Source: Marinifilum sp. (GTDB lineage Bacteria > Bacteroidota > Bacteroidia > Bacteroidales > CG2-30-32-10). From it: a stretch of 38,884 nt of DNA. Of the stretch, positions 1 through 38,884 are shown in pieces. The notes beneath the pieces are model-generated. The model searched no databases. It saw nothing but the letters and a program-made list of their open reading frames with translations, and was not told the origin of the DNA. Where the stretch lies: positions 1 to 38,884 of the forward strand of contig DYDE01000022.1 of assembly GCA_020718065.1 (NCBI GenBank), in the 5' to 3' direction. The first letter of the stretch is position 1, and the number at the start of each line of letters is the position of its first letter. The position numbers and the translations under genes were made by a program.

Positions 1-59
1 AAGACTTAAATAAGCCTTGGGAAGTCTCATGTAAGAAAAAAATACTTTAAAGTACGGCT

Positions 60-145
60 TGGGAAGTATAAGTATAGAAGGGATAAGGGTTTGGGAGTGG
101 AGAGGTATAGTGGTATAAAGGTATAGAGGTATAAGGGTAAGGGGG
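60..145. repeat. Degenerate 'ggtatagaggtataaaggtata' micro-repeat tract
   Basis: Reiterated gGTATAg/aGGTATAa words at 100-140. The overlapping ORF is low-complexity (LPLYLYTFIPLYLSTPKPL). Confidence 0.6.
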
Positions 146-277
146 AAAATAAAAAGGGGAGTGAAAATACTGAGAACCAGAGAGTATGGAGATCCACAGA
201 GAAAAATACTAAAAAAAAAGTAATTTGAATATGAGGCAATTTGAAAATTATTAAATAATGGTTAAATTGTTTTGAAA

Positions 278-380
278 AAGACTTGTGTGAGATTGCAGGT
301 CTTTTTTGTTTAACCACTAAGGGCACGGAGGTTTTACACAAAGGACACTAAGAATATTAGGGAGTAATGGTTAAATTGTT
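278..380. repeat. Diverged copy of composite intergenic repeat (AAGAC..GTCTTTTTT hairpin + 'accactaagggcacggaggttttacacaaaggacac' + 'ggttaaattgtttt')
   Basis: Same word order as the three tandem copies at 1998-2348. Confidence 0.65.
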
Positions 381-505
381 TTGACACTATGAAAAAATGT
401 TTTTAGAATAAAATAGTAATAGAAAAAAAATTGAGGATAATTAAAACAAACCACTGAGGTATAGAGAACACGAGAGGTGCAAAGAGAACTACAAAGATAT
501 TTACG

Positions 506-553
506 ATTTACGATAGTTCGACTAGCTCACTACAAGTTTTGGATTTACGATTA
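506..553. repeat. 48-bp dispersed repeat, copy 1 (atttacgatagttcgactagctcactacaagttttggatttacgatta)
   Basis: 47/48 match by eye to 35543-35590. Confidence 0.85.
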
Positions 554-1011
554 GATAGTATATAAATATCCTCCAAATGATTATAAAACCTGAGGAAAAA
601 CAAAGAAATTAGGTATTGGCATAATTTTTGGTGGTTTAGTTTGGTGAAAAATATTTTTCGAATTGAGTAACAAAAATCTATAATTCAACGTCATATCCCA
701 AAATAAAAGCCTATTGATAGAACTTTATCTCTTTACTTAATTTTAATATCAGCTATAGCATATTGTATAATTGGATAGGGGAAAAGTTCTTTGACGTATT
801 GAATTTATTAAAAAAACAGAGATACTTGTTTGCGAACGGTAACTCTTTATTAATTATTCGAATAACAAAAATCTTATTTTTTATTTAACGGGACTTCTAA
901 ATTTATTTTTTAGTTGTCTGAAAAACAATATGTATTGTCCATAAAGGACTTATAATTAAGAATTTTAATATTAACTAATTATTTTTTTTACTAATTTAAA
1001 AACTAAATATT

Positions 1012-1974
1012 ATGACACCAAGAAAAGAAGAAATCGTAGTTATTGGAGAAATAACTTTTGAAAATTTGAAACGTGATAATGCTGCTTTTTTGGCATATTC
1101 GCCCCTTTATGATAGTGATTATATTACTGCATTTGAGACAATAATAGGTAAGGCAAAGGTAATTGTTACGACTGAGAACTTAATAGCTGAGGGAAAAATG
1201 ATTACCGAGACCTTGTATATGGATATTGATAGCTTGAAGGATATTATGAATAAACTGGAAGGCTATGTGAAAAGGGCAAAAAATCTTACTATACAGGTAA
1301 AAGATTTTGGGATACATGATGTGAGAGAAAAGATAAATACTAAGGATGTAGAGGGTTTGCTGATGAAGTTTGGAACATTGGTAAACAACATTGGCAAAAA
1401 CACTGTTGAATTGAATAAAGTGGGATATAGTACTGTGGCTTTTGATGCACTGAAAGCCCTGAAAACAAAAATAAGTGATGAGAATGTGGGGCAAACGGTA
1501 CAGGATGAAATTCAATCGGAAACGATAGATGCTAATAATTTAATTTTTGAGGAACTTAATAGAATAACAAGAGATGTGATGGATGCAGGTAAGCGTATTT
1601 ATAAATTCAGCAATAAAACCAAGTGTGGGGAATATACTTATCAGAAATTGTTAAGTAAAGTGAGGCATGAACGAAATGCCAATAAAGAGGAATTACAATT
1701 GATTGGGGAGAATTGTGTGGTTTATGTAAACTGTTTGGATGAAGAGGATAAGGAGGTGGAAGGTTTGAAGGTAAGCATACCGGAATATGAACTGGAAGTA
1801 GAAACTGATGAGGATGGTATTGCTTATTTTGAGAGTGTGCCTACGAAACCTATAAATAAGGTAACTATTGTTGTTGAGGGTGAGGGATGGGAAAAACAGA
1901 CCTTTGTGAAACAACAATTGGTTGCTGGAGGAGATTTGAATTTGGATGTGGTGATGTTGGCAATTAGCAATTAG
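1012..1974 (+). CDS. Hypothetical protein with C-terminal carboxypeptidase-regulatory/Ig-like segment
   Basis: 320-aa ORF. The C-terminus VYVNCLDEEDKEVEGLKVSIPEYELEVETDEDGIAYFESVP resembles a CarboxypepD_reg-like beta-sandwich. Confidence 0.7.
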   Translation: MTPRKEEIVVIGEITFENLKRDNAAFLAYSPLYDSDYITAFETIIGKAKVIVTTENLIAEGKMITETLYMDIDSLKDIMNKLEGYVKRAKNLTIQVKDFGIHDVREKINTKDVEGLLMKFGTLVNNIGKNTVELNKVGYSTVAFDALKALKTKISDENVGQTVQDEIQSETIDANNLIFEELNRITRDVMDAGKRIYKFSNKTKCGEYTYQKLLSKVRHERNANKEELQLIGENCVVYVNCLDEEDKEVEGLKVSIPEYELEVETDEDGIAYFESVPTKPINKVTIVVEGEGWEKQTFVKQQLVAGGDLNLDVVMLAISN

Positions 1975-1990
1975 TAATTACCAATTAACC
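1963..1990. repeat. CAATTAG/CAATTAA-type micro-repeat overlapping the stop codon of the upstream CDS
   Basis: gcaattagcaattagtaattaccaattaacc. Similar words recur at 2871-2952. Confidence 0.6.
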
Positions 1991-1997
1991 ATTTTTT

Positions 1998-2348
1998 AAG
2001 ACCTGCAGGGTTTTTTGGGACTTTGTGGGTCTTTTTTGTTTAACCACAAAGGACACTGAGATTTTACACAAAGGGCACAAAGAAAATTAGTGAATAATTG
2101 TTAAATTGTTTTATTGATAAATTGTTGGTTTAAGACCTGCAGGGTTTTTTGGGACTTTGTGGGTCTTTTTTTTAACCACTAAGGACACTGAGATTTTACA
2201 CAAAGGGCACAAAGAAAATTAGTGAATAATTGTTAAATTGTTTAGATTGATAAATTGTTGGTTTAAGACCTGCAGGGTTTTTTGGAACTTTGTGGGTCTT
2301 TTTTTTTAACCACTAAGGACACGGAGGTTTTACACAAAGGGCACTGAG
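1998..2348. repeat. Three tandem copies of a ~133-bp composite repeat (starts at 1998, 2132, 2265)
   Basis: Each begins aagacctgcagggttttttggraactttgtgggtctttttt, then accac(t/a)aaggacac..ttttacacaaagggcac..., then (copies 1 and 2) gtgaataattgttaaattgttt. Confidence 0.9.
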
Positions 2349-2404
2349 GAAAACAGAAATGGTAGATTGTTTTGATTGTTTGACCTCTATCCTAAATCTT
2401 TTCT

Positions 2405-2700
2405 CCCCTTCGACTCAGGGACCAAAAGGAGAAAGGACTTTGGCGGTTGTTGTGGTTTATGAAATTTGTTTTGCTAATATGGTTTGTGATGTTAAAAGAG
2501 AAACATTTTGGAAATGTTTCTCTTTGGAAAAAAAAGACCCCTATCCTAAATCCTTTCCCCTGAGAAGGGAAAGGACTTTGACGGTAGTTGTGGCTTTGGA
2601 GGTTTGTATTGCTAATATAGTTTGTGATTTTAAAAGAGAAATATTTTGGAAATGTTTCTCTTTGAGGAAAAAAGACCCCTATCCTAAATCTATTTCAATC
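2405..2700. repeat. Two copies of a ~138-bp repeat carrying a GAGAAACATTT-TGG-AAATGTTTCTC hairpin and 'gacccctatcctaaatc'
   Basis: gaaaggactttg(g/a)cggt...ttttggaaatgtttctcttt...aaaaaagacccctatcctaaatc at 2431 and again at 2569. Confidence 0.85.
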
Positions 2701-2730
2701 CCTAGGTTTCATTCAGGATATGACACTTTA

Positions 2731-4335
2731 TTATTCTTTCACAAACTTTGCTATGCTAATGCCTTGTTCGTTCCAACATTTTACAAAATAAAGCCCGCCT
2801 GGCAAATCATTTATATCTATTTGAAACTTGTTACCCGAAGCATTTATCTTTTTTACTTCCTGTCCCTTTATATTGATAATTGTTAATTGCCCATTGCTAA
2901 TTGTTACCTGCCCATTGTTAATTGTTAATTGTTCATTGCTAATTGTTATTACCTTGTTTGCAGGATTGGGATATACGCTTAAGTTGTTGTTGTTTTTGCT
3001 TAACTCTTTTACTCCTATTACCGGCGATAATTTTACTACCCAATAATCTCTGCCACCTTGATTTCCTGTAACATCTCCATCGTTTGAAAGACTCTCGCCG
3101 GCAACAATATATCCGCCATCCGTAGTTTGCTGGATTGAATTTGCTTCATCATAACCAATTCCGCCTAATGATTTTTGCCATGCTATTGTTCCTGTTGAAT
3201 TTAATTTTACTACCCAATAATCATCAAAATTTGTCGTTCCATGATGACCTGTAACGTCTTCATCATTTGAACTACTACGGCCGGCAATAATATATCCGCT
3301 ATCTATAGTTTGCCAGATTGATTTTGCTCCATCAACAGAAGTCCCACCTAATGATTTTTGCCATTCTATAGTTCCTATTGAATTTAATTTTACGACCCAA
3401 TAATCAGCATAAGTTGTTGTTCCATGATGTCCTGTAACATCTCCATCATTTGATTTACTATAGCCGGCAACAATATATCCTCCTTCAGTAGTTTGCTGGA
3501 TTGAATGTGCCATATCCCAATTAGTCCCGCCTAATGATTTTTGCCATTGTATTGTTCCAGTTGAATTTAATTTTACTACCCAACAATCATCACCACCATG
3601 ATTTCCTGTAACATCTCCATTAATTGAAAGGCTCCCACCGGCAACAATATATCCGCCATCCGTAGTTTGCTGGATTGAATTTGCTTCATCACTAAAAGTC
3701 CCACCTAATGACTTTTGCCATTCTATGGTTCCTGTTGAATTTAATTTTACTACCCAATAATCATAATAACCTCCTGCAGATCCGTGATGACCTGTAACAT
3801 CTCCATCATTTGAATAACTATTGCCGGCAACAATGTAACCGCCATCCGTAGTTTGCTGGATTGAATATGCAAAATCATCATAAGTCCCGCCTAATGATTT
3901 TTGCCATTGTATGGTACCTGTTGAATTTAATTTTACTACCCAATAATCAGAAATATTTATTGATCCATGATGTCCCGTAACATCTCCATCAATTGATTCA
4001 CTAGAGCCGGCAACAATATATCCGCCATCCGTAGTTTGCTGGATTGATTGCCCCCAATCATCTCTAGTCCCGCCTAATGATTTTTGCCATTCTATTGTTC
4101 CTGTTGAATTTAATTTTACTAACCAATAATCATAACTTCCATGATTTCCTGAAACATCTCCATCATTTGAATTACTTAAACCGGCAACAATATATCCGCC
4201 ATCCGTAGTTTGATGGATTGAATATGCAACATCACCATTAGTCCCACCTAATGATTTTTGCCATTGTATGGTTGGTTGTGCTGTTGCAATATTTATTGCA
4301 AATAATGCAGCTAATATGATGTAAAGTTTTTTCAT
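2731..4335 (-). CDS. Secreted repeat protein (seven ~58-aa WQKSLGGT..DGGYIVAG..DYWVVKLN repeats) with T9SS type A sorting domain
   Basis: 534 aa: signal peptide, seven repeats, then LSVYPNPANKVITI...GGLYFVKCWNEQGISIAKFVKE. Confidence 0.9.
   Translation of the reverse strand: MKKLYIILAALFAINIATAQPTIQWQKSLGGTNGDVAYSIHQTTDGGYIVAGLSNSNDGDVSGNHGSYDYWLVKLNSTGTIEWQKSLGGTRDDWGQSIQQTTDGGYIVAGSSESIDGDVTGHHGSINISDYWVVKLNSTGTIQWQKSLGGTYDDFAYSIQQTTDGGYIVAGNSYSNDGDVTGHHGSAGGYYDYWVVKLNSTGTIEWQKSLGGTFSDEANSIQQTTDGGYIVAGGSLSINGDVTGNHGGDDCWVVKLNSTGTIQWQKSLGGTNWDMAHSIQQTTEGGYIVAGYSKSNDGDVTGHHGTTTYADYWVVKLNSIGTIEWQKSLGGTSVDGAKSIWQTIDSGYIIAGRSSSNDEDVTGHHGTTNFDDYWVVKLNSTGTIAWQKSLGGIGYDEANSIQQTTDGGYIVAGESLSNDGDVTGNQGGRDYWVVKLSPVIGVKELSKNNNNLSVYPNPANKVITISNEQLTINNGQVTISNGQLTIINIKGQEVKKINASGNKFQIDINDLPGGLYFVKCWNEQGISIAKFVKE
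2871..2952. repeat. CAATTA(A/G)C micro-repeat expansion inside the T9SS domain coding sequence
   Basis: attgataattgttaattgcccattgctaattgttacctgcccattgttaattgttaattgttcattgctaattgtt encodes NEQLTINNGQVTISNGQLTI. Confidence 0.75.
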
Positions 4336-4826
4336 ATATAAATTTCACTAGATAAGATACAAACATACTTAAAAAATTTTATAAATAAAAAAATAACATA
4401 GTATTATGTCATTCGCATAGAATGTTTCAGAAATACGATATTCGTAATTTATATGATATAGAATTTAAAATAATACTTTTCGATTTTGCTATTCTTTATA
4501 ATATACCCAAATTCTGCAATAGAACATTTTTTTCACTTTAAATATTGCAATAATTTTCTAATGCGGAGTATTAGAAATATTTTGGAATAGCATTTCTTGA
4601 ATCGCTTTATGGGCTTTATATAAAGTGTCTTTACAATTTGAAATAAATACATTTTGAATTTTTTTAATGCTTAATCTGGGTTTAAGATAATTATTATTAA
4701 CAAAATCTTCTTTCTCTTATAATTTTGAAATTTATCCTAAAAAATTTAAGCATTTAAACTTACACTTTTATTTTTTTGGTTTGTATTTTATAAAAAATAT
4801 GTAGGTTTGTATTGATTAAGTATTAA

Positions 4827-6374
4827 ATGATTAATATGTTAGTAAAAACTTTTGGCAGTGCGGTATATGGTGTTAATGCAACTACCATAACTGTAGAAGT
4901 AAACATAGGGCAGGGCATTCAGTTCTTTTTGGTTGGATTGCCCGATAGTGCGGTTAAAGAAAGTCACCAACGTATTGAAGCTGCGCTAAAAAACAATGGA
5001 TACAAGATACCCGGGAAAAAGATAGTAGTAAATATGGCTCCGGCGGATATTAGAAAAGAAGGTTCCGCATACGATCTTACTATTGCAACGGGAATACTTG
5101 CAGCTTCTGAACAAATAAAAGCAGATAAAATAAGCGATTATATTATTATGGGCGAACTTTCACTGGATGGGGGTTTGCAACCAATAAAAGGTGCTCTTCC
5201 TATAGCGATTGAAGCCCGCAAAGAAGGATTTAAAGGATTTATATTGCCTGAACAAAATGCAAGAGAAGCAGCTGTTGTTAATAATCTTGAAATTCTTGGT
5301 GTAAATAATATAAAACAGGTAATAGATTTCTTTAACTATGAAATTTCTTTGCAACCCACTGTTATTGATACAAGAGATGAGTTTTATTCCCGCCTGAATG
5401 AATATGAATTCGATTTTGCTGATGTCAAGGGACAGGAAAATATCAAAAGAGCATTAGAAATTGCAGCAGCAGGAGGCCATAATGTTATACTTATTGGCCC
5501 TCCGGGAGCAGGAAAAACAATGCTTGCCAAACGACTTCCTTCTATACTCCCTCCGCTTAATCTTCACGAAGCATTAGAAACTACAAAGATACATTCTGTG
5601 GCAGGCAGAATGAGCAAAAATACTTCTTTAATATCTGTACGACCTTTTCGTTCTCCACATCATACCATTAGTGATGTTGCACTCGTTGGCGGAGGTTCCT
5701 TTCCTCAACCCGGTGAGATATCTCTTGCACATAATGGTGTTTTGTTTTTGGATGAATTGCCAGAATTTAAACGAACTGTGTTAGAAGTATTGCGACAACC
5801 TCTTGAAGACAGAGTTGTTACCATATCAAGGGCAAAATTCAGCATTGAATATCCTTCCAGTTTTATGTTAATTGCCTCAATGAATCCATGCCCCTGTGGT
5901 TATTATAATCATCCTGAGAAAAACTGTGTGTGTGCACCCGGTATCGTTCAGAAATACCTGAATAAAATATCAGGACCTTTGTTAGACAGAATTGATATAC
6001 ATGTAGAAGTAACACCAGTTCCTTTCAAAGAGTTATCGAGCATAAGAAATGCCGAAAAAAGTGAACTGATCAGAGAAAGAGTTGTTGCAGCAAGAAAAAT
6101 TCAGGAAGAAAGATTTATAACCGATAAAGGAATTTACTGCAATGCCCAAATGGGTTCAAAACAATTGAGATCAATTTGCGCAATAGATGAAACCGGTCAC
6201 ATAATGTTAAAAACAGCCATGGAAAAACTTGGATTATCTGCACGTGCATACGACAGAATATTGAAAGTTTCACGAACAATTGCCGATCTTGATAATTCAG
6301 AACACGTACAATCGCAACATCTTGCCGAAGCAATCAATTACCGTAGTTTAGACCGTGACAACTGGGCTAGTTAA
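4827..6374 (+). CDS. comM: YifB/ComM family Mg-chelatase-like AAA ATPase
   Basis: GLPDSAVKESHQRIEAALKNNGYKIPGKKIVVNMAPADIRKEGSAYDL, Walker A GPPGAGKTMLAKRLPSILPPL and SMNPCPCGYY. Confidence 0.95.
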   Translation: MINMLVKTFGSAVYGVNATTITVEVNIGQGIQFFLVGLPDSAVKESHQRIEAALKNNGYKIPGKKIVVNMAPADIRKEGSAYDLTIATGILAASEQIKADKISDYIIMGELSLDGGLQPIKGALPIAIEARKEGFKGFILPEQNAREAAVVNNLEILGVNNIKQVIDFFNYEISLQPTVIDTRDEFYSRLNEYEFDFADVKGQENIKRALEIAAAGGHNVILIGPPGAGKTMLAKRLPSILPPLNLHEALETTKIHSVAGRMSKNTSLISVRPFRSPHHTISDVALVGGGSFPQPGEISLAHNGVLFLDELPEFKRTVLEVLRQPLEDRVVTISRAKFSIEYPSSFMLIASMNPCPCGYYNHPEKNCVCAPGIVQKYLNKISGPLLDRIDIHVEVTPVPFKELSSIRNAEKSELIRERVVAARKIQEERFITDKGIYCNAQMGSKQLRSICAIDETGHIMLKTAMEKLGLSARAYDRILKVSRTIADLDNSEHVQSQHLAEAINYRSLDRDNWAS

Positions 6375-6393
6375 ATTAATAATCATTATAAAA

Positions 6394-8256
6394 ATGTCAA
6401 AGAAAAACATTAAAAAAATCACTATTGATAAGCCAAAATCAAAAGCTATTACTGAACCATTAGTTAAATCAAATAAAAAAAAATATCTTCTTTTGTCATT
6501 GATATTGTTATTAACGGTTTTGGCATATTCTAACTCAATAAACAATCAGTTTGTTACCTACGATGATGACCAGTATATTCAAAAAAATGAAGTTATAAAG
6601 TCACTTTCTACAAAGAACATTTCAGAAATGTTCAGTACTTTTTATTTTTCGAACTATCATCCCTTAACTACCTTAAGTTATGCTATTGATTATCATTTTG
6701 CATTTAATAAAACAACAAATACAATTAATCCCGTAAGATTTCATGTTATTAACCTTCTCTTTCATTTGCTAAATATACTTTTGGTTTTTGAATTGATTTA
6801 TTTACTGGTAAAAAAAGTTAATTTAGCTGCAATTGCCGCATTATTGTTTGCAATACATCCCATGCATGTGGAATCTGTTTCTTGGATTTCTGAAAGAAAG
6901 GATGTATTATATACTTTTTTCTTTCTGCTTTCAGCAGTTACCTACTTATATTATCTAAAGAAAGAAAGGAAATTTAAGTTTATAATTTATTGCTTTATTT
7001 GTTTTTGTTTGTCTTTGCTGTCAAAATCAATGGCAGTAACGCTTCCTGTATTGTTTTTGCTTTTCGATTATTATGAAAATCATAAATTAACATTGAAAAA
7101 CATTATAGAAAAAATACCTTTTTTTGTTTTATCTTTTGTTTTTGGAATATTGGCAATAAAATCGCAAGAATCATCAGTATCAAATCTTGCATATACATTT
7201 TCTTTAGTAAATCAGTTTTTTCTTATCATTTATGGAGTGGTGTTCTATATATTTAAGTTTTTTGTACCATTTAATCTTTCAGCACTTCATGCGTATCCCG
7301 AATTATCAGGTGGTGCTTTACCTTATTACTACTATCTCTCATTAATTGTAGTGTTGGTAATACTGACTTTTATTATATTCATTTCATTTAAGTTAAAAAA
7401 AGAAATAATTTTTGGGCTACTTTTCTTTTTGATAACTATTTCTGTTGTACTTCAGCTTATTCCTGTTGGTCAGGCGATAGTTGCCGAGCGATATACGTAT
7501 GTGCCATATATAGGTCTTATATTTATAATCATTGTGGTTTATAATTTTATAAAAGAAAATAATATTCAATTGTTTCAAAAAATAAAACCTTATCTCATTG
7601 GCATTTTAACTGTTTATCTTCTTACATTTTCTTATTTAACATGGAGTAGAAATCAGGTATGGAAAAACAGTACCAGTCTTTGGTCGGATGTAATAAATAA
7701 AAACCCAAAGCATTATTATGGTTATTATGGCCTTGGCAATGCATACTATTTAAAAGATCAGTATGATGAAGCCCTTAAGAATTATAATACATCAATTGTT
7801 TTTTATCCAAAATTTGCCGACTGCTATTATAGCCGAGGAACAGCAAAATATAAACAAAATAATTATAAAGGAGCCATTGAAGACTTTACTATTGCTATTC
7901 AATTAAATCCCAAATATCAGGAAGCATATTCAAATAGGGGAACAGCAAAATTACAATTGCAGGACTTTTTGAGTGCAAAGCAAGATTTTGACAAAGCAAT
8001 TGAAATAAATCCAAAAGACGCTACAGAATATTATAATCGCGGCAATGTTGAATATTATATGCAAAAAGATTCTTTGGCTTTAAATGATTTAAATCTGGCA
8101 ATTCAATTAAAACCCATATATCCTGATGCTTATGTAAATAGAGGACTCGTATATTACTATATGAAAAATATAAATGCAGCATGCAACGATTGGAACTATG
8201 CATTACAATTAGGTCATAAAGATGCTGCTAATTATTTAAACCAATTTTGCAAGTAG
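6394..8256 (+). CDS. TMTC-like polytopic GT-C glycosyltransferase with C-terminal TPR repeats
   Basis: YDDDQYI, HPLTTLSYAID, HPMHVESVSWISERKDVL, many TM segments, then several TPR units. Start moved to ATG 6394, after the upstream stop. Confidence 0.8.
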   Translation: MSKKNIKKITIDKPKSKAITEPLVKSNKKKYLLLSLILLLTVLAYSNSINNQFVTYDDDQYIQKNEVIKSLSTKNISEMFSTFYFSNYHPLTTLSYAIDYHFAFNKTTNTINPVRFHVINLLFHLLNILLVFELIYLLVKKVNLAAIAALLFAIHPMHVESVSWISERKDVLYTFFFLLSAVTYLYYLKKERKFKFIIYCFICFCLSLLSKSMAVTLPVLFLLFDYYENHKLTLKNIIEKIPFFVLSFVFGILAIKSQESSVSNLAYTFSLVNQFFLIIYGVVFYIFKFFVPFNLSALHAYPELSGGALPYYYYLSLIVVLVILTFIIFISFKLKKEIIFGLLFFLITISVVLQLIPVGQAIVAERYTYVPYIGLIFIIIVVYNFIKENNIQLFQKIKPYLIGILTVYLLTFSYLTWSRNQVWKNSTSLWSDVINKNPKHYYGYYGLGNAYYLKDQYDEALKNYNTSIVFYPKFADCYYSRGTAKYKQNNYKGAIEDFTIAIQLNPKYQEAYSNRGTAKLQLQDFLSAKQDFDKAIEINPKDATEYYNRGNVEYYMQKDSLALNDLNLAIQLKPIYPDAYVNRGLVYYYMKNINAACNDWNYALQLGHKDAANYLNQFCK

Positions 8257-8274
8257 TAACTTAAATATCAGATA

Positions 8275-9003
8275 ATGCTAAACAACATCAACATACAAAA
8301 TATCCTTTTTTTGGATATAGAAACAGTGCCTATGGCTGCAAACTACAATGGGTTTCCTGAAAAACTCCAACTGTTATGGAACAAAAAAGCTGAATTGATA
8401 AAAAAAAATGAAACCGACACTCCCGAATCCATATTTGATAGAGCAGGTATATATGCAGAATTTGGTAAAATAATATGCATATCGGTTGGTTTTGTTAAAA
8501 CAATTGATAAACGTGATACTATCCGCATAAAATCATTTTATGGAGATGATGAAAAACTTCTTTTACAAGATTTTATAAATTTATTAAATAGTCATTTCAA
8601 CAAAAAGGATAATTTGTTGTGTGCCCATAATGGAAAAGAATTCGATTATCCCTATATAGCCAGAAGAATTCTGATTAACAGACTGGAATTACCCAATATG
8701 TTAGATTTATCAACAAAAAAACCTTGGGAAATCCCTCATCTTGACACAATGGAGTTATGGAAATTCGGAGACTATAAAAATTTTACTTCATTAGATTTAT
8801 TAGCTACTATTTTTAATATTTCTTCTCCAAAAAATGATATTAATGGAGCAAAAGTAGCTGGTGTATATTGGAAAGAAAAAAATTTACAAAGAATTGTAAA
8901 ATATTGTCAAAATGATGTATTAACAGTTGCACAATTATTTCTTTGCTATCAGGGCAAACCTTTATTGGAATCAGAAGATATTATTTTTACAGATGTGAAA
9001 TAA
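8275..9003 (+). CDS. 3'-5' exonuclease, DEDD/PolB-like ribonuclease H fold
   Basis: LFLDIETVPM, LLCAHNGKEFDYPYIARR, LDTMELWKFGD and YCQNDVLTVAQLFL. Confidence 0.85.
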   Translation: MLNNINIQNILFLDIETVPMAANYNGFPEKLQLLWNKKAELIKKNETDTPESIFDRAGIYAEFGKIICISVGFVKTIDKRDTIRIKSFYGDDEKLLLQDFINLLNSHFNKKDNLLCAHNGKEFDYPYIARRILINRLELPNMLDLSTKKPWEIPHLDTMELWKFGDYKNFTSLDLLATIFNISSPKNDINGAKVAGVYWKEKNLQRIVKYCQNDVLTVAQLFLCYQGKPLLESEDIIFTDVK

Positions 9004-9167
9004 TTTTTTTATCATTACTTTTTTAAACATGCAGTTTAGTGTGCTTTTCGTATTTTTATTTTCTAAGATAATAAAAATAGGTGATAAATTTTTTTATATG
9101 TAATATATTATATACCTTTATAGTTAATTTAAATTTAAACCCTAAAATAATTTTAATTTAACCATTT

Positions 9168-11636
9168 GTGATTATGAAAAAACTTAAACATTTTTATTTG
9201 CTGTCTTTTATAGCAGCTATGGTATTGGTAATTAGTGCCAATGCTCAGAATAAATCTTATAATTACTCCGATAGTTGGGGTAAAGAAGGGTATAACATTG
9301 AAAAACAAACCAACCAAAACATAACAATAAACTTTTCTATCAATCAGTTTTCTTTAAATACAAATCTAATTGATGGAGAATCTTTGCAAAATCTGGCATT
9401 AAATGGAAGTTTTTTACCAAACAATGCTGGCTATCCTGATTTACCAGGAAATGGCAGATTAATTGCTATTCCTCAAGGTTGTACACCAAAACTTAAAATA
9501 GTTTCATACAGAACAGAAACTATTAGTAATGTGAGTATGGCACCAGCTTTTGAAATTCCAATCGAACAATACAATGCTCCTTTGGTATATAAAAAGAACA
9601 TGGAGGTTTATTCAAAAAATGCTTTTTATCCAATTAATCCAGTTATAATGTCTGATCCTACTAAAATTAGAGGAGTAGATGCAGTAATGTTGGGTATTAC
9701 ACCTTTTCAATACAATCCAGTTACAAAAGAACTTTTAGTTTATAGAGATATAAACATTGAAATTTCTTTTGAAGGTGGTAATGGAAAATTTGGAGATGAT
9801 ACATATCGTAGTCGTTGGTGGGATCCTATTTTAGAAGATGCTTTATTAAACTATTCTGCTTTACCAACAATTGATTATAGCAAAAGAGTATCAAATAGCA
9901 AGGATCTCGAATATGAATACATTATAGTTATTCCTACTAATCCTGAATTTCAACAATGGGCAGATAGTGTTAAGAATTTTAGAGCTGAACAAGGTATTGA
10001 TGTTGGAATTGTTAAATTATCTGATATTCCCAACGGAACTACTGCTGCGGGTTTAAAAACATATTTTACAAATGCATATACTAATTGGACAACAAAACCT
10101 GTTGCTGTTCTATTAATGGCTGACTATGGTTCAACTGCAGCTTCAACAATAATTTCAAACATATATTCTCACCCAGCAGGTTATCCTGCCTTTGCTTCCG
10201 ATAATTATTTTGGAGATATGACAGGTGATGATTTACCTGATATTGTTTTTTCTCGTATGACAGCTAATAATGTTACACAATTGCAGACAATGTGTACAAA
10301 ATTTTTAAACTATGAACGTAATCCTCCAATTGATCCTAACTTTTATGACAAACCAATAACAGCATTAGGTTGGCAGGATGATCGTTGGTTCCAAATTGGT
10401 TCAGAAGTGGTAGGCGGATTTTTTAGAAGTATTGGAAAACATCCCACAAGAATTAATGCTTTGGGATCTCCTGCAAACAATACAGGAAATAATGTTGCTG
10501 GTGCAGGAACTTGGTCAACAGCTACAAATACTAGTACAGTTATGAACTATTTTGGTCCAAGTGGATTAAATTATTTACCTTCAGCACCAGGTACATTAGG
10601 TGGATTTAGTGGAGGAACACCAGCTCAGGTTAATACTGCTATTAATACAGGATCATTTATGTTGCAACATAGAGATCATGGTATGTACACTGGTTGGGGA
10701 GAACCTGCTTATGTTTCTGGCAATATTGGTTCTCTTACTAATGTTAATAATAAATTAACTTTTGTTTTTTCAATCAATTGTCAAACAGGAGCATATCACA
10801 ATGCTTCTGAATGCTTTACTGAAAGATTTCATCGTTACACATATAGTGGACAAAATAGTGGAGCTTTAGGTTTGGTTGCAGCAAGTGAAGTTTCTTATTC
10901 TTTTGTAAACGATGCTTTTATTTGGGGAATGTATGATAATATGTGGCCTAATTTTATGCCAGCATACGGTACTACTCCTGCATCAAGAGGATTATTGCCT
11001 GCTTTTGCTTGTGCTGCTGGTAAACATTTCCTTTACCAATCTAATTGGCCATACAATACTTCAAATAAACAAATTACTTATCGTTTATTCCACATGCATG
11101 GTGATGCTTTCCAAACTATGTACTCAGAAGTTCCTCAGGATTTAGCTGTATCTCATTTATTTACTACTCCTGCCGGTACCAATACTTTTAGTGTTACTGC
11201 AACTACAGGTTCTTTAATTGCTTTAACCGTAAATGGAGAAATCTTAGGTACAGCTACTGGCACAGGTTCGCCTGTAGTTATTAACTTATCATCTCCATTA
11301 ACATCTGGCAATACAATGGTGGTAACTGTTACTCTTCAAAACTATAAACGTTATAGAGGATTGGTTACTGTTCCTGTTGGTATAACAGAAAGTGTAAATG
11401 ATAACAATAACTTTGTAATAAATCCAAATCCTAACAATGGTATTTTCAATCTTATTACAAATTCCACAGAAACTTACAATGTAAGTGTATTAAATACATT
11501 AAATGCTGTTGTTTATCAAAAGAATAACGTTAATTCTAATTTATCATTAGACCTTAGTGCTTATTCTGCCGGAGTTTATTACTTAATGATTGAAAACAAA
11601 AACGGTATTTCCATTAAGAAAGTAACTATTCAATAA
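9168..11636 (+). CDS. C25 (gingipain-like) cysteine peptidase with T9SS type A sorting domain
   Basis: Propeptide-like N-terminus, MLQHRDHGMYTGWGEPAY (His), FVFSINCQTGAYH (Cys), C-terminal NFVINPNPNNGIFNL...GVYYLMIENKNGISIKKVTIQ. Confidence 0.9.
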   Translation: MIMKKLKHFYLLSFIAAMVLVISANAQNKSYNYSDSWGKEGYNIEKQTNQNITINFSINQFSLNTNLIDGESLQNLALNGSFLPNNAGYPDLPGNGRLIAIPQGCTPKLKIVSYRTETISNVSMAPAFEIPIEQYNAPLVYKKNMEVYSKNAFYPINPVIMSDPTKIRGVDAVMLGITPFQYNPVTKELLVYRDINIEISFEGGNGKFGDDTYRSRWWDPILEDALLNYSALPTIDYSKRVSNSKDLEYEYIIVIPTNPEFQQWADSVKNFRAEQGIDVGIVKLSDIPNGTTAAGLKTYFTNAYTNWTTKPVAVLLMADYGSTAASTIISNIYSHPAGYPAFASDNYFGDMTGDDLPDIVFSRMTANNVTQLQTMCTKFLNYERNPPIDPNFYDKPITALGWQDDRWFQIGSEVVGGFFRSIGKHPTRINALGSPANNTGNNVAGAGTWSTATNTSTVMNYFGPSGLNYLPSAPGTLGGFSGGTPAQVNTAINTGSFMLQHRDHGMYTGWGEPAYVSGNIGSLTNVNNKLTFVFSINCQTGAYHNASECFTERFHRYTYSGQNSGALGLVAASEVSYSFVNDAFIWGMYDNMWPNFMPAYGTTPASRGLLPAFACAAGKHFLYQSNWPYNTSNKQITYRLFHMHGDAFQTMYSEVPQDLAVSHLFTTPAGTNTFSVTATTGSLIALTVNGEILGTATGTGSPVVINLSSPLTSGNTMVVTVTLQNYKRYRGLVTVPVGITESVNDNNNFVINPNPNNGIFNLITNSTETYNVSVLNTLNAVVYQKNNVNSNLSLDLSAYSAGVYYLMIENKNGISIKKVTIQ

Positions 11637-11655
11637 TTTTAAATAAAATTTATTA

Positions 11656-11687
11656 AAAAGGCTGTCCAAAAAGGCAGCCTTTTTTTG
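11656..11687 (+). terminator. Rho-independent terminator
   Basis: aaaaaGGCTGtccaaaaagGCAGCCtttttttg. Confidence 0.8.
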
Positions 11688-11743
11688 TTTTATATCATTG
11701 TTTTGGTTAATATAAATTGTGATAATGTTAACACCCCATCCGC

Positions 11744-12037
11744 TAAATTGCAGTTTATACTTATGCAATTACTTCATTTTTAGAATAAATTGAAGTTTAT
11801 AAAAGTGCGACAACATCATGATATGAATAAACTACAATTTTTCATAGGTTGGAATATTCGTATAAGGGATAAATAGGAGTTTATCATGACTCCGAACATT
11901 CGTATAGGGTATAAATTGGAGTTTATTCTGGCTCCGAATTTGCGTATAAGTGATAAACTATAGTTTATTCTCAATCGTAATATTCGTATAATAGGTAAAT
12001 TAGAGTTTATTCTCAATACGCAATTGCATATGAATTA
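11744..12037. repeat. Seven degenerate repeats of exactly 42 bp
   Basis: Units start at 11744, 11786, 11828, 11870, 11912, 11954 and 11996. Approximate consensus TAAAYTnnAGTTTATTCTnnnTCCGAATATTCGTATAAGnGA. Confidence 0.9.
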
Positions 12038-12364
12038 ACGGTAAGGGTTTCAGCTCGTTTATAACTAAGGCGCAATAGCTATGATCTATGTCTGAGTTGG
12101 TTTTTACGAGAAATTCCCATTTAAATAATGTTTTTGATTGTTCAATCCAAAAAATTTAAAAAATAATTGCTTGTTTTTGATAAATCAAACAAATCCCAAA
12201 CAATGGCCTGTTCTATAAAGAGCAATATGTTTTTGTTGTGAGTATTCTCAAACAACATTTGGTTCTTATGAAGTTGTTTTGGGGATTATTTCAAGTTAAA
12301 CTTATTTATAATGTTCTTTTGCTGAATTTCTTGTTATTTATATTTGCTTAAAAGAGTTAACTTA

Positions 12365-12946
12365 CTATTCATAAATTTTCTTTCTTTCAATTTCAGCATT
12401 TTTCCAAAGCTCAATATTTCTTGGTTCGTTATAAGCTTTCTTTAATGCCTCCATATATTGTTGATGATTTCTATATTTAAATTCCAATATTTTAATTTTG
12501 GGAACCAAAATAAAGAACAATCCAAGACCACCAATAATAATAACTCTAATGAAAATATTTTTATAATATTTAGATTTTGTTTTAAAAAACTTAATTATTC
12601 CAATGATAATTGCAACAATAAGTCCATTAAGTCCAATAAATATTACCATTACAGCACCTTTATAAGATTGAAAATAAAACATTATTCCCAACAAAATCAA
12701 GTAAAAGGCAAAACCAACCATTATTGCTCCAATTATTTTCATTAGACTCGATTCTTTGTAATAAAGCTTGTTGAACAATGTCCTAAATTCATTATTGTTG
12801 AATAAAGCAAAACTAAAGAAAAAATAAAATAGGGCACCCAATGAAAGTGTAATGAAGCTTAGTATTTTTCCACCAGGTATTAAAAATATATTCATACAAA
12901 TGCTAATAACTATACCGATGGCTATAATAATCTCCGTTTTTTTCAT
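12365..12946 (-). CDS. Hypothetical membrane protein (about 4 TM segments)
   Basis: 193-aa ORF with hydrophobic segments. Confidence 0.65.
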   Translation of the reverse strand: MKKTEIIIAIGIVISICMNIFLIPGGKILSFITLSLGALFYFFFSFALFNNNEFRTLFNKLYYKESSLMKIIGAIMVGFAFYLILLGIMFYFQSYKGAVMVIFIGLNGLIVAIIIGIIKFFKTKSKYYKNIFIRVIIIGGLGLFFILVPKIKILEFKYRNHQQYMEALKKAYNEPRNIELWKNAEIERKKIYE

Positions 12947-13048
12947 TTTAATTTGTTTTTAGAAAGTCGTTATACGTTGTTTGTATATTATCAACTCATA
13001 CTTTGCTTTAAACTGACAACTCCAAACCCTAATCACTTTAGGCACTTC

Positions 13049-14827
13049 TTACTTCGCTTCCAAATCAAACAACTTATCAATATTGGTTTTGTATTTTTTA
13101 TTGATAAAATTTCTTTTCAGTTTTAGGGTCGGAGTGAGTTCGCCGGTGTCTTGTCCCCATTCTGTGGCAAGCAATTCGTATTTCATTATTTGTTCCGTTT
13201 GACCCAATGTATGGTTGTATTTTTTTATCTCTTTGGCAAAACGGTTTTTAATTCGCTGAAGATTTAACATTTCTTCATTGGTGGTATATTCAATTTCTTT
13301 CACTTCGCACCACGAACGCAGGTGATTGAAATCTGGTACAATCAAAGCAGCTGCATATTTCTGGTTTTCACCTACTACAATGAGGTTGTCAATAAAATCA
13401 GATTCTTTAAACTTATCTTCTATCAATTGAGGAGCAATGTATTTGCCAAAGGATGTTTTAAATAGTTCTTTTTTTCTGCCAGTAATGCGAAGCTGGCCAT
13501 CTATTTCGAATTTTCCCAGATCACCAGTATGAAACCAACCTTCTTCATCAATAACCTGTTTTGTAAGTTCAGGATCTTTGTAATAACCAAGCATTATATT
13601 TGGACCCTTGCAAAGGATTTCACCATCACTTGCTATTTTTGCATCAACACCTCTCAGCACAGGGCCTACACAACCAATTCTAACTCCATTTGGTCTGAAA
13701 TTTCCAACAGTAATAACTGGGGAAGTTTCTGTTAATCCATATCCCTCTACAACCTGAATACCTGCTGCCCATAATATTTTGGCCAATCTGGGTTGCAATG
13801 AAGCTCCTCCTGAAACAATAATTTCTATTTTCCCTCCAAAGGCTGCTCTCCATTTGGTGAAAACCAATTTACGGGCAATTTTAAGTTTCCATTTGTATAG
13901 GAAATTATTCGACCGATCAATTCTATAATGCATACCTACACTAACAGCCCAGAAAAAGATATATTTTTTAATTCCTTTTAGTTTTCTTCCGGTTGCTATT
14001 ATCTTATCATAAAACTTTTCGAGTACTCTCGGGACTGCACACATTATTTCTGGTTGAACTTCCTTCATGTTATCAGCTATAGTTGCTAAACTCTGAACGT
14101 AATAAATAGAATATCCCATGTAATGGTACATATAATTGAGCATACGCTCGTAAACATGGCAAAGAGGTAAAAAACTCAGCGCTTTTGCTTCTGAACCAAA
14201 GTATGGAATATCAGAAACTCCCCAAAAGTTACTTATAATATTGCGATGCGAAAGCATCACACCTTTTGGGTTTCCTGTGGTGCCGGAAGTATATATCAGT
14301 GTTGCAATATCATTTGTTTTAATTTCATTTTTAGCAGCTTCCAATTGCGATGGATTCTGGTTTTCTTTTCCAAGTGCAATTAGTTCGTTAAGGTGCTCAA
14401 TTCCATGAAGGTTTTTAAATGTATAAATAGATTTAAGCGAAGGAACATTAGGAAGCAAATGTTTAATTTTTCTGTAAAGCTCTTCACCGGCAACAAATAT
14501 ATAATTAATTTCAGCATGGTTAAGAATATATTCGTAATCCGATTCGCTAACAGTAGGGTAAATAGAAACGTGAACAGCTCCGACCTGCATAATAGCCATA
14601 TCTATAAAATTCCATTCAGGACGGTTGTATGTGATGGTAGCTATTTTATCATTTTTCTTAACACCCAACTTAAGAAAACCATAACTTATGTTGTTTACAA
14701 TTTCTATATATTCTTGTATTGAATATTTTTTCCATTCCCCATCATCTTTTCCTGCAAGTGCATCGGTTTTCCAGGAATACTTTTCCAGATAATTGGGCAA
14801 TAAATCGAAAATGCGAAGAACTTCCAT
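13049..14827 (-). CDS. Long-chain fatty acid--CoA ligase (AMP-binding)
   Basis: TLIYTSGTTGNPKGVMLSH, VEGYGLTETSPVI and GWFHTGDLGKFEIDGQLRITGRKKELFKTSFGKYI. Start likely at 14827 (MEVLRIFDLLP); the ORF opens at 14857. Confidence 0.93.
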   Translation of the reverse strand: MEVLRIFDLLPNYLEKYSWKTDALAGKDDGEWKKYSIQEYIEIVNNISYGFLKLGVKKNDKIATITYNRPEWNFIDMAIMQVGAVHVSIYPTVSESDYEYILNHAEINYIFVAGEELYRKIKHLLPNVPSLKSIYTFKNLHGIEHLNELIALGKENQNPSQLEAAKNEIKTNDIATLIYTSGTTGNPKGVMLSHRNIISNFWGVSDIPYFGSEAKALSFLPLCHVYERMLNYMYHYMGYSIYYVQSLATIADNMKEVQPEIMCAVPRVLEKFYDKIIATGRKLKGIKKYIFFWAVSVGMHYRIDRSNNFLYKWKLKIARKLVFTKWRAAFGGKIEIIVSGGASLQPRLAKILWAAGIQVVEGYGLTETSPVITVGNFRPNGVRIGCVGPVLRGVDAKIASDGEILCKGPNIMLGYYKDPELTKQVIDEEGWFHTGDLGKFEIDGQLRITGRKKELFKTSFGKYIAPQLIEDKFKESDFIDNLIVVGENQKYAAALIVPDFNHLRSWCEVKEIEYTTNEEMLNLQRIKNRFAKEIKKYNHTLGQTEQIMKYELLATEWGQDTGELTPTLKLKRNFINKKYKTNIDKLFDLEAK

Positions 14828-14943
14828 TTTTATTTTAAAAAATATCTGTTTAAACAACCAAACCTACATAAAATTTATTTATTAAACGATATTAACTTTA
14901 AAGTAGATTTGTTTGTAAGAAATTTACAAATATTTGTATTTTG

Positions 14944-15705
14944 TTAATTGGTTTTATGAATATAAGCAGTACTAGCTTGCGCCATTGGCATAATTACCAT
15001 ATCGTTAATATTTACATGTGCAGGTAAATGACTAGCATAGTAAACAGAATCAGCTATATCTTTTCCAGTAAGAGGAGTGAACCCTTTATAAACATTACTA
15101 GCTGCTTCAGCATCGCCTTTAAAACGAACCAAAGAAAACTCAGTTTCGGCTGCTCCTGGACATATTTGTGTAACTTTAATATTATAGGCAAGTAATTCCG
15201 CCCTCATCCCTTTAGTAATTGAATCTACAGCATATTTACTTGCACAATAAACATTTCCGTTTGGGTATGTTTCTTTTCCTGCAATTGATCCAATATTTAT
15301 AACATGCCCCGATTTGTTTTTTATCATTAGAGGGAGTATCTGTCTCGATACATAGAGCAATCCTTTTACATTGGTGTCTATCATTTTTTCCCAATCTTCA
15401 TAATTGCCTTCATAAACAGGATTTAAACCAGCTGATAAACCAGCATTGTTTACAAGTATCGAAATATTTTTCCACTCTTCTGGCAATGATTCGATTGCTG
15501 AATTAACATCAGTTCTTTTTCTAACATCAAAACAAAGAGGAAGCACCTTCACACGGTATGTTCCAGATATTTGTTCTGCAATATTGTCTAACAACTCTTT
15601 CCTTCTTCCTGTTATTATCAGGTTATACTTGTTTTCAGCGAATTTTAGTGCAATAGCTTTACCGATTCCACTGCTTGCTCCTGTTATAAAAATTATTGGA
15701 TTCAT
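14944..15705 (-). CDS. SDR family NAD(P)-dependent oxidoreductase
   Basis: ITGASSGIGKAIA, LVNNAGLSAG, IGSIAGKETYPNGNVYCASKYAVDS. Confidence 0.93.
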   Translation of the reverse strand: MNPIIFITGASSGIGKAIALKFAENKYNLIITGRRKELLDNIAEQISGTYRVKVLPLCFDVRKRTDVNSAIESLPEEWKNISILVNNAGLSAGLNPVYEGNYEDWEKMIDTNVKGLLYVSRQILPLMIKNKSGHVINIGSIAGKETYPNGNVYCASKYAVDSITKGMRAELLAYNIKVTQICPGAAETEFSLVRFKGDAEAASNVYKGFTPLTGKDIADSVYYASHLPAHVNINDMVIMPMAQASTAYIHKTN

Positions 15706-15710
15706 ATTGA

Positions 15711-17021
15711 TTAATGTAAAAAGTTAAGAAATTTAAATTTTGTAAGTACTTTCTCTTTATCAATGACCAGCAGAAGTACAATTGCTAAAAAAGGCAAAGC
15801 AGGGACTTTATACCTGACTACTGCTCCCAATACCGGAGTTGTTAATCCGGTAAGCAAGAATGTAATTAATACAAAGAAAAGACAAAATAATAAAATATTA
15901 ATATTCTCTTTTTTAAATTTGAAGAAGAACAAACTAAAAATAAATAGAATTAAAAACATCATATTCTCAATAGCAGCCATAAGAGTAAAAGGAGAATTAA
16001 CTTCAAATATAAATGGCCTGAAAAAAACAGTATATAAAGCTTTTGGAGTTTTAAGAATAAAATCAGAAACACTTGGTTGAAGCAGATTACGGTTAACCAG
16101 ACTTCCTGCATTTAAACTTTCTGCAAGATAAACAAATGAATTTTGTTTTTGCGAAAGTATTTCAAGAACATTATATTGTGGAAATATCCTGTGAATATTG
16201 AGCAAAACACCAAAGAAAATAATAATTACCGCTGTATATTTAATAATTGCAAATCGATTAGTTGTTTTTGCAATTATAAAGTAAGAAATCAACAGAGGGA
16301 TAAGTATTGTAAGTATATAATATTTCATATAGGCAAGTATCAGCAGTCCTACAATAATTCCAATAATTAAACGAAAAGAAAAGCCATGATTTACGAATTT
16401 TATAAAATTTAAAAGAAGCATCCCTAAACCTAATAATAACAAACCTTCTTTTAATACACCAGAGCCCCAGAACAAAACCGATGGAATAAGAAACAAAACT
16501 ATTGCCAATTCTTTCCTTTTTTCTTTTAAAAAATGAAAGAATGTTTTAAATAAAGCCAATAAACCAATAGTTGATAAGAAACACATAAATACAGTATGCA
16601 CATTGTAATATCCAAAAGATACCAACCTTACAATTGCATTAAATCTAATAATAGTATGATTGTCATTATACACATTTGGTTCATAAGGACGATACCAGTT
16701 GTTCATTATTTTATAATAATTATTATCAAAATAAGCGTTATCATTTTTATAACCAAATAACATTTTAAAGAAATCAACAGGTTTTTGAAATAAAGCATCA
16801 TGCATTACTTTGCTATCATCAAAATATTTAAATATATCTGCTGTACTTCTATCGGTATAATAAAAAGTGTAAACTAAACTTAATAAAACACCAGCAATAA
16901 CCTTTATTACAAAAAAAATAGCAATAAATTTTCTCGACAATCCATTGGTCTCAAAAAAAGGAATGCGAAAGATAAGAAAAATAAAAAAAGCTGTATATAA
17001 TATTGTAAGTAGATACTCCAA
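15711..17021 (-). CDS. Hypothetical polytopic membrane protein
   Basis: 436-aa ORF with multiple TM segments. Confidence 0.75.
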   Translation of the reverse strand: MEYLLTILYTAFFIFLIFRIPFFETNGLSRKFIAIFFVIKVIAGVLLSLVYTFYYTDRSTADIFKYFDDSKVMHDALFQKPVDFFKMLFGYKNDNAYFDNNYYKIMNNWYRPYEPNVYNDNHTIIRFNAIVRLVSFGYYNVHTVFMCFLSTIGLLALFKTFFHFLKEKRKELAIVLFLIPSVLFWGSGVLKEGLLLLGLGMLLLNFIKFVNHGFSFRLIIGIIVGLLILAYMKYYILTILIPLLISYFIIAKTTNRFAIIKYTAVIIIFFGVLLNIHRIFPQYNVLEILSQKQNSFVYLAESLNAGSLVNRNLLQPSVSDFILKTPKALYTVFFRPFIFEVNSPFTLMAAIENMMFLILFIFSLFFFKFKKENINILLFCLFFVLITFLLTGLTTPVLGAVVRYKVPALPFLAIVLLLVIDKEKVLTKFKFLNFLH

Positions 17022-17250
17022 AATGAAACGATTTTATTCTCCAAACCTACATAATTTTTTAAAATAATAAATAAAAATGCTTGTTAAAATATAAATAAAT
17101 TCAATACATACTGATATTGACTGAATAATGAATTTAGTACATTTTATAATTTTATTTTGTTTGTAATTAACTAAAAATCCTTTATACTTTAGTTTATACT
17201 AGTTGAATATATTTTTATAAATTTGCCAAACATTTAAAAAATAAACAAAT

Positions 17251-18255
17251 ATGATTACAAGAAAGTATTTATTTAGCTTAACAGGATTTTTGTTATTAGT
17301 TATTATTTTGATTTCGTGTGGAAATAGTAATAAAAACAATCAAAATAACAATGGTTCCGATACAAACAAAGTTGTTACCTCAACATTAGAAGGAAACATA
17401 TCTATTTCAGGTGCATTTGCTTTATATCCAATGGTAGTTAAATGGAAAGAGGAATACATGAAGCTTAATCCAAATGTTAAAATTGATGTATCAGCTGGTG
17501 GAGCTGGCAAGGGAATGACAGATGCTTTGGCGGGATTGGTTGATATTGGAATGATTTCTCGTGAAATAAGTACAGAAGAACAATCAAAAGGAGCTTGGTA
17601 TATTCCGGTTGCCAAAGATGCTGTTGTGCCTGTTATCAATACCAATAATCCAGAAATAGAATATTTGTTAAATAGTGGATTGTCCAAAGAAATTTTTCAA
17701 GGAATTTTCATAACAGGGAAAATAAAAACATGGGGACAGGTAAGCAACAATAAAACAGATAAAAACAGCATTAAAGTTTATACCCGTTCTGATGCATGTG
17801 GAGCAGCAGATGTTTGGGCAAAATTCCTCGGTAAAAAGCAGGAAGATTTACTTGGAGTTGGAGTTTCTGGTGACCCAGGGATAACACAAGCAGTTCAAAG
17901 TGATAACTATGGAATCGGATATAACAATATATGTTATGCTTATGATGCTACAACCAAATTAGAAACCAAAGACATTAAAGTTCTACCTATAGATATCAAT
18001 GGAAACGGTATTATTGATGATAATGAGTTTTTTTATCATCATAAAGACAGCATAATTAGCGCAATTACTGATGGTAGATACCCTTCTCCACCTTCAAGAG
18101 ATTTATATTTGGTTACAAAAGACAAACCAACAAATGCTGTTATTACTGCATTTTTGAAATGGATTTTAACAGATGGGCAGAAATTTGTTAATGAAACAGG
18201 ATATATAAAACTTACAACAGATAAGATAAAAGTTGCTAACGATAAATTAAAATAA
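17251..18255 (+). CDS. pstS: Phosphate ABC transporter substrate-binding lipoprotein
   Basis: Lipobox LISCGN, NISISGAFALYPMVVKW, VDVSAGGAGKGMTDALAG-type motif, first gene of the pstSCAB set. Confidence 0.9.
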   Translation: MITRKYLFSLTGFLLLVIILISCGNSNKNNQNNNGSDTNKVVTSTLEGNISISGAFALYPMVVKWKEEYMKLNPNVKIDVSAGGAGKGMTDALAGLVDIGMISREISTEEQSKGAWYIPVAKDAVVPVINTNNPEIEYLLNSGLSKEIFQGIFITGKIKTWGQVSNNKTDKNSIKVYTRSDACGAADVWAKFLGKKQEDLLGVGVSGDPGITQAVQSDNYGIGYNNICYAYDATTKLETKDIKVLPIDINGNGIIDDNEFFYHHKDSIISAITDGRYPSPPSRDLYLVTKDKPTNAVITAFLKWILTDGQKFVNETGYIKLTTDKIKVANDKLK

Positions 18256-18267
18256 ATATTTTCAAGT

Positions 18268-19164
18268 ATGTTAAATGGCAGGATTATTAAAGACAGACTT
18301 ACGTCTAAAATACTGCTTATTTTTACAATACTTATTTCTTTAATAGTTATAATTATTGGTGTTGAATTGTTTTATAAATCGCAACCAATAATTAAAAGTA
18401 ATAGTTTACAAGAACTTATTTTTTCAAAAGATTGGCATCCGCTTAAAGGACATTTTGGAATGCTTTCTTTTATTGCGGGAACAGCATGGGTTACAATTAT
18501 TGCAGTTATTATTGCTGTTCCCTTATGTTTATTAACAGCTATTTATTTATCAGAATATGTACATAAAAGGGTTTTAAAAATCATAAACCCTTTTATTGAT
18601 ATATTGGCCGGAATTCCATCGGTTATATTTGGAGTATGGGGAATTATAATAATAGTACCTTTTATTCGATTTAATATTGCTCCTTTATTTGGGGTTTCTA
18701 CAACAGGATATAATGTTCTGGCTGGAGGAATAATATTGGGTATAATGATTATTCCAGTTATTATTTCTGTTATGGTTGAAGTTTTTAAAACAATACCTGT
18801 AGAATTACGTGAAGCTTCACTATCTCTGGGGGCAACAAAATGGCAAACAATTAAGTTAGTTGTTCTTAAAAAAGCTAAACCAGGTATTATTGCAGCAATT
18901 GTACTTGGAGTTTCCAGAGCACTGGGAGAAACAATGGCTGTATTAATGGTAGTTGGCAATATGGTTCAGGTACCAACTTCTGTATTTGATTCGGCTTATC
19001 CTTTACCTACTTTAATTGCAAACAATTATGGTGAAATGCTTTCTATCCCTATGTACGATTCTGCACTGATGTTTGCAGCATTGGTGCTTTTTATAATTGT
19101 AGTGCTTTTTAATGTGCTTTCCAGAATAATATTATCCAGAATTGAAAGAAAATTAAGAGCTTAA
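18268..19164 (+). CDS. pstC: Phosphate ABC transporter permease PstC
   Basis: Permease signature ELREASLSLGATKWQTIKLVVLKKAKPGIIAAIVLGVSRALGETMAV, gene order. Confidence 0.92.
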   Translation: MLNGRIIKDRLTSKILLIFTILISLIVIIIGVELFYKSQPIIKSNSLQELIFSKDWHPLKGHFGMLSFIAGTAWVTIIAVIIAVPLCLLTAIYLSEYVHKRVLKIINPFIDILAGIPSVIFGVWGIIIIVPFIRFNIAPLFGVSTTGYNVLAGGIILGIMIIPVIISVMVEVFKTIPVELREASLSLGATKWQTIKLVVLKKAKPGIIAAIVLGVSRALGETMAVLMVVGNMVQVPTSVFDSAYPLPTLIANNYGEMLSIPMYDSALMFAALVLFIIVVLFNVLSRIILSRIERKLRA

Positions 19165-20015
19165 TGAATATGAAAAAAACAAAGATTGAAGAACTCTTTT
19201 TTAAAACATTGATGCGTTTAGCAGCAATTATTATTATCGGCACTTTGCTTCTTATCATATATAGTATTTTTATTAAAGGATTACCAGCTATGTCTTGGGA
19301 AATGATAACACAAACCCCAAAAGGTGGCTATTATCTTGGAAAGGAAGGAGGAATTTTAAATGCTATTATTGGTTCTTTATTATTAGCCGCAGGATCAACA
19401 TTTTTGGCAACAATAATAAGTTTGCCAATTATAATTTATATAAATGTTTATTGTCGTAAAACATTATTTTCAAACGCAGTAAGACTTTGTTTTGATATAA
19501 TGTGGGGTATTCCATCAATTGTTTATGGTGCTTTTGGTTTTACTTTTATGGTTTTCTTTGGGATGAAAACATCTTTATTGGCAGGAATTATTATTGTTTC
19601 ATTGGTTATTTTGCCAGTTATTGTAAGAATAGTTGATGAAGTGGTGCGAATGATTTCATCTGGTCTTTATGAAGCCTCTTATGCATTAGGAGCAACCCGT
19701 TTGCAAACTTCAATGAAAGTAATATTAAAACAATCAGCTACTGGCATACTAACAGCTTTGTTGGTAGCATTTGGCAGGGCAATTGGAGATGCTGCAGCAG
19801 TTTTGTTTACAACTGGTTATACCGATTCCATTCCCACTTCTTTATTTCACGCTGCAGCTACACTTCCTCTTGCTATTTTCTTTCAATTATCTGTTCCAAT
19901 TCCTGAAGTTACTGCACGTGCTTATGCTTCTGCTTTGATTTTAACAATAATAATCTTATTGATAAGTTTATTAGCAAGAGTTTTAACAAATAAATATAAT
20001 AAATTTAAAGTTTGA
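19164..20015 (+). CDS. pstA: Phosphate ABC transporter permease PstA
   Basis: LYEASYALGATRLQTSMKVILKQSATGILTALLVAFGRAIGDAAAV. TAATG overlap with pstC. Confidence 0.92.
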   Translation: MNMKKTKIEELFFKTLMRLAAIIIIGTLLLIIYSIFIKGLPAMSWEMITQTPKGGYYLGKEGGILNAIIGSLLLAAGSTFLATIISLPIIIYINVYCRKTLFSNAVRLCFDIMWGIPSIVYGAFGFTFMVFFGMKTSLLAGIIIVSLVILPVIVRIVDEVVRMISSGLYEASYALGATRLQTSMKVILKQSATGILTALLVAFGRAIGDAAAVLFTTGYTDSIPTSLFHAAATLPLAIFFQLSVPIPEVTARAYASALILTIIILLISLLARVLTNKYNKFKV

Positions 20016-20018
20016 AAT

Positions 20019-20783
20019 ATGATTGAACATAATCCACACCTTAGTGTTAAGAATTTAAATGTATTTTATGGAGCAAATCATGTTTTAAAGAATATAAACA
20101 TTGCTATTCCAGATAAAAAAATAACAGCAATAATTGGTCCTTCTGGTTGTGGTAAAACTACTCTTCTAAAAAGTTTTAATAGAATGCTTGAACTGACTGA
20201 TGGCGTTAAAATAAGTGGTGAAGTTATAATTAATGGAGAAAATATTTATAATTCTAAGATGGATATTTCGGATATAAGGAAAAAAATGGGCTTACTTTCT
20301 CAACGACCATATTCTTTACCAATGTCTATTTATGATAATGTCGCTTATGGACCAAGAATACATGGAAAAAAAAACAAAAAAGAACTTGATATTCTTGTAG
20401 AACATTATTTAAAAGAAGCAAGCTTGTGGGATGAAGTAAAAGACAGATTAAAAACTCCTGCAGTAAGATTATCTATAGGTCAACAACAACGATTGTGTCT
20501 TGCAAGAGGATTGGCTGTTGAACCTGATATTATTCTTGGAGATGAACCTACTTCATCACTCGATCCTCAATCAAGCCAACATATAGAAAAAAAATTTATA
20601 GAATTAAAAGAAAAATATACGATTGTTGTGGTTACTCATATTTTAAGGCAAGCAAAACGAATTGCTGATTATTTAGTTTTTATTCATCTTGGAGAAATTA
20701 TAGAATATGGAACAACAAAAGAAATGCTTGAAAATCCAAAAGAAAAAATGACACAGGAATATGTATCAGGAGTTATAAGTTAA
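20019..20783 (+). CDS. pstB: Phosphate ABC transporter ATP-binding protein PstB
   Basis: IGPSGCGKTTLLKSFNRMLEL, LSIGQQQRLCLARGLAVEPDIILGDEPTSSLDP. Confidence 0.94.
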   Translation: MIEHNPHLSVKNLNVFYGANHVLKNINIAIPDKKITAIIGPSGCGKTTLLKSFNRMLELTDGVKISGEVIINGENIYNSKMDISDIRKKMGLLSQRPYSLPMSIYDNVAYGPRIHGKKNKKELDILVEHYLKEASLWDEVKDRLKTPAVRLSIGQQQRLCLARGLAVEPDIILGDEPTSSLDPQSSQHIEKKFIELKEKYTIVVVTHILRQAKRIADYLVFIHLGEIIEYGTTKEMLENPKEKMTQEYVSGVIS

Positions 20784-22525
20784 TGAATATTAATTTTAAC
20801 TTTTGGTATTGCATCTATTAATTTACGTGTATAATCAGTTTTAGGATTTGAAAAAATCTCATTAGCAGTTCCTATTTCAACTATTTGTCCATTTTGCATC
20901 ACAATAATTCTGTCAGACATATACTTAACTACAGATAAATCGTGTGATATAAATATATAAGTAAAACCAAAGTCTTGCTTTAATTCATTAAGAAGATTTA
21001 AAACTTGTGCTTGTATGGAAACATCTAAAGCTGAAACAGATTCATCACAAATAATAAACTTAGGTTCAACAGCTAAAGCTCTGGCAATACATATGCGTTG
21101 ACGTTGTCCACCCGAAAATTCATGGGGATATCTGTTAAAATGTGTTTCATCCAAGCCAACCCGTTCAAGTAAGCTTATCGCATTTTTTTTACAAAGGGTT
21201 TGATTAGGATATATTTTATGCACTATCATTGGTTCTATTATTGCATTACCAATTGTAATTCTTGGATTTAATGAAGAATATGGATCTTGAAAAATAATTT
21301 GAACGTCTTTTCTTAATTTACGCAAATCATTTTTAGATAATTGAGTTATATTTTTTGATTGATAAAGTATTTCACCGCTTTCTGGTTTTATTAACTGAAG
21401 AATACTTCTCCCAAGAGTTGTTTTTCCACAACCAGACTCACCAACCAAACCAAGAGTCTCACCCGGATATACTTTGAAAGAGACTTGATCTACTGCTTTA
21501 AATTGCTGTGTTTTTTTTCCGAAAATATTTCTTTTTAATGTAAAAAAAGTGCTTAGTTTATCAACTTCCATTATTGGGGTGGAATAATCAATAATATTAT
21601 TTAACTTGGCTTCATTAGTTGATACTGATGATAACCTTTTTTTGTCTATTTCAATAAGACTTCCATCAGCTTCTGTTTTAAAAAAATCTGAAATCACAGG
21701 TAATTTTACTTCATTTGTATTTAACTGAGTTCGACAAGCAAGCAATCCTTTTGTGTAAGGATGTTGTGGGTTATTAAAAACAGAAGAAACATCATTTTGT
21801 TCTACAATTTTTCCTTTATAGATCACCGCAACCCTATCAGCTATTTCTGCAACAATACCCAGGTCGTGAGTAATAAATAACATTCCCATACCATATTCTT
21901 GCTGCAACTCTTTGAGAAGTGATAAGATATTTTTTTGTATAGTAACATCAAGTGCTGTTGTTGGTTCATCTGCAATCAAAATAGCCGGATTACAAGATAT
22001 TGCCATTGCAATTATTATTCTTTGTTTTTGTCCTCCTGATAATTCAAAAGGATAAGATTTATATATCTTTTCAGGGTAGGGGAGACGGACTTTTTCAAAA
22101 AGAAACAAAGCTTTTTTCTTTGCTTCTCTTTTAGATATTTTATGATGTATAAGTATAGATTCTGTAAGTTGATTACCGCATGTTTTAACAGGATTAAGAG
22201 ATGTCATTGGTTCCTGAAAAATCATGGCAATATCTTTTCCTCTGTATTGCCGTATTTTTTTTTCAGAAAGTATGGCAAGATCAACTATTTTGTTTTCTTT
22301 ATGGTATATGATTTCTCCACTGATTATTTTTCCTGTGGGTTTGGGTAGTAATTGCATTAACGAAAATGCTGTTACTGATTTTCCAGATCCGGATTCACCC
22401 ACAATAGCTAAGGTTTCATTTTTATTTAATTCAAAAGAAATTTCATTAATAGCTATATTTATATTACTTCCATCAGAAAAACCCACTGAAAGCTTTTTTA
22501 TTTCTAACAATAGTTCGTTTTTCAT
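20780..22525 (-). CDS. Dual-ATPase (DppD-DppF-type) peptide ABC transporter ATP-binding protein
   Basis: Two Walker A (GESGSGKS, GESGCGKT) and two signature motifs (ELSGGQKQR, EFSGGQRQR) in one 581-aa chain. Confidence 0.93.
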   Translation of the reverse strand: MKNELLLEIKKLSVGFSDGSNINIAINEISFELNKNETLAIVGESGSGKSVTAFSLMQLLPKPTGKIISGEIIYHKENKIVDLAILSEKKIRQYRGKDIAMIFQEPMTSLNPVKTCGNQLTESILIHHKISKREAKKKALFLFEKVRLPYPEKIYKSYPFELSGGQKQRIIIAMAISCNPAILIADEPTTALDVTIQKNILSLLKELQQEYGMGMLFITHDLGIVAEIADRVAVIYKGKIVEQNDVSSVFNNPQHPYTKGLLACRTQLNTNEVKLPVISDFFKTEADGSLIEIDKKRLSSVSTNEAKLNNIIDYSTPIMEVDKLSTFFTLKRNIFGKKTQQFKAVDQVSFKVYPGETLGLVGESGCGKTTLGRSILQLIKPESGEILYQSKNITQLSKNDLRKLRKDVQIIFQDPYSSLNPRITIGNAIIEPMIVHKIYPNQTLCKKNAISLLERVGLDETHFNRYPHEFSGGQRQRICIARALAVEPKFIICDESVSALDVSIQAQVLNLLNELKQDFGFTYIFISHDLSVVKYMSDRIIVMQNGQIVEIGTANEIFSNPKTDYTRKLIDAIPKVKINIH

Positions 22526-22570
22526 TATGTTTTATTAACAAACAAAGGTTTTATATAAACAAAAATACAA

Positions 22571-22606
22571 AAAAAAAGAGACACCAATTTGGTATCTCTT
22601 TTTTTG
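22571..22606. terminator. Rho-independent hairpin downstream of the minus-strand CDS ending at 22619
   Basis: AGAGACACCAATTTGGTATCTCTTTTTTT with A/T tracts on both sides. Confidence 0.8.
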
Positions 22607-22618
22607 AAATAGAAATTA

Positions 22619-23281
22619 TTACAAATGTGTATATGTTTCTGTACATCCGGTAAAAGTACCTAATGTAGATTCATCTTTAAAAGTAATATTTATACCTTTT
22701 GAAGTAGTAAAAGTTCCAGATCCTGAGAAAGTATGATTGATATCATTTGGTGGTAATCCACATTTAACAGTTTGTGAAGGAAGAGTTACATTAGTTCCAG
22801 AAAGTGTTATATAAACAAGAGCTCCTGAATAATCTCCAAATTTTGCAAAATAAAGTTTATTTTTTTCAGTTGAAGAAGCTGTTGCATTATCTGAATATGG
22901 AGTTGTTGCTCCATTAGTTACATCAACAACACTATAACTACCAGCTAAAAATTCGGCAGCATCAACAGTAACTTTTCTGGTAACAGTTGTAGCAGCATTA
23001 CCAGCAGCATCTTTAACATTATAAGATAATGTTTGAAGACCAGCAAATACGTTATTTAAAGCAGGAGTAACAGTAACACTACTTGTTAGATCACCATCTT
23101 TTTCATCAGTTGCAGTATAACCTGGATCAGTCCATGTGCTTTTAAATACGATACTCATATCAGCAGAACCTTTTAAAGTAATAGTTGGTGCAGCAGTATC
23201 ATCTGGCTTACATGCATTAAAAATAAAAGTAACACCTATTAATGCAACAATAGCAATAATTAAAAAATTTCTTTTTTTCAT
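22619..23281 (-). CDS. Lipoprotein with DUF5011/HYR-type Ig-like domain
   Basis: Lipobox FIFNACKPDD; APTITLKGSADMSIVFKSTWTDPGYTATDEKDGDLTSSVTV...LQTLSYNVKDAAGNAATTVTRKVTV. Start likely at 23281. Confidence 0.85.
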   Translation of the reverse strand: MKKRNFLIIAIVALIGVTFIFNACKPDDTAAPTITLKGSADMSIVFKSTWTDPGYTATDEKDGDLTSSVTVTPALNNVFAGLQTLSYNVKDAAGNAATTVTRKVTVDAAEFLAGSYSVVDVTNGATTPYSDNATASSTEKNKLYFAKFGDYSGALVYITLSGTNVTLPSQTVKCGLPPNDINHTFSGSGTFTTSKGINITFKDESTLGTFTGCTETYTHL

Positions 23282-23388
23282 AATAAAATAAGATTTAATT
23301 AATAATTCTTTTAATTTCTTTTGCAAATATACAATTTTTTAATATTAAAAAAATTTAAAGTTTTTATTTTTAATATCAAAAATATATT

Positions 23389-23396
23389 TAATTTTG
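23389..23396 (+). promoter_or_regulatory. Bacteroidetes-type -7 element TAATTTTG upstream of lipoprotein copy 1
   Basis: TAnnTTTG match 39 nt before the ATG. Context TAATTTTGCACC is shared with copy 2. Confidence 0.6.
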
Positions 23397-23434
23397 CACC
23401 GAGGTTAACCAATTTAAAAATTAAAAAAAAACCC

Positions 23435-23731
23435 ATGAAAAAATTATTTGCATTATTAGTTGTTGCAGGAATGGTATCATTCGTTGCATGCGGTCCAAAA
23501 GGTCCTTCTAAAGAAGAATTAGAAAAGAAAAGACAAGATTCTATCAGAACTGCTGATTCTATTGCTAAAGTAGAAGCTGACGCTAAAGCTGCTCAAGAAC
23601 TTGCTGCAAAAGAAGCTGAAGCTAAAAGAATAGCTGATTCTATCGCAGACGCAGAAAAAAACAAAAAACCTATCAAAAAACCTACTAAACCAGTAGTAAA
23701 ACCTAACACCAAAGTTCCTGGAAAAGGTTGA
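23435..23731 (+). CDS. Small Lys/Ala/Glu-rich lipoprotein, copy 1
   Basis: MKKLFALLVVAGMVSFVACGPKG lipobox. First 78 codons identical to 23869-24102. Confidence 0.85.
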   Translation: MKKLFALLVVAGMVSFVACGPKGPSKEELEKKRQDSIRTADSIAKVEADAKAAQELAAKEAEAKRIADSIADAEKNKKPIKKPTKPVVKPNTKVPGKG

Positions 23732-23750
23732 TTTTTGATTTAAAAACAAT

Positions 23751-23785
23751 AAAAAAGGATTCAAATTTTTGAATCCTTTTTTTTT
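23751..23785 (+). terminator. Rho-independent terminator of lipoprotein copy 1
   Basis: aaaaaaGGATTCAAATTTTTGAATCCttttttttt. Confidence 0.85.
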
Positions 23786-23835
23786 AATATTTATTTTTTT
23801 ATAACAATTAAATACATTTATTTAAATATTATAAT

Positions 23836-23843
23836 TAATTTTG
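23836..23843 (+). promoter_or_regulatory. Bacteroidetes-type -7 element TAATTTTG upstream of lipoprotein copy 2
   Basis: Same TAATTTTGCACC context as copy 1. Confidence 0.6.
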
Positions 23844-23868
23844 CACCCAAATTTAAAATTTTAAACCC

Positions 23869-24159
23869 ATGAAAAAATTATTTGCATTATTAGTTGTTGC
23901 AGGAATGGTATCATTCGTTGCATGCGGTCCAAAAGGTCCTTCTAAAGAAGAATTAGAAAAGAAAAGACAAGATTCTATCAGAACTGCTGATTCTATTGCT
24001 AAAGTAGAAGCTGACGCTAAAGCTGCTCAAGAACTTGCTGCAAAAGAAGCTGAAGCTAAAAGAATAGCTGATTCTATCGCAGACGCAGAAAAAAACAAAA
24101 AAGGCAACAAAAAAGTTGACAAAATTAAAGTTGGTGATAAAGTTAAAGGAAAAGGTTGA
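23869..24159 (+). CDS. Small Lys/Ala/Glu-rich lipoprotein, copy 2
   Basis: Same N-terminal 78 aa as copy 1, different Lys-rich tail. Confidence 0.85.
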   Translation: MKKLFALLVVAGMVSFVACGPKGPSKEELEKKRQDSIRTADSIAKVEADAKAAQELAAKEAEAKRIADSIADAEKNKKGNKKVDKIKVGDKVKGKG

Positions 24160-24176
24160 TTTTTGTTACAAATCAT

Positions 24177-24209
24177 AAAAAAAGGGATTCTTATGAATCC
24201 CTTTTTTTA
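24177..24209 (+). terminator. Rho-independent terminator of lipoprotein copy 2
   Basis: aaaaaaaGGGATTCttatGAATCCCttttttt. Confidence 0.85.
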
Positions 24210-24231
24210 TGATTTAATATTTTGATTAATA

Positions 24232-25686
24232 TTATTGTATGATTATATTTTTACAATAAAATGTTCTTTCATTTTTTATTTTTATAAAATACGCTCCCTT
24301 TGTAAAGTTGCTCACATCAATAATATTAATACTGTTTTTTATTGAACTTTTATAAACAAGTTGTCCTGTAATAGTAAATATCTCAATCGATAAATCAATA
24401 TCTTTAATGCCATTAGTGTTTATAAAAAGCTTTTCTTTTATTGGATTTGGATAAATTAAAATATTATCTATTTTACTAGCAGATATTTCAGGTATATCAA
24501 CTGAAGGTTTTAGAATATCTACAACAGTTCCTTCTATTACTGTTAATGAATATGGTAATTCCTGAGGTATTAAATACCAATTGTTATATGAACCGCCCCA
24601 ACCAAAGTTTACATGATAGTAATTATTTGTATTATATCCATCAACAACTACATTATGCCCTACTGTCCATGTTTCATTCACAATAGCTAAGTGAACAGGT
24701 AATGCTGCCTTCATGTTGAGGGTCATTCGAGTATAAACACTGGTATCTGTACTATTGAGAAGCTCAGAAGAAGTACAATTAAATTTCAAATATGCATCTC
24801 TAGCTTGATCAACTCCAAAAGTACCAGAACCATCAGATCTGAATACTTGTCTTGCTGCTACTCCACAAGCAAAAGATAAAGCTGCTTTATCAGTATTAGT
24901 CAAAGCAATATTGTTATCATAATGTTGTTGAATGGTTGTAAGGTATCCATTCAATTGAGGAAAAGAAGGGAAGCCTCTTGTTGCAAAATCATTATCAATC
25001 CAATATTGATTGCCTGCGCCATAGTTATGATAGTAGTCATCTAAATCCGAAAAAGTAGTATTTTTTATAGTTTTGTGGTAATTTAATATTTGTGCCATTG
25101 CTGTGGCAGGGCAACCAACTAAACTTCTTGCACTGCTACCATCTAATGGACAAAGAGCATTATAGGGAGCATTTTGTGTCCAGTTTGTTTCTAACCAACC
25201 TCCGGTAGAAGTTGTTCCTGCTGGTGGCCATTGTTGAAAATCTACTGGAGTCTCTTGAGCTTTGGTTAATAAAACATTCCACAATTGATGTCGTGATTTT
25301 ATAATGTTTCCAGGAAGTTTTTCTATGGCCAATAATCTGAGCTTCATATCATATACCAACATTGATAAAAAAGGATTTGTTTTAATATTTATTTCCCCAA
25401 TTTCATTTTCCGTTGAATATGAAATTACAGGAGGCAAATCATCATCACCCGAAACAATAATAAAACCCTTCGGATATAAAGTAATAACAAAGAATGAAAC
25501 ATTATTCTGATTGTTTTTTATTTCGAAAGTGTTTAAAACAGAACTTTTTTTGCTATAATCTATTTCATGTAATTTGTTAGTAGCGACTTTCGTTGCCTGT
25601 TTTTTATCAATAGGTTTGGCAATTATATTATTTCCAATAAAAATAATAATTAAGGAAAGTAAAATTTTAAATAATAGAGCTTTCAT
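24232..25686 (-). CDS. C10 (streptopain-like) cysteine peptidase with T9SS type A sorting domain
   Basis: TQNAPYNALCPLDGSSARSLVGCPATAMAQILNYHK (Cys), WTVGHNVVVDGYN (His), ILIYPNPIKEKLFINT...AYFIKIKNERTFYCKNIIIQ. Confidence 0.9.
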   Translation of the reverse strand: MKALLFKILLSLIIIFIGNNIIAKPIDKKQATKVATNKLHEIDYSKKSSVLNTFEIKNNQNNVSFFVITLYPKGFIIVSGDDDLPPVISYSTENEIGEINIKTNPFLSMLVYDMKLRLLAIEKLPGNIIKSRHQLWNVLLTKAQETPVDFQQWPPAGTTSTGGWLETNWTQNAPYNALCPLDGSSARSLVGCPATAMAQILNYHKTIKNTTFSDLDDYYHNYGAGNQYWIDNDFATRGFPSFPQLNGYLTTIQQHYDNNIALTNTDKAALSFACGVAARQVFRSDGSGTFGVDQARDAYLKFNCTSSELLNSTDTSVYTRMTLNMKAALPVHLAIVNETWTVGHNVVVDGYNTNNYYHVNFGWGGSYNNWYLIPQELPYSLTVIEGTVVDILKPSVDIPEISASKIDNILIYPNPIKEKLFINTNGIKDIDLSIEIFTITGQLVYKSSIKNSINIIDVSNFTKGAYFIKIKNERTFYCKNIIIQ

Positions 25687-25698
25687 TATATTTAACTA

Positions 25699-26319
25699 TT
25701 AAAATTGAACTTTTGGTGCTTCATCTGCGCCAGGTTTTGCTTGGAAATATGGTTTTTTCTTAAACCCAAACAAACTTGCAAATATGTTTTTAGGGAACTT
25801 ACGGATATATGTATTGTATTTTTGTGCGTAATCGTTAAAAGAATTACGTTCAATCAATATTAGGTTTTCTGTTTCTTTCAATTGGTTTTGTAGATCCATA
25901 AAGTTTTGATTGGCTTTTAAATCAGGATATTGTTCAGCAACAACCATTAATTTGGATAAAGCACCACTTAAACCATCTTGCATTTGTTGAAACTTTTGTA
26001 TATCAGCTTCAGAAAGATTCTCGGCATCAAGTTTTACATTAGATACTTTAGAACGGGCTTCAGTAACTTCAACCAATGTTTTGTTTTCGTGTGTTGCATA
26101 ACCTTTAACAGTATTTACCAGATTTAAAATAAGGTCTGCGCGTCTTTGATATGCACTTTCAACTTTTGCCCATTGTGCATTTGTAGCTTCTTCTCTTGAT
26201 ACCATACCGTTATATGCAAAATAACCAAAAAGGCCAAAAATTAAGAAAACTACTAGAATTAAACCTATTATCATGGCTGCACCCAAACAACCGGTGCCTG
26301 TTTTTTCACTTGGTGTCAT
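25699..26319 (-). CDS. lemA: LemA family protein
   Basis: One TM, then YNGMVSREEATNAQWAKVESAYQRRADLILNLVNTVKGYATHE...RNSFNDYAQKYNTYIRKFP. Confidence 0.95.
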   Translation of the reverse strand: MTPSEKTGTGCLGAAMIIGLILVVFLIFGLFGYFAYNGMVSREEATNAQWAKVESAYQRRADLILNLVNTVKGYATHENKTLVEVTEARSKVSNVKLDAENLSEADIQKFQQMQDGLSGALSKLMVVAEQYPDLKANQNFMDLQNQLKETENLILIERNSFNDYAQKYNTYIRKFPKNIFASLFGFKKKPYFQAKPGADEAPKVQF

Positions 26320-26556
26320 AATTTTAATATTTTTAATTAATACTATTTACAAAGATAGTAAAGTAATAATATATTTTTAAATAACATTTAAAAATTTGTT
26401 TAACGATTTATAAATATAATTTAACATTAAATTGAAATAAACAATGTAGTAAAAACAATGAATTTGTGGTGTTGTAATTGTGAAATTAGAAGGTGTTTTA
26501 ATATTAATAAACGCTATATTTTATAATGATTGATTAAACTAAAAAAACAGTTGTTC

Positions 26557-26587
26557 TTTGAATTTTAATAATTTATTAGTAGATTTG
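26557..26587 (+). promoter_or_regulatory. Bacteroidetes-type promoter (TTTG, 19 nt, TAGATTTG)
   Basis: TTTG ends at 26560 and TAGATTTG is at 26580-26587, 18 nt before ATG 26606. Confidence 0.65.
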
Positions 26588-26605
26588 AATTAAAAATATA
26601 AAGTT

Positions 26606-27634
26606 ATGCTTAAAACTTATTCTTTTCCAAGTGTTGTTGAATTAAACAACTTTGAATTAAAAAAAGTGTCTGGCAACTTGCTTAAAGGTTTGAAGTTAAA
26701 AAATAATGAAATCTCCTATATTATAGGAGAATTGGCAATGTCAGAAGGTTCTTCACCCCATAAAAGTGTTAATAGTGCACCTTCCGATTTAGATTATCAG
26801 CTGCTTTTGCAAGCAAGTTTATTATTAGCTTATAATCAATTACAAACTCCTTTTTATGTTACTGCTGGTTTTCCTTTTATTACATATCAGTTATATAGAA
26901 ATGAAGCTATAAATGCAATTCAAAAAAATCATAATATTCAGTTTGATGCATCAACTTGTTCTAACTTCGGAGTTAGTCAGGTTACTGTTAATGTAGTTAA
27001 AGCTATGATTCTTTCAGAAATTCAGGGTTGCGATATTGCAATTCGTAAAAGTGAAACCGAAGAAAAATCAAATATTTTTATTGTTAGCCTTGGTTATGGT
27101 ACTTTTGAAGCAGCTTTAAGTACTGAAAATGGGATTATTCAAAGAACATTTGTCAGTTCTCAGGGTATTCGTTATGCTGTTAATATGTTAGCGCGTGAAC
27201 TTTTACAATCTTATTATGTAGGTTTGATTACAGAACATCAATTTGATATGGGTTTCAAAACAGGCTCTTTGGTTTTAAATAGAAAAAGGATTGATATTAC
27301 AGAATTTCGTAAAAGTGCTCTTATGAATTATTACAGAGAGGTAATTAGCCCTATGTTAAGAAAATCATTTACAGACAATGATTTTAATATTTGTAATAAA
27401 TTATATTTAGTTGGTGGTGGTGCTTTGTTTCCTGAATTAATTGATTGTTTTAAAGAAGAATTTATAGATTTGTTAGAAATAATTGTATATCCAGATCCTG
27501 CAACTTGTGCAAGTAAGGGATACTGCATAAATTCTAAAGAAGCTACTGATGATAAAAATGTAGCTTCTGTTGGTATTGATATAGGTAATTCAAGTACTAC
27601 AATTTGCTTTTATGACGGTAATGAATCGTTTTAA
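26606..27634 (+). CDS. ParM/StbA-like actin-fold ATPase, apparently circularly permuted (phosphate-1 motif at C-terminus)
   Basis: N-terminus SFPSVVEL...ISYIIGELAMSEG; FIVSLGYGTFEAAL (phosphate-2 position); LYLVGGGALFPEL (adenosine motif); DPATCASKGYC; C-terminal VASVGIDIGNSSTTICFYDG (phosphate-1). Confidence 0.75.
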   Translation: MLKTYSFPSVVELNNFELKKVSGNLLKGLKLKNNEISYIIGELAMSEGSSPHKSVNSAPSDLDYQLLLQASLLLAYNQLQTPFYVTAGFPFITYQLYRNEAINAIQKNHNIQFDASTCSNFGVSQVTVNVVKAMILSEIQGCDIAIRKSETEEKSNIFIVSLGYGTFEAALSTENGIIQRTFVSSQGIRYAVNMLARELLQSYYVGLITEHQFDMGFKTGSLVLNRKRIDITEFRKSALMNYYREVISPMLRKSFTDNDFNICNKLYLVGGGALFPELIDCFKEEFIDLLEIIVYPDPATCASKGYCINSKEATDDKNVASVGIDIGNSSTTICFYDGNESF

Positions 27635-27650
27635 TTTACAAAAAAACAAC

Positions 27651-27684
27651 AAACCCACTTTTAGATAAACAAAAAGTGGGTTTG
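27651..27684. terminator. Bidirectional terminator hairpin between convergent genes
   Basis: AAACCCACTTTTagataaacAAAAAGTGGGTTT. Confidence 0.85.
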
Positions 27685-27689
27685 ATTAT

Positions 27690-28979
27690 TTAAATAACTT
27701 TTACAAGATAGTAGTTTTTCTTGCCTTTTTGAATGAGGATATAGCGATTGTTAATCAAATCATTACTTGAAAATTCAAATGATTCATTAATTTTTGTTTT
27801 GTTTACCTGAATACTTCCTTCTTTTAGCATTCGGCGTGCTTCATTTTTGGAAGCCATTATTTGAGTTGTTTCTGAAAGAAAATCAACACAGTTTTGTTTG
27901 TTATTTAAGGTATCAGAAGGTATTTCTACTTGAGGAACTCCTTCAAAAACACTTAATAACATTTCTTCGTTCAAGTTTTTTAAAGAATCTGTAGTTCCTT
28001 TTCCAAATAAAATTTCTGAAGCTTCAACAGCAGCTTTATAATCATCTAAAGAATGAACCCTGATTGCTACTTCCATTGCCAAAGACTTTTGTAAAACACG
28101 TAAATGAGGGGCTTGTTGATGCTGGTTTATTATTGCATCTATTTCTTCTTTGGTATATAAAGTAAAAATCTTAATATATTTTGCTGCATCTTCATCACTG
28201 CAATTAAGCCAAAATTGATAGAATTTATAAGGGGAAGTGAGTTTAGGATCGAGCCAAACATTTCCTTCCTCTGTTTTGCCAAATTTTCCTCCATCAGCTT
28301 TGGTAATAAGTGGACAAGTAAGTGCAAACGCTTCTCCTCCTGTTTTACGGCGAATAAGTTCTGTTCCGGTAGTTATATTTCCCCATTGGTCTGATCCACC
28401 CATCTGTAATTTGCAATTTTTGTTTTCATAAAGCCACAAAAAATCATAACCTTGAACCAATTGATAAGTAAATTCAGTAAAGGAAATTCCATTTCCTCCT
28501 TCTAACCTTTTCTTTACCGAGTCTTTTGCCATCATATAGTTAACAGTAATATGCTTTCCAATATCCCGCATAAAATCAAGAAATGTAAAGTCTTTTGTCC
28601 AGTCATAATTATTTACCAATTCAGCAGCATTGTCTTTTGCTTCAAAATCAAGAAATTTGTATAATTGTTTTTTAATGCATTCCTGGTTATGTCGAAGTGT
28701 TTCTTCAGATAAAAACTTTCTTTCTTCAGATTTCCCTGAAGGATCTCCTATCATACCAGTTGCTCCACCAATTAAAGCAATAGGTTTATGACCTGCTAGT
28801 TGTAAATGTTTCAACATCATCACCGATACCAAATGTCCGATATGCAGTGAATCTGCCGTAGGATCGATACCAACATAAGCAGATGTCATTTCTTTTCCTA
28901 ATAAATCTTCGGTACCAGGCATTACATCGTGAATCATTCCACGCCATCTAAGTTCTTCAACAAAATTCATAGTTTTCAA
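27690..28979 (-). CDS. tyrS: Tyrosine--tRNA ligase
   Basis: [83 protein letters not shown]-terminal S4-like domain. Confidence 0.97.
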
Positions 28980-29100
28980 TCTTTTTGTTTATTTTTGTTT
29001 TCTAATAATTTTGCAAAGATAAGTCAATTGGGTTATTTTTAAATAATAAAACATTATTCTCAAATTCATTTTTACATATTCTTTTGTTTAATAATAAACA

Positions 29101-30117
29101 ATGATATTAATTACTGGTGGTACAGGTTTAGTGGGTTCTCATTTGCTTTACGAATTGGCACAATCTGGCAAAAAGATACGTGCTCTGAAAAGAGAAGAAA
29201 GCAATATAAAAAATACTTATAAGGTATTTGCTTATTATTCAGATAAAGCTGATGAATTGTTTTCAAATATTGAATGGATTGATGGTGATTTACAGGATAT
29301 CTATTCTTTATATGATGCACTTGAAGGAATAACTCATATTTATCATTGTGCTGCATTTGTTTCTTTTGATGCTACCGATAAAGACCAAATTATAAAAACC
29401 AATGTTGCAGGTACTGCAAATTTAGTTAATGCAGCTTTAGATAAAAACATTCAGAAGTTTTGTTATGTGAGTTCAATAGCTGCAATTGGAAAAACAGAAG
29501 ATGGAAGTCTTATTTCTGAAACTAATTCCTGGAAATATTCTAAAAATCGTTCTATTTATTCTGTTAGTAAATACGATTCAGAACGTGAGGTTTGGCGAGC
29601 AATAGCGGAAGGGTTAAATGCTGTTATAATTAATCCATCAATAATTCTTGGTCCAGGAAATTGGAATAGCGGAAGTGCAAGATTGTTTAAAAGTGTTTGG
29701 GATGGATTGAAGTTTTATACAAAAGGAGTAAGTGGTTATGTAGATGTTAGAGATGTTGTTAAAGCAATGATATTGTTGATGAATAGCGAAATTAAAAATG
29801 AAAGATTTATTGTTTCTGCTGAGAATGTAGATTATCAAACGCTTTTCAGCCTAATAGCCAAGGGCTTAAAGAAACCTCCTCCAAAATATAAAGCTGCAAA
29901 ATTTTTAAGTGAAATAGTATGGCGGGCAGATAAATTAAAAACAAGCATTACAAATACTAAACCGCTCATAACAAAAGAAACAGCAAGAACAGCAAATTCT
30001 AAAAGTTATTATTCTAGTCAAAAATTAATTTCTGCCATCAACTATCAGTTTATTCCTCTTTCTCAAACGATAGAATATATTTGTACCCTTTTCGTGAAAG
30101 AGAATAAGGTAAAATAA
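29101..30117 (+). CDS. NAD-dependent epimerase/dehydratase family protein
   Basis: MILITGGTGLVGSHLLYEL, KFCYVSSIAAIG, YSVSKYDSEREVW. Confidence 0.93.
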   Translation: MILITGGTGLVGSHLLYELAQSGKKIRALKREESNIKNTYKVFAYYSDKADELFSNIEWIDGDLQDIYSLYDALEGITHIYHCAAFVSFDATDKDQIIKTNVAGTANLVNAALDKNIQKFCYVSSIAAIGKTEDGSLISETNSWKYSKNRSIYSVSKYDSEREVWRAIAEGLNAVIINPSIILGPGNWNSGSARLFKSVWDGLKFYTKGVSGYVDVRDVVKAMILLMNSEIKNERFIVSAENVDYQTLFSLIAKGLKKPPPKYKAAKFLSEIVWRADKLKTSITNTKPLITKETARTANSKSYYSSQKLISAINYQFIPLSQTIEYICTLFVKENKVK

Positions 30118-30143
30118 TCTATATATTGTCAGCTAAAAGAAGC

Positions 30144-30181
30144 CAAAAAAAATCGCCCAACAATGGAGCGATCTTTTTTTT
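30144..30181. terminator. Terminator hairpin between convergent genes
   Basis: aaaaaaaATCGCccaacaatggaGCGATcttttttt. Confidence 0.7.
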
Positions 30182-30193
30182 ATTTAAAATTAT

Positions 30194-31972
30194 TTAAAAT
30201 TTATAAGTATTGTCTTCAATCAGTTTGTTAGCAATTCTTCTTCTTGCTTCTTTAATATTTATAGGTTCTATTGCTGTTAATTGTAAAAGAATTTTTTGAA
30301 TTTTGTTAAATTCGTCTCCTGTAGCAAAAGAATTGAGAGCATCCATCGCTGATTTGTATATTGAAGAGGCTGCTTCGTAAACATACACATCACAAATGTC
30401 TTTATAAATATTATATTCCTGTTCGCTTTTCAATCCTTTTAGTTTTTCTGTTCTTAAAACAATTGATTCGGCAGCATAAAGTTTAACAAGAATATCGGAA
30501 ATGCTCATCATAATTTCCTGTTCTGTGCTGAATTGTTTCCCAACAGCTTCGTATGCTTTGCTAAGCATCATTAATGCCGCTTTTTTAAGATTTTCTACGT
30601 AATATTGTTTCTTTTCGTAGTAATCAGCAGGAGCTGTTCCTTTTATATCTCCTGATTTTTCAAAAATATCTTTTCCAAGATTGAAAACTACAGAATCAGC
30701 TTTTTTTGCCATTTTCAAAAACATATCTGATGCAACCAAACGGTTTATTTCGTTGGTGCCTTCAAATATACGGTTGATTCTTGAATCGCGGTAAGCCCTA
30801 TCTGCTGGCATTTCTGCTGAGTAACCCATTCCACCATGAATTTGTACAGATTCGTCAACGATATAATCCAATGTTTCCGAACCTAATACTTTTAAAATAG
30901 CAGCTTCCATAGCATATTCGCCAAGAGCTTCAAGATAAGCCTGTGCTTTTGTCATTCCATTAGCAACATGCATTTTAATAGTATCATCTACATTTTTACT
31001 TGTACGATAAACTGCGCTTTCTGAAACAAAGTACCTGATAACTTGTTCTGCCATTTTGTATTTTATGGCCCCAAAATTTGAAATAAGAGTACCAAATTGT
31101 TTTCTTTCATTGGCATAATTTACAGAATATTCTATCGATTTTCTTCCAGCTCCTAATACATTTGCTCCTAATTTTATTCTGCCAATATGTAAGATGTTTA
31201 AAGCAATTCTAAATCCTTCGCCTCTTTTACCTAAAAGATTTTCAACTGGAACAATACAATCATTAAAGAATATTTGAACAGTTGAAGAACCTTTTATCCC
31301 CATTTTCTTTTCTTCTACATTGAAAGATACACCAGGATAATTGCGTTCAACTACAAAAGCGCTTAATATTTTGTCATTATCAATTTTTGCAAAAACAGTG
31401 AGAACATCTGCAAATCCACCATTGGTGATCCACATTTTTTGTCCGTTGAGAATATAATTTTTCCCATCTTCAGAAAGAACTGCTTTTGTTTTTCCAGAGT
31501 TTGCATCAGAACCTGCATTGGGCTCGGTTAAACAATAAGCACCAGCATATTCGCCAGAAGCAAGCTTTGGTAAATATTTTTGTTTGGTTTCTTCCGATCC
31601 ATAATATAAAATTGGCAAAGTACCTATACCTGTATGAGCTGAATAAGCTACAGCATAAGAATATCCTCCACCTAATACATCAGAAGCAAGCATTGATGTA
31701 ACAAACGATTGTCCGAAACCACCGTATTCTTCAGGAACAGAAATTCCTAACAACCCTAATTCGCCAGATTTGGTGATAAGGCTTCTCATTAGTCCGGGTT
31801 CTTGATGATCTATTTTTTCTAAATTTGGTAATACTTCTTTACTTAGAAAATCTTCACACATTCCGTAAATCATTTTCTGTTCTTCATCAAACTCCTCAGG
31901 TATAAATACATCTGTTGCTTTTGATTGAGTTAATAGAAATTCACCACCTTTTAAAACTTTTTTGTTTTCCAT
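30194..31972 (-). CDS. Acyl-CoA dehydrogenase family protein
   Basis: YCLTEPNAGSDANSGKTKAVLSEDGKNYILNGQKMWITNGGFAD, QIHGGMGYSAEMPADRAYRDSRINRIFEGTNEINR. Confidence 0.95.
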   Translation of the reverse strand: MENKKVLKGGEFLLTQSKATDVFIPEEFDEEQKMIYGMCEDFLSKEVLPNLEKIDHQEPGLMRSLITKSGELGLLGISVPEEYGGFGQSFVTSMLASDVLGGGYSYAVAYSAHTGIGTLPILYYGSEETKQKYLPKLASGEYAGAYCLTEPNAGSDANSGKTKAVLSEDGKNYILNGQKMWITNGGFADVLTVFAKIDNDKILSAFVVERNYPGVSFNVEEKKMGIKGSSTVQIFFNDCIVPVENLLGKRGEGFRIALNILHIGRIKLGANVLGAGRKSIEYSVNYANERKQFGTLISNFGAIKYKMAEQVIRYFVSESAVYRTSKNVDDTIKMHVANGMTKAQAYLEALGEYAMEAAILKVLGSETLDYIVDESVQIHGGMGYSAEMPADRAYRDSRINRIFEGTNEINRLVASDMFLKMAKKADSVVFNLGKDIFEKSGDIKGTAPADYYEKKQYYVENLKKAALMMLSKAYEAVGKQFSTEQEIMMSISDILVKLYAAESIVLRTEKLKGLKSEQEYNIYKDICDVYVYEAASSIYKSAMDALNSFATGDEFNKIQKILLQLTAIEPINIKEARRRIANKLIEDNTYKF

Positions 31973-32001
31973 TTGCTAATTTTTTTATTTGGGTTGCAAA
32001 A

Positions 32002-32035
32002 ATAAGAGTTTTTGTTTATATACAAAAACTCTTAT
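32002..32035 (-). terminator. Perfect 14-bp hairpin terminator for the minus-strand pair 32104-33494
   Basis: ATAAGAGTTTTTGT-ttatat-ACAAAAACTCTTAT, followed on the minus strand by TTTTTG. Confidence 0.8.
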
Positions 32036-32103
32036 TCATAAAATATTGAAATAGACGAATGTCCTTTATAATTATTGTATTACTTTATTATAAAGCTGGT
32101 CTA

Positions 32104-32709
32104 TTAATAAATATAAAAATTATCGGGTCCAACTCCAACATCAAATCTGCCTTCCCATATAGTTATAGGTTGATTATTTATTAAAGTTCTAAAATCGAAA
32201 TATCCCGAAAGTATAACTTCTATAGGTTTTTTATCTACAATTAAATTCTGAACCCTTTTAAATTTTAATTCTCCGCTTAGAATTTTAACAATATTTTCTG
32301 TTGTGTCATTTATAATAGTTACCTGAGTTAAACTATCTGTCAAATCCAAAACAACTCCATTTAAAGCGATCAGGTCTTTGTATTGTGTAGGTTTAATGTT
32401 TGGCAGCCTGAACTTCATAATCATTTTCTTATCAGGCTCATCGTAATTGAGGTTATTTAACTGTCCATACAATTCAAAAGAGGTATTGTTGTTAGTAAAG
32501 ATAACTTTTGCCGGTACAGCATTGTTGTTTGAAACAAAGGCTTGCCTGTCGTAATAAGCTCCAAAAGTATTGTAACCCCATTCAGTATAAGCTGGCAAAT
32601 CATTATAATCACTATCGGGAATCCAAACTGATTTTTTAAGTTCATTTTCTTTTTTGCATCCAACGATAATACTAATTATCATTAAGAAAAAAATTATTTT
32701 TGTTTTCAT
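32104..32709 (-). CDS. Hypothetical lipoprotein
   Basis: Lipobox ISIIVGCKKE. Overlaps the upstream gene by 4 nt (32706-32709). Confidence 0.75.
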   Translation of the reverse strand: MKTKIIFFLMIISIIVGCKKENELKKSVWIPDSDYNDLPAYTEWGYNTFGAYYDRQAFVSNNNAVPAKVIFTNNNTSFELYGQLNNLNYDEPDKKMIMKFRLPNIKPTQYKDLIALNGVVLDLTDSLTQVTIINDTTENIVKILSGELKFKRVQNLIVDKKPIEVILSGYFDFRTLINNQPITIWEGRFDVGVGPDNFYIY

Positions 32710-33494
32710 TTTTCTACTTCTTTTGATTTTAATGGTAATTGATAATTAAGCTGAAATCCAATAATTGCTTCTGGTTTTACTAATGATGATGAATTTGGTG
32801 TAACAATAAATGAAGGTAAACACAATTCATAACTAAAAGAGGGTCTGTCATCTTTTCCAAATCTGAAACCCATTGAAGCACCTACATGTGAATATAAAGC
32901 GCTTGGTTTTCCAAACTTATCTTTAACTTCTTTTTCATATATTTCCATTTCATTGTTTACAAATTTCACATTCGTATTTGATAGAAACTGAAGATTAATA
33001 TCTGCAGCAACTTTGAAGTATAAACGAAATATTCTGGGTTTGAAAGGATAACATCTGATTTCAAGAGGTATTCCTAAATAATGGGAAACTTGTTTTATGC
33101 CATTTATTTTCAAATATTCTGTATTTGTTTCATCCTGCTTGTACATTAAATAAAAGAAATCTTTAACAGACTCACTGCTTGCATCTCCAAGTTCACTATA
33201 AAGATTGGTATATCTTAGTCCAGTAGTTATACCAAGCCTGTTGTTCTTATTCATAAATTCTGCAGTTAAACCCCCATAAGTTATGGTCATGGAACTGCTG
33301 AGGTTATCAGACATGCTTTCTTCATAATAACGAGGGGCTGTTTCATTCCTGATAAAGTCATGGTTATGCATTTGGGTAACAACAAATGGCATACCCACAT
33401 CCACACCAATATACTTTAGTTTTAAATTCTGTGCATTTATTGTACTTATGACAAAGCACAAAAGAAATAGTGTAAATAAAATTTTAACTTTCAT
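32706..33494 (-). CDS. Hypothetical outer-membrane beta-barrel-like protein
   Basis: Signal peptide; alternating strand pattern (LGITTGLRYTNLYSEL, VGASMGFRFGKDD, IIGFQLNYQLPLK). Confidence 0.7.
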   Translation of the reverse strand: MKVKILFTLFLLCFVISTINAQNLKLKYIGVDVGMPFVVTQMHNHDFIRNETAPRYYEESMSDNLSSSMTITYGGLTAEFMNKNNRLGITTGLRYTNLYSELGDASSESVKDFFYLMYKQDETNTEYLKINGIKQVSHYLGIPLEIRCYPFKPRIFRLYFKVAADINLQFLSNTNVKFVNNEMEIYEKEVKDKFGKPSALYSHVGASMGFRFGKDDRPSFSYELCLPSFIVTPNSSSLVKPEAIIGFQLNYQLPLKSKEVEK

Positions 33495-33702
33495 AAGAAT
33501 TTTTTAAATGTTTACATAATTGTTCTTAAATATTCAATAGAAATCAGATTTTATTAGTTTATGGGCTTTTTATATTGTTTAATTAACAAAATAAGCAAGC
33601 AAATATAAAATATTTATTTCATAAAAAACCAATTTCTTCTTATTGTTTAAAGCAAAAATTGCTATTTTTACAACAGTAAAATTAAAATATTACATACACA
33701 TT

Positions 33703-34251
33703 ATGCAAAAGTCAAGAGAAGAAGCTGAAGAATTATTAAAAACATATATTAAAAACGAAAAAATGCTGGCACATAGCTATGCCTCAGAGGCAGTTTTGCA
33801 GGCACTTGCAGTGAGATTAAATGCTGATGAGAAGCAATGGGCTATGGCTGGTTTGTTGCACGATCTGGATGTTGAAATTACCAATGCAGATCCAAAAACT
33901 CATGCATTAGAAACCGAAAGGATTCTCAAAGAAAAGAATTACGATGCTGAAATGATTGATGCTATCAAGATGCACAACGAAGAAGCTCATGGTTTGAAAA
34001 GAAATAAAATGTTTCATTATGCATTGGCTGCCGGCGAAACCATTACAGGACTGATAACAGCAACAGCTCTTGTTTATCCTGATAAGAAAATAGACAATGT
34101 AAAAGTAAAATCAATTACCAAAAGAATGAAAGAAAAAGCTTTTGCTGCTTCGGTTAATCGCGAAACAATAATGGAATGCGAAAAACTGGGATTAAGTCTG
34201 GATGAATTTGCAGATATTGCTTTAACTGCAATGAAAAAAATAAATATTTAA
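33703..34251 (+). CDS. HD domain protein (HDIG-like)
   Basis: LAHSYASEAVLQALA, WAMAGLLHDLDVEITNADPKTHALETERILK, IKMHNEEAHGL. Start likely at 33703. Confidence 0.88.
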   Translation: MQKSREEAEELLKTYIKNEKMLAHSYASEAVLQALAVRLNADEKQWAMAGLLHDLDVEITNADPKTHALETERILKEKNYDAEMIDAIKMHNEEAHGLKRNKMFHYALAAGETITGLITATALVYPDKKIDNVKVKSITKRMKEKAFAASVNRETIMECEKLGLSLDEFADIALTAMKKINI

Positions 34252-34275
34252 AATTTAACCTAAAAGAAACCAAAA

Positions 34276-34764
34276 ATGGAAACTACAAAAATTGTTATCA
34301 GACCTTTTGCTTCTAAAAAGGGGAGTATGTCCTTGTTCTTTTGTTCGCTTATTGGGATAGTGGTGCTCATTCCCGCAATAGTCATTTCTATATTGATAGA
34401 TAACTATAAAATGATACCTTTTTTTTGTATTTTATCTGTTGTATTTATTGCACTTGGAATAGTGCTGTTTCTTGTTTTCCCTAGGGTGAAAATTGTATTC
34501 GATTTGAATAGTAAAAATGTTGTAATAACTTCGAACAAAGCACCTAAACAAATAATTTCATTTGATAAACTGCAACCTTTTCAGGTTTATGAGGTAATTC
34601 GTGGTTATGCACATCAATATTACTGCAGAAACATATCGTTCGGAGATTATTCCGATTTGTTTTTTAGTGCCCGCCATGTGAAGACGCTGAAAAAAGCAAA
34701 GAAACTTCATCAGCTAACCGGAATAGGTCTTATTGATATTGATGGAAAGTTCGTTAATGTGTAA
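34276..34764 (+). CDS. Hypothetical protein with two N-terminal TM segments
   Basis: 162-aa ORF downstream of the HD protein. Confidence 0.7.
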   Translation: METTKIVIRPFASKKGSMSLFFCSLIGIVVLIPAIVISILIDNYKMIPFFCILSVVFIALGIVLFLVFPRVKIVFDLNSKNVVITSNKAPKQIISFDKLQPFQVYEVIRGYAHQYYCRNISFGDYSDLFFSARHVKTLKKAKKLHQLTGIGLIDIDGKFVNV

Positions 34765-34836
34765 TAGATGCTTTGAAGACTGGGTAAAGATATTTTTTAA
34801 TTTGTTCTTACATTTGCATAACGTGGGTTTTAAGTA

Positions 34837-35470
34837 GTTAAAATCCTTAGAATTCAATCAGAATCGTTAGCATATTCTGCTAACTTTTAAGAATATTGCG
34901 CTGACTTCAAAGAAAATTCCGCTAACATCGAAGAAAACTCTTCTAATTTCAAAGAATTTTATGCTAACTTCAAAGATTTTTAATCTAACGTCCTGGAATT
35001 TTAATTAGGACCTATAAGTTTTCTCTTCTGATTTTGAAGAATTTTCTTTTAACCTTCAGGTTTTTTAAGCTGACGTGCTGGAATATTGATCTGATCTCGG
35101 CGTATGGTTTGCTAACTTGTGGTTATCCTATGCTAACCTGACGTTATGTTATACTAACTTGATGTTATGTTATGCTGACTTGTGCGTATTCTATGCTAAC
35201 TTTACAGTATTCTATGCTAACTTGCCGTTATGCTTGTCTGATTTCCAGTTATGTTTTCCTGATTTCCAAGTTTGATTGTCTGATCTCCAGGTATGCTTTC
35301 CTGATGTGTAAGTATTGTTCTCTGACTTTCTTGTTTTGTTTCCGGATGTGTTCGCATGCGTTTCGAACCTGACAGAATGTCAGCTGACATCGTCGCGGAC
35401 TCGCCGGACGTGACAGAATGTCAGGTGACGGACAAGTTTTGTCTCCGGATGGGTATGTTTTTAAAGTTGA
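34837..35470. repeat. Degenerate 21-bp tandem array (core 34879-35362: 23 units with one 1-nt slip)
   Basis: Unit starts at 34879, 34900, 34921, 34942, 34963, 34984, 35005, [35027], 35048, 35069, 35090, 35111, 35132, 35153, 35174, 35195, 35216, 35237, 35258, 35279, 35300, 35321, 35342. Theme (g/t)CT(a/g)AC(t)t...(g/t)TATnnTat. Confidence 0.92.
35369..35424. repeat. Two copies of palindrome TGACA-GAA-TGTCA 41 bp apart
   Basis: tgacagaatgtca at 35370-35382 and 35411-35423, flanked by cagCTGAC / cagGTGAC. Confidence 0.85.
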
Positions 35471-35542
35471 TTTTGAAAAAATAGCATTTGGGATAATTTT
35501 TTATTTACAGTTTTTGGAGTGCACAAGGAGTTGTACAAGGGA

Positions 35543-35590
35543 ATTTACGATAGTTCGACTAGCTCACTACAAGTTTTGGATTTGCGATTA
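35543..35590. repeat. 48-bp dispersed repeat, copy 2
   Basis: atttacgatagttcgactagctcactacaagttttggatttgcgatta; one mismatch to 506-553. Confidence 0.85.
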
Positions 35591-35623
35591 ATTTTGACAT
35601 AAATTATGGATTTACGATTTTTT

Positions 35624-35672
35624 TACCACAAAGAACACAAAGGATTTGCAAGAAGGCACACAAAGAAATAGA
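35624..35672. repeat. Diverged 'accacaaagaacacaaagg..ggcacacaaag' repeat
   Basis: Same word family as 310-350 and 2042-2345. Confidence 0.6.
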
Positions 35673-35681
35673 AAGTTGCAA

Positions 35682-35720
35682 AATAAGAAAACCAGCGCTA
35701 TTAACGCTGGTTTTCTTATT
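35682..35720. terminator. Terminator hairpin
   Basis: AATAAGAAAACCAGCGctattaaCGCTGGTTTTCTTATT. Confidence 0.85.
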
Positions 35721-35734
35721 AAGATTTTTGTTTT

Positions 35735-38656
35735 TTAGTATCCAAATACATCAGAAAGGTTGAGGTATTCTATTTTTCCGTATTTTTCAAGTGTCTTAAT
35801 ATCCAGATCCTTTTTATTACCAAGAATCAAAATAGTAAAGTTCTTGTTTTTAAGATATTTTTCCTGGAAGGTCTTCAGATCATTAAAAGTTAAAGTAGGT
35901 ACTACATTATAAATATCTTTATTAATATCGGTAGTAAGTTTAAGTTTCATTGCAGATTCGTAACTAAAAAGCACATCTGTTTTGGTTGTTCTGTCTGTTC
36001 TTATACGTTGTATAATTGCATCTTTTGCAGCATTAAAACTCATTTCAGACGCTGGCATATTGTTAAACAAACCCATCATTCCTTTCATTGCCTCAGGCAA
36101 CTTATCGTTTTGAGTACCTATGTATGAGAAAAGATAATTATGTCTATCAAGACGACGAGCTGTATTATAACCTGCATAGGCACTATATGCTAATGCTTTC
36201 GATTCTCTTAATTCCTGAAATACGATTGAAGCCATACTCCCACCAAAATATTCGTTAAATAAACTTACAATAGGATAATTGGCTTTGTTGAATTTGTCTG
36301 ATTTCGAAATCATAACAATCTCAACTTGTTTCATATCATAATCTACAATATATACTTTGTTTTCGGTATTGTCTAACTCAGTAAATTTTGTTTCTGTAGG
36401 TATTGGTTTCAATTTTGCAGGTATATTATGGTATTTATTAATCAAAGCAGTAATACTTGCCTGATCTTGTGGTCCGTAAAACAATATATGATGCTCATAA
36501 GAATTAAGTTCTTTAATTCTCTTTATTAGTTCATCTGCTTTAACTGTATTTAACTCCGATTCGCTTAATATATTTGTAAATGGCGATTTTTTGCCATATA
36601 TTCCATAGCTATACATTGCCTTCCAAAGAATGGCGTTTTTTGATAATTTGTCATCTTCTCTTTGCTTTAATATATCATTAAACAAATTGCCAAGTGCTTC
36701 TTCATTTGGTTGAGGGTCGGCAAGTAGTTCTTCGAAGAGTTGTGTACCTCTTTCCATATTCTCTGCCAAACCCGATAAACTAACCCACAATTGATCGCTA
36801 CCAGCACTAACATAAAACGAACAACCTGCTTTGTAAAATTCCTGTTTCAACTGAGCAGGAGTGTATTTTGATGTTCCCAGATATTCTAAATAATCAATAG
36901 CAAGTTTTATATACTTATCGTTATTGATACCCATATCAAATACATAATACATAGAAAAAGTATTGTTCTCATCATTTTGTTTATAATACACAGGTATATT
37001 ATTTTTAACAGAAAACTTTTTAATATCTTTTTCATAATCCATAAAAACAGGTTCTATGTTTTTAGGTTTCATGGTAAGCAATTGTTTATAAAAATCCGAC
37101 TGTGCATCTCTGTTCAATTGAACCGGAGTAATGGTAGGTTTCATTACTTTTTTAACATTATTATCAACCCCTGTTCGTTTATAAACAACAACATAGTTAT
37201 TGCTATAGTTTTTATTAACAAAAGCAACAATATCTTGTTTGGTAATTTTAGATAGTCTGTCAATTTCGTTTACTTTATTTTCCCATGGGGTTTCATTAAT
37301 AAAAGCATCTACCAACTCCATATCTCTTGACATATTGTTTTCCTGTTTTTTTATGTCTTCCAGTTTCAGGTCATTAATAATTGCGGGCAACAACCAATCT
37401 GGAAAATCACCTTTCTTAAGTAATTCTATTTGCGAAAGAATCAAATCTTTCACTTCTTCCAGTTTTTGTCCATCTTTTGGCACACCATATAGCATGTGTT
37501 CAGAATAATCTTTCTGAATAGAAGCATAAGACCCTGCCTGAATAACTTTTTGTGCCTGATTAAGATTTAGATCAATTAATCCAGCAGTACCATTTGTTAA
37601 AATCATGCTAACCAACGTAAGCATATCCGCATCCTTCGTATTTGCTCCACCTAAACGAAAACCTAAAACCAGACTTTCAGCTTCTGGTCCAAAAACTTCT
37701 TTTACAACAGGTGAAGTTATTGAAGCTTCAACAGGAACAACAAAATTTGTAATAGGCTTCGATTGCCATGTTCCAAACTTGCTTTCAATTAATTTAATTG
37801 CTTCATCCGGATCAAAATCTCCCGACAAACAAATAGCAATATTATTAGGAACATAACGAGAATAAAAATAGTTTTTCAAAGATTTTAAAGATGGGTTTTT
37901 TAAATGCTCCGCTTTACCTATTGTTGTTTGCAATCCATAAGGATGTTTTAAAAACAAACCGGCATACAAAGAATCGTACATTTTATCATTATCGTTATCA
38001 AGGCTCATGTTCTTTTCTTCATAAACAGTTTCCAACTCTGTATGAAATATACGGAAAACAGGATAAAAGAAACGATCCGATTCTATAGTTAACCATGCCT
38101 CCAGTTGATTAGAAGGAATTTCATTTATATAAACAGTTTGTTCAAACCAGGTAAAAGCATTGGTATTTGTACCACCAATGGCTGCCATTAATTTATCATA
38201 TTCATTAGCAATTGCGTATTTTGCTGCTATTCCCGAAATGCTATCAATTAAATGATAATTATATGCACGTTTCACAGAATCTTTCGAACTTCTGAAAACT
38301 TCAAACAAGCTGTCAATCTTATCAAGATAAGGTTTTTCTGCAGCAAAGTCCATCGTACCAAAATGCGAAGTTCCCTTAAACATCATATGTTCTAAATAAT
38401 GCGACATCCCTGTATTATCTGCAGGGTCATTATTACTTCCTGTTCTCACCGCAATAGCTGTTTGAATTCTGGGAGCATTTTTGTAAACCGTCATATAAAC
38501 AGTGAACCCATTTGAAAGAGTATATATCCTTGTTTTCAAAGGATCGTTTGCTACAGTTTTATAATCATATTTTTTTTGTGCAAAAAGACTATGTGCTCCA
38601 AGTATATTAATTAAAACAATAACACCAATTAGTAAAATTTTAACTTTTCTTTTCAT
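35735..38656 (-). CDS. M16 (insulinase/pitrilysin) family zinc metallopeptidase, two M16 domains
   Basis: Signal peptide; GMSHYLEHMMFKGTSHFG (HxxEH), ETVYEEKNMSLDNDNDKMYDSL; a C-terminal second M16-like half without HxxEH. Confidence 0.94.
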   Translation of the reverse strand: MKRKVKILLIGVIVLINILGAHSLFAQKKYDYKTVANDPLKTRIYTLSNGFTVYMTVYKNAPRIQTAIAVRTGSNNDPADNTGMSHYLEHMMFKGTSHFGTMDFAAEKPYLDKIDSLFEVFRSSKDSVKRAYNYHLIDSISGIAAKYAIANEYDKLMAAIGGTNTNAFTWFEQTVYINEIPSNQLEAWLTIESDRFFYPVFRIFHTELETVYEEKNMSLDNDNDKMYDSLYAGLFLKHPYGLQTTIGKAEHLKNPSLKSLKNYFYSRYVPNNIAICLSGDFDPDEAIKLIESKFGTWQSKPITNFVVPVEASITSPVVKEVFGPEAESLVLGFRLGGANTKDADMLTLVSMILTNGTAGLIDLNLNQAQKVIQAGSYASIQKDYSEHMLYGVPKDGQKLEEVKDLILSQIELLKKGDFPDWLLPAIINDLKLEDIKKQENNMSRDMELVDAFINETPWENKVNEIDRLSKITKQDIVAFVNKNYSNNYVVVYKRTGVDNNVKKVMKPTITPVQLNRDAQSDFYKQLLTMKPKNIEPVFMDYEKDIKKFSVKNNIPVYYKQNDENNTFSMYYVFDMGINNDKYIKLAIDYLEYLGTSKYTPAQLKQEFYKAGCSFYVSAGSDQLWVSLSGLAENMERGTQLFEELLADPQPNEEALGNLFNDILKQREDDKLSKNAILWKAMYSYGIYGKKSPFTNILSESELNTVKADELIKRIKELNSYEHHILFYGPQDQASITALINKYHNIPAKLKPIPTETKFTELDNTENKVYIVDYDMKQVEIVMISKSDKFNKANYPIVSLFNEYFGGSMASIVFQELRESKALAYSAYAGYNTARRLDRHNYLFSYIGTQNDKLPEAMKGMMGLFNNMPASEMSFNAAKDAIIQRIRTDRTTKTDVLFSYESAMKLKLTTDINKDIYNVVPTLTFNDLKTFQEKYLKNKNFTILILGNKKDLDIKTLEKYGKIEYLNLSDVFGY

Positions 38657-38884
38657 TTTATAAGGATCTTTAAAATTAAGTCGGTAAAATTATAATTATA
38701 TTTTTACATACCATTAAGGAATATACAAAAACACCAAACCAATATGTAAAATCACAATAACAGAAGATGTCATTCAGCGTTGTAACATTTTTTAAAAAAT
38801 GCCTGAAGAATAATGACAATCTCTTTTTAAAACCTTACATAATGAAGAATAAGAATTTAGAAGGAGATTCCTCACCTCGAGAAA

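Follow-up and report, generated by a model that had tools for sequence, protein, structure and literature searches.

The window analyzed here, a 38,884-nucleotide stretch of a Marinifilum sp. contig (DYDE01000022.1), carries on its forward strand, at 26606–27634, an open reading frame of 342 residues that runs from ATG to TAA and encodes an actin-like protein in circularly permuted order. Homologues match the protein end to end, and the reading frame, coordinates and peptides of the first-pass annotation were all exact on re-reading. The gene is flanked by a divergently oriented upstream gene for a LemA-like membrane protein (25699–26319, reverse strand), which is kept as a neighbor in a congener, and by a convergent downstream gene for tyrosyl-tRNA synthetase, tyrS (27690–28979, reverse strand), both named from the appearance of their sequences. 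Between the two convergent genes an inverted repeat (AAACCCACTTTT ... AAAAGTGGGTTT) was read by eye at 27650–27690 and is likely a terminator shared by the permuted actin gene and tyrS. The window also holds, at 23321–23731 and 23869–24159, two near-identical small lipoprotein-like genes in tandem (MKKLFALLVVAGMVSFVACGPKGPSKEELEKKRQDS...), which differ mainly at their C-terminal ends. The genome has a single copy of the permuted actin gene and a separate, full MreB on another contig (C66).

The chain begins with the element that forms strand 3 in canonical actins and ends with strand 1, the phosphate-1 loop and strand 2 (VGIDIGNSSTTICFY). To our knowledge, all other actin-like proteins place strand 1 and the phosphate-1 loop first. 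Residues 2–13 (26609–26644, forward strand, as are all features of the protein given below), the KTYSFPSVVE region, correspond to canonical strand 3 in an alignment with ALP_N (Pfam PF17989); strands are predicted at residues 2–8 and 10–13, and P8 and S9 are invariant. The alignment matches protein residues 3–128 to profile positions 17–137 of 148; at its N-terminus the protein therefore lacks profile positions 1–16, which hold strand 1, the phosphate-1 loop and strand 2. Only four open codons precede the ATG in frame, and no N-terminal phosphate-1 motif has therefore been overlooked. Further along, E138 (27017–27019) is a Glu present in 43 of 43 relatives, at what we take to be the position of the presumed catalytic Glu of ParM and MreB. 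The phosphate-2 loop, SLGYGTFE at residues 161–168 (27086–27109), has Ser for the canonical Asp in 40 of the 43 relatives in our 43-row alignment, and its G163, G165, T166 and E168 are invariant. The adenosine motif, GGG at residues 270–272 (27413–27421), is likewise invariant (43/43). The last helix (residues 298–313) is followed by a short, poorly conserved linker at residues 314–319 (27545–27562) and then by the relocated hairpin of strand 1, phosphate-1 loop and strand 2 (residues 320–336, ASVGIDIGNSSTTICFY; 27563–27613), an assignment based on the alignment, on AlphaFold2 modeling and on deletion of the tail from the model. The canonical phosphate-1 motif that the first-pass annotation had recognized at the C-terminus is borne out: DxGxxxT lies at residues 325–331, and G323, D325, G327, N328 and T331 are each invariant in the 43 aligned relatives, which at the sequence level indicates that the motif is not there by chance. 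The mean frequency of the top residue is 0.71 in the tail, 0.73 in the phosphate-2 loop and 0.72 in the adenosine motif, as against 0.43 in the linker and 0.33 in the last residues.

Relatives that match end to end include one in a congener, at 80% identity, and one in another family of the same order, at 46%. Matches were present in 14 of 295 genomes in an order-level sample and in 23 of 396 genomes in a phylum-level sample, the window's own counted. A scan of the genomes of 85,462 species with two strict patterns yielded 141 relatives; the best 80 of these 141 were retrieved and come from Roseivirga, Cyclobacterium, Lunatimonas, Odoribacter, Dysgonomonas, Parapedobacter, Mucilaginibacter, Salinibacter, Balneolales, Melioribacteraceae and uncultured Bacteroidales. 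Among the retrieved loci, which span several Bacteroidota classes, the phosphate-1 motif is C-terminal in all 95 distinct full-length members and upstream of strand 3 in none (0/95), so the homologues do keep the tail and carry no second motif at the N-terminus, two of the points on which the first-pass reading could have failed. The canonical order, with strands 1 and 2 at the N-terminus, is absent: 95/95 are permuted. The order and its conservation are thus direct observations, and, as far as the retrieved proteins represent it, the permuted order is conserved across the phylum Bacteroidota. A search of 198 Bacteroidota genomes for ALP_N relatives in canonical order, a possible ancestor, gave none above cut-off; every match belonged to the permuted family. 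One member (L050:6001–7299, UBA7662) has an additional Pro/Ala-rich C-terminal tail of ~85 residues that ends ..KFLISGTW, and this locus has no adjacent bactofilin.

A wrong start, an assembly error or a decayed gene might also be invoked to explain the order, and one copy, in genome G034 (L006, G034:C131:41395–42452), is indeed broken by in-frame stops. Against this, the 95 of 95 distinct full-length relatives from several classes share the order in open frames, the motif residues are invariant and few open codons lie upstream, which leaves such an explanation a negligible chance; the four upstream codons and the conserved order together rule out a start-site error or an assembly artefact. 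The congeners G540 and G633 of G034 carry intact copies.

The first-pass annotation had expected that the protein, rotated back to canonical order, would align end to end and gain score, and it does so with both canonical profiles and relative to shuffled tails. The native protein scored 69.7 bits against phrog_691, a full-length canonical profile labeled 'partition protein', with the match starting at position 27; with the tail moved to the front it scored 80.1 bits over positions 6 to 318 of 329, while four shuffled-tail controls gave 68.0–68.5 bits. For the relative L008 the score rose on rotation from 67.1 to 72.7 bits (shuffles, 66.8–66.9), and for L014 the gain was small, from 63.3 to 64.7 bits, with the start again extended to position 6. 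Against ALP_N, rotation of the window protein raised the score from 38.2 to 49.9 bits and moved the start from position 17 to position 1, and three other members went from 34.1, 39.7 and 33.1 to 42.6, 48.4 and 39.4 bits, also starting at position 1; shuffled-tail controls reached 41.5 bits for the window protein and, in a second case, 33.4 bits. A search of PDB sequences gave no gain for the rotated over the native profile (21.7 versus 21.5 bits), because the sole good match there falls short of the N-terminal region. The native profile does align with BiP in permuted order, profile positions 316–338, 129–179 and 251–306 matching BiP residues 23–45, 190–241 and 340–396, respectively, each piece being weak alone. 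NCBIfam gave nothing above its cut-offs for the permuted actin.

An AlphaFold2 model computed from the 43-row alignment had a mean pLDDT of 92.7 and a pTM of 0.91, and the model and Foldseek together predict a two-domain actin fold similar to those of ParM and Ta0583. Foldseek placed Ta0583, pCBH ParM and Dh-cParM1 at E values of about 1e-14 with TM scores of about 0.7, and CorM was also among the first matches. The C-terminal hairpin is modeled not as a disordered tail but as two confident strands, residues 320–326 and 330–336. In a model lacking the tail the strand at residues 2–8 is gone and the pLDDT drops from 94 to 56 for residues 1–10, from 92 to 49 for residues 11–20, from 95 to 62 for residues 21–30 and from 92 to 56 for residues 41–50, whereas domain II stays high and residues 131–190 and 231–310 keep values of at least 91. 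The alignment behind the tail-less model had 25 rows, compared with 43 for the full-length protein; since the loss of confidence is local, the smaller alignment is unlikely to be its sole cause. The loss of the strand at residues 2–8 is what would be expected if the tail supplies the neighboring strand. The earlier proposal that the hairpin occupies the β1–β2 slot is indirectly supported in that this strand is modeled only when the tail is present; the packing itself is deduced from predicted secondary structure and model confidence, and both the fold and the placement of the hairpin are predictions of the model.

In the structure that we propose, the chain starts at strand 3 of domain I and runs through the catalytic Glu, the phosphate-2 loop, the adenosine motif and the last helix; after the six-residue linker, strand 1, the phosphate-1 loop and strand 2 would return to the domain I slot that they normally fill. 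The moved hairpin would close the domain I sheet on the same chain and supply the phosphate-1 loop, so that the nucleotide site would be complete and the active site rebuilt, and both ends of the chain would fall in the turn that joins strands 2 and 3 rather than ahead of strand 1. Binding of ATP or GTP would be expected. A different arrangement is one in which the hairpin fills the slot of a neighboring subunit, so that the permutation would serve as a device for polymerization by strand exchange. The hairpin is terminal and sits on a variable linker, which is longer in some members (e.g. L053, L055, L087 and L046); however, the model of the monomer, hairpin included, has high confidence, and the linker of ~6 residues found here is well suited to a hairpin that closes on its own chain. 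We regard such a domain swap as improbable. Our preferred explanation, a natural circular permutation with a rebuilt actin fold in a chromosomal, ATPase-like family, has in our estimate a probability of about 0.88.

By sequence and fold the protein is of the ALP/ParM type. It shares core sequence and nucleotide motifs with these actins (PF17989, phrog_691), matches their profiles almost end to end once rotated and has a predicted fold resembling pCBH ParM and Dh-cParM1; yet it is not of canonical order, since the family starts after strand 2, carries strands 1 and 2 at the C-terminus, is encoded on Bacteroidota chromosomes and has Ser for the phosphate-2 Asp. The best structural match, Ta0583 of Thermoplasma acidophilum (2fsj; E 8.6e-15, TMq 0.69), to which a PF21522 match just under cut-off also points, differs in being archaeal, of canonical order and only about 16% identical. 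MreB (PF06723) has the actin fold in common, but the permuted actin gives only a weak C-terminal match to it, far below the MreB cut-offs. FcmB of filamentous cyanobacteria is a chromosomal, partition-derived actin that has a role in cell morphology beside MreB and together with a partner protein (PMC12645912); it belongs to another phylum, and the portion of that paper drawn on here neither reports FcmB as permuted nor states that its partner FcmC is a bactofilin.

The match to phrog_691, which among viral profiles scored best, and the membership in the ALP_N family would also fit a ParM captured from a plasmid or phage that still segregates DNA through a ParR-like adaptor. We searched 72,556 plasmids, 50,697 phages and the IMG/VR viral contigs for relatives and found none, and, unlike in ParMRC partition systems, the clustered neighbors include no recurrent small ParR-like partner, the sole recurrent small neighbor being a bactofilin. 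By its location the permuted actin is not a plasmid partition protein, and a captured protein that retains a partitioning role is quite unlikely. An origin of the family in mobile elements was rejected, there being no matches in plasmids, phages or viral contigs.

When neighboring genes were clustered, 48 of the examined loci contained a bactofilin-family gene, and Pfam PF04519 confirmed eight representatives as bactofilins. The bactofilin gene mostly lies directly downstream on the same strand, with a median gap of 6 bp and 41 of 56 within 60 bp, as in Roseivirga, where the permuted actin gene is followed by the bactofilin gene and then by tyrS. A Trp occurs among the last three residues in 52 of 56 distinct downstream bactofilins (loci L031–L110 and L007–L030), in varied contexts (VAW, PRTW, GWW, IEW, KLW, HFW). 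Other bactofilins of the carrier genomes lack it, in 0/6 encoded upstream and 0/27 elsewhere (0/33 in total), a difference with a Fisher p of 2.5e-20 when the sequences, despite their relatedness, are counted as independent. In Dysgonomonas, Parapedobacter and Massilibacteroides (L063, L072, L103, L107) two different bactofilins flank the permuted actin, and only the downstream one has the Trp end. On a tree of 50 members, half lack a bactofilin next to them on the downstream side, the window's lineage among them, and adjacency is patchy but clustered, requiring six changes. Accordingly, no bactofilin gene lies directly downstream in the window, and the single bactofilin of its genome, on another contig (C46), has no Trp end. 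In Melioribacteraceae (L073:4982–8651) an M23 peptidase gene is followed in turn by those for the permuted actin, a TPR protein and a bactofilin, and then by an ATP-synthase gene. This run resembles the known morphogenetic module of M23 peptidases and bactofilins (PMC10945521), and the portion of that paper considered here mentions no actin-like protein. In the titles and abstracts covered from an open-licence literature of 5.39 million papers we found no description of an actin–bactofilin operon, and in that literature none of a natural permuted actin.

In lineages that have a co-encoded bactofilin, we put the chance that the permuted actin works with it at about even. The simplest reading of the conserved ending is that, where co-encoded, the Trp-ended tail of the bactofilin may dock on the permuted actin. 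Bactofilins are thought to polymerize without nucleotide. More tentatively, the two proteins could form a composite cytoskeleton of two polymers that would serve cell shape or the organization of the envelope, in which an ATPase filament or switch would recruit or organize the bactofilin through its Trp tail and the relocated ends would change the free surfaces of the filament.

Assembly of the permuted actin into filaments like those of ParM and MreB is somewhat favored. Most of the structures closest to it form filaments (pCBH ParM, Dh-cParM1, CorM), and this argues against a nucleotide-binding protein that forms no filament and acts as an Hsp70- or FtsA-like switch or adaptor to regulate a partner, either bactofilin or one of the envelope. 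Ser at the phosphate-2 position in 40 of 43 relatives would suit such a switch, non-polymerizing members exist in the wider ASKHA fold and the polymer could come from the bactofilin, so that we hold a switch to be unlikely but worth weighing. With Ser at this position hydrolysis may be slow, weak or altered. The permuted actin is most likely a chromosomal, nucleotide-dependent cytoskeletal protein that would polymerize and would often be coupled to a bactofilin.

The family is of high interest because the permutation is phylum-wide and another cytoskeletal family is linked to it. If a whole phylum has fixed this order, the actin fold would be shown to accommodate, and may even make use of, termini at another surface, and the relocated termini may bear on how the protein folds, on the polarity of a filament and on its lateral contacts. 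The association with bactofilin and its Trp-ended tail, if true, would lead toward a regulator of a bactofilin polymer that is driven by nucleotide, in a phylum about whose cytoskeleton little is known.

Follow-up and report, generated by a model that had tools for sequence, protein, structure and literature searches.

A degenerate intergenic array in Marinifilum sp. with a 21 bp register kept better than its sequence

The window analysed here is a 38,884 nt stretch of the Marinifilum sp. genome (contig DYDE01000022.1, assembly GCA_020718065.1). Between a gene for a 162-aa protein with no Pfam match and a convergent M16 peptidase gene, this stretch carries a long array of 21 bp units. These two genes and one for an HD-domain protein were the neighbours scanned, and no rep or par gene was found among them. 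A strong terminator-like hairpin, with a 16 bp stem and a T-rich tail, is located between the array and the M16 gene (35682–35720). Other repeats are present in the window. Tandem repeats at 1995–2344 and 2426–2690 have units of 134 and 138 bp, with parts of the second recurring in the genome. At 3059–4273, 183 bp repeats (6.7 copies) are part of the coding sequence of a 534-aa protein with a Por secretion tail domain. A heptanucleotide array of ATTGTTA-like units is found at 2872–2948, where the 21 bp period is better conserved than the 7 bp period, and the genome has related heptamer arrays in several other places. An intergenic array at 11852–12017 has a 42 bp period in four copies and is possibly another member of the 21 bp class.

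The 21 bp array itself is confirmed. As the earlier note had described, 23 units of 21 bp are present, at 34880–35363, with a single +1 slip after 35005. Most share the core CTRAY, which starts at 34880, 34901, 34922, 34943, 34964 and 34985, then at 35028, 43 bp past the last of these due to the slip, and from there on a 21 bp grid up to 35322. It is nearly invariant, being present in 20 of the 23 units; in the unit at 35049 it is replaced by TTAAC. Pairwise identity among the units has a mean of 0.54 (range 0.19–0.86), with approximately 46% of positions differing. The autocorrelation proposed as a check gave the expected result, the self-identity at lag 21 over 34837–35470 being 0.568 versus 0.279 in Markov shuffles (z of about 16), with further significant peaks at lags 42, 63, 84, 105 and 126. 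TRF independently calls a period of 21 or 63 at this location. Weaker units, which the earlier note had traced to about 34837 and 35470, do flank the array on both sides; those downstream of 35363 contain additional slips, and the whole is now seen as a larger dispersed element (Table 1). Likewise, the array is not an open reading frame throughout, as had been noted: all frames contain stops and the longest stop-to-stop stretch overlapping it is 83 aa. A CRISPR array is rejected, since the units are head-to-tail without spacers.

Table 1. Components of the dispersed element in the window and its copies elsewhere in the genome
Feature	Position	Strand	Remarks
Whole dispersed element: leader, 21 bp array and tail	about 34786..35480 (~700 bp)		intergenic
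Shared 5' leader segment, weak units from ~34849	34786..34879	+	aligns in C92 and C190 copies
Array block 1: six 21 bp units, core CTRAY	34880..35006	+	
Divergent unit containing the +1 slip	35007..35027	+	slip common to C149 and C92 copies
Array block 2: sixteen 21 bp units, register unbroken	35028..35363	+	
Degenerate tail units with slips, like the GGACGTCGTCGCGG array family elsewhere in the genome	35364..35480	+	
Full copy	C149:40273-40974	+	
Full copy	C92:5716-6463	-	
Copy cut by contig end	C190:1-150	-	

Three more copies of the element, with 82–89% identity and unrelated flanks, were found by searching the genome from which the window comes (4.08 Mb in 206 contigs). In the C149 copy the alignment to the leader begins only at about 34812–34824. 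The three full copies, including that of the window, differ pairwise by 49, 55 and 56 substitutions. The sole indel among them is of 63 bp, exactly three units, which the window copy lacks at about 35181 and the C149 and C92 copies have. The number of units in the full copies turns over at one change per approximately 80 substitutions. The slip near 35005 is also seen in C149 and C92, and so predates the dispersal of the copies. The dispersed copies have thus kept their register while substitutions accumulated. By position modulo 3 these substitutions are uniform (13/11/8, 11/10/14 and 13/14/12 in the three comparisons), and this indifference to codon position indicates that the array is not a heptapeptide gene. 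The CTRAY columns are not clearly slower evolving than others between the full copies, so that no binding sequence is evident. A DNA similarity search of 59 relatives found no homologue of the element, and in a genome of the same genus synteny with the locus is lost past the M16 gene.

Out-of-phase indels are depleted in the arrays. With homopolymers excluded, they number 0.010 per substitution in six array pairs, some of which have a copy in common. In other non-coding repeats of this genome that have diverged to a similar degree, the figure is 0.097, which makes such indels approximately ten times less frequent in arrays (Fisher p = 1.7e-7). At the control rate, 7.7 indels would be expected for approximately 80 independent substitutions; no out-of-phase indel was observed (Poisson 4e-4).

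The 21 bp period recurs across the genome, and among short periods it is the dominant one in the non-coding DNA. In 988 kb, which partly consists of stretches chosen for their arrays, TRF found 31 arrays with period 21 and a further 27 with periods of 42, 63, 84 or 105; periods outside the multiples of 21 account for at most 10 arrays each. The unselected part of this census, 570 kb in 40 stretches picked by contig number alone, contains 1174 positions at lag 21 but not one at lag 19, 20, 22 or 23, counted as 84 bp windows with at least 60% self-identity. The genome-wide excess at lag 21 that had been anticipated is therefore present. The arrays are nearly all intergenic or within ORFs that are not gene-like, and no clear preference was seen in their orientation relative to the flanking genes. 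Heptamer arrays aside, most share no unit sequence, although a few families are found at several sites. A motif common to the arrays reached 4.23 bits versus 3.95 ± 0.12 for column shuffles (maximum 4.27) and is not clearly above them. CTRAY is frequent in the family of the window array and in some relatives, where the stretches bearing it were in part selected by a search for CTRAY; among the 40 unselected stretches no array has a consensus in which it is clear. That the arrays have the 21 bp spacing in common, but not the sequence, suggests that the spacing is what is kept.

Relatives were scanned with patterns in which one short anchor recurs every 21 bp. Arrays of this period but of other sequences are present in G001 of the same genus (TAAGAGGAAAATGACCCTTGC), in G002 and G004 of the same family (CTAACTTGGATTTCACGGAGC and CTAACTTAGGCATGGTTGTTC) and, at the level of the order, in G043, G155 and others. 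The main point of the earlier note, a phase far better conserved than the sequence, has therefore held in the genome-wide test, and relatives show the same period in other sequences. Seven TAA anchors with period 21 were found in 55 of 198 genomes and with period 20 in 14 of 198, and in those 23 genomes that have 10 or more period-21 matches the totals are 1586 at period 21 versus 148 at period 20. Heptamer arrays, and possibly coding heptads, share the period of 21 and are part of these numbers, which should therefore be seen as a lead rather than a clean test. The same scan at period 22 found no match within the family. In 1.4 Mb from 80 Bacteroidota loci the sole clearly non-heptamer lag-21 array is at locus L189 (the same region as G004:C362), the other lag-21 matches having a strong 7 bp sub-period. 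The distribution of arrays is patchy even inside genera (G070/G174 and G071/G175). Very many 21 bp anchored arrays are seen in G155, G043, G111, G073 and G070, all of the same order, and their congeners can have almost none. Arrays of 20 bp and 21 bp occur together in G004, G043, G097, G099, G132 and G155, hence not every genome strictly requires 21. Units of strictly 20 bp were seen in G004 (C176, C253 and C321), G155 (C8 and C75), G043 (C15 and C63) and G132 (C116 and C197).

The earlier note had raised the possibility of bent DNA. In a wedge model, predicted curvature has a mean of 68 in the arrays, versus 40 in shuffles and 59 in unit-permuted arrays, and falls to 48 with units cut to 20 bp and to 32 with units padded to 24 bp. 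In this model the 21 bp spacing itself would therefore raise the predicted curvature, whatever the sequence. The window array, however, is no more curved than its unit-permuted self (51.5 versus 64.6) and only slightly above the intergenic background (45), and special intrinsic curvature is rejected. No AA/TT signal at 10.5 bp was found beyond the 21 bp period. An RNA-structured array is likewise rejected, since controls with permuted units fold at least as well as the window array. At gathering thresholds Rfam gives no hit anywhere in the window, and its weak matches in 34700–35740 do not overlap the array. Quasi-palindromic units were seen in several other array families (L129, L130, L115 and L126), and in three of these (L115, L129 and L130) folding is better than after permutation of the units.

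The register of the array is kept, its letters are not, and turnover is too slow to clear indels, for which the simplest reading would be selection for a constant helix face. The array may therefore be non-coding DNA held in a register of two helical turns, where a protein that binds or bends DNA would find phased sites for docking or wrapping, an interpretation given a probability of about 0.4. The 21 bp distance between units, equal to two turns of B-DNA, would be under constraint, leaving the letters largely free. A protein with weak sequence demands would touch the same face of the helix every two turns, and could be nucleoid-associated or form a cooperative filament. Units would be gained and lost in whole multiples, with whole arrays now and then copied to other intergenic sites. 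Selection through the helix face, like the existence and nature of the protein, is something we infer from the behaviour of the repeats.

It is quite possible, as the main alternative, that a replication, repair or recombination process favours tandem duplications of two turns (20–21 bp) in any sequence, and that the arrays are its non-functional products in slow decay. A mutational origin of this kind explains why unrelated sequences have one length and why 20 bp and 21 bp arrays share six genomes. It also explains the patchiness, with hundreds of matches in G155 and none in many others, and agrees with the lack of a shared motif and of an orientation preference relative to genes. It covers the sequence independence, the patchiness and the 20 bp arrays of relatives at least as well as a docking site does. 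It fails, however, to predict the loss of out-of-phase indels from old dispersed copies relative to other repeats, except if small indels are intrinsically rare in the arrays for reasons other than homopolymers.

It is improbable that the arrays are phased sites for sequence-specific regulators or for partition-like proteins, of the iteron or centromere kind, with a separate protein for each array family. Cooperative site arrays such as iterons and parC typically have two-turn spacing, CTRAY is nearly invariant in the window array, and the quasi-palindromic units of some other families would suit such sites. The units are nevertheless far too degenerate, and between copies CTRAY shows no clear protection. 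A separate protein would also be needed for every one of tens of unrelated families, and the neighbours scanned do not include a rep or par gene.

No better placed is a minisatellite within a non-autonomous transposable element, MITE-like and comparable to BrickBuilt, in which any function would be that of a mobile passenger. The four dispersed intergenic copies, with a common leader and tail and unrelated flanks, are what such an element would produce. Candidates for a terminal inverted repeat are, however, limited to three A/T-rich sequences inside the 95% shuffle range, and most of the other arrays in the genome are not copies of the window element. Nor would such an element account for the 21 bp that unrelated arrays have in common.

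The decayed or hidden heptapeptide (coiled-coil-like) repeat gene that had been suggested, 21 bp being seven codons, is very improbable: although short open stretches such as SANIEENSSNFKEFYANFKDF occur, and coding-like heptad arrays with a 21 bp period are present in some genomes (G020, for example), the window array has stops in every frame, codon-uniform substitutions between copies and no mod-3 entropy bias, period-3 power across 21 arrays is not enriched and is below expectation, and no Pfam family scores above cutoff for four ORFs that overlap other arrays of the genome.

Minisatellites in bacteria are usually regarded as accidental, and the lengths of their units as arbitrary. In this case a single unit length is shared by unrelated sequences throughout one genome and turns up again in many relatives, with a register that outlasts the letters. 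This would point either to a DNA-binding system that reads spacing alone or to a mutational machine that makes two-turn duplications, and both would be new. A broader form of the docking-site interpretation is more doubtful, namely that some Bacteroidales lineages carry chromosome-wide, sequence-independent two-turn arrays with the register as the sole conserved property, a helix-face code by which a dedicated protein might organise or mark the chromosome. In that case the arrays would be functional satellite DNA in bacteria, with the information in the spacing rather than in the sequence.

No description of genome-wide 21 bp minisatellites, or of such a period, was found in the open literature searched. 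Plasmid iterons and partition-site (parC) arrays are direct repeats about two helical turns apart that are read on one face of the DNA, with well conserved units beside a rep or par gene. The window array resembles them in its two-turn spacing; unlike them, its units are degenerate, it is dispersed over the genome and it has no adjacent rep or par gene. The heptad repeats of coiled-coil genes have the same 21 bp period, whereas the window array is without an open frame or a codon signature.

Heptanucleotide STRR such as TAACTGA are present in Beggiatoaceae, Cyanobacteria and Bacteroidetes (PMC4679880). Like the 21 bp arrays they are intergenic and many per genome, and 21 is a multiple of 7. 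However, they are without a 21 bp unit, and they have a 7 bp sub-period that the 21 bp arrays do not; lag-7 identity in the latter is mostly 0.15–0.4 (0.27 in the window array). Because of this low identity, and because the period-7 component (harmonic 3) is not enriched over 21 arrays, an origin of the arrays from heptanucleotide repeats is rejected.

The nearest described element is BrickBuilt of Porphyromonas gingivalis, which has 23 bp units with 0–11% mismatches within an element and IS5-type terminal inverted repeats (PMC4596501). Its host is probably of the same order as the window genome. Both elements are intergenic and dispersed, with imperfect head-to-tail units of about two helical turns, and both have several copies with shared leader and tail segments. 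Promoter activity in both directions is among the criteria for a BrickBuilt-type element, and a consensus scan found no excess of promoter-like sites. The window element differs in its 21 bp unit, in the large proportion of positions at which its units vary, compared with little mismatch in BrickBuilt, and in having no terminal inverted repeat. It also differs in its genomic setting, where unrelated arrays have a common period.
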